Assembly: GCA_021372295.1 (NCBI GenBank)
Contig: JAJFUS010000034.1
Span: 1-64,000, forward strand
Direction: 5' to 3'
Source: a bacterium
GTDB taxonomy: Bacteria; Armatimonadota; UBA5829
DNA length: 64,000 bases
The translations under genes were made by a program, and so were the position numbers. Shown here piece by piece: positions 1-64,000 of this stretch. The notes under the pieces are model-generated. The model searched no databases and had not been told where the DNA came from. It saw only the letters and a program-made list of their open reading frames with translations. Positions within the stretch are counted from its first letter, which is position 1. Each line of letters starts with the position of its first letter.

Positions 1-276
1 ATCGACCCGTGCATACCGTCTGAATGGGACTCATACAAAGTGGTCAGGCGATTCCGCCGCGCAACTTACGAAATCGAGGTAGACAATCCTGAGCATCTGT
101 CGCAGGGCGTGCGCGAGATATATGTGGACGGCAAACGCCACTATTCTTATCTCCTGCCGCTGTTTCCCGCAGGCGAGACACATCAGGTAAAGGTCGTGAT
201 GGGAGAGCCGTCCGTGACCCTTGAGGTGCAGGCCGAATTCGTCTCGGAAGAGGTCAGCGTTTCAACAGAGTCATAA
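1..276 (+). CDS. C-terminal end of a GH94 (glycosyltransferase 36) glycoside phosphorylase, 5' truncated by the window
   Basis: The reading frame is open from base 1 to the TAA at 274-276 and gives the last 91 residues. The opening residues IDPCIPSEW followed by a FRRATYEIEV stretch match the C-terminal beta-sandwich region of GH94 enzymes such as cellobiose or cyclic-glucan phosphorylases. These enzymes split beta-glucosides with phosphate to give a sugar 1-phosphate, normally in the cytoplasm. The catalytic domain lies outside the window, so the substrate cannot be read. A GTG at 40 could be mistaken for a start, but family-like sequence continues upstream of it. The family call rests on a short C-terminal stretch. 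Confidence 0.7.
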   Translation: MDPCIPSEWDSYKVVRRFRRATYEIEVDNPEHLSQGVREIYVDGKRHYSYLLPLFPAGETHQVKVVMGEPSVTLEVQAEFVSEEVSVSTES

Positions 277-280
277 TGAT

Positions 281-365
281 TTAGGGCTCTGCCCCAAACC
301 CCGCCAAAGGCTTTGCCTCTGGACTCCACCAGGAAAACAGGTTTCCTGGACCTTCTGACCCTACT
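281..365. repeat. Left half of palindromic intergenic element (family 1, copy 1)
   Basis: GGGCTCTGCCCCAAACCC is followed by a CTCTGGACTCC stretch and a CAGGAAAACAGGTTTCCTGG hairpin ending in ACCTTCTGACCC. The same order of words is found at 9251 and 35921. This copy lacks the central palindrome and the right arm. It sits between the end of the GH94 gene and the end of ftcD. Confidence 0.75.
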
Positions 366-371
366 GGTAAT

Positions 372-390
372 TTGAGGGTAAAACCCTCAA
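372..390 (-). terminator. Hairpin at the 3' end of ftcD
   Basis: TTGAGGGT, a 3-base loop and ACCCTCAA make a perfect 8-bp stem that covers the ftcD stop codon. A near-identical 9-bp hairpin lies downstream of the parvulin gene at 9422. There is no long T-run, so termination is inferred from position. Confidence 0.4.
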
Positions 391-1292
391 TACAGAACCC
401 GGCAGTCGAGTATTCTCTCCTGAGTCAGAGAGCGGCACTTCAGAGCGGACGCCGCCGCGTCCACCAAAGCCTGCTCCCGCATCGCGCCGATAAGCTCGGA
501 TTCCAGAACCTCGATCCCCATCTCACGCGCCTGCTCTTCCACAAACGAATAAACGTCCCACAGACTGACCAAATCCGGCCTGGTAATATTCGTAGAGACC
601 TGCGCAATTCCGCGCGATTCCAGATATACGCCAATCGCCTTCACGCCCAGCATCGCCTCGCCCGAATCGCGAAGCTGCCTGATTTTCGCGGCAATTACGC
701 TCGCAGCCACAACATCGCCAGTCTTAAGGTTGACATTATACGCCACCAGCGGCCCACGCGCCCCAACAACGCACGCCCCCGCAGTCGGGTGCACGGCGTC
801 CGGCCCAAGATCAGGCTCGCGACCGCCCGTCAATCCGCGCTCTCTGAGTCGCTCGAAGCCGCCTTTGCGCACATCAGCGAGGTTCACGCATTCGTCCCGC
901 AGGGCGCAGCTCTCGTAGAAATAGACTGGTACATGCAGGTTGCCGGCTATGTCTCGACCTATCGCGTGGCCAAGCTCGACCGCCTCGTCCATAGTCATAT
1001 CATCAAGAGGAACCACAGGCACAACGTCCACCGCTCCAATTCTGGGATGCCCGCCGGTGTGCTTGTTGAGGTCGATCATCTCGACTGCAACCCTCGCTCC
1101 GGCCAGAACCGATGCGCGAATATCGTCCGGCTCGCCGATAAACGTGGCGACCGAACGATTATGATCGACATCCATCGAGTAATCGACAACCCTCACCCCC
1201 GACGCCGCGTCTATAGCCGCGACAATCTTCTCCACGACTTCGCGCCGACGCCCCTCGCTGAAATTCGGAACACACTGGATTAACTTTGACAA
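387..1292 (-). CDS. ftcD: Glutamate formimidoyltransferase
   Basis: Moves the formimino group between N-formimino-glutamate and tetrahydrofolate in histidine breakdown; cytoplasmic. The product is 301 residues, the size of the transferase domain alone, without the cyclodeaminase domain of the animal fusion. It has the N-terminal CVPNFSEGRR motif, a DHNRSVATFIGEP segment and the HTGGHPRIGAVDVVP motif expected near the active site. I place the start at the TTG at 1292: GGAGG lies 8 bases upstream, and this puts the family motif right after the N terminus. A GTG at 1307 is the longer alternative. No other histidine-degradation gene is near, so a role in folate one-carbon supply is possible. A fused methyltransferase/MTHFR gene follows at 2178. 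Confidence 0.93.
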   Translation of the reverse strand: MSKLIQCVPNFSEGRRREVVEKIVAAIDAASGVRVVDYSMDVDHNRSVATFIGEPDDIRASVLAGARVAVEMIDLNKHTGGHPRIGAVDVVPVVPLDDMTMDEAVELGHAIGRDIAGNLHVPVYFYESCALRDECVNLADVRKGGFERLRERGLTGGREPDLGPDAVHPTAGACVVGARGPLVAYNVNLKTGDVVAASVIAAKIRQLRDSGEAMLGVKAIGVYLESRGIAQVSTNITRPDLVSLWDVYSFVEEQAREMGIEVLESELIGAMREQALVDAAASALKCRSLTQERILDCRVLY

Positions 1293-1357
1293 CGCACTCG
1301 CCTCCACAGTCTTCTTCTGCTCTCAGGTGCGACTTTCCTACTCCCGCCTCCAAGTGG

Positions 1358-1363
1358 TATACT
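1358..1363 (+). promoter_or_regulatory. Extended -10 promoter of panD
   Basis: TGG-TATACT is a good extended -10. No clear -35 lies 17 bases upstream. It stands just before the family-2 leader element and 116 bases before the panD start. Confidence 0.5.
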
Positions 1364-1374
1364 ATTAATGGAAA

Positions 1375-1460
1375 TTTGGAGCCCCCTGTGGGGGTTGCCA
1401 ACCTGATTCGATTGGAACCTGTCCGGTTGCGCACAATAGTCCGTCGCCGACAATATACAG
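1375..1460 (+). repeat. Leader element, family 2, copy A (upstream of panD)
   Basis: TTTGGAGCCCCC, a GGGGGTTGCC arm, TTCG, GGTTGC, AATAGT and GTCG occur in this order. The same words recur at 37784 and, more weakly, at 22749. It lies between the panD promoter and start, so it would be in the 5' UTR. It is either a structured RNA or a dispersed repeat. Confidence 0.6.
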
Positions 1461-1478
1461 TTTCTTAAGGGCATTAAG

Positions 1479-1826
1479 TTGAAACTTCTACACATCTGTA
1501 AAGGCAAAATTCATCGGGCAACCGTCACGCAGTGTGATGTGAACTACGTCGGCAGCATCACGGTCGATCAAGACCTGCTGGACGCGGCGGACATCCTCGA
1601 CGGCGAACTCGTGCATGTCTGGAACGTAAACAACGGCGAGCGCCTTGAGACCTACGCCATTCCCGCCGAGCGCGGCAGCGGAATAGTCTGCCTCAACGGA
1701 GCCGCCGCGTTGAGATGCAATGCAGGCGACAAGGTCATAATAGCGGCGTTCTGCCTCACCGACGAGCCCGTGCAACGACAAGTCGTGCTGGTGGATGATG
1801 ACAACAAAATCGTAAACAGGATATAA
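1479..1826 (+). CDS. panD: Aspartate 1-decarboxylase proenzyme
   Basis: Makes beta-alanine from L-aspartate for pantothenate and coenzyme A synthesis; a cytoplasmic tetramer. The 115-residue product is the usual size. It has the N-terminal KGKIHRATVT segment and the self-cleavage site Gly25-Ser26 inside NYVGSITVD, where the serine becomes the pyruvoyl group. The start is a TTG preceded by a TAAGG-type ribosome site. No other pantothenate gene is adjacent. The next gene starts 7 bases downstream, so the two are probably co-transcribed. The leader carries the family-2 element described at 1375. Confidence 0.96.
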   Translation: MKLLHICKGKIHRATVTQCDVNYVGSITVDQDLLDAADILDGELVHVWNVNNGERLETYAIPAERGSGIVCLNGAAALRCNAGDKVIIAAFCLTDEPVQRQVVLVDDDNKIVNRI

Positions 1827-1833
1827 CACTCAC

Positions 1834-2172
1834 ATGCTGAAATTTCTTCTATACGCATTCCGCTGGCAGCTCTCAACGCCCATCCTCTATCCGGTAGTGC
1901 AAAAATTCGGCTCGGGATTCTGGTCGGTGGCGCTTGCGAACTTGATCGGGGCGAGTATATTCTTCTGGGTCGATCGCTTTATTTTCAGCGCGAAAGTCCA
2001 GGAATGGGAGTTCATGCAGGTGGGTCGATGCCATGATTGCGGCAAATACACCGCCGTCAGACGTCTTCGCTACGATCCGCGCGGCTACGATCGCCGTGAC
2101 GACCCAGACCCCGAGTTCAGATGCAGTGAGTGCAGCAAAGCCAAGCTCAAGCAGTTGAAGATAGGTAACTAG
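1834..2172 (+). CDS. Small membrane-anchored zinc-ribbon-like protein of unknown function
   Basis: 112 residues; not recognised. Residues 1-55 hold one or two hydrophobic segments (including SVALANLIGASIFFWV) and the remainder is charged and cytosolic in appearance. Two pairs of cysteines, CHDC near residue 67 and CSEC near residue 99, could bind one zinc ion. The gene lies between panD and the methyltransferase/MTHFR gene with gaps of 7 and 5 bases, which suggests one transcript. Neighbours give no direct hint of function. Confidence 0.7.
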   Translation: MLKFLLYAFRWQLSTPILYPVVQKFGSGFWSVALANLIGASIFFWVDRFIFSAKVQEWEFMQVGRCHDCGKYTAVRRLRYDPRGYDRRDDPDPEFRCSECSKAKLKQLKIGN

Positions 2173-2177
2173 AAATC

Positions 2178-4001
2178 ATGTCCGACGCAAGAAAACTGCC
2201 CGACATATTCAGCCGACAAGTAGTCGTATTCGACGGCGCAATGGGCTCGCTTCTCGTGGAACGCGGAATCTCCCACCTGCACCCGTTTGAGGAGCTTAAC
2301 ATCTCCAGGCCGGAGATGGTCACCCAGGCGCACTCCGATTACATAACATCGGGCGCAAACGCAATCGAAACGAACACTTTCGGCGCAAACCGGTTCAATC
2401 TGGCCCGCCACGGTCTGGAAAACAAAACCTATGAAGTCAATCTCGCTGGAGCGCAGCTCGCAAGGAGCGTCGCGGGATCGAGTATCATAGTCGCGGGTTC
2501 CATCGGGCAGCCGGGCGTAAGCCTCGCCCCCATCGGGTCGGCAAGAATTGAAGATTTGCAGAGCAGTATCGAAGAGCAGGTGCGCGCACTTACGGACGGC
2601 GGGGTCGACCTGATCCTTTTTGAGACCCTTACGGATTTGAACCAGGCATCCGTCATGCTGGACACCGCGCTCGACAAATGCGGCCTGCCGATCATGGTGC
2701 AGTTCGCGATAGGAGCGGACTTCGCGACCGCATGCGGCGACAGCCTGGAAGACATCGTGGCGCGCCTTTCGGACTACCCCATAAGTTCACTTGGCGTCAA
2801 CTGCCGCGTAGGCCCGGAACAGACTCTTCTCATCGTCCAAGCTCTCCGCGAGATTTGCGAATTGCCCATCTCAGCGCAGCCCAATTCAGGCTTCCCGACC
2901 AATGTCGACGGTCGAACCCTGTTTCTTTCCGGCGCGGGATACTTTGCCGACCGTGGAGCCGAGATGGTGCAGGCGGGCGCGTCGATTGTCGGCGGTTGCT
3001 GCGGCACGTCTCCCGCCCACATTGAGGCATTGGCCGCTAAAATCAAAGGGCTTGCCAGACCCACACCGGTAAAGGTCAGAACGGCGCAAAGGAAAGAGTC
3101 GGTCTCAGTCATCGAGACATGCCGCCAGTCGCCTCTTCTGCGCAAAATGAACGGCCAGTTCGTGACTGTGGAGGTCACTCCGCCTAAAAACGCGAACTAT
3201 AAAACCCTTCTGGACAAACTGCGTCCGCTGGTCGCCGCGGGAATCACGGCGATAGACGTCACCGACAACCCGATGGCGCGCATGCACATGAGCGCGGTCG
3301 CGTTTGCGCATCTGGTTCGCGAGGAACTTGGAGTCGCAACGATTTTGCATCTCACCTGCCGCGACCTCAATCTCCTGGGCATGCATTCCACGCTATTGGG
3401 CGCTTCTGCTCTCGGAATCGACGGCATTCTGGCTCTCACCGGCGACCCTGCGAGCGTCGGCGACTACCCAGGTGCAACCTCAGTATTTGACGTCACATCA
3501 GACGGCCTCGCAAAAATTGTTTCATCGCTCAACTGTGGATTGGACTACAGCGGCAGAGACATCGGCGGGCCGACAAACTTCGCCATCGGGACGGCGTTCA
3601 ACCCGGCGGCGGATGACCTCGACCGTGAGATCGAGCGATTGGCGAATAAGCGCGAGTCAGGCGCAAATTTTCTGATGACCCAGCCGGTCTTCGACCTCGA
3701 CCCTCTGCGCAGAGCCGTCGAAAGAATTCCAAAAGAGTGGGATCTGCCGATCCTTATCGGAGTGCTTCCGCTGAGGAGTTCCAGGCACGCCGAGTTCCTT
3801 CACCACGAAGTTCCGGGCATCAACATACCCGATAATATACGCGAAACCCTCGCAAAAGCCGACCCCGAGGCCGTCAAAGTCGAAGGGGTCAAAATCGCAA
3901 GAGAGATATACATGGCGGTAAAAAATGAGTTCGGCGGGGTCTATTTTATGCCGCCATTCGACACTTTCGATGTCGTGCGACAAGTTATTGCCGGAGAGTA
4001 G
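2178..4001 (+). CDS. Bifunctional homocysteine S-methyltransferase / 5,10-methylenetetrahydrofolate reductase
   Basis: 607 residues with two enzymes in one chain, as in Bacillus YitJ. Residues 1-290 are a homocysteine S-methyltransferase domain: FDGAMGSLL at the start, and zinc-binding cysteines in GVNCR and in GGCCGTSPAHI. Residues about 320-607 are a methylenetetrahydrofolate reductase domain with EVTPPK near its start and LTGDP and FAIGTAFNP further on; it uses FAD to make 5-methyl-THF. The fusion would pair methyl-THF formation with homocysteine methylation to methionine. No cobalamin-binding domain is present, so the methyl donor for the first domain is not certain. No SAM or cobalamin riboswitch is visible upstream. 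Confidence 0.93.
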   Translation: MSDARKLPDIFSRQVVVFDGAMGSLLVERGISHLHPFEELNISRPEMVTQAHSDYITSGANAIETNTFGANRFNLARHGLENKTYEVNLAGAQLARSVAGSSIIVAGSIGQPGVSLAPIGSARIEDLQSSIEEQVRALTDGGVDLILFETLTDLNQASVMLDTALDKCGLPIMVQFAIGADFATACGDSLEDIVARLSDYPISSLGVNCRVGPEQTLLIVQALREICELPISAQPNSGFPTNVDGRTLFLSGAGYFADRGAEMVQAGASIVGGCCGTSPAHIEALAAKIKGLARPTPVKVRTAQRKESVSVIETCRQSPLLRKMNGQFVTVEVTPPKNANYKTLLDKLRPLVAAGITAIDVTDNPMARMHMSAVAFAHLVREELGVATILHLTCRDLNLLGMHSTLLGASALGIDGILALTGDPASVGDYPGATSVFDVTSDGLAKIVSSLNCGLDYSGRDIGGPTNFAIGTAFNPAADDLDREIERLANKRESGANFLMTQPVFDLDPLRRAVERIPKEWDLPILIGVLPLRSSRHAEFLHHEVPGINIPDNIRETLAKADPEAVKVEGVKIAREIYMAVKNEFGGVYFMPPFDTFDVVRQVIAGE

Positions 4002-4012
4002 TTCAGTCTACG

Positions 4013-4042
4013 GGATTTTCTTGGGGCTCTGCCCTCAAACAC
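4013..4042. repeat. Fragment of the family-1 palindromic element
   Basis: TTTTCTTGGGGCTCTGCCCT matches the left end of the elements at 9251 and 35921. The similarity stops after about 30 bases, just before the glyS ribosome site. Confidence 0.5.
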
Positions 4043-4059
4043 ATTAAGGAGATTGCAAA

Positions 4060-5388
4060 TTGGCTCAAGTTGATATGGACACCATCGTAAACCTGTGCAA
4101 GGCGCGCGGGTTTGTTTTTCAATCCAGCGAGATATACGGCGGGCTGGGCAGCACGTGGGATTACGGCCCCTTGGGCGTCGCGCTCAAACGCAATGTAAAA
4201 GACGCCTGGTGGCGCGATATGATCGCCACTCGCGACGACATCGTCGGTCTGGACGCCGCGATCCTGATGCACCCCAAAGTCTGGGAAACATCAGGTCACG
4301 TGCAGAACTTCACCGATCCGCTGGTCGATTGCAAGCAGTGCAAACAGCGTTATCGAGCCGACGACATCGAAGGCGACAAGTGCCCCGCGTGCGGCGGCCA
4401 GCTCACCGAAGCGCGACAGTTCAACTGCATGTTCAAGACCCACATGGGCCCGCTTGAGGATAGTGCAGCGGTCGTATACATGAGGCCGGAGACAGCGCAG
4501 GGAATCTTCGTGAACTTCACAAACGTCCAGCAGGCGACCCGCAAAAAGCTGCCGTTCGGCATCGGACAGATCGGCAAATCGTTCAGAAACGAGATCACCC
4601 CCGGCAACTTCACCTTCCGCACGCGCGAGTTCGAGCAGATGGAGATGGAATTCTTCTGCATGCCCGGCACCGACGACGAGTGGTTCGAGTACTGGGTGAA
4701 CCAGCGCTGGAGTTGGTATAAGAAGCTGGGCATGAAAGAAGAAAATATGCGCCTGCGTCCGCACGACCCTGCGGAACTCGCGTTTTATTCCAAGGGCACA
4801 ACCGACATAGAGTACAAATTCCCATTCGGCTGGGGCGAACTTGAGGGAATCGCGAACCGCACCAGTTACGATCTGACCAAGCACTCCGAGGGCTCTGGCA
4901 AAGACCTGACATACTTCGACGAGCCGAGCGGAGAGCACGTGACTCCATACGTAATCGAGCCCGCCGCCGGAGCCGACAGGGCAACCCTAGCGCTGCTCAT
5001 CGACGCCTACGACGTCGAAATCATCGAAAAGGGCGAAAAGAAAGACAAGCGCACCGTATTGCGGTTCAGCAAAGACCTCGCGCCGGTGAAAGCCGCCGTT
5101 ATGCCACTGCTGCGCAACAGGCCGGAGATAGTCGAGACAGCAAAGAAGCTCGCGCACGACCTGCAGCGTGTCTTCCCGACAATGTACGACGACACCGCCT
5201 CGATTGGCCGCCTTTATCGCCGTCAGGACGAGATTGGGACATTGTGGTGCATCACTGTGGACGTGCAGACGGTTGAGGAAGACAATCAGGTCACAATCCG
5301 TGACCGCGACACCATGCAGCAGATCAGGATGCCCATCGAGGGCGTGAAGCAGTATCTCAGGGACAAGCTTGAGGATGGCGACTGCTAG
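4060..5388 (+). CDS. glyS: Glycyl-tRNA synthetase, alpha2 type
   Basis: Charges tRNA-Gly with glycine. The 442-residue single-chain form is the homodimeric class II enzyme found in Archaea, eukaryotes and many Gram-positive bacteria, not the alpha2-beta2 enzyme of Proteobacteria. Motif 2 is seen in FRNEITPGNFTFRTREFEQ and motif 3 in GADRATLALL. A CxxC pair (CKQC and CPAC, about residues 88-110) resembles the zinc knuckle of the Thermus-type enzyme. The C-terminal 110 residues are the anticodon-binding domain. The start is a TTG with AAGGAG about 8 bases upstream. The gene appears to stand alone. Confidence 0.96.
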   Translation: MAQVDMDTIVNLCKARGFVFQSSEIYGGLGSTWDYGPLGVALKRNVKDAWWRDMIATRDDIVGLDAAILMHPKVWETSGHVQNFTDPLVDCKQCKQRYRADDIEGDKCPACGGQLTEARQFNCMFKTHMGPLEDSAAVVYMRPETAQGIFVNFTNVQQATRKKLPFGIGQIGKSFRNEITPGNFTFRTREFEQMEMEFFCMPGTDDEWFEYWVNQRWSWYKKLGMKEENMRLRPHDPAELAFYSKGTTDIEYKFPFGWGELEGIANRTSYDLTKHSEGSGKDLTYFDEPSGEHVTPYVIEPAAGADRATLALLIDAYDVEIIEKGEKKDKRTVLRFSKDLAPVKAAVMPLLRNRPEIVETAKKLAHDLQRVFPTMYDDTASIGRLYRRQDEIGTLWCITVDVQTVEEDNQVTIRDRDTMQQIRMPIEGVKQYLRDKLEDGDC

Positions 5389-5478
5389 TCATTTAGTATT
5401 TTAGATTTATTATTTAATGTTTGGCCCGGCGGTTGGCGTCGGGTCATCTTAGTTCAAATACGGCAGATCGACAATTCA

Positions 5479-6513
5479 ATGACCATCCGCGAACGCTACG
5501 AACAACTAGAAAAACAGATCCTCTCGCCCCACGCATCCCTCGCGTGTGAGTCGAAAGGCCGCGTTCGCCTCGAAGAGCCTGATCCAATCCGCACCGACTT
5601 CCAGCGCGACCGCGATCGCATAATCCATTGCAAATCGTTTCGCAGGCTCAAGCACAAGACACAGGTCTTCATCGACCCCGAAGAGGATCACTATCGCACA
5701 AGGCTCACACACACTCTCGAAGTCGCGCAGATAGCCAGGACAATAGCCCGGGCGCTCCGGCTCAACGAAGACCTCACAGAGGCAATCGCCCTGGGTCACG
5801 ATCTGGGCCACACACCATTCGGCCACGCGGGAGAGAAAGCGTTAAGCGAGGTGATGAACGAGTTCGTCGCTGGAAGCGGATTCAAACACTCCCAGCAGAG
5901 CCTGCGGGTCGTCGAAGTGCTGGAGAACAAAGGCCGGGGGCTGAACCTCACATTCGAAGTGCGCGACGGCATCCTTCACCACTCCAAGGGTAATGCCGAC
6001 CTGGCAATCGACTCTCGCGGCCCCGCCACTTTAGAAGGCAAGGTCGTCAAGATCAGCGACCGCGTCGCCTACGTAAACCATGACATAGACGACGCCATCC
6101 GCGCAGGGATCATCACCGAAAACGACCTGCCCAAAGAGTGCGTAGATATACTCGGACGAAGCCACTCGGACCGGATAGGCGCGATGGTCGGCGACATCAT
6201 CGAGCACAGTATCGCGCAATCTTCCATCGGAATGAGCGACCCATTCCGCAAGGCAACCAACAACCTAAAGGACTATCTCTTCGCGCAGGTTTACGGTCAA
6301 GACGTCACCGGCATAGCCGAACTGGCGCATGCAGGCGAAATGCTGAAAGACTTGTTTCGATTTTATATGTCTCACCCCAACCAGATGCCGCATCCCATTG
6401 ACGACGCCTCCGATGTTTCCATACTCGCGCGATCCGTCTGCGATTTCATATCCGGTATGACCGACCGCTATGCCCAGAAGGACTACGCCAACAGGTTCAT
6501 GAGGTGGCTGTAA
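5479..6513 (+). CDS. dgt: dGTPase-like HD-domain deoxynucleoside triphosphohydrolase
   Basis: Predicted to release triphosphate from dNTPs and so help control dNTP pools. In 344 residues the HD metal site is complete: His78, His107-Asp108, His111 and His116 lie in RLTHTLEVAQ and HDLGHTPFGHAGE. The N-terminal RTDFQRDRDRIIH and FRRLKHKTQVF segments are typical of the dGTPase-like subfamily. The length fits the short form. The start is ATG with a weak ribosome site. An ordinary sigma-70 promoter for the next gene follows at once, so this gene ends its own transcript. Substrate choice among dNTPs cannot be told from sequence. Confidence 0.92.
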   Translation: MTIRERYEQLEKQILSPHASLACESKGRVRLEEPDPIRTDFQRDRDRIIHCKSFRRLKHKTQVFIDPEEDHYRTRLTHTLEVAQIARTIARALRLNEDLTEAIALGHDLGHTPFGHAGEKALSEVMNEFVAGSGFKHSQQSLRVVEVLENKGRGLNLTFEVRDGILHHSKGNADLAIDSRGPATLEGKVVKISDRVAYVNHDIDDAIRAGIITENDLPKECVDILGRSHSDRIGAMVGDIIEHSIAQSSIGMSDPFRKATNNLKDYLFAQVYGQDVTGIAELAHAGEMLKDLFRFYMSHPNQMPHPIDDASDVSILARSVCDFISGMTDRYAQKDYANRFMRWL

Positions 6514-6543
6514 ATTGGTCGCCTGTTTTTTTCCTATGCTCAG

Positions 6544-6572
6544 TTGGCAATGGCGGATTAGCGTGATATAAT
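6544..6572 (+). promoter_or_regulatory. Sigma-70 promoter of the small zinc-ribbon gene at 6675
   Basis: TTGGCA, a 17-base spacer and TATAAT. The 5' UTR would be about 95 bases. GGAGGTG lies just before the start codon. Confidence 0.75.
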
Positions 6573-6674
6573 GAAAGTGTAATGCTTCAATAACTGCAGT
6601 TTTTCTCCTGTTCATAGCTAGTCAACAGAGTCAGACGCCGCAATATTGACAGAACATGGAGGTGTAACAAAACT

Positions 6675-7010
6675 ATGAAAACCACGATCAAATGCAACTG
6701 CGGGCAGCGCGTACTTGCCAAGGATGTCATGCAAACCGGCTATTATCTCCGTTTAATTGGTCCTAGTTTTGTATACGTCAAGTTTCGCTGTTCCCGCTGC
6801 AAGAAGCTTGGGGAGCAGTTCGTAAAGCAGGAAGATTGGGAAGAAGGCATCCTCCACGACATCCAGAGCGAGATTAAACCCGAGGAAAAGCCCAGATTCG
6901 AGAAAATGGGCAGAATCGACATCCACGAGTGCATAGACGCCCACTTCGAGCTTGAGAAGATGGACAACCTCCGCGAAATCCTCGAGGCTATAGAAGAAGC
7001 TAGAAAGTAA
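6675..7010 (+). CDS. Small zinc-ribbon protein of unknown function
   Basis: 111 residues; not recognised by name. The first half has CNC near residue 8 and CSRC near residue 39, a likely zinc site. The second half is charged and helical, rich in Glu and Lys. No signal peptide or membrane segment. The gene has its own strong promoter and is followed by a clear intrinsic terminator, so it is a single-gene transcript and probably well expressed. This supports it as a real gene despite its size. Confidence 0.8.
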   Translation: MKTTIKCNCGQRVLAKDVMQTGYYLRLIGPSFVYVKFRCSRCKKLGEQFVKQEDWEEGILHDIQSEIKPEEKPRFEKMGRIDIHECIDAHFELEKMDNLREILEAIEEARK

Positions 7011-7030
7011 GGGCGAGTTTATACGTCAGA

Positions 7031-7067
7031 AGAGAGTGGCGGCCTGAATGGCCGGCGCTCTTTTTGT
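7031..7067 (+). terminator. Intrinsic terminator of the zinc-ribbon gene
   Basis: GAG...GGCGGCC, a short loop, GGCCGGCGCTC and then TTTTTG form a GC-rich hairpin with a T-run, 20 bases after the stop codon. Confidence 0.85.
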
Positions 7068-7140
7068 TGTACGAACTCTGGATTATTCGGGCCGCCGCCG
7101 CGAAGGTATTACGTGGCTCGATGCCTAAGAATTACTCTGT

Positions 7141-7905
7141 ATGAGTACAAAGAAATGCTATCTTCTTGATATGGACGGGGTCCTGGTAAGAGGCGCCACA
7201 GCGATCCCCGGCGCGCAGTCTTTCATCGAAAGGCTCTTGAAAAACGACGCCAAATTCGCGATCCTAACAAACAACCCCATGTTTACTCCGCGCGATCTTC
7301 AGCACAGACTCGCGCTGGTGGATCTTAAGGTTCCGCACGACCGCCTCTTCACATCCGCAATGGCGACGGCTCAGTTCCTGAACACGCAGATGCCTGGCGG
7401 CTCAGCTTACGTGATCGGCGAGACCGGGCTGACCTCCGCCCTGCACGATGTCGGTTATCTGCAAACCGAGCGTGACCCGGATTATGTCGTCCTCGGCGAG
7501 ACCACCAATTACAGTTTCGAGCGCATATCCAAAGCGGTCAGGCTGGTTGCGGCGGGAGCCAGGTTCATTGCCACCAACCCCGACCCGTCCGGCCCCAGCG
7601 AGAACGGCATAGAGCCCGCGTGCGGAGCAATGGCGGCCCTCATACAGAAGGCCACCGGCATAGCTCCGTATTTCGTCGGCAAGCCCAACCCGCTTATGAT
7701 GAGAAGCGCGCTTAGATTCCTGGGAGCGCACTCGGAAGAAACCGTGATGGTCGGCGACAGAATGGACACCGACATAGTGGCTGGAATGGAAAGCGGCCTC
7801 GACACCATATTGGTGCTGACTGGCGTCACCACCACGGATATGATTACAAAGTTTCCTTACAGGCCGATGAAGGTAGTCAGTTCAGTCGCGGATATAGAAA
7901 TCTAA
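7141..7905 (+). CDS. HAD-superfamily phosphatase, NagD-like (type IIA)
   Basis: 254 residues with the HAD motifs in order: DMDGVLVRG (Asp10 nucleophile, Asp12 acid/base), ILTNN, the lysine in VGKPNP, and [16 protein letters not shown]. The C2 cap between motifs II and III is of NagD type. Such enzymes hydrolyse small phosphate esters such as nucleotides or sugar phosphates; the substrate is unknown. There is no evident ribosome-binding site before the ATG, so the mRNA may be translated with a very short leader. The gene is 35 bases upstream of the monooxygenase-like gene and probably shares its transcript. Confidence 0.9.
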
Positions 7906-7940
7906 AACTCTCCATTATCAACTATTTGAGGAGACAAGCG

Positions 7941-8258
7941 ATGTATGTGACTTTGGTCTATGTTCAGGTCAAGCCCGAGCACGTGGACGACTTCAAAGAA
8001 GCGACGCTGGAAGTCGCGAAGGAGTCGTCAAACGAACCGGGAAACATCAGATTCGATCTGCTGCAATCCAGGCAGAGTCCGTGCCATTTCGTGCTCTACC
8101 AAGGATATGAGTCCTCCGATGACGCCGCCGCGCACAAAGGCTCTCCGCACTATCTGCATTGGCGGGATCGCGTGGCCGGCTGGATGGCGGCTCCCAGGGA
8201 AAGCGCCGATTACGAGGGGCTGCAGCCGAGTCACGACTTTTGGGTAAGTGACAAATAA
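7941..8258 (+). CDS. Antibiotic-biosynthesis-monooxygenase (ABM) domain protein
   Basis: 105 residues forming a single ABM ferredoxin-like fold. The start MYVTLVYVQVKPEHVDDFK, the NEPGNIRFDLLQ strand and the Y.SSDDAAAHKGSPHYLHW segment are typical of the LsrG/YgiN branch. These proteins act as dimers on quinones or small signal molecules; the substrate here is unknown. ATG 7941 is chosen over a TTG at 7926 because GAGGAG stands 7 bases before it. The downstream metalloprotease gene starts 28 bases later. Confidence 0.85.
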   Translation: MYVTLVYVQVKPEHVDDFKEATLEVAKESSNEPGNIRFDLLQSRQSPCHFVLYQGYESSDDAAAHKGSPHYLHWRDRVAGWMAAPRESADYEGLQPSHDFWVSDK

Positions 8259-8286
8259 TACCCTGCCACTTACGGGAGGACTGACA

Positions 8287-9249
8287 ATGTTTTGGTCGGC
8301 TGCCCGACGAATAACAATTTGCGCGGCGCTGCTTGTTATATTGCTTGGCATATGGTGTCACGCCTCTCAGGGTAAACAAACCCTGACGCGCACCATGAAA
8401 ACCGAGTTTTTTACGGTTCATTACGACCCGTCAGACCCATATTTGCCTCAGTTAATGTCCGAAACGGCCAAAATCGCACTGCTTCGGGTATCTCGCGAAC
8501 TGGGTTACACGCCGGACAAAACCCGTCCGCTGACCCTGAACATCTATCGCACACATATATCGTTTATCGAGGCCGGAGGGCTGCAGCAGAGCAAGTTCAC
8601 TGTCGGCACAGCAAGCAGTGGAAGCGAAGTGATTTCAGTAGATGCCAGCGGTGTGTTCGCGCCCGCAAACGAGACTATCGCGCATGAGGTCACACACGCG
8701 GTCATATTCAGAATACTAGGCGCGAATGTGTCTGACCTGCCGCTTTGGGTCAATGAAGGAATCGCGCAGTACGAGTCTGAAGAGTTTCCCGACGCTGACA
8801 ACTCCGTCGTGGCCGAAGCGGCGGCAGACGTCAGACTGATTCCGCTCGATGATTTGTCGAAAGCGTTTCCCGAGAACAATACGCACCTTGCATACGCAGA
8901 GTCGGCTTCGGCCATCCGTTATATGGTCAAGCATCACGGCAAATCGTCGTTAAAAGCCCTTCTTCACGAAATGGCGATCGGGAATTCGTTCGATCGAGCG
9001 ATGATCAAATCTACTAGGCGATCAGGCGAACGGTTTGCCCAGGATTGGGAATCTTCAGTAAGCAGAAACTACGCAACGCTCAAGTTCACGCGGATCGCAA
9101 TGGGCACTATTCCGATCATTATGGCGATACTTGCGATAATCGCATACTTCGTGAGGCGCAAACAAAAGATAGAAGCCGCGAGGCAGTGGGAACAGGAAGA
9201 GTTTGAGAAAACGCTGCGCAGGCAACTCGGCAACGACTGGTGGAGGTGA
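8287..9249 (+). CDS. Membrane-anchored metalloprotease, peptidase MA-like
   Basis: 320 residues. A signal anchor (residues about 8-27) is followed by an outer domain holding HEVTHAV, a zinc-binding HExxH motif, and then LPLWVNEGIAQYES, where the glutamate is the usual third zinc ligand of gluzincins. A second membrane segment (IPIIMAILAIIAYFV) near the C terminus leaves a charged tail on the inside. This is the peptidase MA-like arrangement; targets are unknown. GGGAGGA is 6 bases before ATG 8287, so the longer reading from 8248 is not used. The family-1 element begins directly after the stop. Confidence 0.85.
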   Translation: MFWSAARRITICAALLVILLGIWCHASQGKQTLTRTMKTEFFTVHYDPSDPYLPQLMSETAKIALLRVSRELGYTPDKTRPLTLNIYRTHISFIEAGGLQQSKFTVGTASSGSEVISVDASGVFAPANETIAHEVTHAVIFRILGANVSDLPLWVNEGIAQYESEEFPDADNSVVAEAAADVRLIPLDDLSKAFPENNTHLAYAESASAIRYMVKHHGKSSLKALLHEMAIGNSFDRAMIKSTRRSGERFAQDWESSVSRNYATLKFTRIAMGTIPIIMAILAIIAYFVRRKQKIEAARQWEQEEFEKTLRRQLGNDWWR

Positions 9250-9250
9250 T

Positions 9251-9419
9251 TTCTTGAGGCTCCGCCCCAAACCCCACCAGAGATTCTGCAAGGAAACCAA
9301 GTTTCCTTGACCTTCTGACTCAGAGTTGAACGATCCCTTAAGGGATCGTTCAACTCTGGAACGGGGATCCAGGGGCCACTCGGCTCCTGGCGGAGTTAAG
9401 GGGCAGAGCCCCTTATGGG
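9251..9419. repeat. Palindromic intergenic element (family 1, copy 2), complete
   Basis: The left arm has CTCCGCCCCAAACCCC and AAGGAAACC-AA-GTTTCCTT. The centre is a perfect 38-base palindrome (9321-9358, middle CCCTTAAGGG). The right arm has GGGGCCACTCGGCTCCTGGC and GGGGCAGAGCCCC. Read in reverse complement, the right arm resembles the left, so the whole unit is one long imperfect inverted repeat. It contains no gene. Confidence 0.85.
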
Positions 9420-9421
9420 AG

Positions 9422-9443
9422 TCTGAGGGTAAAAACCCTCAGA
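9422..9443 (-). terminator. Hairpin downstream of the parvulin gene
   Basis: TCTGAGGGT, AAAA, ACCCTCAGA: a perfect 9-bp stem 19 bases beyond the stop codon on the minus strand. It is nearly the same hairpin as the one at 372. Confidence 0.5.
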
Positions 9444-9461
9444 TAATTCCCCGCAAAGTCG

Positions 9462-10445
9462 TTATTGCTTCGCCTTCGGCGCCGGGCCCGGCTTGACATT
9501 ACCGCCCATCATGGGATTTGTCTCGGGCGGATTCTTTACCGTTTCAGCCACATCCTTGAGATAAGGAATACTGATTGTGATCTTTGAATCTCTCTTTCTC
9601 TTGCTCAGTTCCTCGGTGAACTTGGGATCCATCTGAGACTTCTGCATGGCGGCGGCGTCTTCGACCTCTTCTTTGACATCCTTAAGTTTGAGATCGGCTT
9701 TCGGCTGCGCCTTGGTCACTTTCATGAGCACATAATTCGTGGGCATGCCTTCCTGGCCGAATGAGAACACCTTACTGATGCCGTTAACTTTTGTTTCCTT
9801 CGCGGCATTAGCGAGTTCCTGAGGCAATCCCTCCTGGCCTTCGGCGATCCATATCTCGATGGGGCCTCCGCCCATGGAGAAGCGTTTATCGGAAAACTTG
9901 GAAGCGGCATCTTCGAAGCTCATGCCTTTTTCTATAGCCTTGGCGGCATCTTCGACTTTTTTCTTGTCGGAGTTGATAATCAGCGCCACGTACTTGCGCG
10001 GGCCGTGGACATATCGCGATTTCATCATGTTGTATACTGACTCAAGCTCTTTATCATCAATCTTGATGATCTTTTTGACAAGGTTGATTCTGGCCTGCAT
10101 GGCGGTCAGTTCGGACGTGACGGCCTCTTTGCCCATTAGTTTGACCTGGCGGTCGTACATGCCGTCGCGCTCAAGCGTCTTGATCTGTCTGTTGATCTGA
10201 TCCTGGGTCGGCGGAACACCTTCGTCCTTGGCCCACTTGATAATGATGTTTTGTTCGATGAGATTGGCCAGCACCTCTCGACCGGCTCTGCGGCTGGTCT
10301 GATCGAAATACTGTGACGCCGGAATGTTCTGACCATCGACGACTGCGACGGTATCCGGCACATCAGCGACTTTACATTTCTGGCCGCAGCCCGTTAAGGC
10401 GAGTGCGATACCAGCGGCGGCTATCCAGATAGCGGCTTTTTTCAT
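9462..10445 (-). CDS. Lipoprotein peptidyl-prolyl isomerase of the parvulin (PrsA/SurA) type
   Basis: 327 residues. The N terminus MKKAAIWIAAAGIALALTGC is a lipoprotein signal with Cys20 as the lipidated residue. A SurA-N-like helical domain follows (DTVAVVDGQNIPASQYFDQ onward). Residues about 150-260 resemble a parvulin domain (YVALIINSDKKKVEDAAKAI, GMSFEDAASKFSD). It should help fold exported proteins at the outer face of the inner membrane or in the periplasm. The ATG at 10445 has AAGGAG just upstream; the longer reading from 10490 has no such site and would bury the signal peptide. The C terminus is proline-rich. It has a long structured leader (see 10556). Confidence 0.9.
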   Translation of the reverse strand: MKKAAIWIAAAGIALALTGCGQKCKVADVPDTVAVVDGQNIPASQYFDQTSRRAGREVLANLIEQNIIIKWAKDEGVPPTQDQINRQIKTLERDGMYDRQVKLMGKEAVTSELTAMQARINLVKKIIKIDDKELESVYNMMKSRYVHGPRKYVALIINSDKKKVEDAAKAIEKGMSFEDAASKFSDKRFSMGGGPIEIWIAEGQEGLPQELANAAKETKVNGISKVFSFGQEGMPTNYVLMKVTKAQPKADLKLKDVKEEVEDAAAMQKSQMDPKFTEELSKRKRDSKITISIPYLKDVAETVKNPPETNPMMGGNVKPGPAPKAKQ

Positions 10446-10555
10446 GTTTTGCGTAGGCTCCTTATTTGTGCGGAATATGTTACAAGCCAATATTAGCGTA
10501 CGGCATTCTATATTCCTGCTTGCTAAAGAAAGTACGTGGAAAACAGTACCCTTTA

Positions 10556-10608
10556 TGGCGCAGGTTCAAACCACAGCGAATCAGCAATCCAAGCCTGATG
10601 AACCGCCA
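10556..10608 (-). promoter_or_regulatory. Hairpin in the leader between the parvulin gene and the histidine-kinase gene
   Basis: GGTTCA (10563-10568) and TGAACC (10599-10604), extended by GGCG/CGCC-type pairing, enclose about 30 bases with a further TCAG/CTGA pairing. It would lie in the 5' UTR of the minus-strand gene. A TATAAT-like box on that strand lies near 10626, but no good -35 is visible. Confidence 0.35.
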
Positions 10609-10658
10609 CAAGGAAACCGACGATTATATAGTATCGCATTCAGCTGAGGGTAGTGTAG

Positions 10659-13460
10659 ATGGATGAACGCGAACTTTTTGTCGCCGGCACCACGGTCATT
10701 TTCAAATGGATTAATGCGTATGGCTGGCCGGTGGAATACGTCTCCCCAAATTTGAAAAGCCTCTTCGGTTACGAACCACAATATCTGATCGACGGAATAA
10801 TCAGCTTCGCGTCGGTTGTTCACCCTGACGACCTGGCACGAGTTGAAGACGAAGTATGCGCGTATTCCGATGCGGGCGTGCCGCATTTCGAGCAAGAGTA
10901 TCGTGTTCGCCACGCCAACGGCGAATATCGCTGGGTATACGATTTCACTCTGATAATAAGAAATTCCAGCGGGACTATTACGCATTACTGTGGCTATTTG
11001 CTGGACATCACAGATAGAAAAAAAATAGAAGAAGCGCTCAAAAACAGCGAAGAGAAGTTTCGAGCCGTAGCCGAGTACAGCAAAGTCGGAATCACTCTGG
11101 CCCGCGAAGACAAATTTATATACGTAAACCCATATACCCTTGAGCATAGCGGATATTCACAGGAACAGCTGCTCAGTGAACCTGCCAACATGATAATCAG
11201 CCCAGAGTATCACCCGGTAATTAGGGAGCAGATCTCGCGAAGCATGGCAGGTGAAAACGTCACCTCAGATGACATCAAAATGATCACCGCATCCGGTCAG
11301 GAGCGCTGGATTACGTTGTCCACGGCAAGCTTCGACTATATGGGCGAGCGCACTGTTGCAGCCATTGCGCTGGATGTCACCGATCGAAAAAGAGCGGAAG
11401 ATGTCCTGAAAAAGTCTCACATGAAAATGGAAGCCGGCGTAAGGCAGAGAACCGCCGAACTGGCGGCCGCAAACGCCGCGCTGCATCAGAAAATCCTCGA
11501 ACAGAGTCGAACAGAGGAAGCGCTGCGCAAGGCCAAGGAAGAAGCCGAAGCGGCAAGCAGAGCAAAGAGCGAGTTTCTGGCCAACATGAGTCACGAAATA
11601 CGCACTCCCATGAACGGCATCATCGGCATGACCGAACTCGCCTTGAACACCAATCTAACGCATGAGCAACACGAATATCTGCAAGCGGTAATGGGTTCAG
11701 CCGACGCGCTGCTGACCTTAATCAACGACATCCTCGACTTCTCCAAGATCGAAGCGAGGAAGATGACAATAAATCCCGACGACTTCAATCTTCGCGACAG
11801 CCTGGCCGACATACTCAGCATTCTCGCGATTCGCGCCCACGAAAAAGGGCTGGAACTAGCCTGCCACGTCCTACCGGATGTGCCAGACGCGGTGGTAGGC
11901 GATACCCATCGACTGCGGCAGATCGTGGTCAACCTCGTCGGAAACGCGATCAAATTCACAGAGACCGGCGAGGTCGTCCTGCGCGTAGAGACCCAGTCGC
12001 GCACCTCAAACGAGGCCGTTCTGCACTTCTCGGTATCGGACACGGGCATAGGCATTCCTATAGACAAACATGCCGAGATATTCGAAGCGTTCGCGCAAGC
12101 CGACGGTTCCACCACGCGTAGATACGGCGGAACCGGGCTCGGTCTTGCCATATCGTCTCAACTTACTCGTATGATGGGCGGAGAGACTCAGGTCGAGAGC
12201 GAACTCGGAGTTGGAAGCACATTTCACTTCACGCTGCCCTTTAAGCTTCAGGACAGCGCACCCGCGCGGGTAATACCCGTTGAACTCGAAAACATGCCCG
12301 TGCTGGTGGTCGATGACAACGACACAAACCGGCACATTTTCCAGGAAATGCTCACCAGTTGGCGAATGAACCCGACAACAGTTTCAAGCGGCGAGGAAGC
12401 CCTCCACGTGATGAAGACAGCCGCACGCGACGGAAATCGTTTCCCGCTCGCGCTGATAGACGCTCGCATGCCGGAAATGGACGGGTTTGCTTTGACCGAG
12501 ATGATAAAACAGACTCCTGAACTTGTCGAAACAACTATCATTATGCTTTCTTCAGCCGGACAGCACGGAAACATCAAAACATACCGGGATATGGATATCG
12601 CATTGTACCTGGTGAAGCCGGTAAGGCAGTCCGACCTGCTAGAGTGCATCAGAAAGATATTCGCAAAATCCGAACCTGTCGAACGCGAAAGCTATGCGCC
12701 TATGCCGAAAAACGCTCGGAGCCTGAGTATACTCCTGGCAGAAGACAATCCGGTTAACCAGAAACTTGCGCTGCGCATATTGCAAAAACGAGGGCATAAA
12801 GTGAATGTTGTCGACAACGGGCAGAATGCAGTTGAAGCTGTGAATGGCCAACACTTCGATCTCATCCTGATGGACGTGCAAATGCCCGAAATGGACGGCT
12901 TTGAAGCAACAACTGCCATTCGCAAAAAAGAGAAAACCACCGGAACGCACATCCCCATAATCGCTATGACAGCCCACGCCATGACCGAAGACAAAGAGCG
13001 CTGCATAGCTGTGGGAATGGACGACTACATCTCCAAGCCGATTCGAGCCAACGCCCTGATTGCTATCTGTGAAAACCCTGAACTCGTTCATGAATCCGCC
13101 AGCCATGAAGACGCGGAGAGCCATGTCTTTGACTTGAACTCCGCACTGGCCCGGCTGGATGGAGACAGACTGCTCTTTCAAGAGATCACAGGATTGTTTC
13201 TCGATGACTGCCCAAGGCTTGCATCTGCGATACGGGAAGCAATCACAAATCAGGACAGCAATGCACTTGAACGCTCCGCGCACGCTCTAAAGGGCGCGGT
13301 CAGTAACTTCTCGTCCGGCCCAGCGTTCGATTTATCGCTCAAACTTGAGCGAACAGGCCGAAGCGGCGACATGTCCGAAGCCGAGTCGATCTTTGAGTCG
13401 CTGGAAATAGAAGTCGCCCATCTGGTTTCGGCGCTAAATTCTTTGGACTCAGCAGCATAA
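10659..13460 (+). CDS. Hybrid sensor histidine kinase: PAS-PAS-HisKA-HATPase-REC-REC-Hpt
   Basis: 933 residues, no membrane segment, so a cytoplasmic sensor. Two PAS domains (about 11-125 and 135-250) are followed by a coiled coil, the HisKA domain with phospho-acceptor His312 in NMSHEIRTPMNG, and an ATPase with NLVGNAIKF, DTGIGIP and GTGLGLAIS. Two receiver domains follow with phospho-acceptors Asp601 (LIDARMPEMDG) and Asp739 (LMDVQMPEMDG). An Hpt domain ends the chain with His875 in SAHALKGAVSNF. All phosphorelay residues are present. No output domain is present, so a separate response regulator must receive the phosphate. The gene is monocistronic in appearance. Confidence 0.96.
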   Translation: MDERELFVAGTTVIFKWINAYGWPVEYVSPNLKSLFGYEPQYLIDGIISFASVVHPDDLARVEDEVCAYSDAGVPHFEQEYRVRHANGEYRWVYDFTLIIRNSSGTITHYCGYLLDITDRKKIEEALKNSEEKFRAVAEYSKVGITLAREDKFIYVNPYTLEHSGYSQEQLLSEPANMIISPEYHPVIREQISRSMAGENVTSDDIKMITASGQERWITLSTASFDYMGERTVAAIALDVTDRKRAEDVLKKSHMKMEAGVRQRTAELAAANAALHQKILEQSRTEEALRKAKEEAEAASRAKSEFLANMSHEIRTPMNGIIGMTELALNTNLTHEQHEYLQAVMGSADALLTLINDILDFSKIEARKMTINPDDFNLRDSLADILSILAIRAHEKGLELACHVLPDVPDAVVGDTHRLRQIVVNLVGNAIKFTETGEVVLRVETQSRTSNEAVLHFSVSDTGIGIPIDKHAEIFEAFAQADGSTTRRYGGTGLGLAISSQLTRMMGGETQVESELGVGSTFHFTLPFKLQDSAPARVIPVELENMPVLVVDDNDTNRHIFQEMLTSWRMNPTTVSSGEEALHVMKTAARDGNRFPLALIDARMPEMDGFALTEMIKQTPELVETTIIMLSSAGQHGNIKTYRDMDIALYLVKPVRQSDLLECIRKIFAKSEPVERESYAPMPKNARSLSILLAEDNPVNQKLALRILQKRGHKVNVVDNGQNAVEAVNGQHFDLILMDVQMPEMDGFEATTAIRKKEKTTGTHIPIIAMTAHAMTEDKERCIAVGMDDYISKPIRANALIAICENPELVHESASHEDAESHVFDLNSALARLDGDRLLFQEITGLFLDDCPRLASAIREAITNQDSNALERSAHALKGAVSNFSSGPAFDLSLKLERTGRSGDMSEAESIFESLEIEVAHLVSALNSLDSAA

Positions 13461-14408
13461 TCACATATAATCTACCCGGACGCGCTCTCTACCGCTGAGG
13501 AATTTGTCTATTGCGAGCGCAGCGATGACCCCTTCGCCCGCCGCAATAATCGCCTGTTTGGGATGCAAACACGTAACATCACCCACGGCATATACGCCCG
13601 GCATATTGGTCGTGAAGCTGCAGTCCACATCTATGCAGCCCTCCGACCGCAAATTCAGGGCACCGCTCAGGAAACCGGTGATTGGAGCCGAACCTTCCAG
13701 CAGCATAAACACTCCGTCCACAGGCAGCATGGACTCCATCCCGCTTGTGTCGGTAACTTGTATCCCGGTCACGGACTGGCTGCCGATGACCCTCTGGACT
13801 TTAAGCCCGACATGAGTCACAATGTTCGGCGCACCGGCAATCTCTTCCAATAAGTCCGACGGCCCGTTGAGTCGGGTCCTAGGCGTCACCAAGTGGACAA
13901 GTTGCGCGAATCGAGCCAGAAACAACGCCTCTTCCAAAGCGACTTCGCTGTGTCCGATGATAGCTGCTTCGCGATCCTTATAAAATGCAGCGTCGCAGGT
14001 CACGCAGTAGCTGACGCCTCTGCCAAGGAAGTCGTCTTCGCCATCGATCTTTTCATGTCGCCCCAGGGAACCTGTCGCTATCACCGCGGCGCGACCTTGA
14101 AAGGTTCCGGTGGAAGTGTAGAAAATCTTCGTGTCCGGCACAAGATCGACCGCCATTACAGCGCTCTTGAGATATTCCGCGCCGAAGCCGGTCGCCTGAT
14201 CGCGCATAACACCAAGCAGATCGGAACCCGCGATGCGGCCGCTTACACCAGGATAATTCTCTATGACAGCCGTAGAGGCCAGCGCTCCGGCCCCGGGAGC
14301 GCGGTCGAGCACAAGCGTGGATAGTTTCGCGCGAGCCGCGTACAGCGCGCACGACAGCCCAGCCGGACCACCGCCCACAATGACCACATCACGCACTTTG
14401 TCGCTCAT
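13461..14408 (-). CDS. Thioredoxin-reductase-like flavoprotein with a degenerate pyridine-nucleotide site
   Basis: 315 residues. The FAD motif GGGPAG (12-17), the redox pair Cys135/Cys138 in YCVTCDAAF and the C-terminal GVYAVGDVTCLHPKQ segment are those of low-molecular-weight thioredoxin reductases. The second dinucleotide motif is altered: IIGHSEVALEEA replaces the usual GGGxxA type, and HLVTPRTRLN replaces the HRRxxxR that holds the NADPH phosphate. This pattern occurs in thioredoxin reductases that do not use NADPH, such as ferredoxin-dependent flavin enzymes. The electron donor here is therefore open. It ends directly against the kinase gene on the other strand. No thioredoxin gene is in the window. 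Confidence 0.88.
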   Translation of the reverse strand: MSDKVRDVVIVGGGPAGLSCALYAARAKLSTLVLDRAPGAGALASTAVIENYPGVSGRIAGSDLLGVMRDQATGFGAEYLKSAVMAVDLVPDTKIFYTSTGTFQGRAAVIATGSLGRHEKIDGEDDFLGRGVSYCVTCDAAFYKDREAAIIGHSEVALEEALFLARFAQLVHLVTPRTRLNGPSDLLEEIAGAPNIVTHVGLKVQRVIGSQSVTGIQVTDTSGMESMLPVDGVFMLLEGSAPITGFLSGALNLRSEGCIDVDCSFTTNMPGVYAVGDVTCLHPKQAIIAAGEGVIAALAIDKFLSGRERVRVDYM

Positions 14409-14453
14409 AGTAATAGCGATATACCCACATGTGAGGCTTAAACCAATGGTTGA

Positions 14454-15434
14454 TTACCAGACATCCGGCAGCGCTTCGAGGTTGATGCACTGCTGCATTC
14501 CAGCGATCCCCTGCTCCATCACGACACATGTGCCGTGCTCGTCTGTGGCGAGAAACACCCTGTCCACGGAATTCAGAATCACGGAATACCCCAGGCCCAT
14601 CGACGGCTTGGTGGAAAACCCGGCCTTTAGAGTGGCATTGGGCAGCAAGAGCGCATCCATACCGCTGCCGTGATCCATTATGCCGACCCGCACAAACTCG
14701 TCATTCACCCACACGCACGCTTTTCCTCCGTCCGCATGCTTGATCGCGTTTGTAGCGGCCTCACCTACTGCGGTTACCAGGCAGTCTATGCGATCCTCCG
14801 GCATACTCGCTTCTTCGGCCATTTCAGCAACGCGGCCTCGCAAAGCGGCAAGATCATCTGGACTTGCAAGAGGCAGTTCTTCGCCACAGCTCATCATCGC
14901 CTCGATCTCGTCGCTGCTTACAAGGCTGAGCTTGCCGTCAGTTACGGCAAATATGGTGCGCTGGTAAAACAGCCTCTTGGCCTCCTCGGCCTCAAGACGT
15001 ATATGCAGCTCCTGTTCTCGTTGTTGGCAGAGTTCGGCCTGAGTGCGCAGATATTCCTGTCTGGCCCGCGCCTCACGGATTTCACGTTCGATGGCTGGAA
15101 CGAGTCTGGCAAGATTGCCTTTGAGGATATAATCGTGGGCGCCCGCTTTCATGGCTTCCACTGCGGTGTCATCGCTAATCTTGCCGGAAACAACGATAAA
15201 CGGCAAATCAATCTCTTTTTCCTTAAGGAGCGCCAAAGCTTCAAGCCCGCTAAACTCCGGCAGGATATAATCCGAGATCACTACGTCCCATTCGTGTGCA
15301 TCCAGGGCCGCAAGCATCGCGTCGCGCGTATCCACGCGAACAAAATCTACATCGAAACCGCTCCGGCTCAATTCATGAAGCACGAGCAGCAGATCGATCT
15401 CCGAATCTTCAACAATCAGCGCGCGCAAGGACAT
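14454..15434 (-). CDS. Response regulator with RsbW-like ATPase output domain
   Basis: 326 residues. Residues 1-120 are a receiver domain with phospho-acceptor Asp55 in VVISDYILPE. A coiled coil (about 115-170) follows. Residues about 215-325 are an anti-sigma-factor type ATPase (VTAVGEAATNAIKHADGG, IMDHGSGMD, GLGYSVI), the GHKL fold used by RsbW/SpoIIAB kinases. This layout suggests a phosphorylation signal that switches a serine kinase acting on a STAS antagonist. A STAS gene stands at 40177. ATG 15434 or ATG 15440 may be used, with GGAGGA 12-18 bases upstream. No membrane segment. Confidence 0.88.
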   Translation of the reverse strand: MSLRALIVEDSEIDLLLVLHELSRSGFDVDFVRVDTRDAMLAALDAHEWDVVISDYILPEFSGLEALALLKEKEIDLPFIVVSGKISDDTAVEAMKAGAHDYILKGNLARLVPAIEREIREARARQEYLRTQAELCQQREQELHIRLEAEEAKRLFYQRTIFAVTDGKLSLVSSDEIEAMMSCGEELPLASPDDLAALRGRVAEMAEEASMPEDRIDCLVTAVGEAATNAIKHADGGKACVWVNDEFVRVGIMDHGSGMDALLLPNATLKAGFSTKPSMGLGYSVILNSVDRVFLATDEHGTCVVMEQGIAGMQQCINLEALPDVW

Positions 15435-15761
15435 ACTCATATGGACACGCTTTCCTCCAATGCCGGTTACCGACATGACCCACTTGTTACGGCAGGCGTT
15501 CGGGATTGGCTAAACAAGACCCAAACCGCGACTGCTTTGCTTGTAGGCTGTCATAACCCAACTCCGCCGTCATCACAACTCGGCACAGCAAAAAACGTCT
15601 CAGCCCGCATTACTTCGGATCAGATGCGAGCAAAAGCGCAGGTCTTGTAGAACACAATGCTTACTTGGCATCCATTCGCGGTTTTTCCTTCCAAATTATA
15701 AGAAAAAAACGAAATTATCTGGTATATGGGAACAAAAACGCGCCAGCCACGCAATAATGAT

Positions 15762-15788
15762 TGTGCATCGCAAACCTTGCGATGCACA
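15762..15788. promoter_or_regulatory. Perfect 12-bp inverted repeat overlapping the nfnA -35 box: candidate operator
   Basis: TGTGCATCGCAA, 3 bases, TTGCGATGCACA. The right arm contains the TTGCGA used as -35. A dimeric regulator bound here would block or position RNA polymerase. A simple terminator is unlikely since neither flanking gene reads toward it. Confidence 0.6.
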
Positions 15789-15805
15789 CCTTATTACAGT
15801 ATAAT
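15777..15805 (+). promoter_or_regulatory. Sigma-70 promoter of the nfnA operon
   Basis: TTGCGA, 17 bases, TATAAT; the start codon of nfnA is 80 bases downstream. Confidence 0.65.
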
Positions 15806-15885
15806 CTGTGCAGAACATGCTACCGTATTCCCAGCGTTCCAGCTTTCTAACTTTTTGACTTTTGACTTCATAACTGGAGGTTTTC

Positions 15886-16779
15886 ATGAGCAACCACTCG
15901 GACGGGAGCGTCTGCAGGCTCGCGGATCTGACTCCCGACAGCGTAAGAAACACAATCGTCCGCAAGGAGAAGCTCTCGCCGGTGTTGACGCTTCTCGAAA
16001 TCAACGCGCCGCTGATCGCGCGGTCGGCCAAAGCCGGACAGTTCGTAATGATATGGGCGGGCGAGACCAGCGAGCGCATCCCTCTCACTATCTCCGAGAT
16101 GAACCCCGACAAGGGCACGATAACGATCATCTTCCAGGAAGTTGGACGAGGCACGATGGAACTGGGCGCGTTTAACGTCGGCGACGACATCCCCAGCATC
16201 TCCGGCCCGCTGGGCCACCCCACCCCAATTGAAAACTACGGCACAGCGGTGGTGATCGGCGGAGGAGTCGGCACGGCCATCGCGCGGCCTGTCGCGGCGG
16301 CCTTGAAAAAGGCGGGCAATCATCTTATTACCATTATCGGCGCCAGGGAAAAATCGCTCATCATCCTCGAAAAAGAAATGAGCGAGATCGCCGACGAACA
16401 ATTCATCACCACAGACGACGGCTCGCATGGCCGCAAGGGTCTGGTGACGGACGCCTTGAAAGAAATTCTCGATAAGCAGAAAGTGGACATTGTGGTCGCA
16501 ATCGGCCCGCTGCCGATGATGCGGTTCGTCGCGAAAACCACCGAACCTTACGGCGTCAAGACAATCGTCTCACTCGACCCGATTATGGTCGACGGCACGG
16601 GCATGTGCGGCGGCTGCAGGGTAACGGTCGGCGGCAAAACGATGTTCACCTGTGTGGACGGCCCCGACTTCGACGCGCACCAGGTGGACTGGGACGAGCT
16701 TAAGGCGCGCAAATCGTTCTATTTTGAGACCGAAAAGAAGGCAAGAGAAGCATTCGCCGCGACTGGAGGTGGCAAGTAA
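15886..16779 (+). CDS. nfnA: NADH-dependent ferredoxin:NADP+ oxidoreductase-like subunit A (NfnA / SudB type)
   Basis: 297 residues with a ferredoxin-reductase-like FAD domain (residues about 10-110; RIPLTISEMN binds flavin), an NAD-binding domain (VIGGGVGTAIARPVAAAL) and a C-terminal [2Fe-2S] segment with three cysteines in MCGGCRVTVGGKTMFTC, preceded by an Asp that is a ligand in known NfnA. It pairs with the next gene, which overlaps by one base (TAATG). In known NfnAB the complex couples NADH and ferredoxin to NADPH by electron bifurcation. Sulfide dehydrogenase and PyrK-type proteins are close relatives, so the exact reaction is inferred from the pairing. Confidence 0.88.
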   Translation: MSNHSDGSVCRLADLTPDSVRNTIVRKEKLSPVLTLLEINAPLIARSAKAGQFVMIWAGETSERIPLTISEMNPDKGTITIIFQEVGRGTMELGAFNVGDDIPSISGPLGHPTPIENYGTAVVIGGGVGTAIARPVAAALKKAGNHLITIIGAREKSLIILEKEMSEIADEQFITTDDGSHGRKGLVTDALKEILDKQKVDIVVAIGPLPMMRFVAKTTEPYGVKTIVSLDPIMVDGTGMCGGCRVTVGGKTMFTCVDGPDFDAHQVDWDELKARKSFYFETEKKAREAFAATGGGK

Positions 16780-18182
16780 TGGCTAAAGGCGGACCCAGAA
16801 ACCCGATGCCGCATCAGGATGCGGCTAAACGTATAACAAATTTCGATGAAGTGGCTCTCGGCTACAGCGAAGAAACGGCTCTCGACGAGGCGCAGCGGTG
16901 TCTCAACTGCAAAACCAAGCCGTGTGTGTCGGGATGCCCCGTGAATATCGACATACCGGCGTTCATCGAGCTTATCAAGGCCAAAGAGTATAACGCCGCC
17001 GCTGACGAAATCAAGAAAACCAACTCGCTTCCGGCTATATGCGGCAGGGTGTGCCCGCAGGAGAACCAATGCGAGAAGTTCTGCGTTCTGGGAAAAAAAG
17101 GCGATGCGGTGGCGGTCGGCCGACTGGAGCGGTTCGCCGCCGATTATCAGGCCGCGCACTCCAATGGAGTCGAGATTCCCAAACCGGAGCATCCCGAGCT
17201 TGCACAGTATAAGGTGGCGGTGGTCGGATGCGGGCCCGCAGGGCTTACTGTCGCGGGCGACCTCGCGAAGATGGGCTATATGGTCACTATCTTCGAAGCG
17301 CTTCACAAGACCGGCGGCGTGCTCCGCTACGGCATCCCCGAGTTCAGGCTTCCGCGCACCATCCTCGATCGCGAGGTGGACTATGTGAAGTCACTTGGGG
17401 TCACGATCCTCACGGATATGATCGTCGGGCGAACGTTTAAGGTCGAAGACCTCCTGAATGAAGGGTTTGAAGCCGTGTTTGTAGGCACGGGCGCGGGCGC
17501 TCCCAAGCTGATGGGAATTCCGGGCGAGAACCTTTCGGGCATATATTCCGGCAACGAGTGGTTGACCAGAATCAACCTCATGCGCGCTCATCGCGAGGAC
17601 TACGCAACCCCAATCAAGCTGCCCAAGAGCGCATGCATAATCGGCGCGGGCAACACTGCTATGGACTGCACCCGCACTGCCCTCAGAATCGGAGCGGAGA
17701 AGGTGACGATTGTCTACCGCCGCGGCCGCGAGGAAATGCCCGCGCGCTCCGAGGAAATCGAGAACGCCGAGGAAGAGGGAGTGATCTTCAAGCTCCTTAC
17801 CAACCCCACACGATTCATCGGTGACGAAAACGGCGCGGTGCGAGCCATGGAATGCTTGCGGATGGAACTCGGTGAGCCGGATGCGTCGGGCAGGAGACGC
17901 CCCGTACCGGTTGCCGGCAGCGAATTTGAGATCGAGTGCGACACCGTAATCGTCGCTCTCGGCCAGAACCCCAACCCGCTCATCCGCACGACCACCGACG
18001 GCCTCACATGCGAGAGCTGGGGCGGGATTTGCATCGACGCCGAGACGGGCATGACCTCGATTCCCGGAGTCTTCGCGGGCGGCGACGCCGTAACCGGCGA
18101 GGCCACCGTCATCTCGGCTATGGGCGCTGGAAAAGTCGCCGCAGCCGGGATAGATAAATATATACGAGAAAAGAAAAAATGA
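16779..18182 (+). CDS. nfnB: NADPH-dependent glutamate synthase-like subunit (NfnB / GltA type)
   Basis: 467 residues, the standard length. The N-terminal 130 residues bind two [4Fe-4S] clusters with cysteines in CLNCKTKPCVSGCP and CGRVCPQENQCEKFC. An FAD fold follows (VVGCGPAGLTVAGDLAKMG, GIPEFRLP), then the NADPH fold (IGAGNTAMDCTRTALRIGAE), and the closing FAD motif GVFAGGDAVTGEATVI. No glutamate-synthase large subunit is nearby, and the partner upstream is NfnA-like, so a transhydrogenase or sulfide dehydrogenase role is more likely than glutamate synthesis. Its stop overlaps the nadK start (ATGA), which suggests coupled translation. Confidence 0.9.
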   Translation: MAKGGPRNPMPHQDAAKRITNFDEVALGYSEETALDEAQRCLNCKTKPCVSGCPVNIDIPAFIELIKAKEYNAAADEIKKTNSLPAICGRVCPQENQCEKFCVLGKKGDAVAVGRLERFAADYQAAHSNGVEIPKPEHPELAQYKVAVVGCGPAGLTVAGDLAKMGYMVTIFEALHKTGGVLRYGIPEFRLPRTILDREVDYVKSLGVTILTDMIVGRTFKVEDLLNEGFEAVFVGTGAGAPKLMGIPGENLSGIYSGNEWLTRINLMRAHREDYATPIKLPKSACIIGAGNTAMDCTRTALRIGAEKVTIVYRRGREEMPARSEEIENAEEEGVIFKLLTNPTRFIGDENGAVRAMECLRMELGEPDASGRRRPVPVAGSEFEIECDTVIVALGQNPNPLIRTTTDGLTCESWGGICIDAETGMTSIPGVFAGGDAVTGEATVISAMGAGKVAAAGIDKYIREKKK

Positions 18183-19051
18183 AAACTATCGGTCTCGCGC
18201 CGAATCCACATAAGAGCGACGCCATGCAGCTCACCGTCGAACTGGCGGACTGGCTGGCTGAAAAAAACGTCCGTGTGCTGGTATCGGAAGAAATCGCGGC
18301 GGGCATAGGTCGGCCACGCCTTGCCGCGACCGAGAGCGATGTGGTCGGCGCAGACCTGCTGATGGTTCTGGGTGGCGACGGCACAATGCTGCGTTGGGGC
18401 AGGCTTGCTGCGCCGCGCGGCACTCCGCTTGTGGGAGTGAACTTCGGGCAGTACGGCTTCATCACCGAGACTCATCCCACCAACGCGAAGACCGCCCTGG
18501 CGAAATTCCTCGACGGAGATTATTCCCTGAGCGAACGTGTCGTGCTGAAGGCCACAGTGACCAGAGAAATGGAGCTGATCGGCACTTACTATGGGCTGAA
18601 CGATGTAGTCGTATCGAAGGGTCCGTTCGCTCGAATGCTGGGGCTTCGCACGTATGCGGGCAATAAGTTCATCGTCAACTACACAGCCGACGGCATCATC
18701 ATCGCAAGCCCCACGGGCAGTACGGCGTACTCGCTGTCGGCGGGCGGGCCGGTGGTGCATCCTGGAGTGAGTGTTTTCATCATAACGCCCATCTGCCCAC
18801 ATACGATGAACGCACGGTCGCTCGTGGTTCCAGATACTGAGACCGTGCAGATCATTCCAGATTGCGCGGAAGCCAACCCCGAGATTATGGTGACCGTTGA
18901 TGGCCAGCTCGGCGAACATCTGGCCTGCGGCGACAAGGTGGAAGTCGGGAAAGCCGACTTTACGGCAAAGTTGGTTCAACTGGAACCCCAGAGTTTCTAC
19001 ACCAAGTTACAGAGAAGGCTTCGTTGGGGCGAGAGACTCAGCGGAGGATAA
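18179..19051 (+). CDS. nadK: NAD kinase
   Basis: Phosphorylates NAD+ to NADP+. 290 residues with the GGDG motif (VLGGDGTMLRWG), the NFGQYGF segment and the ADGIIIASPTGSTAYSLSAGGP block, slightly shortened here to its key residues, that define the family. It overlaps nfnB by four bases. The link with a pyridine-nucleotide transhydrogenase makes sense, since both set NADP(H) supply. The same gene precedes recN in mycobacteria. Confidence 0.96.
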   Translation: MKTIGLAPNPHKSDAMQLTVELADWLAEKNVRVLVSEEIAAGIGRPRLAATESDVVGADLLMVLGGDGTMLRWGRLAAPRGTPLVGVNFGQYGFITETHPTNAKTALAKFLDGDYSLSERVVLKATVTREMELIGTYYGLNDVVVSKGPFARMLGLRTYAGNKFIVNYTADGIIIASPTGSTAYSLSAGGPVVHPGVSVFIITPICPHTMNARSLVVPDTETVQIIPDCAEANPEIMVTVDGQLGEHLACGDKVEVGKADFTAKLVQLEPQSFYTKLQRRLRWGERLSGG

Positions 19052-19071
19052 TAGCAACCGACAACTTGATT

Positions 19072-20745
19072 ATGCTAACCGAACTGCATATCCAAAACTT
19101 TGCTCTGATAGACGAACTCCGGCTCGAAGTGGGAACGGGGTTCAATGCGCTTACCGGCGAGACCGGCGCGGGCAAATCGATTATCGTGGATGCGATGAGC
19201 GCGGCTCTGGGCGAGCGTACCGGCAGCGAAGTCGTGCGAACGGGAGCGGAAAAGGCTGTTGTCGAAGCTGTGTTCGATATCTCGGACAGCGAGGCGTTGA
19301 TTCGGGCAGCGTCGGATTACGGGTTCGAGCCGGAAGACGGACTGCTTATCCTGAGCAGGGAAATCGCGCAGGGTGGACGGTCGCAGTGCCGGGTAAATGG
19401 TCGTCCCGCGACCGCCTCCATCGTAAAGGGCATAACTTCACTGCTGGTGGATATTCACGGCCAGCACGAGCATCAATCGCTGCTGACGGTGGCGACGCAT
19501 ATAGACATATACGACGCATGGTGCGGTCAGGATGTGTCGGCTCTCAGGGATCAGGCGGCGGAGCTGTTCGATGAGCTTGAGTCAGTCTGCTCTGAGCGGG
19601 ACAAATTACAGACCAATGAGCGCGAACATGCGCGCCTGCTCGATTTATACAATTTCCAGGCCGAGGAAATCGCGAACGCGCATCTGCAGCTGGGCGAAGA
19701 AGAAGATCTGGCGCAAGAAAGGAACCGGCTCGCCAACGCCGAAAAACTATTCGAGGCAGCATCCGAAATCCACGATGCGCTCGGAGCGGACGGCGGAAGT
19801 ATCGACGGCCTCAATGCCGCCGCGGGCTGTGCTGAGAAGATGGCGCTGGTGGATCCGTCGATGTCGGGTTTTGTCGAGAACCTCAACACGGCTCTTATAG
19901 CCGCGCAGGACGCCGTGCATCAGATCCGGCAGTATATGGACGAAGTCGAGGCTAACCCTGGCAGGCTCGAAGACGTCGAGGAGCGGCTCGATCTGATCCG
20001 CACCTTAAAGCGCAAGTACGGCGATTCTACTGAAGAAATCATCCGATATGGCGGTGAACTTGCGGGCAAGATAGACGATCTCGCGAACGCCGAGGAGCGC
20101 TCAAGCCGACTCGCAGGTAAAATCGACGATTTGACGCAAAGATTGAAGAACGTCTGCGGCAAACTGTCGACGCTCAGAAAAGACGCGGCATCGAAGTTCG
20201 AGAATGCTGTTGAGGTCGAGTTGGCCGATCTGGCTATGAGCAAAACAAAATTCGAAGTAAGCATACAGCCCGCCGAACCTGGGCCGAAGGGCGCGGATGC
20301 GCTGGAATTTTTAATTTCGCCAAACCCAGGCGAACCAATGAAGCCTCTCGCGAAAATTGCGTCAGGCGGCGAAATGTCCAGGATTATGCTTGCGCTGAAG
20401 TCGGTGACGACGGACGCGGCCGTCCCGACTCTGGTCTTCGACGAGATCGACACCGGCATCGGAGGAAGGATTGCTCAGACACTCGGCGACAAAATCGCTT
20501 CGCTCTCAAAAAGCTGCCAGATATTGTGCGTGACCCATCTGCCGCAGATCGCAAGCAAGGCCGACAGACATTTTTCAGTCGACAAGGTAGTCGAGGACGG
20601 GCGAAGTTTCGTCAGGATAGCAGCGCTGGAAAACGAAGACAGAGTGCTGGAATTGGCGCGCATGCTGGGCGGCGAGGAAGAGTCGCTGACGGCGACGCAG
20701 CATGCCAGGGAGATGCTTTCACTTGCACATCAAAGGAACCGTTAA
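19072..20745 (+). CDS. recN: DNA repair ATPase RecN
   Basis: 557 residues, the usual size. SMC-like ATPase with Walker A GETGAGKS near the N terminus, the RecN-specific IHGQHEHQSLL segment, a central coiled-coil region (about 150-400), the signature SGGEMSRIMLAL and Walker B TLVFDEIDTGIGG. It acts in double-strand break repair on DNA. ATG 19072 is chosen: MLTELHIQNFALID is the family start, and GCGGAGGA lies upstream. The ATG at 19024 would add residues that overlap nadK. Confidence 0.96.
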   Translation: MLTELHIQNFALIDELRLEVGTGFNALTGETGAGKSIIVDAMSAALGERTGSEVVRTGAEKAVVEAVFDISDSEALIRAASDYGFEPEDGLLILSREIAQGGRSQCRVNGRPATASIVKGITSLLVDIHGQHEHQSLLTVATHIDIYDAWCGQDVSALRDQAAELFDELESVCSERDKLQTNEREHARLLDLYNFQAEEIANAHLQLGEEEDLAQERNRLANAEKLFEAASEIHDALGADGGSIDGLNAAAGCAEKMALVDPSMSGFVENLNTALIAAQDAVHQIRQYMDEVEANPGRLEDVEERLDLIRTLKRKYGDSTEEIIRYGGELAGKIDDLANAEERSSRLAGKIDDLTQRLKNVCGKLSTLRKDAASKFENAVEVELADLAMSKTKFEVSIQPAEPGPKGADALEFLISPNPGEPMKPLAKIASGGEMSRIMLALKSVTTDAAVPTLVFDEIDTGIGGRIAQTLGDKIASLSKSCQILCVTHLPQIASKADRHFSVDKVVEDGRSFVRIAALENEDRVLELARMLGGEEESLTATQHAREMLSLAHQRNR

Positions 20746-21880
20746 GCTCGATAAAAGAACAAAAGACCTCGCAAAACGGCTCAAACCGGGCGATATCGCG
20801 CTCATAAAGCACGAAGATATCGACTCCACCGCCGCGCACATGCTTGTGGAGGCGCGGGTCAAGGCTGTAATTAACGTCTCGAAGTCATGCTCGGGTCATT
20901 ATCCGAACCTCGGGCCCCGCGTGCTTGTTAACGCGGGGATTCCTCTAATCGACAATGCCGGAGACGAACTGTTCAAGGGACTCAAAGAATGCGAGTCGAT
21001 TGAGATTCGAGATGGTGCGATCTACCGCGGCGACGATGTGCTCTCCCAAGGTGAATTGCTGACCGCTGAGAGGGTCGATCAACTTATCGAGGACGCGAAG
21101 GCCAACCTGGGCAAGGTGCTCGAAGATTTCGCGGAAAACACCCTGACTTATGTCACAAAAGAAAAGTCGCTGCTGCTCGACCCGGCGGCTCTGCCCGATG
21201 TCCGAACACCGATCAACGACCGTCACGCGCTAGTGGTCGTGCGGGGTGAGAGTTACAAAGAAGACCTCGTAATCATCAGGCATTATATACGCGAAATGAA
21301 GCCCGTGCTTATCGGTGTGGACGGCGGCGCGGACGCGCTCGTCGAGATGGGCTTGAAGCCGGATATTATCATCGGCGACATGGACAGCGTATCGGATGCG
21401 ACGCTTAAGTGCGGCGCCCAGCTCATAGTTCACGCATACGCTAACGGTAAGGCTCCTGGATTGCCCCGAGTTGAACAACTCGGGTTGAAACCTATGGTGT
21501 GCGCCATTCCGGGAACCAGCGAAGATCTGGCGCTGCTGCTGGCTTATGAAAAAGGCGCGGAGCTGATAGTGGCGGTGGGAACCCACTCGCACCTCATCGA
21601 CTTCCTGGACAAGGGCCGGAAAGGTATGTCGAGCACTTTTTTGGTCAGACTTAAAGTCGGAAACAGGTTAGTCGACGCAAAAGGTGTAAGTAAACTATAT
21701 CGGGCGCAGCCAAGCGTAAAGTACGTCGGCATACTGGCTTTGGCCGCGCTGGTGGTAATTGCAGCCGTAATTGCTCTCTCGCCGACAATGCACGACCGCG
21801 TGCAGTCGATTTTCGACAATTTGCGCGCACAGATGTGGCAGGTTTACACTAAGGCGCATCCTTGGACGTGGGGAAAATGA
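20702..21880 (+). CDS. steA: SteA-like protein (thiamin-pyrophosphokinase-fold, membrane-anchored)
   Basis: 392 residues. Residues about 20-110 (GDIALIKHEDIDSTAAHMLVEA, KSCSGHYPNLGP) and 180-310 (VVRGESYKED, GADALVEMGLKPDIIIGD, MDSVSD) match SteA and its pyrophosphokinase-like fold. A single membrane segment (VGILALAALVVIAAVIAL) lies near the C terminus. In corynebacteria SteA works with SteB in cell separation with the RipC-FtsEX system. The gene sits between recN and steB, as in mycobacteria. The start is uncertain: ATG 20702 overlaps recN by 44 bases, and a TTG at 20723 with AGGGAG upstream is also good. Confidence 0.87.
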   Translation: MPGRCFHLHIKGTVKLDKRTKDLAKRLKPGDIALIKHEDIDSTAAHMLVEARVKAVINVSKSCSGHYPNLGPRVLVNAGIPLIDNAGDELFKGLKECESIEIRDGAIYRGDDVLSQGELLTAERVDQLIEDAKANLGKVLEDFAENTLTYVTKEKSLLLDPAALPDVRTPINDRHALVVVRGESYKEDLVIIRHYIREMKPVLIGVDGGADALVEMGLKPDIIIGDMDSVSDATLKCGAQLIVHAYANGKAPGLPRVEQLGLKPMVCAIPGTSEDLALLLAYEKGAELIVAVGTHSHLIDFLDKGRKGMSSTFLVRLKVGNRLVDAKGVSKLYRAQPSVKYVGILALAALVVIAAVIALSPTMHDRVQSIFDNLRAQMWQVYTKAHPWTWGK

Positions 21881-22779
21881 TAGACATTCGTTATCACATA
21901 TACAGCATCGCAGCAGTGTTTTTCGCGCTGGCGGTGGGCATCGTTATCGGGACATCTTTCGCTCGGAGTTCCCCCGTGGGCGGGGCGGAACGACGGACAA
22001 TAATCCGTTACGAGAACTCCATGCGCAGCCTTAAGCGCGAGATCGAGAAAACCGCCGAAGACAACGCCAGGAAAGCGCAAATAGCGAAAAACTGTGAAGA
22101 ATTCTGCCGCGCGGCGCTTCCATCAATCGCAAAGAACAGGCTGCTTGGGCGAAATGTGGCGATTGTGCAGACCGGCGATTATGACGATCTCTCGGGTAAC
22201 GTAAAGCTCGTGTTGGAGCTTGCGGGAGCGCACGTAAACAGCGTTACAGATATCAATCGCCTGTTTCCGTGGGACGATGACACTAAGATTGCGGCAGCGC
22301 TTACCCATTGCGGAATCGCGCCTCCGTCCGACCCCAAAGAGGCCAGGAACAAGCTGTTTTCGGTCTTTGCTGGGATGCTCTATGCCGGACAGTATCAACT
22401 TCTGGCATCCAGGTTTGAGGAATCGAAAGTCGCCAAGTTCACCGGAGAATACGGCAGGGTAAACAGGCTCATCGTGATTGTTGGAGGAACGGAATCGGAA
22501 CCGACATTCAGCCCGCAGCATATCGACTCGCAGCTTATATCGCAGCTCGATGCTCCAGACGTGACTATCGTAGGATGCGAGGGCTCGCAGGCGGTCGGCT
22601 CGTATATATCAGCCTGGCACAAAACCGGCATTGCAACAGTGGACAATGTGGATTCGGCTATCGGACAGATGGCTCTGATATGCGCACTGAACGGCGAGAA
22701 TGCGCAATTTGGAACAAAGGAAAACGCCGACCGGCTTATACCGCACACTCTGGAACCCCCAATGGGGGTTGCTCGCTAA
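21877..22779 (+). CDS. steB: SteB / MctB-family envelope protein (annotated as copper transporter)
   Basis: 300 residues. MIDIRYHIYSIAAVFFALAVG, here the first 21 residues abbreviated at its end, is the family's typical N-terminal membrane anchor, followed by a GTSFAR turn, a coiled coil (about 45-75) and an outer domain. The mycobacterial homologue was named MctB for copper efflux; the corynebacterial one, SteB, is the partner of SteA. ATG 21877 overlaps the steA stop (ATGA). The last codons fall inside the CCCCC/GGGGG stem of the family-2 element copy C, so the 3' end of the gene and the element are the same DNA. Confidence 0.87.
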   Translation: MIDIRYHIYSIAAVFFALAVGIVIGTSFARSSPVGGAERRTIIRYENSMRSLKREIEKTAEDNARKAQIAKNCEEFCRAALPSIAKNRLLGRNVAIVQTGDYDDLSGNVKLVLELAGAHVNSVTDINRLFPWDDDTKIAAALTHCGIAPPSDPKEARNKLFSVFAGMLYAGQYQLLASRFEESKVAKFTGEYGRVNRLIVIVGGTESEPTFSPQHIDSQLISQLDAPDVTIVGCEGSQAVGSYISAWHKTGIATVDNVDSAIGQMALICALNGENAQFGTKENADRLIPHTLEPPMGVAR

Positions 22780-22832
22780 TTTCAATTGAAAAGTCTGTCA
22801 CTATAGATAAAAACTGTGGTAAGCGCTGACAG
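22749..22832 (+). repeat. Leader element, family 2, copy C (end of steB, upstream of the GT2 gene)
   Basis: TCTGGAACCCCC, AAT, GGGGGTTGC, then ATTGAAAA and TGTC follow the same order as copies A and B. Similarity falls off in the second half. The first 31 bases code for the end of SteB. Confidence 0.45.
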
Positions 22833-22882
22833 GTCTGGGCTTTTAGCTCTCTACTCTCAGCTCTCAGCTATTCTCTGAGGAA

Positions 22883-23560
22883 ATGGATTTGGCCGACGTA
22901 TCCGTCTTAATTCCGGCATACAACGAAGAAGACCTGATCGGGCAGACCGTGCAGGCCGCGCTCGGCATGCCGGGAATTCGCGAGGTTGTGGTGATCGACG
23001 ACGGCTCTGAAGACGAGACGCCGTTCGTCGCTCATGAGGCAGGCGCTCGGGTGATTCAGATGGATCAGAACCTCGGCAAGGGCGCAGCTATGAACAGAGG
23101 CGTTGCAGAGACGGATTCGGACATTCTTCTGGTAATAGACGCCGATTTGGGCACATGCGCCGTTGAGACTTACAGGCTCCTAGAACCGATTTTGGCCGAT
23201 CAGGCGGATATGTCGATAGCTGTGATGAAAGCGCCGCCGGGTCACAAGGGCGGGTTCGGAATTGTGTTGAAACTCGCAAGGTGGGGAATCAGGAAATACG
23301 GCGGCACGCTTGTGACCGCGCCCATATCGGGCCAGAGAGCGATCAGGCGAAAGCTCATCGAAGACATCGGCGGGTTCGAGAAGGGTTTCGGCGTCGAGAC
23401 TGCGCTTACAATCGACGCTCTCAGAAAGGGCTACCGGATTGTGGAAGTGCCGTTGCCTTTGAATCATAGAGTGTCCGGACGAAACTTAAGAGGGTTCCTG
23501 CACAGGGGGCATCAGTTTATAGACATTGCGCGGGCGTTGTGGCGGCGAAGACAATTATAG
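22883..23560 (+). CDS. Family 2 glycosyltransferase (DPM1/UgtP-like)
   Basis: 225 residues of a GT-A fold. VSVLIPAYNEEDLIGQTVQA at the start, VVVIDDGSEDETP and the VIDADLGT motif mark the nucleotide-sugar and metal site; GQRAIRRK and GFGVETALTIDA match the acceptor side of polyprenol-phosphate-type enzymes. No membrane segment, so it works at the inner face of the membrane. In Clostridia the SteA-SteB pair is also followed by GT2 and GT4 genes, which supports a shared role in envelope polymer synthesis. TGAGGA precedes the ATG. Confidence 0.9.
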   Translation: MDLADVSVLIPAYNEEDLIGQTVQAALGMPGIREVVVIDDGSEDETPFVAHEAGARVIQMDQNLGKGAAMNRGVAETDSDILLVIDADLGTCAVETYRLLEPILADQADMSIAVMKAPPGHKGGFGIVLKLARWGIRKYGGTLVTAPISGQRAIRRKLIEDIGGFEKGFGVETALTIDALRKGYRIVEVPLPLNHRVSGRNLRGFLHRGHQFIDIARALWRRRQL

Positions 23561-23596
23561 ATGTTGAATTCTGAATTTTAAGATGTTGAGGACTTG

Positions 23597-24364
23597 ATGC
23601 GAGGATATACGACTGGCGATAGAATAACATACTGGCTGTTTCAGGACAGAATTCCTGTGACGAAGATGCTCATCGTAGCGAACTTGGCGACGTTCATCGC
23701 GATTGCGCTCTTCAAGATGAGTGTGATCGGATATTTCCTGGGGTTCAATACGGCAACGGCGCTGCTGATGCCGTGGACATTCGTCACATATCCTCTGGTC
23801 GGAGCCGGGGACATCATCGGGCTGCTTTTCGGCTGCTACTGGCTGTGGGTAGCAGGAGGCAGTCTGGAACGCTCATGGAGCAGCGCCCGGTTCGGTGCAT
23901 ACTTCTTCCTGATGTGCGCGATATCGACATTGGGTATATGGGCCGGAGCTTTTCTCATCCATGCGCAGGTGCCGGTAATCGGCCTATGGCTTCCGCTGGC
24001 GGGAGTGACGATCTCCTGGGCGATGCTCAATCCAGAGCAACAGATACTTTTCTTCTTCGTAATCCCGATGAAGCTCAAATATCTGGCGCTGCTGGATGTT
24101 GTGCTGGTGCTGGTGTCATATGGTCAGATGCATCTGTTGCTGGGGCTGTTCGCTCTGATCGGCTGCGCGTTTTCGTATTGGTACATTTTGCCGCACGACT
24201 TCGGGCTGTCGAGAAATCGGGGCGGTGGACAGGTGGTGCGAGTCCATAGGCGCCGGTCTTTCCTGCACAAGTTGAACCCGTTCGCGCTGCTCAAAGACAA
24301 GCGCGAAAAGGATCGTCTCAGAAAGCTCTTTGAGGACTCGTTTGGCGACGACGAGCAACGTTAA
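23597..24364 (+). CDS. Rhomboid-fold membrane protein lacking the catalytic serine
   Basis: 255 residues with about six membrane segments and a charged C-terminal tail. The order of segments and stretches such as LNPEQQILFFFVIPMKLKYL follow rhomboid proteases. At the place of the GxSG active-site loop this protein reads GLWLPLAG, so the serine is missing, while a His survives in QMHLLLG. It is therefore a likely pseudo-protease of the derlin/iRhom kind, perhaps a membrane-protein binding factor. A TTG at 23594 precedes the ATG by one codon. The next gene starts directly after the stop codon, pointing to co-translation with the GT4 gene. Confidence 0.8.
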   Translation: MRGYTTGDRITYWLFQDRIPVTKMLIVANLATFIAIALFKMSVIGYFLGFNTATALLMPWTFVTYPLVGAGDIIGLLFGCYWLWVAGGSLERSWSSARFGAYFFLMCAISTLGIWAGAFLIHAQVPVIGLWLPLAGVTISWAMLNPEQQILFFFVIPMKLKYLALLDVVLVLVSYGQMHLLLGLFALIGCAFSYWYILPHDFGLSRNRGGGQVVRVHRRRSFLHKLNPFALLKDKREKDRLRKLFEDSFGDDEQR

Positions 24365-25174
24365 ATGCTGATCCTATTACTTATACCGGCCTTGATCTGG
24401 CATATACTCATCTTTCGTCTGGCTCCGAGGCTCGGGCTGGTAAAACTCAACTTCAACAAAACCCCGATTATGGCGTCTTACGGCATTGCGTCGTTTGTAT
24501 ATATGGCTGTGGCGATGATCATTCTCGGCAGTTTTGGATATGCAAACTGGAAGCAGGTGAGCCTATACAACGCCACGCTCGGCGCTATGTGGATGCTTGG
24601 CATCATCGACGACATCTGGGGCACGCGCAAGGTCGGCGGGTTCAAAGGTCACTTTAGAAAACTGCTCTTAGAAAGAAAACTCACAACGGGCGCTGCGAAA
24701 GCTATCGGCGGAGGAATTGTGGGAATCGCAGCAGGGTGGATCGTCTCTGACGGGGATGTTCTCAGGTGGATACTGGCGGCAATGCTGATTCCGCTGGCGT
24801 CGAATATTCTTAATTTATTTGATTTACGGCCGGGCAGGGCTGTGGCTGTATTTTTTCTGGGATTAGGTGTAACATGTATTGCAGTGGGCGGACACTTTAC
24901 GGCTCCCTGGCTTGTGGGGATAATAGCGGCCGTCACACTGATGTTCTCGGTTGTTGACTCGAAAGGGAAGGCAATGATGGGCGACTCCGGGTCGAACGCT
25001 CTGGGCGCGGCTTTGGGTCTCACGATGGCTTTGAACACGGGAATTGTGTTTCAGGCCGTCGCGATTGTTGTTATAGCCGCCGTTCATTTGTATTCCGAAA
25101 AGCACTCGGTGTCCGCTTTGATCGAACGCAACCCGGCGCTTCGAGCCATAGACCGAAGATTGGGGGTACGGTAA
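24365..25174 (+). CDS. Family 4 glycosyltransferase (MraY/WecA-like prenyl-phosphate sugar-1-phosphate transferase)
   Basis: 269 residues, almost all membrane. The key acidic motif GIIDDIWG, the NLFDLRPGRA loop and the MMGDSGSNALGAALG loop correspond to the DDxxG, NxxN/D and GDxGS motifs of MraY/WecA. The N terminus is shorter than in MraY, which has ten segments. It should transfer a sugar 1-phosphate from a nucleotide sugar to a polyprenyl phosphate and so start an envelope glycan. With the GT2 gene two genes upstream it could make a short lipid-linked sugar. Its stop is one base from the korD start. Confidence 0.85.
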   Translation: MLILLLIPALIWHILIFRLAPRLGLVKLNFNKTPIMASYGIASFVYMAVAMIILGSFGYANWKQVSLYNATLGAMWMLGIIDDIWGTRKVGGFKGHFRKLLLERKLTTGAAKAIGGGIVGIAAGWIVSDGDVLRWILAAMLIPLASNILNLFDLRPGRAVAVFFLGLGVTCIAVGGHFTAPWLVGIIAAVTLMFSVVDSKGKAMMGDSGSNALGAALGLTMALNTGIVFQAVAIVVIAAVHLYSEKHSVSALIERNPALRAIDRRLGVR

Positions 25175-25175
25175 G

Positions 25176-25382
25176 TTGGCCGGCACAATCAAGATCGACC
25201 GCGAAAAATGCAAGGGCTGTGAGCTGTGCGTTCACTTCTGCCCCAAAGGATGTATCGCGATGGAGGAAGGGTTCAACCACATGGGTTATCGTCCGTCGTG
25301 TTTTGTCAAGAAAGACGAGTGCAGCGGCTGCGCAGTGTGCGCGCGCGTGTGCCCGGATGTTGCAATTGAGGTATGGAGGTAG
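25176..25382 (+). CDS. korD: 2-oxoacid:ferredoxin oxidoreductase, ferredoxin-like delta subunit
   Basis: 68 residues with two [4Fe-4S] motifs: CKGCELCVHFCPKGC and CSGCAVCARVCPD. It passes electrons from the thiamine-diphosphate subunit to ferredoxin. The start is a TTG; GGGGGTACGG upstream acts as a weak ribosome site. korA begins three bases after the stop with GGAGG before it. Confidence 0.92.
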   Translation: MAGTIKIDREKCKGCELCVHFCPKGCIAMEEGFNHMGYRPSCFVKKDECSGCAVCARVCPDVAIEVWR

Positions 25383-25385
25383 CAC

Positions 25386-26486
25386 ATGGCGACCAGAAAG
25401 CTGATTAAGGGCAATGCAGCTATCTGCTACGGAGCCGTCGCAGCGAGGTGCGATGCGTTCTTCGGCTACCCGATCACTCCGCAAAACGAAGTGCCCGAGT
25501 ATATGTCCGAACTGATGCCCGCCAATAAGGGCGTGTTCATACAGGCCGAAAGCGAAGTCTCGGCAATCAATATGGTCTACGGCGCGGCCTGCGCCGGAAA
25601 ACGAGCGATGACGTCGTCATCAAGTCCGGGGGTCAGCCTCAAACAGGAGGGAATCTCCTACATCGCGGCTTGCGAGCTGCCATGCGTGGTCGTAAACGTG
25701 CAGCGCGGTGGGCCGGGGCTGGGCAATACGCTGCCGGGCCAGGCGGATTATTTCCAGGCCGTGAAGGGCGGCGGGCACGGCGACTACAAACTGCTCGTGC
25801 TGGCGCCGTGGAGTGGGCAGGAGTGCTATGAGTTTATGCCGCTGGCGTTCGATCTGGCAGACAAATACCGTAACCCGGCAATGATCCTGACCGACGCGAT
25901 TATCGGCCAGATGCTCGAACCCGTGAATATGCACGGCAACTTCGAGATCGTCGAATACCCCAAGACTTGGGCAACCAACGGCGCGCGAGGCCGCGCTCAC
26001 AATATTATCAACTCGCTTTGGATCGACCCGGAGGTTATGGAAGGCCTCAATCATCGCATCCAGGCAAAATACGCGGCGGCGCAACAGCATGAAGTCAGAT
26101 TCCACGAGTATATGACCGACGACGCCGAGCTGGTGATAGTCGCTTACGGCAGCCCCGCAAGGATTTGCCGGACGGTCGTTGATCTGGCTCGCGAAGAGGG
26201 CATGCGCGTAGGGCTTTTCAGACCTATCACGCTGTTCCCATTCCCGAGTGTGCAAATCGCCGACCTCGCGGGCAGCAACAAGCGGTTCCTGGTGGTCGAG
26301 ATGAGTCACGGTCAGATGGTTGAGGACGTGCGTCTTGCGGTGAACGGCAAGGCTGAAGTCGAGTTTTACGGCAGGAGCGGCGGAGCTGTTCCCACCCCGA
26401 CAGAAATCCTTAACGTAGTGCGCGCGAGTTTCGGTAAACCGCCGGTGGTCTCGCATTACGGCACTCGAAAGGAGGCGACAAGCTGA
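25386..26486 (+). CDS. korA: 2-oxoacid:ferredoxin oxidoreductase, alpha subunit
   Basis: 366 residues. Pyrimidine-binding and core domains of the pyruvate:ferredoxin oxidoreductase superfamily: GNAAICYGAV, FFGYPITPQNEVPEY, a QAESEVSAINMVYGAA segment, MTSSSSPGVSLKQEG and VVNVQRGGPGLGNTLPGQAD. The four-gene order delta-alpha-beta-gamma is that of 2-oxoglutarate (Kor) or branched-chain (Vor) enzymes; which 2-oxoacid is used cannot be fixed from sequence. The enzyme makes an acyl-CoA and reduced ferredoxin, the reductant for NfnAB encoded upstream. The stop overlaps the korB start. Confidence 0.93.
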   Translation: MATRKLIKGNAAICYGAVAARCDAFFGYPITPQNEVPEYMSELMPANKGVFIQAESEVSAINMVYGAACAGKRAMTSSSSPGVSLKQEGISYIAACELPCVVVNVQRGGPGLGNTLPGQADYFQAVKGGGHGDYKLLVLAPWSGQECYEFMPLAFDLADKYRNPAMILTDAIIGQMLEPVNMHGNFEIVEYPKTWATNGARGRAHNIINSLWIDPEVMEGLNHRIQAKYAAAQQHEVRFHEYMTDDAELVIVAYGSPARICRTVVDLAREEGMRVGLFRPITLFPFPSVQIADLAGSNKRFLVVEMSHGQMVEDVRLAVNGKAEVEFYGRSGGAVPTPTEILNVVRASFGKPPVVSHYGTRKEATS

Positions 26487-27220
26487 TGCAGAAAGTTTTT
26501 GAGCGACCCAGGGGTCTTACCGATACCGAGTTTGCGTACTGCGCGGGATGTCACCATTCCACGATCCACAGAATGATCGCCGAGACTATGGACGAACTCG
26601 ACATTATCCATCAGACCATCGGCGTATGCCCGGTGGGCTGCGCGGTGTTTATGTATGATTATATGTCCTGCGACATTATTGAGGCCGCTCACGGCAGAGC
26701 GCCCGCGGTTGCCACAGGAGTCAAGCGAACATTGCCGGATCGAGTGGTGTTTTCGTATCAAGGCGACGGCGATCTGGCGTCTATCGGGACTGCGGAGATT
26801 GTCCACGCGGCGGCTCGCGGCGAAAACATATCCGTAATCTTTATCAACAACACGACTTACGGCATGACCGGCGGCCAAATGGCTCCGACCACTCTCATCG
26901 GCCAGAAAACGACCACCTGCCCATCGGGACGAGACCCGCATGTGAACGGCTATCCGATTCGCATCTGTGAAATGCTCGCAACGCTCGACGGTCCGTCTTA
27001 CCTGGAAAGGGTCGCGCCGACAAGTCCCGCCGGTCTGATAACGACCAAGAAGGCCATCAAGAAGGCATTCCAGAACCAGATCGACGGCAAGGGATTCTCG
27101 CTGGTTGAAGTATTGAGCAATTGCCCGACGCAGTGGCGAATGACCCCTATCGAGACATTCAAACACATCGATGAGAATATGGCCAAGACATTCCCGCCGG
27201 GAGTATATAAAGACAGGTGA
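26486..27220 (+). CDS. korB: 2-oxoacid:ferredoxin oxidoreductase, beta subunit
   Basis: 244 residues, the thiamine diphosphate-binding subunit. CAGCHHSTIHRMIAE and VCPVGCAVF supply cysteines and the start of the cofactor fold; the GDGDLASIG...NNTTYGMTGGQ stretch is the typical TPP/magnesium site. It works with KorA. It starts inside the last base of korA. An 88-base gap with a strong inverted repeat separates it from korC. Confidence 0.94.
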   Translation: MQKVFERPRGLTDTEFAYCAGCHHSTIHRMIAETMDELDIIHQTIGVCPVGCAVFMYDYMSCDIIEAAHGRAPAVATGVKRTLPDRVVFSYQGDGDLASIGTAEIVHAAARGENISVIFINNTTYGMTGGQMAPTTLIGQKTTTCPSGRDPHVNGYPIRICEMLATLDGPSYLERVAPTSPAGLITTKKAIKKAFQNQIDGKGFSLVEVLSNCPTQWRMTPIETFKHIDENMAKTFPPGVYKDR

Positions 27221-27226
27221 CAGGTG

Positions 27227-27296
27227 TTAGGTTACAGGTTACAAAAAAGAGGCGCATTGCGAACTCATAACCTGTACCATGTAACCTGTAACCTAA
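27227..27296. repeat. Perfect 16-bp inverted repeat between korB and korC
   Basis: TTAGGTTACAGGTTAC (27227-27242) and GTAACCTGTAACCTAA (27281-27296) enclose 38 bases. The flanks also repeat ACAGGT several times. It interrupts an otherwise tightly packed operon. No protein is coded here. Confidence 0.8.
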
Positions 27297-27308
27297 AAAG
27301 GTGATATT

Positions 27309-27845
27309 ATGCATCAAGAAGTACGAATAGCAGGCATGGGCGGCCAGGGGATTATGATTATCGGTCAGCTTCTGGCGCACGCTACCGTGCTTGAAGATAG
27401 AAACGTAGTGTGGTTCCCCGCTTACGGCCCCGAGACTCGAGGAGGGACGGTGGACTGCACGATAATCATGTCGAGTGAGGAAATCGGCTCACCGGTGTCG
27501 TCATCGCCGCACACCTTGATTGCACTCAATCAACTGCTGCTGGACAAATTCGCGCCGTCTGTGCGGCGAGAAGGATTGATTATGGTCAACACATCGCTTG
27601 CCGCTGCACCCGATTATCGCGACGATTGCCATATAGTCGAAATCGCGGCCAACGATGTAGCTGAGAAACTCGGAAGCGCCAAGGCGGCGAATATGGTGAT
27701 GCTGGGTGCATACGTTCAGCTTGTAAAGCCCGTGGCGCTGGAGTCGGTGAAAGAGTGCATGACGGAAGTGCTGCCGAAACGCAATCACAAGTTCATTCCG
27801 CTCAATGTCTCAGCGCTGGAGAAAGGCGCAGAAATTATAAGTTAA
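27309..27845 (+). CDS. korC: 2-oxoacid:ferredoxin oxidoreductase, gamma subunit
   Basis: 178 residues. MGGQGIMIIGQLLAHA at the N terminus, and AYGPETRGGTVDCTIIMS with the glycine-rich turn, are the conserved CoA/TPP-domain-III features of gamma subunits. It completes the korDABC set. AAAGGTG precedes the ATG. No T-run terminator with a stem is seen after it, only a T-rich tract at 27846-27860. Confidence 0.93.
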   Translation: MHQEVRIAGMGGQGIMIIGQLLAHATVLEDRNVVWFPAYGPETRGGTVDCTIIMSSEEIGSPVSSSPHTLIALNQLLLDKFAPSVRREGLIMVNTSLAAAPDYRDDCHIVEIAANDVAEKLGSAKAANMVMLGAYVQLVKPVALESVKECMTEVLPKRNHKFIPLNVSALEKGAEIIS

Positions 27846-27980
27846 TTTTTTTCTTACCACAAAAAAGGGTTTCTCAGACCTTAGCGCGAATTAAATGCTC
27901 ATGAGTCGCTTTCGTGATTAAAGGAAGTGGCTTGTAGTTCTGCCCTACATTATTTAGTGATTTTAATGGAGGACAAGAAA

Positions 27981-28787
27981 GTGGCTGGAAACGACGCTTT
28001 TGGAACTGCAAGAACCGCACTGGCTGAGAAGAGACACGACGACGCAATCGATTTGCTGACGGACATCCTCAGCGAGTCGCCCGACAACTCTCAGATACTC
28101 TCGATGCTGGGCGCGGCATACGCCGAAGCGGGTGACTACGCCCAGGCTCTTACGCATTTCAGCAAAGCCCTCGCAATCACGCCAAGCGCAAGGAATCACT
28201 TCAATGTCGCCATAGCGCACAGAATGCAAGGTGACCTAGAGCAGGCTGAAGCATATCTGTGCTCGGCGCTTGAGATCGACCCTGAATATGAGCGCGCAAA
28301 AGACATGCTCTCAGAAATAAAGAAAGCACAATCCGTTTCTTTCGAGCATTTGATGAGCATTGTTCCAGAGCCTATCAGATTGGCTGAACAAACTTCGCAT
28401 CTTCATGGTGATTCCGCTTCTATCGCGTCTCAATTCGGCGACCCATCTTGCTCGTCCGTTCCATACACCGATCCACCCAGAGCAGTCCAGCAAGAAGACT
28501 GGGGCAAACTCATTCCCGGCGGAATCATGGTCGGGCTGGGAGGAATGATTTTATGGGTCGGATGGGCATCAGCAATATTCAATGTGATCGGCGGAGTTGC
28601 AGGGGGCATTGTCGGGTTTGTTGTTGCGCTCGCATGTGTGCTGTTTTTCTGCAAGTGGCTTGCTGAAAGCGCCGGAGAGCTTGAGACCCATCACTGGATC
28701 ATTATGATACTTATCACCGGCCTGATACCATCTCTGCTGATAATAAAAGGGCTCGATCTGCTGATGCAGGGTTATTACGGCAGTTAG
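27981..28787 (+). CDS. TPR-repeat membrane protein
   Basis: 268 residues. About three tetratricopeptide repeats (residues 12-115; AIDLLTDILSESPDN, YAQALTHFSKALAITP, QAEAYLCSALEIDPEY) are followed by a 75-residue linker and two or three hydrophobic segments in the C-terminal 100 residues. The repeats are probably cytosolic and serve to bind partners. I choose GTG 27981, since GGAGG lies 8 bases upstream; ATG 27966 has none. It is transcribed apart from korC. Function unknown. Confidence 0.82.
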   Translation: MAGNDAFGTARTALAEKRHDDAIDLLTDILSESPDNSQILSMLGAAYAEAGDYAQALTHFSKALAITPSARNHFNVAIAHRMQGDLEQAEAYLCSALEIDPEYERAKDMLSEIKKAQSVSFEHLMSIVPEPIRLAEQTSHLHGDSASIASQFGDPSCSSVPYTDPPRAVQQEDWGKLIPGGIMVGLGGMILWVGWASAIFNVIGGVAGGIVGFVVALACVLFFCKWLAESAGELETHHWIIMILITGLIPSLLIIKGLDLLMQGYYGS

Positions 28788-28888
28788 GCATGCGCAACGC
28801 ACACGCGGTAGACATAGAGCCGCCATAGGCATTTGTCGAGAAACGTGCTCGAAGCATTCAGTTTCCGCACTTATAAGTTTGCGACGAG

Positions 28889-31800
28889 CTACTCCACACT
28901 CCCACCTTTGCGTCCTTCCAGACTCGACATCTCCAACGCCTCGGCAGCCTCCTGGCGCGCCTGCTTCTGACCCTGATAGCGCTCCTTGACCTGCCACATG
29001 AAATTCACGATCTTCGCGTCACGCGAGGAATCCACGAACCCATCGTAGTCCAGGTTCAGATACGGTATATTGTTGTGCCGGCGCCTCAAGCTCTGGCTCA
29101 AGGCCGTAACAGTATTACCGGGCATACAGTTGAATGGAATCACGCTCACGATCCCCGCAAGCCCGCGTCTTGCGAAGTCTTCGCTCTTGCCCATCGAGCA
29201 GATAGCCTCACCGCCGAAGTTGTGGTCAACGTATTTCGACCCGAGCTCGATCACTGTAGCCGACTCAATATCATCGTAGCCGTCGAGGAAAGGCAGGGTC
29301 GAGTGATAGAGCGCGTGCTCGTCCTTGTGAGCCAACCTGGCGTTGACCCAGTGCGCGGTGAACGACTTAAGCTCGTCGAGAGTGATTCCGCCCTCATGGA
29401 GCCTGTCACCGGAAAGAATCTTGCCGATAAAGTTGGCATAACTGAAAAACTCAGTCATCGGGGCAAGCCACGTCTCCGCGCCTTGCTCTTCGAGCTTCTT
29501 GAGGACATCCTGATTCGCGCCGTCATGGAGTCTCACATAGAACTCGCCGACCACCCCCACCAGCGGCCTCTCCTCTTTGCGCATCGGGATTCGCGAGAAG
29601 TCTTCCTGAGCGCGGCGAAGAAGTTCTTCGAACTCGTCGAGGTGCTTCGTATTGGCGATAACCTTTAGCTTCGTGCGTTCGACCCTCTCCTTATGAGCAG
29701 GAATCATCGAGATTACCTTCTGCAGATACCTCTCGAATAGAGCCTCGCTGTCACCCTTATTGATCTCGTAAGGCCGCGTCCGCTGCATCATCTTGAACAA
29801 GAGGTCGTGGCACATTATGCCGTCCCAGACGACCAGCGCAAACATTATTCCAAGCCCGCCATGCTCGCTTTTTGAGCCGAGAGTGACTATATCGACATTC
29901 TCACACCCCATTTTGTCGAGTATGCGGCGCTGGAGCATGCTGTACATCCCGAACCGGCACGGCCCCTCGGAGTTGCCCTGGAAGAATGCCTCCTTCGCCG
30001 GGTCGAAATCCGGCTGCTGCACTCGATAGAGCATGTCCTCGGTGGTCATGAGAGCCGGCAGGCATACGTCCTCGCTGATTGCTTTGCGACCCAGGTTAAG
30101 GCCAATGTCCGGCGAGCGAGGGATCGTCTCTGCGTCGATGCCGTAAGCCCGCATGCCCGCCGCCAAAATTCTAGCGGACTCATTCGCGTAAGGAATCCAC
30201 AATCTGCGGCCTTTGAGACGGGTAATCGGAACGTCGTCGCTGCGAATTTCATCGGACTCTTTAGTCGCACCCTTGCTTGCTGTATCGGCAAACGCCTCGA
30301 TTCGAGTGATGACGCCCGCGTCGGCTGTGTGTTCGTCGATCTGCATCATATAGCACGGCTCGCCGATTTCGTCCTTAAAGAACGGGTTGCCGAACGAGTC
30401 CGGCCCGCACGCGAAGTATGTCAGCACAACGGCCTTCAGGCGCGAATCATGCCGGATAAGCCTCGCCGCCATCAGCTTTTTCTGGATTTGGCGAGAGTAT
30501 GTGTTGGGCCAATGGTCGGATATATCGGCAGCCTCCAGAGGCAGGAAGTCCTGCGGAATCGCAAGTATGCCGAGGTCTTGAATCTTTTTGCCAATGTCCA
30601 TGTTGAGCGCGGGATCCCAGAGAGTGTAGGGCCGTCCGATCACGATAAACGCCATCTGATCCTTGGGCAGATTCGCGAGCACTTCCGACCCGCGCTTCTC
30701 CTGCCATTTTCTGAACTCGCCAAGCACATTCAAGCCGACTTCCAGCGCCTCTCTCGACTCCTTTGCCGATTTGCCAAGCTCTTTTCCGACCTGGGCAAAC
30801 GTCTTCTCCAAGTGTTTGCGACCGCGCTTGAAGTGCAAAGCAGGCGCGATATGCTTGATCCCGCGCTCGGTAACACCCACGCATGAGGATATTACATCCG
30901 GCGCAGCCTGCAGATATGGACAGGTCTGAGCCTGGCGCATGTTGGGGTTGGGCTGCTCGGTCGAAATGATTCGCGGCGCGAATATGACATCCACACCCTT
31001 CTCAATCAAGTCCATATAATGGCCATGCGCGACCTTAAACGGAAAACACGGCTCGCCAATTGCCGCGTCCAAGCCCATCTCGACGATCCGCTTATTGGTC
31101 TGATCGCTTACCACGACCTCGAACCCAAGTTCACCCAGGAAAGCGTTGTAGAGCGGGAACAACTCACTGAACATGAGTCCCCGCGGCACACCGATTCGAA
31201 GCCCGCCTGCCGGTCGCGAAGGCTTGTAAGCATCCAGCATCATACGTTCGCGCTCGGCAAACAGATCAGGCAGATGCTCGCCCAAATTCTTCTTTTGGAC
31301 TGCGCTGAACTTCTCGCAGCGGTCGTTGTAGAAGTATTTGGGGCCGTCGGTCATCTTAAAAGTGTTGACATCGCACCGGTTTGCGCAGCCTTTGCACTCG
31401 AACGATGTGATTTCATACTCCGCCGCCGCGATTTTGTCGAACCCGCGGAATGTGGGAATTTCGGGGTTCGCCATATACGCGAGCCTCGCAGCGCCGACAG
31501 CGCCCGTAATGTGCGGGTACGGCGGCACGACAATCTTTCGCCCGAGAGCGGTCTCGTACGCGGCGATCATGCCCTTGTTGAACGCGACAGCACCCTGGAA
31601 CGCCACTTTTTTGCCGATCTCGCGGCTGGCGACGTTCTTATGCAGGTAATTCTTGACACTGGCGAGGCAGATTCCCGCTGCAAGGTCGGCGGCAGGGACG
31701 TTGTTCTGCTGATAATAGACCATTGCAGACTCAGAGAAGACTGTGCACGTCCAGTCCAGATCGGGCGGGCGGGTATTGCCCAGCGCCAGATCGCCGAACT

Positions 31801-33226
31801 CCTCCAAAGGCACGCCCAGCCTGGCGGCCTGCTTCTCCAGGAAAGCACCCGTTCCAGCGGCGCATGCCTTGTTCATCTCAAAATCTATGATGACGTCGCC
31901 GTCGAGGCGTATATACTTGCTGTCCTGGCCGCCTATCTCGAAGATCGTGTCGATATCGTCGGAGTACGACTGCGCGCCGGACGCCTGCGCGGTGATCTCG
32001 TTGCGAATGAGGTCGGCCCCAATGTAATCGCCGGTGAGGTATCGACCCGAGCCGGTGGTCGCCGCCGCGATCTTGCCGATCTTGAACCCCGCGTTCTCTA
32101 CCTGTCGATTGATAGTCGCAAGGGTATCGCGAACCGCCGCCAGCGGGTCGCCGTCGGTGCGCCTGTAGTATGCCGCCAGCACGTGAAACTTTCCGTCGAT
32201 TTCCGTCACCAGCGCGGCCTTGGTGCTCACCGACCCGATGTCCACACCCAGCGCAGCGCGCTCGATATCCCTCGGAAGGTTCGCGGTCAGCGCCGTAATC
32301 TGTGAGCTGAGGTCGCCCTTGTTGCTCTCCCAGAGGATTTCGGACTCTTCAATGCGGATCGGCTCCGCGCCGGGATACTCCAGAGGCTTCTTGAGATGCT
32401 CTTCAAGCGTATCTATTGCGGTTTGGATGTCCACCACTGACTCAGCCCGCAGCGCAGCGCCAATAGCTCCAAGAGTGCGATTGTGCTCAGGCACGAAAAG
32501 CCTGCCGCCAAGTTCGAGCTCTTCCGACATATATTTCACGACCGCCGGGTTCTCGGAAACTCCGCCTATGAACGCGATTTTATCGCGAAATTCTTTGCCG
32601 CGCGCGATCGCTGAGCGATAATTCCGACTAATAGCCTGGTGGATGCCCGCCGCGATACGGTCGCGAGGAGTGCCTTTTTGATATAAGTGCGTAATGTCGC
32701 TTTCGGTAAAAACGGCACATCGGCCCGATAGACTCGCCGGGCTTTCGGTCTCCAGCGCAACCTTTGCGAACTCCTCGATGGACGAATAATTCAACCGCCT
32801 TGCCATGTGATCGAGGAATGAACCACTGCCGGAAGCGCACTTATTGCCGAGGTTTGAGTCTTCCACCAGAAGCCTGCCGCTTATGGCATCGCGCTCGAAG
32901 AGGAGATACTTCTGAGACTCGCGACCCATCTCGATCACCGTGCGCACTTCGGGGTACAGCCGGTCAATAGCCGCCGCAAGAGCGTTCGGCTCGTGGATCG
33001 CATCAACCCCTACCAGGTCGCGCAGAGTGGCCGCTCCACCGCCAGTCGCGCCCATATACACGTCACCTGAGGTTTGAGCGAGTATATTCTCCAGTATTTC
33101 CTTGACCCGCCTGATCGGCTGTCCCTGAATGCGCGCGATCTTAAGCGGTTCGACCGAGCCGTCGCCACGAATGATTACTGTCTTGACAGTGTCAGACCCT
33201 ACATCAAATCCAACTCGTGTGGACAT
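28889..33226 (-). CDS. Giant acyl-CoA dehydratase activase-related protein (two BcrAD/BadFG ATPase domains plus HgdB-like region)
   Basis: 1445 residues. Two ASKHA ATPase domains stand in tandem: residues 1-280 (VGFDVGSDTVKTVII, NKCASGSGSFLDHMARRL) and about 340-590 (GVDIGSVSTKAALVT, EIGGQDSKYIRLD, NKACAAGTGAFLEKQAARL). The cysteine in each NK.CA.G.G motif is the kind that holds the [4Fe-4S] cluster in HgdC-type activators. Next come a cysteine-containing linker (FECKGCANRCDVNTF), a DUF2229 region (GVPRGLMFSELFPLYNAFLG) and an HgdB-like C-terminal region. Known activators use ATP to send a low-potential electron to 2-hydroxyacyl-CoA dehydratases; no separate dehydratase genes are here. AGGAGG precedes the ATG. 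It has its own promoter at 33321. Confidence 0.92.
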   Translation of the reverse strand: MSTRVGFDVGSDTVKTVIIRGDGSVEPLKIARIQGQPIRRVKEILENILAQTSGDVYMGATGGGAATLRDLVGVDAIHEPNALAAAIDRLYPEVRTVIEMGRESQKYLLFERDAISGRLLVEDSNLGNKCASGSGSFLDHMARRLNYSSIEEFAKVALETESPASLSGRCAVFTESDITHLYQKGTPRDRIAAGIHQAISRNYRSAIARGKEFRDKIAFIGGVSENPAVVKYMSEELELGGRLFVPEHNRTLGAIGAALRAESVVDIQTAIDTLEEHLKKPLEYPGAEPIRIEESEILWESNKGDLSSQITALTANLPRDIERAALGVDIGSVSTKAALVTEIDGKFHVLAAYYRRTDGDPLAAVRDTLATINRQVENAGFKIGKIAAATTGSGRYLTGDYIGADLIRNEITAQASGAQSYSDDIDTIFEIGGQDSKYIRLDGDVIIDFEMNKACAAGTGAFLEKQAARLGVPLEEFGDLALGNTRPPDLDWTCTVFSESAMVYYQQNNVPAADLAAGICLASVKNYLHKNVASREIGKKVAFQGAVAFNKGMIAAYETALGRKIVVPPYPHITGAVGAARLAYMANPEIPTFRGFDKIAAAEYEITSFECKGCANRCDVNTFKMTDGPKYFYNDRCEKFSAVQKKNLGEHLPDLFAERERMMLDAYKPSRPAGGLRIGVPRGLMFSELFPLYNAFLGELGFEVVVSDQTNKRIVEMGLDAAIGEPCFPFKVAHGHYMDLIEKGVDVIFAPRIISTEQPNPNMRQAQTCPYLQAAPDVISSCVGVTERGIKHIAPALHFKRGRKHLEKTFAQVGKELGKSAKESREALEVGLNVLGEFRKWQEKRGSEVLANLPKDQMAFIVIGRPYTLWDPALNMDIGKKIQDLGILAIPQDFLPLEAADISDHWPNTYSRQIQKKLMAARLIRHDSRLKAVVLTYFACGPDSFGNPFFKDEIGEPCYMMQIDEHTADAGVITRIEAFADTASKGATKESDEIRSDDVPITRLKGRRLWIPYANESARILAAGMRAYGIDAETIPRSPDIGLNLGRKAISEDVCLPALMTTEDMLYRVQQPDFDPAKEAFFQGNSEGPCRFGMYSMLQRRILDKMGCENVDIVTLGSKSEHGGLGIMFALVVWDGIMCHDLLFKMMQRTRPYEINKGDSEALFERYLQKVISMIPAHKERVERTKLKVIANTKHLDEFEELLRRAQEDFSRIPMRKEERPLVGVVGEFYVRLHDGANQDVLKKLEEQGAETWLAPMTEFFSYANFIGKILSGDRLHEGGITLDELKSFTAHWVNARLAHKDEHALYHSTLPFLDGYDDIESATVIELGSKYVDHNFGGEAICSMGKSEDFARRGLAGIVSVIPFNCMPGNTVTALSQSLRRRHNNIPYLNLDYDGFVDSSRDAKIVNFMWQVKERYQGQKQARQEAAEALEMSSLEGRKGGSVE

Positions 33227-33320
33227 AGGAATTTCCTCCTAAAGCGTCGCCCTGCCAGAGGGAGTCGAGAGAGGCTTCAGTGAAGTTTACCCATACCTGA
33301 AACGCTTTCACTTCATCATT

Positions 33321-33349
33321 AGTATATTGCGCTTAGCCGCTACAGTCAA
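33321..33349 (-). promoter_or_regulatory. Sigma-70 promoter of the activase gene
   Basis: On the minus strand: TTGACT, 17 bases, TATACT. The 5' UTR is about 90 bases. It lies between crcB and the activase gene, so the two need not be co-transcribed. Confidence 0.75.
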
Positions 33350-33359
33350 GACTTGCAGG

Positions 33360-33737
33360 TTAAAGCGCTCGTCCGACAAGCACTCCGGCCACAAGCGCGA
33401 CCACTCCCAGTAAGACCTGCCCCGCGACGTTACCGACGGCCAGGAACCACTGCTGAGTGTGCAAAAGCTTTGCGGTATCGAACGTGAAAGTGGAAAACGT
33501 GGTAAACGCACCCATAAACCCGACAAGCAGTATTGTGCGCGTTTCGGGAGTCAAATTGAGCTTGGACTGAGCAGAGGTATACAACAGCCCGAAAAAGAAG
33601 CTGCCTATAATGTTGACGGCAAGCGTTCCAAGAGGAATCGGGCCACCTTTGAGCTTGGATGCCAGTTCACAAACAGCGAACCGGCTCACAGTGCCGCATG
33701 CGCCCGCAAGCGACAGCCAGAGAATCTTTTGAAGCAT
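33360..33737 (-). CDS. crcB: Fluoride channel CrcB/Fluc
   Basis: 125 residues with four membrane segments, the usual size of a dual-topology fluoride channel subunit. The GGACGTVSRF-like start (AGACGTVSRFAV), GTLAVNIIGSFFFG and GFMGAFTTFSTF motifs are those of the family. It exports fluoride by channel flow as a dimer. A single copy is present here, so it should form homodimers. A fluoride riboswitch sits in its leader (33771), which supports the call strongly. The ATG at 33737 follows a GGGAG site. Confidence 0.96.
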   Translation of the reverse strand: MLQKILWLSLAGACGTVSRFAVCELASKLKGGPIPLGTLAVNIIGSFFFGLLYTSAQSKLNLTPETRTILLVGFMGAFTTFSTFTFDTAKLLHTQQWFLAVGNVAGQVLLGVVALVAGVLVGRAL

Positions 33738-33770
33738 GATCCGATGGGTCTCCCTGCAATGTTTGTCATT

Positions 33771-33817
33771 GTAGGAGTCATCAGCCCTGTCGGGCGGTTC
33801 AAGGCGGACCCCATCGC
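33771..33817 (-). promoter_or_regulatory. Fluoride riboswitch (crcB motif)
   Basis: On the minus strand the RNA begins GGCGATGGGGTCCGCC, continues through AACCGCCCGACAGGGC and ends CTGATGACTCCTAC. The GGCGATGG start, the GCC...GGC stem and the CTGATGACTCCTAC end are the hallmark of the crcB-motif aptamer. It lies between the promoter and crcB, 33 bases before the start codon. Since no clear T-run follows, control may be at translation start. Confidence 0.93.
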
Positions 33818-33825
33818 CACATATA

Positions 33826-33853
33826 TTATACCATACAGCCTGCGGTGGTTAAC
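33826..33853 (-). promoter_or_regulatory. Promoter of the crcB leader
   Basis: On the minus strand TGGTATAAT is an extended -10 directly upstream of the riboswitch. TTAACC, 16 bases before it, could be a -35. The GTTAAC at 33848-33853 is shared with the divergent promoter. Confidence 0.55.
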
Positions 33854-33875
33854 AATGCCCCTTGAGTGGTATAAT
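33849..33875 (+). promoter_or_regulatory. Promoter of the translin-family gene
   Basis: TTAACA, 15 bases, TATAAT with an extended TGG before the -10. It leads to the GTG start at 33925. Confidence 0.55.
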
Positions 33876-33924
33876 TGCCTCGTCAATAACTATGGGGCCC
33901 AGGCTCTTGGATTGAGAGGACACT

Positions 33925-34596
33925 GTGGAAAACATTACCGGCATTGCGGAAGAGATTCGCGCTCTGTTGGACGAAACCAACTCTGTGCGTGAGGCTGCGC
34001 TGAAACTGTCGCGCGAGGCTATTCGACTTTCGGCAAACTCCATTCGCGCCAGCCATCGAGAGGACTTCGACGAGGCCTGCAAGCTCAAGGCAGAGGCGCG
34101 AAACAAAGTCGAAGAAACCAAAAGCATGCTTAAGGACAAGCGCGAAATATATTACACGGGTTATGTTCAGGACGCGCAAAAAGAATACGCCGAGTCCGAA
34201 CTTACTTACGCGATAATTCGAGAGTTCGAGTTTCCGCGTCACGATGAACTGGGTGTGGAGTCCGCCGCTTATCTCAACGGCATGGCTGAAGCAATCGGAG
34301 AAAGCAGGCGGCACGTACTCGATGTCATGAGGCATGGCGATCTGGACAGGGCCGAACGCATTTTGGGAATAATGGACGAGGTCTATTACGTGCTTATCAC
34401 GTTCGATTACCCGGACGCGGTCACTCAGGGGCTCAGGCGTCAGACCGATATGGTCAGAGGCGTGCTCGAACGCACCAGAGGCGACCTCACACTTCTCCAA
34501 CAGCAGCGTAAACTCGAGGGCGCAATCCAAACGGCTATAGAACGGATAGGCAATGGATCAGGTACTGGAAAAACTTCGGAGTGCGACCGAAAATAG
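33925..34596 (+). CDS. Translin-family protein
   Basis: 223 residues, all helical, no membrane segment. Stretches such as NSVREAALKLSREAIRLSA, ASHREDF near residue 45 and AIIREFEFP, with LNGMAEAIGESRRHVLDVM later on, match the translin fold, a ring-forming RNA/DNA-binding protein best known in eukaryotes and found in Archaea and some bacteria. Function in bacteria is unknown. The start is GTG with GAGAGGA 4 bases upstream. The 3' end overlaps cca by 44 bases, which ties its expression to tRNA CCA addition. A role in tRNA or small-RNA handling is inferred from that link and from the family. Confidence 0.8.
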   Translation: MENITGIAEEIRALLDETNSVREAALKLSREAIRLSANSIRASHREDFDEACKLKAEARNKVEETKSMLKDKREIYYTGYVQDAQKEYAESELTYAIIREFEFPRHDELGVESAAYLNGMAEAIGESRRHVLDVMRHGDLDRAERILGIMDEVYYVLITFDYPDAVTQGLRRQTDMVRGVLERTRGDLTLLQQQRKLEGAIQTAIERIGNGSGTGKTSECDRK

Positions 34597-35920
34597 TCCA
34601 TACAAGGGACGGCTGTATCTGGTGGGGGGAATTGTCAGAGACAAGTTTCTCGGGACGCCGTCCGACGAAGATATAGACCTGGTGCTCGAAGGCGATGCCG
34701 CCGAGCTGGCGCACTTTTTGCGCGAACGCGGTATCGCCGAGCATCGCCCCGTAGTATATGCGCGGTTCGGGACGGCGATGATAATGGTCGACGGCCGTCA
34801 GGTGGAGCTTGTCGGAGCACGGAAAGAATCTTACGACAAATCCAGCCGTAAACCTTTCACTCAACCCGGAACGCTCCGCGACGACATCCGCCGCCGCGAC
34901 TTCACCATCAACACTCTTCTTGAAAACCTGCACACCGGCGAGGTTCTCGACCTGACCGGCAAGGGGCGTCAAGACATTGCCGACAAAATAATCCGCACGC
35001 CTGTCGATCCAATTGTGACTTTTGCCGACGATCCACTGCGCATGCTCAGAGCCGTGCGATTCTCGTCCAGATTCGACTTCAAAATCGACGATGAGACCTA
35101 CGCCGCCATCAAATCCTGCGCGCATCGACTCAGCATTGTGAGCGAGGAACGCATTAAGGACGAGTTCGTCAAGATTCTAATAAATCCCGGCGCAGTCTGC
35201 GGTCTGGAGATGCTTCGAGAAACCGGACTTCTCGTCGAATTCGCCCCCGAGCTTGCCGCCATGCATGGAATCACACAAAACATCTACCACATATACGACG
35301 TTTGGACGCATACGCTAAAAACACTTGAGTCGATTTCGGCGGAATCGGGTATTATATTACGGCTGGCCGCTTTGATGCACGACTCGGGCAAGGTCGAGAC
35401 AAAAACGGTCGATCCAGATGGATCTGTGCACTTTTACAATCATCAATTGGTGAGCGCTGAAATCGCGCGGAAGATCATGCGACGGCTGAAGTTTTCGAAC
35501 TCGCAGATATCCGATGTCGAGTTTATCATACTCATGCACCTGCGGGTCGGGGAATATGATCGACAGTGGTCGGATGCGGCTGTGCGGCGTCTCATTCGGG
35601 AAGCGGAACATCACCTGAACGATCTGATCCTGCTTACCGAGGCGGACAAGGCCGCAGCAAATACGCAAATGCCGTCGGTGAACATAGAAGCCTTTCGCAA
35701 ACATGTGGCGCGCGTGAGAGCGAATCTGGCCGGGCAGCGAATTACAAGCCCTCTGGACGGCCGGGAGATAATAGAACTTCTCGGCATAGAGCCGGGGCCG
35801 AATGTGGGTGCTGTAAAGGCCTATCTGGAGCAGGAGATCGTCGAGGGAAACCTCCTGCCGGGAGACAAAGCAAACGCACGCAAATCGGCGATGAGCAAGT
35901 TCGGCACGCAGCTTGAGTAA
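34553..35920 (+). CDS. cca: CCA tRNA nucleotidyltransferase / poly(A) polymerase family, with HD domain
   Basis: 455 residues. The class II nucleotidyltransferase head carries LVGGIVRDKFLG and DEDIDLVLEG (acidic catalytic pair), then RRRDFTINTL and the DPLRMLRAVRFSSRF segment of the RNA/nucleotide-binding neck. The second half has an HD-type phosphohydrolase motif (LAALMHDSGKVETK) followed by a helical C terminus. It adds CCA to tRNA 3' ends, or is one of an A-adding/CC-adding pair, which sequence alone does not settle. It overlaps the translin-like gene by 44 bases in another frame. A palindromic element follows the stop codon. Confidence 0.93.
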   Translation: MDQVLEKLRSATENSPYKGRLYLVGGIVRDKFLGTPSDEDIDLVLEGDAAELAHFLRERGIAEHRPVVYARFGTAMIMVDGRQVELVGARKESYDKSSRKPFTQPGTLRDDIRRRDFTINTLLENLHTGEVLDLTGKGRQDIADKIIRTPVDPIVTFADDPLRMLRAVRFSSRFDFKIDDETYAAIKSCAHRLSIVSEERIKDEFVKILINPGAVCGLEMLRETGLLVEFAPELAAMHGITQNIYHIYDVWTHTLKTLESISAESGIILRLAALMHDSGKVETKTVDPDGSVHFYNHQLVSAEIARKIMRRLKFSNSQISDVEFIILMHLRVGEYDRQWSDAAVRRLIREAEHHLNDLILLTEADKAAANTQMPSVNIEAFRKHVARVRANLAGQRITSPLDGREIIELLGIEPGPNVGAVKAYLEQEIVEGNLLPGDKANARKSAMSKFGTQLE

Positions 35921-36104
35921 TTTTCTTGGGGCGTTGCCCCAAACCCAACCAGAGACTCTGTCTCTGGACTCTGCAAGGAAACCAGGTTTCCTTGACCTTC
36001 TGACCCGAACTTAATTATCCCCTTAAGAGGACAATTAAGTTCGATACGGAGGTCCAAGGGCCACTCGGCTCCTGGCAGATTCCAAGGGCAGAGCCCTTGG
36101 CAAA
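35921..36104. repeat. Palindromic intergenic element (family 1, copy 3), complete
   Basis: Left arm: CTTGGGGCGTTGCCCCAAAC, AGAGACTCTGTCTCTGGACT and AAGGAAACC-AG-GTTTCCTT. Centre: CGAACTTAATT (36006) and AATTAAGTTCG (36033) around CCCCTTAAGAGG. Right arm: AGGGCCACTCGGCTCCTGGC and AAGGGCAGAGCCCTT. It ends directly before the rpoN -35 box. The stretch 35921-36282 has no other gene. Confidence 0.85.
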
Positions 36105-36133
36105 TTGACAGTGAGCAGGGGGCATGATATACT
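36105..36133 (+). promoter_or_regulatory. Sigma-70 promoter of rpoN
   Basis: TTGACA, 17 bases, TATACT: a near-consensus promoter that starts at the last base of the palindromic element. The 5' UTR to the likely TTG start is about 140 bases. Confidence 0.8.
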
Positions 36134-36282
36134 CCAGGTAGTTCGACCAGGTATCGAACGAACAGCGCAACGGAGATGTGCCCCGCAGTAAAAGGACTTT
36201 ACACGTCAAGATTTACAGTTTCCCTCAGGTTATGCCGATAATAAATGAGAAGCACAGGCAAACGAGGGAGGTGAACTACAGA

Positions 36283-37698
36283 TTGCTGATCGAGCAGGGT
36301 CTAAAACAGACTTTATCACAACGGATTGATCCCAAGTTAATAATGGCCAACAATATACTGCAGCTTTCGTCGCTGGAACTGCAGCAGGTCATCGAACAGG
36401 AACTTGCGGAAAATCCGGCGCTGGAAGTGCCGGAGGACGACCCCTGCGAAAACTGCGAACAGCCCAAGACACTGTGTCTGGACTGTCCGTTCCGAAAGCA
36501 GTCCGTATCCACCGACGACTCCGACCTGAGCATTTACGAGATGGAACAGCCGATTGACTTCGCGGCGGACGCGGAAGACGGCGAAGGCGATTTCATTTCC
36601 AATATCCGCGCCGAAGTGACTCTGCACGACCACCTCACCGAACTTCTTCACAGTGTGCTTTCATCCGAACAATGGGAGATCGGCGAATATATAGTTTCCA
36701 ATATCAACGAATCCGGCTATCTCGAGTGCGCCATTGAAGAGCTTGCTCATGAAATGGGCAGAGACATCGACGAGTTGGAAGCAGTGCTGGCGGTCATTCA
36801 GACTCTTGACCCGCCCGGCATCGGCGCGCGCGATCTTCAAGAATGTCTGCGAATTCAGCTCGAACGGATGGCCGAAGAAGACGAAGGCAGCCCTGTCGCT
36901 CTGGCCATGGTGCGCGACTATTGGCAGGATATGCTGGCGGGTAAGGTCGGCAGGATTGCACGCCGGCTGAAAGTCACCGCAAAAGAAATCGCCGCGGCTA
37001 TTGAGTTTGTCAGGAAGCAATTGAACCCTTATCCGGGCAACAGTTTTCGTCCTCCTTACCAAAACGAGCCTGTTAACCAAAACGGAGCGGTCAGGCCCGA
37101 TGTTGTGGTACGCAGAACGCCCAATGGCTATGAAGTGGACGTTGCGGGCAGCGACCATTATCTGCTCACGATCAACGCCAGGTACCGGAACATGTACAAC
37201 GAAATTCGTAACGGCGGAGCCAAGAAATATAACGGCGCGGACAAATCGCACGTATCGCAGTTTGTCGAGCGCGCCGATATGTTTATCCGATATATCAACG
37301 AGCGCCGGCGCACCCTTCGCCAGATCACCAAAGCAATTGTGGAGTATCAGCAGGGCTACCTGGAGACCGGCGCGAAGTCGTTTGCAAGGCCGCTTACCCG
37401 AACCGTGATCGCGCGGACACTCAAGATGCACGAATCGACCGTAAGCCGCGCCACCGCAAACAAATACGTTCAGCTTCCAAGCGAGGAGGTCGTGCCGTTC
37501 GACTTCTTCTTCGACGGTTCGATCTCAGTAAAGGATCTGATCGGAGAATTGATAGCCTCGGAAGACAAGTGCAGTCCACTAAGCGATCAACAGATTGCCG
37601 TGATCCTGCAGCAGCGAGGGCTTAATGTCGCACGGAGAACGGTCGTCAAATACCGCGAAGCCCAGAAAATCCTCTCCAGCCGCCAAAGACGAAGATAG
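36283..37698 (+). CDS. rpoN: RNA polymerase sigma-54 factor
   Basis: 471 residues from the TTG at 36283. Region I is the glutamine/leucine-rich activator-contact segment (EQGLKQTLSQRIDPK, LQLSSLELQQVIEQELAENP). It is followed by an acidic Region II with an unusual four-cysteine cluster (CENCEQPKTLCLDC), the core-binding domain, a helix-turn-helix and the C-terminal RpoN box ARRTVVKYREAQ, which reads the -24 element. The start is open: TTG 36283 has GGGAGGTG 11 bases upstream and puts Region I at the N terminus as in E. coli; the frame stays open back to a GTG at 36178. The cysteine cluster could bind metal. No clear -24/-12 promoter was found in the window. Confidence 0.94.
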   Translation: MLIEQGLKQTLSQRIDPKLIMANNILQLSSLELQQVIEQELAENPALEVPEDDPCENCEQPKTLCLDCPFRKQSVSTDDSDLSIYEMEQPIDFAADAEDGEGDFISNIRAEVTLHDHLTELLHSVLSSEQWEIGEYIVSNINESGYLECAIEELAHEMGRDIDELEAVLAVIQTLDPPGIGARDLQECLRIQLERMAEEDEGSPVALAMVRDYWQDMLAGKVGRIARRLKVTAKEIAAAIEFVRKQLNPYPGNSFRPPYQNEPVNQNGAVRPDVVVRRTPNGYEVDVAGSDHYLLTINARYRNMYNEIRNGGAKKYNGADKSHVSQFVERADMFIRYINERRRTLRQITKAIVEYQQGYLETGAKSFARPLTRTVIARTLKMHESTVSRATANKYVQLPSEEVVPFDFFFDGSISVKDLIGELIASEDKCSPLSDQQIAVILQQRGLNVARRTVVKYREAQKILSSRQRRR

Positions 37699-37736
37699 CC
37701 AAGTCGCTTTGCCCCGCGCAAAATGCCAAGACTATC

Positions 37737-37766
37737 TTGATAATGACGGCACACCCGGCGTATAAT
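37737..37766 (+). promoter_or_regulatory. Sigma-70 promoter of the STN-domain gene
   Basis: TTGATA, 18 bases, TATAAT; followed by the family-2 leader element and the ATG at 37892. Confidence 0.75.
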
Positions 37767-37783
37767 CGACTTACGTGTAGTTT

Positions 37784-37868
37784 TTTGGAGCCCCCAGTAA
37801 GGGTTGCCCACTAGCTTCGTTTGAAAACCCGGTTTGGTTGCAAGAAATAGTTTGTCGTCAGTACACAC
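37784..37868 (+). repeat. Leader element, family 2, copy B (upstream of the STN-domain gene)
   Basis: TTTGGAGCCCCC, GGGTTGCC, TTCG, TTGAAAACC, GGTTTGGTTGC, AATAGT and GTCG. The outer bases GTGTA (37775-37779) and TACAC could close a stem. It lies wholly within the mRNA leader. Confidence 0.6.
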
Positions 37869-37891
37869 CTGGTTTTTTGGAGGAAATTTAG

Positions 37892-38680
37892 ATGAGAACC
37901 GCTTTGTCTACCCTCGTTATCCTGCTATTCGTCACTTCGATCGCCGCCGCTGGCGGAAACGTTAATCTAAACGCAAACGATATACCTATAAAAGAGGCCG
38001 TCGCACAGATTTCACAGCAGACCGGCGCTTTAATTGTGCTGGATCCCAAAGCCACAGGCAGCGTCACGGTGAATCTCAGCGAAGCCGACCTGCCAAACGT
38101 TCTGGACGTCATCACGAAGCTCAACAAGCTCACTTGGAAAAAACTGCAGTTCGCCAAGCAGAGCGATTCCACTATCAAGCTCGACCAATTGAAATCGGCC
38201 ATTTTGGCGCTGAGTTCAATTCCTGTTGCTGGATTGTCGGTTGAAGACCCTGAGAGCAAGACCACCGCCGTCTTCGCAAAAGACCTTCTCCAGTCGCCCG
38301 AGACATCCAACCTGCATTTGCCGGACGGATACACATGGACAACTATCTATGTCATACTTGTCCCGGAAGTCGAAACCGCGGACAAGGACAAAAAGTCGAC
38401 TGCCGCGGAGCTTGCGGAAAATGAAGCGAAAAACACATTTGAACTGGCGGATATGACACCTGAAGAAAGACAGCAGGTATATGCCAGCATGATGAATGCG
38501 TACATGAATCTCACTACCGAGCAGAGACAGGCGATGATGGCCGATCAAATGCGTGCGGTATTCAACTCGGATTACAGCCAGGATTATATGCATGACATGT
38601 TTAGCGTAATGCAAACTCTTCGCAGTTCGGGCGAGATGCCCGACATGGGACCAGGCAGAGGCGGCCCTGACAAAGACTGA
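37892..38680 (+). CDS. Exported STN-domain (secretin-like short domain) protein
   Basis: 262 residues. A signal peptide (LSTLVILLFVTSIAAAGG) leads to an STN-like fold, residues about 25-95 (NLNANDIPIKEAVAQISQQ, GSVTVNLSEADLPNVLDVI), the domain found at the N terminus of secretins and TonB-dependent receptors. The rest is charged, rich in Gln, Met and Asp, and ends PGRGGPDKD. No secretin barrel is present, so it is a periplasmic protein on its own, possibly binding a partner. GGAGG stands 9 bases before the ATG. pepA follows 12 bases after the stop and likely shares the transcript. Confidence 0.78.
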   Translation: MRTALSTLVILLFVTSIAAAGGNVNLNANDIPIKEAVAQISQQTGALIVLDPKATGSVTVNLSEADLPNVLDVITKLNKLTWKKLQFAKQSDSTIKLDQLKSAILALSSIPVAGLSVEDPESKTTAVFAKDLLQSPETSNLHLPDGYTWTTIYVILVPEVETADKDKKSTAAELAENEAKNTFELADMTPEERQQVYASMMNAYMNLTTEQRQAMMADQMRAVFNSDYSQDYMHDMFSVMQTLRSSGEMPDMGPGRGGPDKD

Positions 38681-38692
38681 TTTGGAGGAACG

Positions 38693-40207
38693 ATGAATTT
38701 CAATGTTGCATGCGGATCGCTGACGGATATCAAGAGCGATGCCGTTATAGTAAACCTTTTTGAAGGCGTCAAAACGCCGGGCGGCGGAACGGGCGCCGTA
38801 GACAAAGCTCTGGATGGAGCGATCTCGGATTTGATCCGCGATGAGGACTTCGAGGGCCACCTTGGGGACACACTCGTTTTGCGCACTTTAGGCCGGATCC
38901 CGGCAAAGACTGTGATTGTGGTCGGTCTGGGCAAAAAATCCGACTTCGATATGCTTAAGCTGATGCGCGCATCCGCAAGAGCGGCCAGGAAATGCCGCGA
39001 AATCAGAGCGAAAACTGTCTCAAGCATTCTCCACGGGGCCGGCATAGGCGGGTTTCAGGCAAAAGACTGCGCTCGCAGCACTATTCTCGGAGCCATGCTT
39101 GGAAGCTACGAGTATACCAGCCTCAAAACCGAGAACGTGAAAGGAAACACTATCGAGCGGTTCGATATTGTAGAAATGTCGGCGGACAAGCTCAGTGATA
39201 TACGCGCTGGAATCGACAAAGCAAAAATCGTCGGGGACGCAATTATCTTCGCGCGCGACCTGGTGAATGCGCCGTCGAACATCGTGACTCCCAGCTATCT
39301 CGCGGAAATCGCAGAGCAGATCGCTGATGAATCCGGCCTTGAATGCAATATACTCGATCGCGCCGAAATAGAGGCCGCAGGAATGGGTCTTCTGGCTGCG
39401 GTCGCGCGGGGCAGCGAGGTCGAACCGAGGTTTATCGAACTCAAATACACTTCGACTAATGCAAAGAAAACAGTCGCGATTGTAGGCAAGGGCATCACAT
39501 TCGATACAGGCGGATACAATCTCAAGGGCGGCGAGCACATGTATGGTATGAAAGACGACATGTCGGGCGCGGCAGCCGTGCTTGCGGCGATGCGCGCAGT
39601 TGGGCGAGAGAAACCTGATGTAAACGTCGTCGGGGTAATCCCGGCCACGGAAAATATGATCGGCGGCAGAGCAATTCATCCCGGCGATGTGTTCAAGTCA
39701 TACAGCGGCAAAAGCGTCGAGGTCAACAACACCGACGCCGAGGGCCGTCTGATCCTTGCCGATGCGGTCGCTTACGCGAAAAGCCTGGGTGTAGACGAGA
39801 TCGTGGACGCCGCGACTCTCACCGGCGGGTGCGGGGTCGCGCTTGGCCGCGAATTGTCGGGCATATTCGGCACTAACGACGAACTGGTGGCTCGCCTGAT
39901 GAGGGCGGGCAAGTCGTGCGGCGAGGGCATGTGGAGGCTGCCGCTCTATGACAGCTACGAAGAGTTTCTGAAAAGCGACGTGGCCGACTTAAAGAACTCC
40001 GGTCCGCGCGAGGGATCACCGATAAATGGCGCATTGTTTATCAAAAGCTTCGTGGGAGACACTGCCTGGGCGCATATAGACCTGTCGTCAGCGATGGCCG
40101 ACAAAGATGTTGATCTTTCGAAAAAGGGAGGCACCGGAGCTGCCACCGGAACGCTTGTCGAGTACCTGCTGGGCTGTTATTGCCTTGATACCCATCCCGG
40201 CGACTGA
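38693..40207 (+). CDS. pepA: Leucyl aminopeptidase, M17 family
   Basis: 504 residues, full length. The N-terminal macro-like domain (about 1-170) is followed by the catalytic domain with GKGITFDTGGYNLK, which carries the metal-binding Lys and Asp, the KDDMSGAAAVL segment, and the family signature NTDAEGRLILAD with its metal ligands. It removes N-terminal residues from peptides as a cytoplasmic hexamer. GGAGG precedes the ATG. The last 31 bases overlap the 3' end of the STAS gene on the other strand. Confidence 0.97.
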   Translation: MNFNVACGSLTDIKSDAVIVNLFEGVKTPGGGTGAVDKALDGAISDLIRDEDFEGHLGDTLVLRTLGRIPAKTVIVVGLGKKSDFDMLKLMRASARAARKCREIRAKTVSSILHGAGIGGFQAKDCARSTILGAMLGSYEYTSLKTENVKGNTIERFDIVEMSADKLSDIRAGIDKAKIVGDAIIFARDLVNAPSNIVTPSYLAEIAEQIADESGLECNILDRAEIEAAGMGLLAAVARGSEVEPRFIELKYTSTNAKKTVAIVGKGITFDTGGYNLKGGEHMYGMKDDMSGAAAVLAAMRAVGREKPDVNVVGVIPATENMIGGRAIHPGDVFKSYSGKSVEVNNTDAEGRLILADAVAYAKSLGVDEIVDAATLTGGCGVALGRELSGIFGTNDELVARLMRAGKSCGEGMWRLPLYDSYEEFLKSDVADLKNSGPREGSPINGALFIKSFVGDTAWAHIDLSSAMADKDVDLSKKGGTGAATGTLVEYLLGCYCLDTHPGD

Positions 40208-40590
40208 ACGTGATGTCGCTTTATTTCGATATCTGAAGGCTCGAGGTTTGGCGTCGGCGTGTCGGCAGGCGCCGAGCCCAAACACAAGAGGCATTCCAAC
40301 CCGGCAAGCCTTATCACGCGCATAGCCTGGCGGCTGCAGTAAACTATGCGGGCGGTTCCGCGCTTTCGCGTCATCTGGTAAAAGGCGCTCAGAAGAGCTT
40401 TAATGCCTTCGCTGTCGATAAATGTGACATCTTTCAAATCGAAAAGCAACTCTTTGTCACATTCTCTTATCACTCTTGACAGCACTGGGTCAATATCCAG
40501 CGAAGCTGCAAAGTCGATTTCTCCCGACAAAGATACGATGTGCGAGTGCCCGTTTCTAGTCGTTGCAATCTCGAATGACTGGGGTTTCAC
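40177..40590 (-). CDS. STAS-domain anti-sigma-factor antagonist
   Basis: 137 residues. ATTRNGHSHIVSLSGEIDFA, the LLFDLKDVTFIDSEGIKALL segment and GTARIVY form a STAS fold as in SpoIIAA/RsbV; the serine in FIDSEG is the phosphorylated position. It could be the target of the RsbW-like regulator at 14454. The start is the GTG at 40590: the promoter at 40661-40689 lies downstream of the first in-frame ATG, which rules the longer reading out. A hairpin (ACCCGT/ACGGGT) stands in the leader. The C-terminal extension after residue 110 is not part of the domain. Confidence 0.88.
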   Translation of the reverse strand: MKPQSFEIATTRNGHSHIVSLSGEIDFAASLDIDPVLSRVIRECDKELLFDLKDVTFIDSEGIKALLSAFYQMTRKRGTARIVYCSRQAMRVIRLAGLECLLCLGSAPADTPTPNLEPSDIEIKRHHVQSPGWVSRQ

Positions 40591-40660
40591 AGAACCACCA
40601 CCATCCTTTCGACGCTGGTATCTGCGCGGGGTCAGAGGAGACCCGTTTTCAGACGGGTGC

Positions 40661-40689
40661 ATTATACCCAACATATTCACGCATTGCAA
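40661..40689 (-). promoter_or_regulatory. Sigma-70 promoter of the STAS gene
   Basis: On the minus strand: TTGCAA, 17 bases, TATAAT. The transcript begins with an ACCCGT/ACGGGT hairpin. Confidence 0.75.
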
Positions 40690-40752
40690 ACCTATATTTC
40701 AGAAAAATGTTAACTTAGTTATTATGTCGATGTCAACATGTGGCGATTTGCG

Positions 40753-41361
40753 TTATTCTATCGGAGTACCTGTGTCTCCTTTTCTTACTTTCAGCTTGCT
40801 GTTTACTCCCATTACTCCGCGCATTCTCAGGATCATCTCCTGAAGGCGATTGAGGTCATCGGCGGTTTCAACACTTCCCGTGAGATTAAACACTTGGTTT
40901 TCCATCTCAATTTTCACGCGTGAAACATCCACCTCACGTTGTGAGGCCAGCATATGTTTAACTTCAGACACAAGCGCCTCGTCCGAGAACTCTCCAGGAA
41001 ACTGTTCACTTGCCGGGACTCCCGGGCCTGGCACGGAATAATCGTCTGATAGCGAAAATGCCGTATCGCCCACGTCGCCTTCAGCTGGGCCGTAACCGAG
41101 CCGAGGCTCGAATCCGTCATACGCCGATGCCTGTTCTGGAGGTGGTGAGACCACTTGAATGTTATTCTCGATCTCTTGAATCCCATCCACCTCGAATGCC
41201 AGTTCCTCGGCAAGCCTTTTCTGCTCGTCGGTTTCCACGTCTCCGCTTAGTATAGCGAGATAGCCGTCCACCTCAACATCTATCTCCATCAGCCTGACCC
41301 TGTCGTCGCCTATCAGATTGGCTTTTATTTCCATGGCTTTGAGTCTGTTTCCAACGGCCAT
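40753..41361 (-). CDS. Protein with two BON domains
   Basis: 202 residues. Two BON domains, about 15-75 (VDGYLAILSGDVETDEQKR) and 135-200 (MENQVFNLTGSVETADDLNRL), are joined by a proline-rich linker. BON domains often bind phospholipid or sit in the periplasm, but no signal peptide is seen here, so the protein is probably cytosolic. ATG 41361 has AGGAGA upstream and is preferred over 41466. The gene faces away from rimI. Confidence 0.85.
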   Translation of the reverse strand: MAVGNRLKAMEIKANLIGDDRVRLMEIDVEVDGYLAILSGDVETDEQKRLAEELAFEVDGIQEIENNIQVVSPPPEQASAYDGFEPRLGYGPAEGDVGDTAFSLSDDYSVPGPGVPASEQFPGEFSDEALVSEVKHMLASQREVDVSRVKIEMENQVFNLTGSVETADDLNRLQEMILRMRGVMGVNSKLKVRKGDTGTPIE

Positions 41362-41446
41362 TTTGTTGTCTCCTGAAATGCAGTCGTCTATTGCACTGAC
41401 GACCCAAATATACCCCATCGTTTGATCGAGCAAACAGGCGGAAAGT

Positions 41447-41476
41447 TTGACACTCGTTGTTTCCACGTGCTAGCAT
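41447..41476 (+). promoter_or_regulatory. Probable promoter of rimI-tsaD
   Basis: TTGACA, 18 bases, TAGCAT. The -10 is imperfect. Confidence 0.45.
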
Positions 41477-41527
41477 GCGGGAAAATCTGCCAGTAAGACC
41501 GGAGAGTGTTATGGGGCTAGTGAACAA

Positions 41528-42064
41528 TTGGCTGTCGTAATAGAATTGAGGCAGATGCGTCGGGAAGACGTGCCTAGAGTAATGGAGATCGAACGGGAGT
41601 GTTTTCCGACTCCCTGGCATGAGAGCGCCTATCTGACGGAGCTCGCCAACCGTTCGGCGTATTACGTCGTCGCGTGCGTGGACTCCGAGATCGCAGGCTA
41701 CGCAGGCATGTGGATCATCATGGATGAGGCGCATATCACCACGCTGGGCGTCGCCCGCAGCAACCGCGGCTGCAAAATCGGCGAAAGGCTGCTCGTGTCT
41801 CTACTTGATGAAGCGATGTGCCGCAGCGCCAGACGCGCTACGCTGGAGGTTCGCCAGAGCAACGATGTGGCGCAGAATCTATATCGCAAATACGAGTTTA
41901 TCCCGGCTGCGATTCGCAGGGGTTACTATACCGATAACCAGGAAAACGCCGTCATTATGTGGATCGACAACATGACCACGCAGGCCTGGCTTAAGAAATA
42001 TCGTGCTCTGAAGCAACAATTATATGCCGGTTCGCCCAAAGTGCACGCGGAGGATGTCGTTTGA
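41528..42064 (+). CDS. rimI: Ribosomal-protein-alanine N-acetyltransferase
   Basis: 178 residues, GNAT fold. LRQMRREDVPRVMEIERECF at the start, the acetyl-CoA loop LGVARSNRGCKIGERLL and the NVAQNLYRKYEFIP-like stretch (NDVAQNLYRKYEF) are those of RimI. The gene is a neighbour of tsaD in many bacteria, and here its stop overlaps the tsaD start (TTGA). The start is TTG with a weak ribosome site. The C-terminal 30 residues are extra to the domain. Confidence 0.92.
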   Translation: MAVVIELRQMRREDVPRVMEIERECFPTPWHESAYLTELANRSAYYVVACVDSEIAGYAGMWIIMDEAHITTLGVARSNRGCKIGERLLVSLLDEAMCRSARRATLEVRQSNDVAQNLYRKYEFIPAAIRRGYYTDNQENAVIMWIDNMTTQAWLKKYRALKQQLYAGSPKVHAEDVV

Positions 42065-43071
42065 AGATTCTTGGAATAGAAACAAGCTGCGACGAGACAA
42101 GCGCAGCGGTGGTTGCCGACGGCGTCAGCGTGCTGTCCAACGTAATAGCCTCACAGGTCGAGATTCACGCCCGGTTCGGCGGAGTCGTTCCCGAAGTTGC
42201 CTCCCGACGGCATGTCGAGCTTATTATGCCCACAATCCAGGAAGCTCTGGATAAAGCCGGCTGCGCCCTGCATGACATCGACTGCATCGGCGTAATCAAC
42301 CGGCCGGGACTTATCGGCGCACTGATAGTGGGAGTCGCGGCGGCAAAGACTATCGCTTACGCGGCAAAGATTCCGCTGGTGGCCGTTCATCATATCGAGG
42401 CGCACATATATGCAAACTGGCTCACGGCAGCCGACATACAGTTTCCCTTGATATGTCTGGTAGTCTCGGGAGGGCATTCCGACCTGATATATATGTCCGA
42501 TCACGGCAAATATGAGATTCTGGCGCGCACTCGCGACGACGCGGCGGGTGAGTGTTTCGACAAATGCGCCCGCGCTATAGGTCTGGGTTATCCCGGCGGC
42601 CCCGAAATAGACCGGCTGGCAAAGGAAGGTAACTCGCACTCCGTAAAATTCCCGCGCGCCAAGGTCGGTGACACGCTGGATTTCAGTTTCAGCGGGCTCA
42701 AGACCGCGGTGATCCGCTACATCGAGGGCTTCGCCGAAAGGCCTCCTCTTCCTGACCTTGCCGCGAGCTTTCAGGCCGCGATTGTGGATGTGCTGGTCGA
42801 TCACACGTTCAAGGCTGCCCAGGAGCGCGGCGTAAAGCTGGTAATGATGGCCGGTGGGGTCGCCGCGAACAGCTCTCTTCAAGCCGCAATGAAGGCGCGC
42901 GGAAAAGAACTCGGCATCGTTGTGAACGCGCCGCCGCCTGTGCTCTGCACTGATAACGCCGCAATGACGGCCGCCGCCGCATACTTTGCCCAGGAGAGAG
43001 GCTTATATGCGGGTCTGGATCTGGATTCGTTTGCGTCGCAGCCTATCGGCGAGCGGGCGGAAGCTATGTAA
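42061..43071 (+). CDS. tsaD: tRNA N6-threonylcarbamoyltransferase TsaD
   Basis: 336 residues, full length. SCDETSAAVV at the N terminus, the metal-binding HHIEAHIYANW motif, a VVSGGHSDLIYM segment and the GGVAANSSLQ motif are all present. It forms the t6A base at position 37 of ANN-reading tRNAs together with TsaB and TsaE, which are not in the window. The start is TTG overlapping the end of rimI by four bases. Confidence 0.97.
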   Translation: MKILGIETSCDETSAAVVADGVSVLSNVIASQVEIHARFGGVVPEVASRRHVELIMPTIQEALDKAGCALHDIDCIGVINRPGLIGALIVGVAAAKTIAYAAKIPLVAVHHIEAHIYANWLTAADIQFPLICLVVSGGHSDLIYMSDHGKYEILARTRDDAAGECFDKCARAIGLGYPGGPEIDRLAKEGNSHSVKFPRAKVGDTLDFSFSGLKTAVIRYIEGFAERPPLPDLAASFQAAIVDVLVDHTFKAAQERGVKLVMMAGGVAANSSLQAAMKARGKELGIVVNAPPPVLCTDNAAMTAAAAYFAQERGLYAGLDLDSFASQPIGERAEAM

Positions 43072-43115
43072 CCGGCATTTTGAGGTTGATATAAAGACGA
43101 AACTGCGAAATGAAT

Positions 43116-43160
43116 GGCGATAGGCAACGGTTCGAAAACCACCACCTATCGCCTTATTCC
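43116..43160. terminator. Bidirectional terminator between tsaD and the UPF0182 gene
   Basis: GGCGATAGG and CCTATCGCC (9-bp perfect stem), with an inner GGTT/AACC pairing, stand between two converging genes. A T-rich stretch follows on the + strand. Confidence 0.7.
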
Positions 43161-43166
43161 TATTCC

Positions 43167-45956
43167 TTATCTCGCCTTCGCCTTCAACTCATTCAGAGTC
43201 TTCTGCAAAGCCTTCACCTGAACGCCGTACTGGCTCCAATCGCCGCGCTTCTGAGCGTCCTGAGCGGCATTGTATTGCGAGACAGCCTGATCTATAAGCC
43301 GTTTGACACTCTCGCTGGCCACAGCCCCCGGAACAACAGGCGACGGCTTCCCCACCCCTGCCTTGGGCTTGGCGACACTCTCGGGAGTTGTAACCGGCGC
43401 GCCGACCACGTCAGAAAGTGCCTCGGCAAGAGTCGGCTGCATCGCGACTTTATTGCCCAGCGCCACTATCACACGCTTGAGCTCAGGAATTTTGGTGCTG
43501 GTAGATTCCAGATAGACGGGCATCACATACATCAGCGATGACTCAATCGGCACGACAAGCAAATTACCACTGCTTACCTGCGACCCCTGCTGGCTCCACA
43601 ACGTAACCTGCTGCGATATAACCGTGTCCTGACGAGCCCTTGCGGCGACCTGCTGCGGGCCATATACGTTCTTGTCGCGAGGGAACTGATAGAGCACCAG
43701 CCGGCCATAATCCGCCGCGTCGCACTTCGCGCACATCCACGAAACCATGTTGAACTTGCCTGCGCGGATGAATGGAGTCATCAGAATAAACTCCTCGCTC
43801 TCGCCGTTGGGCAGCTTCATGATCACGTAATACGGCTCCATAGGAGAACCCTCTTCCCCGCCGCCACCAGTCAGGTCGGCACGGCTCGCCACTTCCCAAA
43901 GGTCACTGTTATTGTAAAAGACGGTCGGGTTGGTCTGATGATAGCGCCTGTAGATGTTGGTCTGGATGCGGAACAAGTCCTCGGGATAACGAATATGCTC
44001 CCGAAGTTGGGCAGGCATTCTCGAAATCGGCTTAAACGCGCCCGGAAACATCTTCTGGTAAGTCTTAATGATCGGGTCGTCGAGCGGCTCCTGAATCGAA
44101 TATGCGTCCACCTTGCCCGTATAAGCGTTCACCACAATCTTTACTGAGTTCCTTATATAGTTGAAGCTGGTCGCATCAGACGGAGAGCGCTGCGAGTAAG
44201 GATAGGCGTCGGTTATGGTATAACCGTCCCACATCCAATAAAGGCCGCCACCGGCAGTCACAAGATAAGGATCGCTGTCAAACTGCAAAAACGAGAACAG
44301 CGTCCTAACGCGATTCTCCACTTCCCTGTTGTAGAGCACCTTGCTTTTTGACTTTAGATTCTGGTTCAGGAGGATGTTCAAATCCTGGAACCTGAGCGCA
44401 AACAACACCTTTCGGAAGAAACCGCCTATGCCGATCCCCTCGTCGCCCGAATAAGTGGTCTCTACAGTTCCTGCGCCGGCGGGGTAGTCGAACTCCTTGG
44501 CGTTGGTGTCTACAAACACATAATTTCTGGTGACCTCACCAAAGTAGACCCCCATCTGATCCAGAGGCAGATCGACTGTCGTTTTGGGCGGAATATCGGA
44601 AACGAAAAACGTGGGCATGCCTTCGTCGTTTACTTCGTTCACGGGGCTCATACAGAACCCATAACCGTGAGTGTATTGCAGGTGCAGATTGATCCAGGTC
44701 TGCGCGTTGGATGCCAGTTGCTCCTGATCGAATTCTCTTGCCGACAGCCACACCTGCCGGTAGCGCTTCTCGCCGCTGGCCTTATCGGCCAGCCAGTAGC
44801 GATCAACATCCACGTCTTGGAAATGATAATATTGATTGATCGTCTGAACCTGATTGTATGCGCTCTGTAGATGATCTTGATCCCATAAACGAACGTTCTG
44901 AATGGTGGTTTCGTTAGCTTCGACCTGCGCGGCGGTGAGGGATGTTTCGGCGGCAAAAGGTCTCACCGCTATCTGATCCAGGCCATAGGCATTCTGCGTG
45001 GCAGTGATCGCCCGTTTTATGAATGGCATTTCCTTTTCCAGTTCGTTGGGCTTGACATTGAGCTGCTCAACTAACGCAGGATAAATGCTCCCCGCCAGAA
45101 TCGACATACCTACCACCAGCCCAAGCCCCACGGTGGCAAACCCGAGTCCTCGCCTGGTAATATTGAACAATACCAGCAGACCACCGATAATCGCTACGAA
45201 AAACAATATCCACAACGCATAAAGCCTCGCGTGAACATCCGCGTAGCTCGCGCCGTCAAACAGGTTTCCGCTGCCTAGCACAAGCTGGTACATGCCGAGC
45301 CTGTAGCCCCACGCCTTCAGGAAAAACATCAGCGCCACAAGCGTTCCGAGATGAGCCTTCACTCCGGGCGCGAACTGCACCCTGTTGCCGAACACCTCGA
45401 TTGCCTCGTCGGCATAATGAATCGCGATTGCGGCTATGGTCGATATCGCCAGCGCCACAAACAGCCAGTTGTATATATAGTTCAGGAACGGCAGTCTGAA
45501 CACATAGAACCCGATATCCATGCCAAACTGCGGGTCGGTCGCGCCGAATGGAGTCGAGTGTACGAATTTCAGCCAGTCCTCCCAGTGTGTGGCCGCTTCC
45601 AGACCCACCAGCACCGATATCACAATGCTGCCGCCGAATAGCACCAACCCGATACCACGCCGGGCTAGCCTGCCGAGCCGCTCCAACAGCCGCTGCTCAA
45701 GCCCCATCGGCGACGGCGGGGGCGCAATTTTCCTGGCATACCACAAATTGCCGTATATGACAAAGAAGAAAAGCAGGCCCAACACAACCCCAAGCCCAAC
45801 TTTGGTCAGCAGTATCTTGGAAAAAATGCCGCCGTAGCCCAAATCCTTGAACCACAACCAGTCGGTATATAGCCCGACCAGAGCGCCTCCGAATATCATC
45901 AGCAGCAGCAAGAGCGCGACAACAGCCGGCCAGAAATATTTATGCAATGTACTCAT
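43167..45956 (-). CDS. UPF0182 family large membrane protein
   Basis: 929 residues. About seven membrane segments in the first 320 residues (ALLLLLMIFGGALVGLY, VVLGLLFFFVIYGNLWYA, GSIVISVLVGLEAATHW and others) precede a 500-residue outer domain with YTHGYGFCMSPVNEVNDEG and PYLVTAGGGLYWMWDGY, the usual family landmarks. The C terminus has a Pro/Ala linker and a helical end. Function of UPF0182 proteins is unknown. GGAGG lies 9 bases before the ATG. The promoter at 45995 serves it. Confidence 0.93.
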   Translation of the reverse strand: MSTLHKYFWPAVVALLLLLMIFGGALVGLYTDWLWFKDLGYGGIFSKILLTKVGLGVVLGLLFFFVIYGNLWYARKIAPPPSPMGLEQRLLERLGRLARRGIGLVLFGGSIVISVLVGLEAATHWEDWLKFVHSTPFGATDPQFGMDIGFYVFRLPFLNYIYNWLFVALAISTIAAIAIHYADEAIEVFGNRVQFAPGVKAHLGTLVALMFFLKAWGYRLGMYQLVLGSGNLFDGASYADVHARLYALWILFFVAIIGGLLVLFNITRRGLGFATVGLGLVVGMSILAGSIYPALVEQLNVKPNELEKEMPFIKRAITATQNAYGLDQIAVRPFAAETSLTAAQVEANETTIQNVRLWDQDHLQSAYNQVQTINQYYHFQDVDVDRYWLADKASGEKRYRQVWLSAREFDQEQLASNAQTWINLHLQYTHGYGFCMSPVNEVNDEGMPTFFVSDIPPKTTVDLPLDQMGVYFGEVTRNYVFVDTNAKEFDYPAGAGTVETTYSGDEGIGIGGFFRKVLFALRFQDLNILLNQNLKSKSKVLYNREVENRVRTLFSFLQFDSDPYLVTAGGGLYWMWDGYTITDAYPYSQRSPSDATSFNYIRNSVKIVVNAYTGKVDAYSIQEPLDDPIIKTYQKMFPGAFKPISRMPAQLREHIRYPEDLFRIQTNIYRRYHQTNPTVFYNNSDLWEVASRADLTGGGGEEGSPMEPYYVIMKLPNGESEEFILMTPFIRAGKFNMVSWMCAKCDAADYGRLVLYQFPRDKNVYGPQQVAARARQDTVISQQVTLWSQQGSQVSSGNLLVVPIESSLMYVMPVYLESTSTKIPELKRVIVALGNKVAMQPTLAEALSDVVGAPVTTPESVAKPKAGVGKPSPVVPGAVASESVKRLIDQAVSQYNAAQDAQKRGDWSQYGVQVKALQKTLNELKAKAR

Positions 45957-45994
45957 AGTTATCAGTCCTCCATGTGCTTAGCACCGACGCCGGG

Positions 45995-46023
45995 ATTATA
46001 CCATTTACCCAACACAAGAGCAA
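45995..46023 (-). promoter_or_regulatory. Promoter of the UPF0182 gene
   Basis: On the minus strand: TTGCTC, 17 bases, TATAAT with TGG just before the -10. Confidence 0.65.
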
Positions 46024-46048
46024 GGCTGAACGCTTCGTCAAAAATCGC

Positions 46049-46076
46049 TAAACCCAATGCCCCGGACTGTCGATAC
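46049..46076 (+). promoter_or_regulatory. Sigma-28 (FliA/SigD) type promoter of the flgF operon
   Basis: TAAA, 16 bases, GTCGATAC; consensus TAAA-N15/16-GCCGATAA. The block CGCTAAACCC...TGTCGATACGT is repeated at 54810-54841 before the flagellin gene. It is 18 bases from the flgF start. Confidence 0.8.
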
Positions 46077-46093
46077 GTCCATTGGAGACGAAA

Positions 46094-46780
46094 ATGATTA
46101 GAGCATTTTACACAGCAGCAAGCGGACTTGTCGCGCAGGCGAACAGACAAGACGTCATAGCCAATAACATCGCCAACGCGCAGACTCCCGGCTTCAAGCG
46201 GCAGAAGGTGGTCACCTCGTCGTTTGCCAGTGAGTTGGAAAGCCAGATGATCACAGCTCTGCAGCGCGAGCGACCGCCTTATCCGGATTCGCCGGTGTCA
46301 CCCGTGCTTGCTTATGCATCGTCGGCGCAGGACAACTCAGAAGGCCCGATACACGGCACTGGTAACGCTTTTGACTTCGCGATTGACGGGCCGGGCGCGT
46401 TTGAGGTTAACACAGCGACCGGAACCAGGCTCACTCGAGCAGGCAATTTCAGGCTCGACACCAGCGGTGAACTATGCACAGCCGATGGCGAAAAGGTAGT
46501 GGGCGAGTCCGGGCCGATCCTGATATCCGACGGCAAGTGGAAAGTCGACGCGAATGGCGATGTCATCGTCAACGGCGCGATTCTCAATAAAATCAAGATA
46601 GTCGGCGGTCAGCGGGACCAGACTAAAGTTATGCAGGGTTATCTCGAAGGCGCTAATATCAGCATCGTTCGAGAGATGGTGGATATGATTGCAAACGTGC
46701 GGTCATTCGAGGCCAACCAGAAGGTCGTCACCTCGGTAGACAGCACTCTGGACAAGTTAATTAACAGCGCAGGTTCGTAA
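46094..46780 (+). CDS. flgF: Flagellar basal-body rod protein FlgF-like
   Basis: 228 residues. The N terminus MIRAFYTAASGLVAQANRQD followed by VIANNIANAQTPGFKRQ is the rod/hook family motif; the C-terminal helix (ISIVREMVDMIANVRSFEANQKV) is the partner segment that packs with it. By size and its place before flgG it is FlgF, part of the proximal rod. ATG 46094 has GGAG upstream, so the TTG at 46082 is dropped. It heads a run of twelve flagellar genes. Confidence 0.92.
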   Translation: MIRAFYTAASGLVAQANRQDVIANNIANAQTPGFKRQKVVTSSFASELESQMITALQRERPPYPDSPVSPVLAYASSAQDNSEGPIHGTGNAFDFAIDGPGAFEVNTATGTRLTRAGNFRLDTSGELCTADGEKVVGESGPILISDGKWKVDANGDVIVNGAILNKIKIVGGQRDQTKVMQGYLEGANISIVREMVDMIANVRSFEANQKVVTSVDSTLDKLINSAGS

Positions 46781-46798
46781 AAACACGGAGGCATTGAA

Positions 46799-47587
46799 AT
46801 GATTCGAGCATTGTACACCGCGGCTACAGGGATGGAAGCCCAGCAACTGAACATGGATGTTACGGCAAACAACCTGGCGAACGTCAGCACAACGGGGTTC
46901 AAAAAGAGCCGCGTAGACTTCCAGGACCTGCTATATCAAACCGTTCGAACCGCAGGCAGTTCGCAAGCTCAAGGTGTCGTGGTGCCTACCGGCATTCAGG
47001 TCGGCCTCGGAACTCGGCTTGGCGCGACCCAGAAGATTTTCACACAAGGCGACTACAAAGAAACCGACAACCCCCTCGACGTCATGATCGAAGGCGACGG
47101 TTTCTTCCAGGTAATGCTTCCCAATGGCGAAACGGCATATACACGCGACGGTGCATTCAAACGCGACGCCAACGGCAAGATCGTCAATTCCGACGGCTAC
47201 GCTATACAGCCTGAGATGACCATTCCTTCCGACGCCAAGGATGTCACTATCGGCGAAGACGGTACTATCAGCGTCACTCTGGCAGGTCAGACCGGATCCC
47301 AGGAACTCGGGCAACTTCAACTCGTAAAATTCGTGAACCCCGCCGGTCTGAGCAGCCTGGGCGGCAATCTTTACGCGCAGACCGAATCCTCCGGCGACCC
47401 GATTACGGGCACACCCGGCGAGGACGGACTCGGATCACTGACGCAGGGGGTCATCGAAATGTCCAACGTGCAGGTCGTGGACGAAATGGTCAATATGATC
47501 GAAGCCCAGCGAGCCTACGAGGTCAACTCTAAGAGCATCCAGGCCGCAGACGACATGTTGAGCGTCGCCAACCAGCTCAGGAGGTAA
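46799..47587 (+). CDS. flgG: Flagellar distal-rod protein FlgG
   Basis: 262 residues, the standard length. N-terminal [20 protein letters not shown] and [20 protein letters not shown], with the FlgG-specific YQTVR-rich insertion after it, and the C-terminal [19 protein letters not shown]. It forms the distal rod in the periplasm and is exported by the flagellar type III system without a cleaved signal. GGAGG precedes the ATG. Confidence 0.96.
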
Positions 47588-47592
47588 GCTCC

Positions 47593-48576
47593 ATGTTTCG
47601 CGCGATCCTGATTCTAATGGCGATAGTACTAATAATTCCGGCAGTATGCGCGGCAGTTGAACCCGCTACAACACCGACATTAGTCACGTTGAGACCGCAG
47701 GCCGAAGTGGCCCCGGCGCAATATGTGACTCTGGGTGAGATCGCCGACATCGAAGCGCCGCAAGACACAATTGCCAGAATAAGCAACATCACCGTAGGAA
47801 CCGGGCCTCTGCCCGGAAGAAGCAATACCATCAGCGCCGACTACGTAAGGGTAAAGCTCAGAGCAGCCGGCCTGAACGATGCTTCAGTGCAGATAAACGG
47901 TGCGGTCAAAGTGCAAATAGTGGGGCGATGCGTAACGCTGACCCCCGAGGATCTTGCCGAGGAAGCAAAGAGTTTTCTCACCGGATGCATGTCACTGGGC
48001 GACGCAAATTATAACATCGTGGTGGACAGATACCCGAAAAAGATCGTGCTTCCTCAGGGCAGCGACGTAACGATCAGTCCCAAGCTGATGTCGGTTTCCG
48101 CTCAGCCCGGAGTAAATACTGTCGGTCTGGACATCCTGCTCAATGGCAGTATAGCCGCGACAACCAGCGCCGTGCTGAGCGTAAAGGCAGTCCTGGATGT
48201 GATGGTCGCAACAACCACCATCAGTCAGGGCGAACCGTTAACCGAGGCAAACACGACCTGGGAAAAACATGAGATTACTAATCAGCGCGATATCATCACG
48301 CGAAATGAATATGCGCAGCACAAAGACTGGATCGCCCGGCGAAGCATACCCACCGGAGTCATGATCACAACAGCAAGTGTCGCGATCGAACCCACAATCC
48401 ATCGCGGAGACGCGGTGAGCATAGTCGTAAAATGCGGAAACGTCACACTCCAGACCACCGGAGAAGCCAAACAAGACGGAAAAAAAGGCGATATGATCCG
48501 AGTTCTTTCGGCGATTTCGCAGAGTAATATCGATGCGAAAGTTATCGAGGCCGGTTTAGTGGAGATGAGCAGATGA
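47593..48576 (+). CDS. flgA: Flagellar P-ring assembly chaperone FlgA
   Basis: 327 residues. A Sec signal peptide (AILILMAIVLIIPAVCAAVE) leads into the periplasm. The C-terminal 130 residues are the SAF-type domain (DVMVATTTISQGEPLTEANT, GDAVSIVVKCGNVTLQTTGEA) that binds FlgI during P-ring assembly. It is longer than the E. coli protein (219 residues) at its N-terminal side. GGAGG precedes the ATG. Its stop overlaps flgH. Confidence 0.92.
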   Translation: MFRAILILMAIVLIIPAVCAAVEPATTPTLVTLRPQAEVAPAQYVTLGEIADIEAPQDTIARISNITVGTGPLPGRSNTISADYVRVKLRAAGLNDASVQINGAVKVQIVGRCVTLTPEDLAEEAKSFLTGCMSLGDANYNIVVDRYPKKIVLPQGSDVTISPKLMSVSAQPGVNTVGLDILLNGSIAATTSAVLSVKAVLDVMVATTTISQGEPLTEANTTWEKHEITNQRDIITRNEYAQHKDWIARRSIPTGVMITTASVAIEPTIHRGDAVSIVVKCGNVTLQTTGEAKQDGKKGDMIRVLSAISQSNIDAKVIEAGLVEMSR

Positions 48577-49160
48577 TGAACAGGTCAATTTGCAGCGCGT
48601 TTATACTCGCTTTGGTTCTTTTTGCGACCGGAACGGTATATGCCGAGTCACTTTGGAGTTCGGATGATACCAAAGCCGCTTATGAAGACAAAAAAGCGTA
48701 TAAGGTCGGCGATATCGTGACCGTTATCGTGGATGAGTCGGCTACGTCAAACGTGTCGGCAACCACTAATATATCGAAAACGAGCACGATCACCGCGAAA
48801 AAAGGAACCGGCGCTCTGCTGAAAAACATCCCTGAAACGAGCTATGACGGCGAGAATACCGTAAGCGCAAACGGCACGACAACCAGATCGAACAAGGTTT
48901 CATATACGATAGCCGCCAAGATCACGAGTATAGACGAGCACAACAATCTAAAAATCGAGGGCAAGCACCTTATCCAGTCAAATTCGGAGAAGGAAGAAAT
49001 CACGATCACCGGAACTGTTCGCCCGCAGGATATCGGAACCGACAACACAGTCGCTTCGACACAAATATCCGACGCGGTGATCAAACACTCCGGCAGCGGG
49101 TCAATATCGTCCAGACAAAAAGACGGTCTGATTACAAGAATATTCAAGTGGCTTTTCTAG
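48573..49160 (+). CDS. flgH: Flagellar L-ring protein FlgH without a lipobox
   Basis: 195 residues. SLWSSDDTKAAYEDKKAYKVGD and IVTVIVDESATSNVSATTNI are the FlgH core; GTVRPQDIGTDNTVASTQI and the SGSISSRQKDGLI end fit the family. It builds the ring in the outer membrane. In enteric bacteria FlgH is a lipoprotein; here the leader ends ATGTVYAES with no cysteine, so signal peptidase I cleavage is likely and there is no lipid anchor. It overlaps flgA by four bases. Confidence 0.93.
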   Translation: MMNRSICSAFILALVLFATGTVYAESLWSSDDTKAAYEDKKAYKVGDIVTVIVDESATSNVSATTNISKTSTITAKKGTGALLKNIPETSYDGENTVSANGTTTRSNKVSYTIAAKITSIDEHNNLKIEGKHLIQSNSEKEEITITGTVRPQDIGTDNTVASTQISDAVIKHSGSGSISSRQKDGLITRIFKWLF

Positions 49161-49189
49161 GGTCGAGGTTATTTTCGATGGAGGCTGTG

Positions 49190-50299
49190 ATGGTTAAATC
49201 GGCAAAAACATCAGGACTGATCGCGTTGATATTGCTCATCGCGGCGGGCTCAATATACGCGGAGGGTGTCAGGCTCAAAGACATCGCCGGCATAGAAGGG
49301 GTGCGAAACAATCAGTTGACCGGTTACGGCGTGGTCGTCGGCCTCAACGGCACCGGCGACAGCCAGCAGTCCAAATTTACGACCCAGTCTCTATCGAACT
49401 TGCTCAAGACTTATGGCATCGATATATCCGCCGACGAAATGAAAGTAAAAAACGCGGCAGCAGTAATGGTCACAGCAGTTCTTCCGCCGTTCGCAAGACC
49501 GGGAACCACAATTGACGTAGTGGTCTCGTCTCTGGGCGACGCAAAGACTCTGCAGGGCGGGACTCTTCTGCAAACGCCGCTCAAGGCCGCAAACGACGAA
49601 GTATATGCCGCGGCGCAGGGTCAGATCTCTATAGGCGGCTTCACTGGTGGCGGCGGAGGCGACTCCGTAACAAAAAATCATACCACCGTGGGAAGAATAC
49701 CCGGCGGCGCGATCGTGGAGAAAGAAACCCAGACAGATCTCACTATACAAGACGCGGTGAACGTCACTCTGAACAACAATGACTTCACAACCGCCTGCAG
49801 GACATCCGACGCAATTAATGAACGCCTAGGCGGACAGTATGCGAAAGCAATCGACGGCAACGTCATCGCAGTAAACGTGCCGGTGGAGTTTGCGGACAAC
49901 ACGGTTCCGTTTATCGCGATGCTGGAATCGGTGGAAGTAACCACCGACACCGTCGCCAAAATCATTGTAAACGAGCGCACAGGCACGATCATAATAGGCA
50001 GCCAGGTGCGAGTAATGCCGGTGGCGGTCGCCCACGGTGCGCTGACGGTCAAAATATCGACCGACACAATCGTGAGCCAACCGGAACCGCTTTCGGGCGG
50101 CTCGACAGTCGTAGCAAAAGACACAACCGTGGAAGTAAACGAGCAGCCAAATCATTTGATGGAATTAGACGGAGGATCGAGCATCGAAGAACTGGTGCGG
50201 GCGCTCAATGCCCTTAAGGTGACTCCAAGAGATCTTATCTCGATATTGCAGGCCATTAAAGACGCAGGCGCTCTCCAGGCACAGCTTGAGGTAATCTGA
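49190..50299 (+). CDS. flgI: Flagellar P-ring protein FlgI
   Basis: 369 residues. A signal peptide (SGLIALILLIAAGSIYA) is followed by the family start GVRLKDIAGIEGVRNNQLTG and the GYGVVVGLNGTGD motif; the C terminus (SSIEELVRALNALKVTPRDLISILQAIKDAGALQAQLEVI, abbreviated here to its features) is the usual one. It forms the ring in the peptidoglycan layer. ATG 49190 has GGAGG 5 bases upstream; ATG 49178 is an alternative. It overlaps flgJ by one base. Confidence 0.95.
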   Translation: MVKSAKTSGLIALILLIAAGSIYAEGVRLKDIAGIEGVRNNQLTGYGVVVGLNGTGDSQQSKFTTQSLSNLLKTYGIDISADEMKVKNAAAVMVTAVLPPFARPGTTIDVVVSSLGDAKTLQGGTLLQTPLKAANDEVYAAAQGQISIGGFTGGGGGDSVTKNHTTVGRIPGGAIVEKETQTDLTIQDAVNVTLNNNDFTTACRTSDAINERLGGQYAKAIDGNVIAVNVPVEFADNTVPFIAMLESVEVTTDTVAKIIVNERTGTIIIGSQVRVMPVAVAHGALTVKISTDTIVSQPEPLSGGSTVVAKDTTVEVNEQPNHLMELDGGSSIEELVRALNALKVTPRDLISILQAIKDAGALQAQLEVI

Positions 50300-50640
50300 T
50301 GCAAATACAATCAGCAGGCAATATGCCATTACAAACACCGGCATCCGATAAAACCGAAAAAACAGTCAATAAGACCGACATAGAAGACAAAAAGCTCAAA
50401 AGCGCGTGCAAAGACTTCGAGTCTGTTTTCCTCGGCTACATACTCAAAGGCATGCGAAAAACGGTATCGAAGAGCGAGCTCCTTGACTCCAGCAATGGAG
50501 AAGAGATATTCCAGGGCATGATGGACGACGCAATATGCAAATCCGCGGCGGAAACTGAATCCATCGGAATTGCGGACATGCTCTACAACCAGTTGGGCGA
50601 CCTGATTAAACAGCAAGACTTACGAGGTGAAAACCCATGA
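50299..50640 (+). CDS. flgJ: Flagellar rod-binding protein, FlgJ N-terminal domain only
   Basis: 113 residues. KLKSACKDFESVFLGYILKG and GEEIFQGMMDDAICKSAAE define the rod-cap domain of FlgJ. The muramidase domain of the enteric protein is absent, as in many other phyla, so another enzyme must open the peptidoglycan. It overlaps flgM by four bases. Confidence 0.9.
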   Translation: MQIQSAGNMPLQTPASDKTEKTVNKTDIEDKKLKSACKDFESVFLGYILKGMRKTVSKSELLDSSNGEEIFQGMMDDAICKSAAETESIGIADMLYNQLGDLIKQQDLRGENP

Positions 50641-50924
50641 TGATATCGGCACACGGCGCGGACAAGGCACCCACTGTCCACCTGAACAGAACATACAAGG
50701 CCAATTCCGCACCGAACGTGAAACAGGCAAGCAAAACCGACAAGGTGAGCATTTCAAAGCTCTCCGCGCTGGTCAAGCAGGCACAGGCGCAGGCAATGGC
50801 TCAGCCCGACATCAGGCCCGACGCCGTCGCTAATGCAAAGGCCGCCCTGCAGAGCGGACGCATGGCCGGCAGCGGAGACATAGCTTCGGCGCTGATCGGT
50901 CGCGCAGTGAAAGGGCAGGTGTAG
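50637..50924 (+). CDS. flgM: Anti-sigma-28 factor FlgM
   Basis: 95 residues. KTDKVSISKLSALVKQAQAQ and DIRPDAVANAKAALQSGRM match the C-terminal sigma-binding half of FlgM; the N-terminal half is disordered in appearance. It holds sigma-28 inactive until the hook is complete, then is secreted. The window has two sigma-28-type promoters for it to act upon. The start overlaps flgJ. Confidence 0.9.
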   Translation: MMISAHGADKAPTVHLNRTYKANSAPNVKQASKTDKVSISKLSALVKQAQAQAMAQPDIRPDAVANAKAALQSGRMAGSGDIASALIGRAVKGQV

Positions 50925-50927
50925 ACT

Positions 50928-51434
50928 ATGGGTTCACGTGAAGAGCTCAGCGAAGCATTGGTGGAGTGTCTGAAGGAAGTCGGTTCGCTGATCGAATACG
51001 CCAACTCGATCACTCTCAGGCAAAGAGCCGGGCTTGTGGCAAATGACGCCGAAGAGATAGCCGTCACCAGCAGAGCGCACGAAGAGATTCTGCGGCGGGT
51101 GAGCCAGGCCGATCAAAGAGCGGCAGCCATTGCCACGGAACTGGCTCAACTTGTGGGAGTTGACCCTGAAAACTCAGACCCGAACGCTCTGGCCAAAGCG
51201 GCGGGGTTTCCATTCTCGATAATGATAAAGACCGAGATGGAGCATGTGGCGTCGCTTTCCGAAAAACTACGCAGAGCGAGCAAGGTCAATCGCAGGCTGC
51301 TGGACAACGGCCTGGAGATTCTTACCAGTTGTCTGCGCATTATAGCGGACGATCCCGGCCCGTCATCATATTCAAAAGACGCTAATATGATACCCAACGG
51401 ATCGCATGTCCTGAGTCTGGATATGCGAGTATAG
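50928..51434 (+). CDS. flgN: FlgN-family chaperone for hook-associated proteins
   Basis: 168 residues, all helical, no signal. Its length, the leucine heptads and its place between flgM and flgK are those of FlgN, the cytoplasmic chaperone of FlgK and FlgL. The sequence itself is weakly conserved in the family, so the call depends on context. Confidence 0.8.
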   Translation: MGSREELSEALVECLKEVGSLIEYANSITLRQRAGLVANDAEEIAVTSRAHEEILRRVSQADQRAAAIATELAQLVGVDPENSDPNALAKAAGFPFSIMIKTEMEHVASLSEKLRRASKVNRRLLDNGLEILTSCLRIIADDPGPSSYSKDANMIPNGSHVLSLDMRV

Positions 51435-51444
51435 GCAGGAAGCC

Positions 51445-52845
51445 ATGTCAAGCACATTTCTCGGCATAAGCACGGCACAATCAGGTCTGGCGGCACAGAT
51501 GCGCGCAATGCAGGTCACGTCGTACAACATCGCTCACGCAAACGACACGACATACAAACGCCAGCGTCTGGTGCTGGTGGAAGGCCAGGTTCTCGCCACT
51601 CAGCAGGAGGCAGGATCCATCGGCTCTTCGGTCGTAGGAAGCGGCGCCACCAGCGGCGATGCCGTGCGTGTCCGAAATGCCCTGGTCGAAAACCGAATCC
51701 AGATAGTCACCAGCTCGGCTGCCGAATGGGACTACAAGCAAACCAGCATGTCTCAGATCGAGTCAATAATCGGCGAACCCAGCGACACCGGTCTGGAAAA
51801 CGACCTGGACAAGTTCTGGAACGCCTGGGAAACAGTCTCCAACAATCCCGAAGAAGACTCGCTCAGAACTTCGCTCTTAGAAGACACCACGTCGCTGTGC
51901 GAACGCATCCAGTATCAATATGGGCAGCTCTCCGATATGACCGACGACTTGAACCTCGAGGCTGAGGACATCGTTGACCAGATCAACCTGATGTCCAAGG
52001 AGATCGCCAATCTCAATAACGAGATCGGCGCGCTTTCGACCGACAACGAACCGGTTAACGACCTGCTCAACCGCCGCGATGCGCTGGTGCTGGAACTGGC
52101 GAAGTACACGGATGTCACTCAGTGCGGCGAGGACAGCGACAGCTTCATCATATCAATCGGCGGCCACGTTCTGGTGCAGGGGACACTGGTAAACGAGCTT
52201 GCAGCCGTCCCCAACGCAGGCGGACAATCGGACATTGTCTGGGCAAAGGACTCCGATCCGGTCGACGTGACCGGAGGCAAGTTAAAAGCAGTTCTGGACC
52301 TGCGCGACGAAATAGTCCCCGGTTATATGTCGGCGCTCGACGACCTTGCCACGGAACTGGTCTCGGCAGTCAACGCAGTGCATGTCACCGGTCTGACATC
52401 GGGCGGGGCCGTTCCAGGAGACTTCTTCAAGGCCGGCACGACAGCGGCCAATATCAGTCTGGACGACAACATCATCGATCATCCTGAGCTTGTCGCGGTA
52501 TCCAGCGCAGATCCATTAATCGCGGGAACGGGCAACGGCGACATCGCAGCCGCAATCGCAGGGCTCAAGACGAGTCATATAAATGCCTCGGGCACTACGA
52601 TCAATGGGATGTATGAAACATTTGTGGGCAACATCGGCAGCACTTCGGCAGCCGCGGAGACTCAATCCGATGCAGCCGCGCTGTCGCTGCAGCAATTCGT
52701 AAACCAGCAGCAGGCCCAATCCGGCGTATCGCTGGACGAAGAACTTACCAACATGATCAAATTCCAGCAGGCATACAATGCCGCATCCAAAGTGCTTACT
52801 GTAATGGACGAAATGCTGAGTATCCTGATGCAGACGGGAGCTTAA
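51445..52845 (+). CDS. flgK: Flagellar hook-associated protein 1, FlgK
   Basis: 466 residues, shorter than the 547 of E. coli FlgK. The N terminus FLGISTAQSGLAAQMRAMQV and TSYNIAHANDTTYKRQRLVL, a coiled region, and the C terminus EELTNMIKFQQAYNAASKVL all fit. It joins the hook to the filament. GGCAGGAAG precedes the ATG. The missing length is in the variable middle domain. Confidence 0.93.
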   Translation: MSSTFLGISTAQSGLAAQMRAMQVTSYNIAHANDTTYKRQRLVLVEGQVLATQQEAGSIGSSVVGSGATSGDAVRVRNALVENRIQIVTSSAAEWDYKQTSMSQIESIIGEPSDTGLENDLDKFWNAWETVSNNPEEDSLRTSLLEDTTSLCERIQYQYGQLSDMTDDLNLEAEDIVDQINLMSKEIANLNNEIGALSTDNEPVNDLLNRRDALVLELAKYTDVTQCGEDSDSFIISIGGHVLVQGTLVNELAAVPNAGGQSDIVWAKDSDPVDVTGGKLKAVLDLRDEIVPGYMSALDDLATELVSAVNAVHVTGLTSGGAVPGDFFKAGTTAANISLDDNIIDHPELVAVSSADPLIAGTGNGDIAAAIAGLKTSHINASGTTINGMYETFVGNIGSTSAAAETQSDAAALSLQQFVNQQQAQSGVSLDEELTNMIKFQQAYNAASKVLTVMDEMLSILMQTGA

Positions 52846-52871
52846 CGCGCAGCTATTGACGGAGAACCGAT

Positions 52872-53786
52872 ATGAGAACATCACTCAGCCAACAGATACA
52901 AAACGCGCTCAATTATACAAACGGCACAAACCAGACCCTGTCTGCTGCGCAAAACGCCGCCGTCAGCGGAAAGCGCATAACAAGGGCCTCAGATGACGTT
53001 CCCGGAACAATTAAAGGAATGTCTCTGCGATCAGCTATAAATACAACGAGACAATATTCCAATAATATAGATGTTAATCAGCCGCTTTTGCAGGCGACTG
53101 ACAGCGCTTTGATGTCGCTGACCGACCTGGTTAAGTCTGTAAGAGACATTGCCGCCGATGCCGCGGAGACGGATATAGCCAATACGGGCGAAACATATAT
53201 CGGCGAACTTGACGGCATACTCTCGCAGATGGTCGATCTAATGAACACAAAGCATAATGACCAATATATATTTAGCGGGACAGCTACCGATACGGAGGCA
53301 ATCACCAAACAAGCGGACAGCACTTATGCATATACCGGCAATGAAGGAACCCGCACAACAAAGGTCATGGCTTGGGTCAGCCTCCAGGTAAATATACCAG
53401 GCAACAGTATATGCAATTTCGATGGAAGCGCAGGAACCGGCACGACCGACATATTTACTATGGTCACGCAGTTGGAGGATGCCATAGAGTCGGGAAACGT
53501 GAGCGATATCAGCGCGCAATTGGACAATATAGATAAAAACCTGAGCAATATGGCCAGTTGTGAGGCGCGCGTAGGCTCGTGGGAAGCGAGAATGGAAGAT
53601 GCCTCGGTCACTCTGAGCGAAACGCAGGACAGACTGGAAACCATGCTCTCGGATGTCGAGGACATCGACATGACCGAGGCGGTGGTCAATCTGAAGACTC
53701 AGGAAAACGTGTACAAAGTAGCCTTATCGGTTACATCGCAGATTCTAGACATATCTCTTGCAAGTCTGGATTATCTAAGTATATAA
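52872..53786 (+). CDS. flgL: Flagellar hook-associated protein 3, FlgL
   Basis: 304 residues. The N terminus has the D0/D1 helices (SQQIQNALNYTNGTNQTLSA, SGKRITRASDDVPGTIKG) and the C terminus LKTQENVYKVALSVTSQILD. It forms the second hook-filament junction layer. It lies directly after flgK, as is usual. Confidence 0.92.
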   Translation: MRTSLSQQIQNALNYTNGTNQTLSAAQNAAVSGKRITRASDDVPGTIKGMSLRSAINTTRQYSNNIDVNQPLLQATDSALMSLTDLVKSVRDIAADAAETDIANTGETYIGELDGILSQMVDLMNTKHNDQYIFSGTATDTEAITKQADSTYAYTGNEGTRTTKVMAWVSLQVNIPGNSICNFDGSAGTGTTDIFTMVTQLEDAIESGNVSDISAQLDNIDKNLSNMASCEARVGSWEARMEDASVTLSETQDRLETMLSDVEDIDMTEAVVNLKTQENVYKVALSVTSQILDISLASLDYLSI

Positions 53787-53810
53787 CTTAGGGAAGAAGG
53801 GGTTAAGAAA

Positions 53811-54278
53811 ATGAATGTTGAAACAACAAGGTTCGGGACACTGGAAATAGACGAAGAGTCTATCATCAAGATGCCGAGAGGAATGCTCGGGTTCGACGAA
53901 TACACTCGTTACATCACCATTCAACATCGTGCCGACACAGCTTTCCGATGGCTGCAGTGCGTTGACGAACCGGCGCTGGCTTTCGTGGTTGTGGATCCGT
54001 CTATGTTTACGACAGACTACGACTTCGAAATATCGGACGCCGATGCCGAAAAGCTGGAACTCACCGGCGAAGGAGACGCCTTCGTTCTCGCTGTCGTCAA
54101 CATCAGCAACGGCGGTCGCGATATCACGCTAAACCTGGCAGCGCCCGTAGTCGTCAACTCGAAAAACATGAAGGGAATGCAGGTTATACTTCAAGACAGC
54201 CGCTACTCGATCAAGCACCCGCTTGTAAAGGATGCGACCAGCGAGTCGGAGATGAAAACTGCCGTAAAGGCGGCCTGA
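53811..54278 (+). CDS. fliW: Flagellar assembly factor FliW
   Basis: 155 residues. FGTLEIDEESIIKMPRGMLG and FEI...LNLAAPVVVNSKNMKGMQV are the family's typical blocks. In Bacillus FliW binds either flagellin or CsrA: when free flagellin is low, FliW frees... that is, flagellin held back in the cell releases CsrA to stop flagellin translation. The genes for all three partners lie together here. AGAAGGGG lies before the ATG. Confidence 0.95.
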   Translation: MNVETTRFGTLEIDEESIIKMPRGMLGFDEYTRYITIQHRADTAFRWLQCVDEPALAFVVVDPSMFTTDYDFEISDADAEKLELTGEGDAFVLAVVNISNGGRDITLNLAAPVVVNSKNMKGMQVILQDSRYSIKHPLVKDATSESEMKTAVKAA

Positions 54279-54310
54279 GGCAACTTGACAAGTGAAAGGA
54301 TGCACTTCCA

Positions 54311-54544
54311 ATGCTTGTACTGGCAAGGAAAGTCGGTCAGTCGATAGTAATAGATGATAACGTCGAGGTGCTGGTAATCGAAGTCCGCGGCGACCAGGTG
54401 CGTCTGGGCATTGAAGCGCCCAGGTCGATACCCGTACATCGCAAGGAACTGCTCGAACAGATCAGAACTGAAAACGTGCGAGCAGCAACCGGGTCCGACA
54501 TAGACACGGTATCGAAAGCCATCAACAAACTCTCGGTGGACTGA
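54311..54544 (+). CDS. csrA: Translational regulator CsrA
   Basis: 77 residues. MLVLARKVGQSIVIDDNVEV, VRGDQVRLGIEAPRSIPVHR and KELLEQI are the whole conserved core; the C-terminal extension of about 18 residues resembles the Gram-positive form that FliW binds. It is an RNA-binding dimer that sees GGA in hairpin loops. The 5' leader of the second flagellin offers such a site at 56967. A terminator follows 80 bases after the stop. Confidence 0.97.
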   Translation: MLVLARKVGQSIVIDDNVEVLVIEVRGDQVRLGIEAPRSIPVHRKELLEQIRTENVRAATGSDIDTVSKAINKLSVD

Positions 54545-54621
54545 CCCACCCAAACTCCACAAATAGAATAATGTCCCCGCACGGACGCGGCGGTCCGCTG
54601 TCATTAACAGCCCCCCGAAGC

Positions 54622-54648
54622 GCCCCTCGTGCGAGCGGGGTTCGTTTT
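54622..54648 (+). terminator. Intrinsic terminator of the flgF-csrA operon
   Basis: GCCCCTCG, TG, CGAGCGGGG and then TTCGTTTTCC form a GC-rich hairpin with a T-run, followed by AT-rich DNA. The remaining gene-free stretch 54545-55008 holds this and the flagellin promoter. Confidence 0.75.
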
Positions 54649-54811
54649 CCTGTACAAAGCGCGACGACCTCTCCAAGCTCAAAAAATCGTAGTCCAAACC
54701 CATACCAAACATGGCCCATCATTATATAAAGAGCCCCTATATAGTACAAAGAGCGCCAAAATCGTCCGCAAACGCCCCCAAATTTTTTTCTAAAATTTCT
54801 TAAAAAACCGC

Positions 54812-54839
54812 TAAACCCATTCTCCTCACCTGTCGATAC
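54812..54839 (+). promoter_or_regulatory. Sigma-28 type promoter of flagellin gene 1
   Basis: TAAA, 16 bases, GTCGATAC, the same layout as at 46049 with matching flanks (GCTAAACCC and TGTCGATACGT). It gives a 5' UTR of about 160 bases with stem candidates GGATC/GATCC (54847) and ATCCG/CGGAT (54882), and an AGGAGGAG ribosome site at 54991. Confidence 0.82.
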
Positions 54840-55008
54840 GTGACATGGATCGAAATTGATCCTCACGACTCGTGACCCGATATCCGCGATCCACGGATGG
54901 AGCGGTCGGCATGAGTTTGTGCCATACAATCCGAACTGACGCCTGCAAATCACAGGTGCGCCGAGCGGCGGGGCAGGCAACAATAGTTCAAGGAGGAGAA
55001 CAAATAAA

Positions 55009-56817
55009 ATGTCTCTGAAAATCAATCTGAATACGACCGCCCTAACCGCACAGCGGATGCTCTCCAGTACAGACTCCAAGCTGTCGAAAAGCATAGAGCG
55101 GCTATCGTCAGGCTTCAGAATAAACACGGCCGCCGATGACCCGGCAGGACTCGTTATTTCCGAGAAACTGCAGGCGCAGGTCAACGGTCTGTCGCAGGCC
55201 ATTTCAAACGCCAGCGACGCGGTCAACATGGTAAAAACCTCTGAAGGCGCTCTCACCGAGGTTAGCAGCCTTCTGAGTTCCATGAGAGACCTGGCGGTGC
55301 ACGCGGCCAACGCCGGCGCAAACGACGACGCGGCAGTCGCGGCGGACCAACAGCAGATCGTCAACGCTATTGAGTCCATCAATAACATCGCCAAAGAGAC
55401 TCAGTTCGGCAACAAGAATCTTTTAGACGGCTCCGCAGGTGTAAAGACCGCCATTGTGGGCACAGGCGTCACAGGCGCAAACCTCAATAACGGCGGTATG
55501 AACCTGAACAGCGTCACTCGCGCGGCAAGCGGCACGACAATGGCACTGTATGACTTCGCTGCCGATACGACCGCGATGGGTGGCGCGGGCACAATCGTTG
55601 TAACCGGCGCCCTCGGTAGTTTCAGTTATTCTTACACTGCAGCTACTACAGTATCGGCACTCGCCGCAGCCATAGATGCACAGGCAGCAACCACCGGAGT
55701 CAGCGCGACGACAGACGGCAATGGTTTGATAACGCTGGCCAGCAACGACGGCACCAATGATCTCGTCGGCAGCGCGGCGCTTGTTTCGATATCAGACTCA
55801 GCAGGCTATGTTCTGACAGGTTCAGCAAGTGGCGCAGCTTCGCAGACCAGCCGCGGTCTCAATGAGCTTGAAGACAGCGATTCGGTAAGTATCGAAATCA
55901 CGCAGGCCGCCGAGCAAGCCACACTCTCATCCAAAACATTCGCCTCCAGCACCACAGCTATAGGAGACGATGGCTACATCGAGCTTACCGGCCCCACAGG
56001 GACAACCGTCACGATTGACTACACGTCCGACATGACGGCCAGTGGTTTCGTTGATGCAATCAATGCCGTGACGGACAGCACGGGCGTCACCGCTACATAC
56101 AACACGACAACAAACACAATCGTCTTCAACACCGAAGACTATGGCAGCGATGTGTCTCTGACCATAGCCGACAGCGGCAACAACATCCTTGCATCGGGCC
56201 AGACTTCAGCATCAGATTCCGGTGTTGACGTTCATGCCATAGTCAAGAACGCAAACGGCGAGCTCGCATCCGATGTGGAATGGACTTCCGGCGCGGGCAC
56301 TGTTTTGAAGGACACTCACAGCAACGTCATCTATCTGACGACCACCGCCGCGACGACAATTGCCGACCTTGGCGAGCAGTTCAGCGCGGAGCAAAACTCG
56401 CTGGAGTTCCAGATCGGCGCATATTCGGGCCAGACCAGACAGGTCAGCATAGGCACATGCAAATGCGAAGGTCTCGGGCTTGGCGCATCCAGTCTCTATA
56501 CGAGCTTGTCCGACATTGACGTAACCACGGCCGAAGGCGCACAGGAAGCAATCAAAGTGCTGGATCAAGCTATCAGCGACATATCGACTCTGCGCGCAAA
56601 CTTAGGCGCAACCCAGACAAACGTTCTGGAAAGTAGCATCAGCAGCCTTACCGTTGCCGAAGAAAATATTTCGGCTTCTCAATCCACTATCAAGGATACC
56701 GACATGGCCGAAGAAATAACGACCATGACCAAGTATCAGATATTGGAGCAGGCAGGTGTGGCTATGCTTTCGCAGGCAAACCAGATACCGCAAAACCTGC
56801 TGAGTCTGCTTCAATAA
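55009..56817 (+). CDS. fliC: Flagellin 1
   Basis: 602 residues. The D0/D1 helices at the N terminus (SLKINLNTTALTAQRMLSST, LSSGFRINTAADDPAGLVIS) and C terminus (ADMAEEITTMTKYQILEQAG-like, MLSQANQIPQNLLSLLQ) are complete. The middle holds two flagellin-IN type repeats (for example FVDAINAVTDSTGVTATYNT), rich in Thr, Ser, Ala and Gly, which form the filament surface. A CKC pair of cysteines (56458-56466) near the start of the C-terminal helices is unusual for a flagellin. It is transcribed from a sigma-28-type promoter; the mRNA has a strong ribosome site. Confidence 0.96.
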   Translation: MSLKINLNTTALTAQRMLSSTDSKLSKSIERLSSGFRINTAADDPAGLVISEKLQAQVNGLSQAISNASDAVNMVKTSEGALTEVSSLLSSMRDLAVHAANAGANDDAAVAADQQQIVNAIESINNIAKETQFGNKNLLDGSAGVKTAIVGTGVTGANLNNGGMNLNSVTRAASGTTMALYDFAADTTAMGGAGTIVVTGALGSFSYSYTAATTVSALAAAIDAQAATTGVSATTDGNGLITLASNDGTNDLVGSAALVSISDSAGYVLTGSASGAASQTSRGLNELEDSDSVSIEITQAAEQATLSSKTFASSTTAIGDDGYIELTGPTGTTVTIDYTSDMTASGFVDAINAVTDSTGVTATYNTTTNTIVFNTEDYGSDVSLTIADSGNNILASGQTSASDSGVDVHAIVKNANGELASDVEWTSGAGTVLKDTHSNVIYLTTTAATTIADLGEQFSAEQNSLEFQIGAYSGQTRQVSIGTCKCEGLGLGASSLYTSLSDIDVTTAEGAQEAIKVLDQAISDISTLRANLGATQTNVLESSISSLTVAEENISASQSTIKDTDMAEEITTMTKYQILEQAGVAMLSQANQIPQNLLSLLQ

Positions 56818-56835
56818 CGCCTAATATATGAAAAT

Positions 56836-56865
56836 GGCTCTCGGCGTAACCAAACGCCGAGAGCC
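56836..56865 (+). terminator. Hairpin after flagellin gene 1
   Basis: GGCTCTCGGCGT, AACCAA, ACGCCGAGAGCC: a perfect 12-bp stem 18 bases after the stop codon. No T-run follows on the + strand, so it may also only slow decay of the mRNA and let some transcription reach the next flagellin. Confidence 0.6.
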
Positions 56866-56966
56866 TAAAAAAGCCGGTTCTATATTTCCTCAAAAAAGTG
56901 CATGGAGGTTCTGCGACTTTTCGTGGAACATATTCCTTGGAAGCAATTTTTTTGCAGCTTCCGCAT

Positions 56967-57000
56967 CGCCAATGGATTGGCGGAAACAGTCCAGGGAGGA
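56967..57000 (+). promoter_or_regulatory. Candidate CsrA control site in the flagellin 2 leader
   Basis: CGCCAA-TGGA-TTGGCG (56967-56982) puts GGA in the loop of a perfect 6-bp stem. A second GGA pair lies in the ribosome site AGGGAGGA (56993-57000), 10 bases before the ATG. Two sites with this spacing are what CsrA binds on the hag mRNA of Bacillus. Confidence 0.6.
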
Positions 57001-57010
57001 AGTATAGAAC

Positions 57011-58825
57011 ATGGGTTTTTCAGTAAACACCAACACAACAGCTTCGAGCACGTATCGGTATCTGTCCAATACGGACAGCGCTCTGTCTAAGAGCATCACC
57101 AACCTGTCCTCGGGATACAAGATCAACACCGCTGCCGACGACCCGGCCGGTCTGGTCATTTCCGAGAAACTCAACGCCCAGGTCAACGGCATCAACACAG
57201 CTATTACAAACGCTTCAAACGCCGTGAACCTGGTATCGACCGCTGAAGGCGCGTTGAGCGAGGTCAGCTCACTGCTTTCATCCATCAGAGACCTGGCAGT
57301 ATCGGCGGCCAACGCCGGTGCAAGTGACGAAGAAACGATCGCAGCCTACCAGACACAGATCGAGGACTCCCTCGCATCTATCGACAAGATATCTCAGGAA
57401 ACCCAGTATGGTAACAAGAACCTGCTGGACGGCTCCTCTGGTGTCAGGTCGTCTATCACCGGTTCGTCCGTTTCAGGTTCCAACCTCAATAACGGAGGAC
57501 TCAACATAGGCAGCATCACGCAGGCTGCGGAAGCCGCGACTGTGACAGGCGATGATCTGGGCGTAACTGAAGACACGGTAGCATTAGGTGGCACTGCCAC
57601 TGGCGGCACTCTTACTATCGCCGGAACAAATGGAACAGCTGTCAGCATCACCTATACTTCTACTGAAACGGTAGCCGCGCTCTGCACGGCCGTCAATGCT
57701 CAGACAACCGTCACAGGCGTCACTGCCACCTATGACACCGTAAGCGGATCAATCGTATTCGCCACATCGGAAAAAGGCAGCAACCAGTCGATATCCATAG
57801 AAGATGAGGGAGACGCTACGATATTGGGCAGCGCCACCACCACGACCGATATCGGCCAGAATGGTCTCATTGACAGTGACACGTTGAACATTACGATCAC
57901 GCAGAAGGCCGAACAGGCAACAGTCGCATCAGGATCGTTCGGCACAAGCGCGACCACGGCCACTTCGCTGACCACCAGCGGTTCGTTCGACCTAACTGGA
58001 AGCACTGGCGCCACAGTCACCATTGACTATGACACTTCGATGACTATCGGCAACCTCGTGGACGCCGTCAACGCCCAGACCGACACGACTGGAGTCACGG
58101 CTACATACAACACGACCACACACGCGATAGACTTCACCAGTGAAGAATATGGCAGTGACCAGTCGATCGCTGTATCCGACTCCACAGCCGGTATCATGGA
58201 AGGAACATCAACCAGCGACACCGGTGTAGACGTGCAGGCTATCGTTAAGAACTCCAGCGGAGAACTGCTCTCCGACGTAAACTGGAATTCCGGCAACGGT
58301 CTGACACTTCAGGACAGCAACGGCAACACCATCGACCTGACTGAAGCCGCCGCCACAGCGACAGTCACCGGCACGGCTTTGGCAGACCAGTTGACCGTTT
58401 CGGACAACTCACTGACATTCCAGGTCGGCGCCAAATCGGGTCAGACAAGATCGGCCAGTATCGCTTCTCTGTCCACCAGCAACCTCGGAACTGGTGTGGT
58501 AGACGGCACTTCACTCGCCGATGTGGACGTCTCAACAGTGACAGGCGCTGCGAACGCTATCGACATCATCGACAAAGCGATCTCGCAGGTTTCGACAATC
58601 AGAGCAAACCTTGGTTCTCTCCAGACCAACACTCTTGAGACGACCACGAACTCCCTGACTGTCGCGTCTGAGAACTTGACGTCATCGGTGTCCACAATCA
58701 CCGATACAGACATGGCGACCGAGATCACCAACATGACCAAGTATCAGGTGCTGGAGCAAGCCGGTATCTCGATGCTTTCTCAGGCGAACTCGACATCGCA
58801 GAACATGCTGAGCCTGCTTCAGTAG
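57011..58825 (+). CDS. fliC: Flagellin 2
   Basis: 604 residues, nearly the same length and layout as flagellin 1: N-terminal helices (TSSTYRYLSNTDSALSKSIT-like, NLSSGYKINTAADDPAGLVI), two flagellin-IN repeats in the middle (LVDAVNAQTDTTGVTATYNT) and a C terminus ending MLSQANSTSQNMLSLLQ. The CKC pair of flagellin 1 is replaced by Ser/Thr (SLSTSNLGTG). The two genes are paralogues by tandem duplication that have diverged in the surface part. No sigma-28-type promoter is seen directly upstream; expression may come from read-through plus CsrA control. Confidence 0.96.
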   Translation: MGFSVNTNTTASSTYRYLSNTDSALSKSITNLSSGYKINTAADDPAGLVISEKLNAQVNGINTAITNASNAVNLVSTAEGALSEVSSLLSSIRDLAVSAANAGASDEETIAAYQTQIEDSLASIDKISQETQYGNKNLLDGSSGVRSSITGSSVSGSNLNNGGLNIGSITQAAEAATVTGDDLGVTEDTVALGGTATGGTLTIAGTNGTAVSITYTSTETVAALCTAVNAQTTVTGVTATYDTVSGSIVFATSEKGSNQSISIEDEGDATILGSATTTTDIGQNGLIDSDTLNITITQKAEQATVASGSFGTSATTATSLTTSGSFDLTGSTGATVTIDYDTSMTIGNLVDAVNAQTDTTGVTATYNTTTHAIDFTSEEYGSDQSIAVSDSTAGIMEGTSTSDTGVDVQAIVKNSSGELLSDVNWNSGNGLTLQDSNGNTIDLTEAAATATVTGTALADQLTVSDNSLTFQVGAKSGQTRSASIASLSTSNLGTGVVDGTSLADVDVSTVTGAANAIDIIDKAISQVSTIRANLGSLQTNTLETTTNSLTVASENLTSSVSTITDTDMATEITNMTKYQVLEQAGISMLSQANSTSQNMLSLLQ

Positions 58826-58841
58826 GCATAGCAAGCAGTAA

Positions 58842-58870
58842 AGAGGAGAGCCGCTTGGCGACTCTCCTCT
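58842..58870 (+). terminator. Hairpin after flagellin gene 2
   Basis: AGAGGAGAG and CTCTCCTCT make a perfect 9-bp stem with an 11-base loop, 17 bases after the stop. A second, longer pairing (ACCCGGCG ... CGCCGGGT) follows at about 58880-58935. The rest of the 58826-59074 gap holds a GCGCGGC/GCCGCGC stem (59010-59033) and TATAAT at 59036, whose -35 is not clear. Confidence 0.55.
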
Positions 58871-59074
58871 AATTACAGTTACCCGGCGACTGCAACAAAA
58901 TACTCTTTCGTCGCTCGCGGCCGCCGGGTTATCTATTTCTTGAGCAAATTCGACGTCGCAACACCTGTTGTACTTACTACATCAGACCGACAATTACTGA
59001 TAGGAATTAGCGCGGCAATCCCGGTAGCCGCGCTCTATAATCACAGGTCTGCTTGAAGAAGTGAGGGTATTACT

Positions 59075-61057
59075 ATGTCGGGCAGTATGTCGATCTCAGG
59101 ATTGGTATCAGGACTGGACACCGACTCCATTATCGAAAAAATAATGGAGTATTATACGGCTAACCAGGAAATGCTGGAAGCCGACCAAACTGAATGTGAG
59201 ACCGAGCTTGCGGTCTGGCAGAGCATCAACACGAGTGTTCTGGCCGTGCAGACCGCTGCTGATTCGATCAAGGATGCCGAAGACTTCCAGACAAACACCT
59301 GTACGTCCAGCGATGAAGATATCCTTACGGCCACCGCCGATACCGATGCGACACCGGGCACTTACTTTATAACCGTCAACCAGCTTGCGCAGGCGCACCA
59401 GGTCGCTTCAAACACAACTTATACCAGTAAAAATGATGAAGTCGGAACCGGCACTGTGTCGTTTACGTTCGCCAACGACTCATCTATGAACTTCAGCGTC
59501 ACAATCGACAGTAACAACAACACCCTCGCCGGTCTGGCCAGAGCGATCAATAACGCCGACTCGGGTATTGACGCAAGCATAGTCAATACAGGCACCACCG
59601 ATACCCCCACGTATCAACTGGTGCTCACCAGTTCCGAGACCGGCTCAAGCACGCAGTTTACTGTGGCAAGCACTCTGTCGGGCGGAAGCGAGCCGGCTCT
59701 GTCGAATATCACTCAGACGGGGCAAGACGCAAAGCTTACATACGGCTCCGGCGATAACGCCATCAGCGTGACGAAAGAATCTAATACGATCGATGATCTC
59801 ATTGACGGCGTCACCATAAATCTCGAAGACACGAACACAGAAAAAACTATCAAAGTGACTGTCGCGCGCGACACCAGCACCATCACATCGTCTATAGAGA
59901 ATTTCGTCGAAGCCTACAACAACCTTATGGAGGCAGTAGACGAAGAGTTCAAGTATGACGAGAGCACTGAAAAAACTGGAACCCTTTTCGGCAATTACAA
60001 ACTTCAGTCGCTGCAGGAACAGATTAGATCGGCCGTAAGCAGTATAGTCTCGGGGCTGGATTCCGATTATGCGTCACTTGCCTCTATTGGAGTCACACAT
60101 GACACGGACGGCTATCTGAAAATCGACGACGACACCCTTAGCAAAGCTCTTTCAGGCAACCTGGACGACGTCAGGAAGCTGTTCTCGACAAACGCGGAGT
60201 CTGACAGCGCTTATGTGAGCTATGTTATATCGACCAGCGCCACGGAGGCGGGATCGTACCAGGTCGTCATCACGCAGGCCGCAACAAGGTCGACTCTCAC
60301 ATGCGGAGCCGCCTTCGGTGACCCCGCAAACAGCAATAAGCTCGGAGCCGACGAAACGATTTACGTGGAAGGCCAGGAAATAAAGCTGACGGCGGACATG
60401 ACTATAGACCAAGCCGTCAATACAATCAACAAATACTCCGACGATACCGGTGTAAGCGTCTCCGCCACAGGATCCGACGGAACCGGTACAGGCAATTATC
60501 TTACGTTCCAGAGCGTAAAATACGGTTCGTCAAGCAACTTTTCAGTATACAGCGAAACATCATGCACAACCACCGGATCCACCGGCATCGGAACCACAGT
60601 AATCTCAGCCAGCGCCGCCCAAGGCGAAAGTGGAAATGGAACCGGAACAGTCGGGGTCGATGTGGCAGGCACGATCAACGGAGCAAAGTGCAAGGGAAGC
60701 GCTAGAGTGCTTACCTGCAAAGACGAAAGCAACAACGCCTGCGGTCTCTCGCTGCTGTGCACAAGCTCCACAACGATGAAGAGCATGGTGAAATATACCG
60801 AGGGAGTCGGCGATAAACTTAACGACCTTATTGAAGACATGACATCTGATACAGGTCTTCTGACGACCGCACAGGACTCGCTTCAGGATCAGATCGACGA
60901 TTACGATACCCAAATCGCCAAAGAAAAAGCAAAAGCGACAGCCAAACAAGACGAACTCTACGAGAAATTCAATGCCATGGAAGAAGCGCTCTCGGAGTTA
61001 GACTCTCAATCGAGTTATCTCGATGCGCTGCTCGGCAATGACAGCAGCGATAACTAA
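59075..61057 (+). CDS. fliD: Flagellar filament cap protein FliD
   Basis: 660 residues, at the long end of the family. The N terminus ISGLVSGLDTDSIIEKIMEY is the FliD start; a first core domain follows, a flagellin-IN repeat lies near residues 440-480 (MTIDQAVNTINKYSDDTGVS), and the C-terminal coiled coil (QDSLQDQIDDYDTQIAKEKA, MEEALSELDSQSSYLDALLG) is typical. It caps the filament as a pentamer or similar ring. An odd feature is the cysteine content (for example CKGSARVLTC and CGLSLLC near residues 550-570), rare in exported axial proteins. fliS follows 30 bases after the stop. Confidence 0.94.
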   Translation: MSGSMSISGLVSGLDTDSIIEKIMEYYTANQEMLEADQTECETELAVWQSINTSVLAVQTAADSIKDAEDFQTNTCTSSDEDILTATADTDATPGTYFITVNQLAQAHQVASNTTYTSKNDEVGTGTVSFTFANDSSMNFSVTIDSNNNTLAGLARAINNADSGIDASIVNTGTTDTPTYQLVLTSSETGSSTQFTVASTLSGGSEPALSNITQTGQDAKLTYGSGDNAISVTKESNTIDDLIDGVTINLEDTNTEKTIKVTVARDTSTITSSIENFVEAYNNLMEAVDEEFKYDESTEKTGTLFGNYKLQSLQEQIRSAVSSIVSGLDSDYASLASIGVTHDTDGYLKIDDDTLSKALSGNLDDVRKLFSTNAESDSAYVSYVISTSATEAGSYQVVITQAATRSTLTCGAAFGDPANSNKLGADETIYVEGQEIKLTADMTIDQAVNTINKYSDDTGVSVSATGSDGTGTGNYLTFQSVKYGSSSNFSVYSETSCTTTGSTGIGTTVISASAAQGESGNGTGTVGVDVAGTINGAKCKGSARVLTCKDESNNACGLSLLCTSSTTMKSMVKYTEGVGDKLNDLIEDMTSDTGLLTTAQDSLQDQIDDYDTQIAKEKAKATAKQDELYEKFNAMEEALSELDSQSSYLDALLGNDSSDN

Positions 61058-61087
61058 TTATTATATAAGTTAAAAGGTGTAGTAATA

Positions 61088-61489
61088 ATGCCGCAAGACG
61101 GTTACGCACAATATCAGCGAAATCAACTTTTGACTGCATCCCCGGCAAAGTTGCTTTTGGCAGCCTATGACGGAGCCATAAGGTTCGCTCGAATAGGCCA
61201 GGAAAGAATGAAAGAGGGCAACCTTGAGGAGCAGTGCAAATACATAAACAAAACGGTTGCGATTGTAGCGGAACTTCTTAATACACTGCGCGATGATCTC
61301 GACCCGGTTCTTTCGGGTAGGCTGAAATCTCTCTACCTGTATGTAATAAATAAGCTCGCCAGCGCAAACCTGCAGGGCGATCAGGCAGCACTTGCAGAAG
61401 CCATCAAGATACTATCGGAACTGCGCGAAGCCTGGGCTGGAGCCGAAAAAATACTTCAGCAGCAAGCTATAACGGAGGAAGCGGCTTGA
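61088..61489 (+). CDS. fliS: Flagellin export chaperone FliS
   Basis: 133 residues. GYAQYQRNQLLTASPAKLLL, AYDGAIRFARIG and the helical ending with NTLRDDLDPVLSGRLKSLY are those of FliS. It holds flagellin in the cytoplasm before export. It overlaps the next gene by four bases. Confidence 0.95.
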   Translation: MPQDGYAQYQRNQLLTASPAKLLLAAYDGAIRFARIGQERMKEGNLEEQCKYINKTVAIVAELLNTLRDDLDPVLSGRLKSLYLYVINKLASANLQGDQAALAEAIKILSELREAWAGAEKILQQQAITEEAA

Positions 61490-61983
61490 GCGAGTATAGT
61501 TCGTCAAAACAAGACGTGGTCTCCCATCTCAGAGAGTATATCACCGTTCTTGAAGCAAAAAACGCCGGGCTTACCGCGCTGTCGCAGTCCAGCAATTCTC
61601 TCAAGATAGCACTCGAACACGATCTCGACTCGTCAATAAAAAGCATCCTCAAACAACGCGGCAGGCAGTGCAAAAGCATCGCCGCAGTATGCAAACAGAC
61701 AAAAGACAACAAGAAACTGATGGAGTTTGCCCAGGCCTTAGCCGAACGGGATAATGGAGATATCGGCCGTGTCGCTCAGATGTTGATCGAGCAGCAGAGC
61801 AAGTCAGACTCTCTTGCCGAAGAAGTACTTGCCTGCCAGAAACAATGCGAAACTCTTATGAAATCTCGTCTGGACACGCTCTCGCATGCCTTAAAGAGTT
61901 CGGTGCAAAAAAGAAAGCTCAACGCAGCTTACGGCCCAGCGTGTAAACATGCCACTCCGACATTCATGGACAAACAATCGTGA
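61486..61983 (+). CDS. Helical protein coupled to fliS, possible FliT-like chaperone
   Basis: 165 residues, predicted all-helical, no signal peptide or membrane segment. The place directly after fliS, with a TTG start overlapping its stop, is where FliT or a FlgN-like chaperone often stands. The sequence does not show a clear family motif. Five cysteines are present, which is unusual for such chaperones. Its stop in turn overlaps the GTG start of the peptidase gene. The call rests on context only. Confidence 0.6.
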   Translation: MSEYSSSKQDVVSHLREYITVLEAKNAGLTALSQSSNSLKIALEHDLDSSIKSILKQRGRQCKSIAAVCKQTKDNKKLMEFAQALAERDNGDIGRVAQMLIEQQSKSDSLAEEVLACQKQCETLMKSRLDTLSHALKSSVQKRKLNAAYGPACKHATPTFMDKQS

Positions 61984-63164
61984 CTGCACGAGCAATAATC
62001 ACGATATTCTTGATTTCACTTGCGGGAGCCGGGTTTGCCAGCCCATACGATGACGCCATGCGCTCGGTGCGAACGCTTTCCGATTCGCGCTGCGTCCGGC
62101 TTCTCAAATTCGGCAGATCACACTCGGATCGATCCATACCCGCGTTCGTAATATCCGACTTTACCGTCGACTCCAGAGACAAATCCAGAATCCTGATCTG
62201 CGCCGGACAGCATGGCGACGAGTTCGACCCGGTCAAATCGGTGCTGTTTCTGTGCAAAAACCTGGCCGCGGGTAAAGACCCAGGTCTGCTCAAGCGATGC
62301 GCGATAGTCGTAGTGCCGATGGTTAACCCTGACGGAATAGCGGCATCCCGACGCGAGAACGCGGTGGATGTGGACACAAACCGCGACTGGGTTGATCTTA
62401 CGACTTGCGAAACCAGGTTCGTTCACAAGATCATAAAAGTGTGGAAACCGAACCTGCTGATAGACGTTCATAACTGGAATGAACCGTCACCCACACCTGG
62501 AAACGCCTTAGAAGTGCCCGCCTGCGACACCATCGCTCGCGAAAACGTGGTGCTCGCCGCTGCTCGACGAGCAAGAGACTCCAGTGAAATGTCCTTAATC
62601 GAATGTACTCCAATAAGTGACAAAAGACTTTTCCATCGACGCTATTGCGCCCTGGGCTACGCGGCATATCTGCTGGAAACCCGAAATGGCGAAGATTATC
62701 AGGCTAGAGATCGCATTTACAGGACCGCCATCAAGAGCTTGGTTAACTCCGTATCCAGCCGAAACGGTGCCAGATATATCATGTCTCCGGCGTCGATGAG
62801 CTTCAAATCAGCGTCAGTTGGTCCTTATCTCGATCCCATCCCGAAAGCGACATCAAACTCGACATCGCTTCTCGCCGCAGTTATGTTGGGTATCGCGTTT
62901 ATCATTACGGCGTTTCTTTCCAAACCACTTCCCAAACGCGAAACTGTCGCCTGGTCGCACAGATTTACCAGATGCGCGGTCGATCCTGAAATCGGGTCCG
63001 GCCGCATCGCGTACAGACACACCCCCCACCCCATCACCGCGCGCAGTTGGGTAAACCGAAGGCTGCGCTCGCGATATGTGGTACACGAGCCGGAACCCGA
63101 GGAAACTGAAGACGATGAGATAAGCGTGCTGATGCCGGAAGCCGTAAATTCTCTGTCTCGATAA
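61980..63164 (+). CDS. Envelope zinc carboxypeptidase, M14 family
   Basis: 394 residues. A signal peptide (AIITIFLISLAGAGFA) precedes the peptidase domain: His78 and Glu81 in GQHGDEFD and His163 in LLIDVHNW are the zinc ligands, NPDG and Asn134-Arg135 are substrate-binding positions, and Glu233 in LLETRNGED is the catalytic base. A membrane segment (LLAAVMLGIAFIITAFL) lies near residue 310, with a charged tail of about 70 residues. The active site would face the periplasm, where it could trim peptidoglycan peptides or proteins. The GTG start overlaps the previous stop (GTGA), so it is translated with the fliS group. Confidence 0.85.
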   Translation: MTARAIITIFLISLAGAGFASPYDDAMRSVRTLSDSRCVRLLKFGRSHSDRSIPAFVISDFTVDSRDKSRILICAGQHGDEFDPVKSVLFLCKNLAAGKDPGLLKRCAIVVVPMVNPDGIAASRRENAVDVDTNRDWVDLTTCETRFVHKIIKVWKPNLLIDVHNWNEPSPTPGNALEVPACDTIARENVVLAAARRARDSSEMSLIECTPISDKRLFHRRYCALGYAAYLLETRNGEDYQARDRIYRTAIKSLVNSVSSRNGARYIMSPASMSFKSASVGPYLDPIPKATSNSTSLLAAVMLGIAFIITAFLSKPLPKRETVAWSHRFTRCAVDPEIGSGRIAYRHTPHPITARSWVNRRLRSRYVVHEPEPEETEDDEISVLMPEAVNSLSR

Positions 63165-63198
63165 GAGGAATCCGGCCGCTCTTGCCCACACGAAAGAA

Positions 63199-63232
63199 AA
63201 CCCGCCGTCATATATCGTCACAGCGGGTTCTT
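63199..63232. terminator. Bidirectional terminator between the M14 peptidase gene and the FG-GAP gene
   Basis: AACCCGC and GCGGGTT (7-bp stem) with A-rich DNA on the left and TTCTTG on the right, between converging genes. Confidence 0.55.
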
Positions 63233-63257
63233 GTAATTTGAATGCCGTTTATGGAAA

Positions 63258-64000
63258 CTACAAGGCGACGTCCACTCGAGTCAATCCGGTCGTCACCGCG
63301 ACGTTTTTAACCCATGTGGTCGTGTATCCCACAGCCTCAACTTTGATCTTATACGTCTCATTAGGATCAAGTTGATTGATGCAATAGGCTCCAACTCCGG
63401 CTGCGACAGCATCGGTGCTGCCGACTGAAAGCACATAACTTCGTTGCGCGGAATCTGAACCGGGGACATGAACCGCCGATCCGTCGTTTTTGTAGATGTA
63501 TATGTATGCGCCGGAAATTGGCGTGCCGTCATGGCTTACTATCCCCTGAATCGAAGCGTAGACCGGTGACGGCGGGGTGGTTACACATCCCGTTCGTTGG
63601 TTATCACGATGGAATGTCGGCCACGGGTACAGAGAGGCGTCGCTTGAGTAAGGCACATCAAGGTTGAACAGATATATCCCTTCAGTGTTGGCAACAAGAA
63701 TGTCGAGCAGGCCGTCGTTATCTATGTCGTCGATTACCGGAGCGTTGTACATGATTACTGTGGCGTCGGCGGACGAAACACAGCAATCGGCCCAAGCGAT
63801 GGGGCCCGTGCTCTTGCCGCCTTCTTCATGATTTGCGCCATCGGAATAAAGCGCATACACAAATCCGTCGCTGCAGGCGACCACCACTTCGACCTTGCCA
63901 TCTCCGTTTGCATCTCCGACTGAAACCGGCGCATCTATGGAATAGTCTCCTGAATAATCAAGCCTGATACCGCCCGACCATCCATCCAGAGGCTGGCCTT
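63258..64000 (-). CDS. Surface protein with FG-GAP/VCBS repeats and a carboxypeptidase-regulatory-like domain, 5' part outside the window
   Basis: The frame is open from the right window edge to the stop at 63258, giving 247 residues. Calcium-binding-type loops GDANGDGKVEVVV and DDIDNDGLLDILVAN mark FG-GAP/VCBS beta-propeller blades. A segment PTFHRDNQRTGCVTTPP links to the C-terminal domain, ASIQGIVSHDGTPISGAYIY, a beta-sandwich of the carboxypeptidase-regulatory (CarboxypepD_reg) type. The protein is probably secreted or surface-bound; the signal peptide would be outside the window. The GTG at 63887 is inside the frame and is not its start. Confidence 0.85.
   Translation of the reverse strand, partial: GQPLDGWSGGIRLDYSGDYSIDAPVSVGDANGDGKVEVVVACSDGFVYALYSDGANHEEGGKSTGPIAWADCCVSSADATVIMYNAPVIDDIDNDGLLDILVANTEGIYLFNLDVPYSSDASLYPWPTFHRDNQRTGCVTTPPSPVYASIQGIVSHDGTPISGAYIYIYKNDGSAVHVPGSDSAQRSYVLSVGSTDAVAAGVGAYCINQLDPNETYKIKVEAVGYTTTWVKNVAVTTGLTRVDVAL

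Follow-up and report, generated by a model that had tools for sequence, protein, structure and literature searches.

Three copies of a short repeat in the window, the 64,000-nt stretch of DNA analysed here, belong to a family that is very probably a small, non-autonomous, hairpin-ended and strand-specific mobile element, which at genes replaces the Shine-Dalgarno sequence. The resemblance among the three copies is far above chance. As reported in a first-pass annotation of the same DNA, all three have the same orientation and precede panD, a GT2 glycosyltransferase gene and an STN-domain gene. The annotation had proposed a leader RNA and, as the alternative, a mobile repeat; of the two readings, the latter is better supported. 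The genome from which the window derives (2.65 Mb, 56 contigs) is referred to as G000, and its sister species as G001-G004; G002, G003 and G004 belong to the same genus as G000.

Copies were scored with two covariance models, R1, built from four G000 copies (two of them from the window), and R2, built from 21 copies over the full element length. Copy 1 (1382-1471, + strand; R2 85.5 bits) comprises a left hairpin (P1), a linker, the P2/P3 hairpin and the right end TTTCTTAAGGG, and is a precise insertion when compared with G001-G004. It is preceded by TTTGGAG (1375-1381, +), which is the native Shine-Dalgarno sequence of panD, as shown by the empty sites in G001-G004, and forms the base of P1. 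The right end acts as the replacement Shine-Dalgarno sequence of panD, which encodes aspartate decarboxylase and has a TTG start codon (1479-1826, +; Pfam PF02261, 9e-44). Copy 3 (37791-37882, +; R2 89 bits) is likewise a precise insertion, located behind the native Shine-Dalgarno sequence TTTTTTGGAG (37781-37790, +; empty sites in G004 and G003) of an STN/secretin-N0-like gene (37892-38680, +; weak PF07660/PF21305 matches, below the cut-off), and its right end GGTTTTTTGGAG is the replacement.

Copies 1 and 3 are complete, whereas only the left half of copy 2 (22756-22881, +; R1 34.1 bits, R2 32.8 bits) is preserved: P1 and the linker are intact, and the right half is decayed and mixed with CTCTCAGCTCTCAGC-type filler. 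Copy 2 is included in neither model and still scores E 6e-6 with R1. Its left flank TGGAA (22751-22755, +) is the former TGGAG Shine-Dalgarno sequence of the GT2 gene (22883-23560, +; Pfam PF00535, 5e-25), as seen from empty sites in G001 and G004, and sits inside the end of a SteB/MctB-like gene. According to the translation, copy 2 encodes a new C-terminus of the SteB/MctB-like protein, PPMGVAR, which replaces the old one. Filler of the CTCTCAGCTCTCAGC type replaces the right half in two decayed copies (window 22820-22880 and L154:2099-2212). The word order that the first-pass annotation had described as common to all three copies holds for copies 1 and 3; copy 2, placed there at 22749, lacks AATAGT and GTCG, its right half being decayed. 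The extent given to the copies was too short, as they reach the Shine-Dalgarno sequence before the gene (1382-1471 and 37791-37882), and the leading TTTGGAG, which had been counted in the feature, belongs to the host site and not to the element.

Empty sites were read at the orthologous panD, GT2, STN and rpmJ loci of the sister species. At panD, G001-G004 have the arrangement ..TATACTATTA..(TTGGAG or near)..N6-7..TTGAAACT. For instance, G003 reads ..GAAATTGGAG-CTATGAA-TTG and G004 reads ..AAAATTGGAG-CAAGGAAA-TTG, G001 and G002 being similar, while the filled site of G000 reads ..AAATTTGGAG-(element)-CATTAAG-TTG. At GT2, the empty sites are ..CAGACTTTGGAGATAAAGTAGTTGG.. in G001 and ..AGCCTGGAGAAGAAGTAATTGG.. 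in G004, and TGGAG lies in the sisters 9-12 nt upstream of the start codon, within the end of the SteB/MctB-like gene. At STN, ..TTTTGGAG is followed by GAGTTGAGATG in G004 (i.e., TTTTGGAG-GAGTTGAG-ATG) and ..ATTGGAG by GAGTTGAAATG in G003, and G000 reads TTTTTTGGAG-(element..TTTTTTGGAG)-GAAATTTAG-ATG. At rpmJ, the sisters have TTCTGAG-AGGTCAA(T)TAG-ATG and G000 has TTCTGAG-(element..CAGGAG)-AGGTTAAGTAG-ATG. A further insert of G000, upstream of rplX, is found right after the rplN stop codon, where the spacers are too different for an exact empty site. The element is absent from the panD, GT2, STN, rplX and rpmJ orthologues of all four sister species. The empty sites therefore place the element directly behind the native Shine-Dalgarno sequence, with its right end giving the new one, whose spacing to the start codon is nearly that of the native sequence.

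The element is about 90-107 nt long (the shortest form about 60 nt), starts with CCCC(C)AGT-GGGG and has TTTCTTAGGAG as its 3' end. P1 has the sequence GGAG CCCCC-AGT-GGGGG UUGCC, in which the GGAG of the target is drawn into the base of the hairpin, and is followed by the conserved linker CACUUGUUUCGAUU. P2, the 5' strand of which is GAAACC or GAAAACGUCU and the 3' strand GGUUUC or AGACGUUUUC, encloses P3 (UGGUUGCGAA..UUUGUCGUCAA), and UUAGGAG lies directly 3' of the second P2 strand. Base pairing of P1, P2 and P3 is seen in all or most copies, and the stems include conserved G.U pairs. A copy at L152 is devoid of P3 and part of P1 and keeps the linker, P2 and the Shine-Dalgarno sequence; a copy at L148 has lost P1.

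Since RNAalifold alone gave an unstable picture of the family, P1-P3 were assigned manually, and pair counts and strand swaps served to test them. Pair counting yielded a covariation score of 0.190, compared with 0.147 +/- 0.011 in shuffled and at most 0.126 in slid controls. The strand-swap test depends less on the alignment; in it, each 5' strand of 14 de-duplicated copies was folded against the 3' strand of its own copy and against those of the others. For P2, pairing is better within a copy than between copies (P = 0.0002), and covariation beyond the first stem, which the first-pass annotation had set as a check, is thus present in P2. The result is borderline for P3 (P = 0.054) and uninformative for P1, which hardly varies (P = 0.083); six control segment pairs were negative (P > 0.5). 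The change of the first stem on both sides, said to be visible among the three window copies, does not occur there: CCCCC is constant, the stem of copy 3 is broken (AAGGG), and copy 2 features a one-sided change from G.U to A-U. Two-sided changes of the first stem appear only when the wider family is considered. A functional RNA would likewise be expected to conserve sequence and stems, and this counts against the mobile reading. The RNA structure need not regulate anything.

The element could be taken for a genus-specific cis-regulatory leader, either a riboswitch or a protein-binding RNA, which controls genes via P2 beside the Shine-Dalgarno sequence. With riboswitches and ribosomal-protein leaders it shares a structured 5'-UTR RNA next to the Shine-Dalgarno sequence and a covarying stem, P2. 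Copies 1 and 3 lie between promoter and gene, as had been annotated, and hence in the 5' UTR of panD and STN; these promoters are just upstream of the copies, and their -10 boxes are conserved in the sisters. Moreover, 11 of the roughly 16 copies of G000 end a few bases upstream of a start codon on the same strand, in the Shine-Dalgarno sequence. This is above the background of 19-41% of intergenic GAG/GGAG sites of the window in such a position, a range that rests on approximate gene calls biased towards starts preceded by a Shine-Dalgarno sequence. The enrichment is moderate and can result from target choice plus retention, so that targeting at the RNA level is not required.

The remaining evidence makes a regulatory leader improbable. 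No copy in G002, and only one to three in G004, are closely upstream of a gene; the others lie between opposite-strand genes, 3' of genes or immediately after tRNA-Arg(CCT). The fixed position upstream of genes that had been expected of a leader is not seen in G002-G004, where many copies do not precede any gene. The Shine-Dalgarno sequence is outside P2 and has no conserved sequestering partner. The target genes have nothing in common (panD, GT2, STN, rplX, rpmJ and cysE, as well as a BON gene, a phosphorylase gene, a phage structural gene and kdpC), the position of the element is not conserved between species, and the sister orthologues lack it at all five loci examined. Unrelated target genes and absence in the sisters argue against a riboswitch or regulon. 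The location of copies in 5' UTRs is explained by the Shine-Dalgarno sequence being the target of the element. The element matches no Rfam family at either gathering or relaxed thresholds, in line with the earlier failure to recognise a named riboswitch. The top sub-threshold Rfam matches, psbNH, sR23 and Fibrobacter-1, are chance matches by score.

The junctions show that insertion is confined to one strand and takes place immediately 3' of GAG in a target resembling TTNNGAG. Aligned at the junction, left flanks carry T at positions -7/-6 and G-A-G at -3..-1; the head at the left junction is GGAG, CGAG or TGAG. A single motif recurs in the target (TTNNGAG) and at the right end (TTAGGAG). At the left, the fourth base counted from the junction is the target's own; at the right, it is nearly always G, and any duplication is therefore at most 3 nt. 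The trinucleotide is identical on both sides in 15 of 21 copies and different in the other 6; from these sequences, a right GAG encoded by the element and a 3-nt target duplication appear equally likely and are indistinguishable. Alignment of the ends of the copies revealed no terminal inverted repeats. Some copies have a left flank other than GAG, such as TAG, AAG, GAA or, behind a tRNA, CCA.

Shine-Dalgarno sequences are one of two target classes. The other is the GAG within an unrelated dispersed repeat, TCATTCCGAG..GAGGAATCTGC, uninterrupted exact matches to which number 15 in G004, 33 in G003 and 13 in G002 (L157-L186); G000 has one and G001 none. In about half of the G004 copies, TCATTCCGAG or a close variant is directly followed by CCCC, and sequence like ..CGACGAGGAATCTGC comes after TTAGGAG. 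Since these copies interrupt TCATTCCGAG..GAGGAATCTGC at that point, the dispersed repeat has been split exactly after GAG several times.

A mobile element that takes an RNA route, namely a minimal intron-like RNA reverse-spliced behind the Shine-Dalgarno sequence of an mRNA and later copied into DNA, would account for the precise insertion, the removal of which restores the native sequence, for the sense-strand preference at the Shine-Dalgarno sequences of G000 and for the conserved G.U pairs, a feature typical of RNA. However, at about 100 nt the element is far smaller than known self-splicing introns, many copies are at TCATTCCGAG repeats and antisense positions, and no strong copy is found within coding sequence, where splicing would tolerate one. 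We regard this route as very improbable.

A pattern search of G000 added two good copies, one preceding rplX and the other a phage structural gene. The R1 search raised the number to about ten (E < 1e-4), and the R2 search to approximately 16, decayed copies included. Covariance searches with R1 and R2 found 12-13 copies in G004, 4-5 in G002 and 3-4 in G003. A covariance-model search had been proposed in the first-pass annotation; with G000 copies alone in R1, the best unseen copy in other species has E 1e-15. In G001 the R2 search returned no convincing copy, and 14 further genomes of the order yielded none. Within the coverage of these searches, the element is confined to one genus. A scan of the public GTDB set with a conserved-core pattern gave two matches in unrelated taxa, which are attributed to chance because R2 supports neither; of 12 pattern matches in IMG/VR viral contigs, none is convincing by R2 (best E 0.12).

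Near-identical sub-families within G004 (C47a/C59a/C47b and C53/C59b) indicate recent spread of the element. Two copies in G000 (L155, contig C55) lie among phage-like genes, upstream of a structural protein gene and of a deoxyribosyltransferase-like gene, and a prophage may therefore have carried the element. A copy without GAG on the left adjoins tRNA-Arg(CCT) in both G004 (L075:2399-2570) and G002 (L078:2114-2280). This is the sole insertion found to be common to two species, and possibly the oldest copy. It could also be the source if recombination, without a dedicated transposase, had spread the family as a piece of some larger dispersed repeat or of a stable RNA linked to a tRNA. Such an origin is hardly probable, since ends and target motif stay constant at unrelated loci, which is characteristic of an enzyme and not of random recombination.

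That the element is mobile we hold with high confidence. How it moves is a more tentative matter. The element inserts in a strand-specific way 3' of a short motif, ends on the right in a related motif, has subterminal hairpins and lacks inverted termini and long duplications. These are hallmarks of IS200/IS605 and REP elements (PMC6006769, PMC2817692) and suggest an HUH transposase that recognises hairpins, works on single strands and acts in trans, a proposal to which we give slightly less than even chances. Such an enzyme would cut and join a single strand at TTNNGAG on the left, in the target, and at TTAGGAG on the right, in the element. Upon insertion at a Shine-Dalgarno sequence, P1 would lock the old GGAG by pairing, and the GGAG at the end of the element, unpaired behind P2, would serve the ribosome at the same distance from the start codon. 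Translation would survive, and the copy could be kept as a new 5' UTR.

Searches among Y1 and TnpB genes revealed no transposase linked to the element. G000 has no Y1 transposase gene (PF01797), and models of the left and right halves found neither full nor half copies within 1.5 kb of 19 Y1 loci of G001-G005. TnpB (PF07282) is missing from G000, G003 and G004, and a single gene is present, in G002 only.

REP/BIME sequences, which are associated with TnpA-REP (RAYT) transposases, are short palindromes dispersed in genomes, and their hairpins have a GT[AG]G head at the foot (PMC6006769, PMC2817692). The element resembles them in being non-autonomous, single-strand and orientation-specific, and in having a purine-rich 5' head, GGAG/CGAG, at the hairpin foot. 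In contrast to REPs, the GAG of this head belongs to the target and GT[AG]G is absent; the element is about 100 nt long, its second half is also structured and its 3' end is fixed; its copies number about 4-16 and not hundreds; and no RAYT is flanked by it, G000 having no Y1 gene and the Y1 genes of its relatives having no copy beside them.

IS200/IS605 sequences and their non-autonomous derivatives, the PATEs, lack inverted termini and long target duplications, carry subterminal hairpins, insert 3' of a short fixed motif and repeat that motif at the right end (PMC6006769, PMC2817692). When tested for these features, the element proved to have no terminal inverted repeats or large target duplication, a fixed TTNNGAG target on its 5' side with the related right end TTAGGAG, and subterminal hairpins, P1 on the left and P2/P3 on the right. 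It differs in that neither tnpA nor tnpB occurs in or near any copy, and no full-length relative with tnpA/tnpB sharing its ends was found at the Y1 loci of G001-G005 or, for TnpB, in G000, G003 and G004. No clear guide tetranucleotide is seen 5' of the hairpins; because P1 starts at the junction, guide bases of the IS200/IS605 type are not recognisable. The target motifs of IS200/IS605 elements, TTAC or TTGAT, are unlike TTNNGAG. ERIC, RUP, BOX and Correia elements are, as is the element described here, short, structured, intergenic and transcribed with neighbouring genes, but several of them have inverted termini and TA or similar duplications. To our knowledge, no repeat of this kind targets and replaces the Shine-Dalgarno sequence, and a literature search, with most subscription journals outside its coverage, returned nothing relevant on small elements that do so. 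The element works like a REP- or PATE-type element and is not a known RNA family; it is not filed as a REP or PATE member because the GT[AG]G head (REP) and a linked transposase (both) were not found.

Other features of the window include a fluoride riboswitch (33765-33827, - strand), which scores 62.6 bits in Rfam, well over the threshold. Another dispersed repeat, TTGGGGCTCTGCCCCAAACCCCGCCAAAGGCTTTGCCTCTGGACT...GACC, is found at 281-361, 4017-4055, 9250-9411 and 35922-36096; its copies are 67-85% alike, contain the internal palindrome GGGGCTCTGCCCC and are unrelated to the element. A 45-nt repeat (CTAAACCCAATGCCCCGGACTGTCGATACGT and similar) precedes two genes (46034-46078 and 54797-54841) and, judged by its sequence, looks like a sigma-28-type promoter.

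The family indicates that a single insertion can create a structured leader RNA, the element aiming at the ribosome-binding signal, burying it in a hairpin and bringing a replacement, and that mobile insertion is a ready source of structured 5' UTRs. It also cautions against reading every structured motif with covariation in front of a gene as a riboswitch. Filled and empty loci provide natural before/after pairs in which the effect of insertion on translation can be measured. Should the family instead represent a new mobile class that naturally targets Shine-Dalgarno sequences, has a working Shine-Dalgarno sequence as its 3' end and moves by an unknown enzyme or RNA route, which we consider rather unlikely, that class would exchange the 5' UTR of a gene without breaking its translation.
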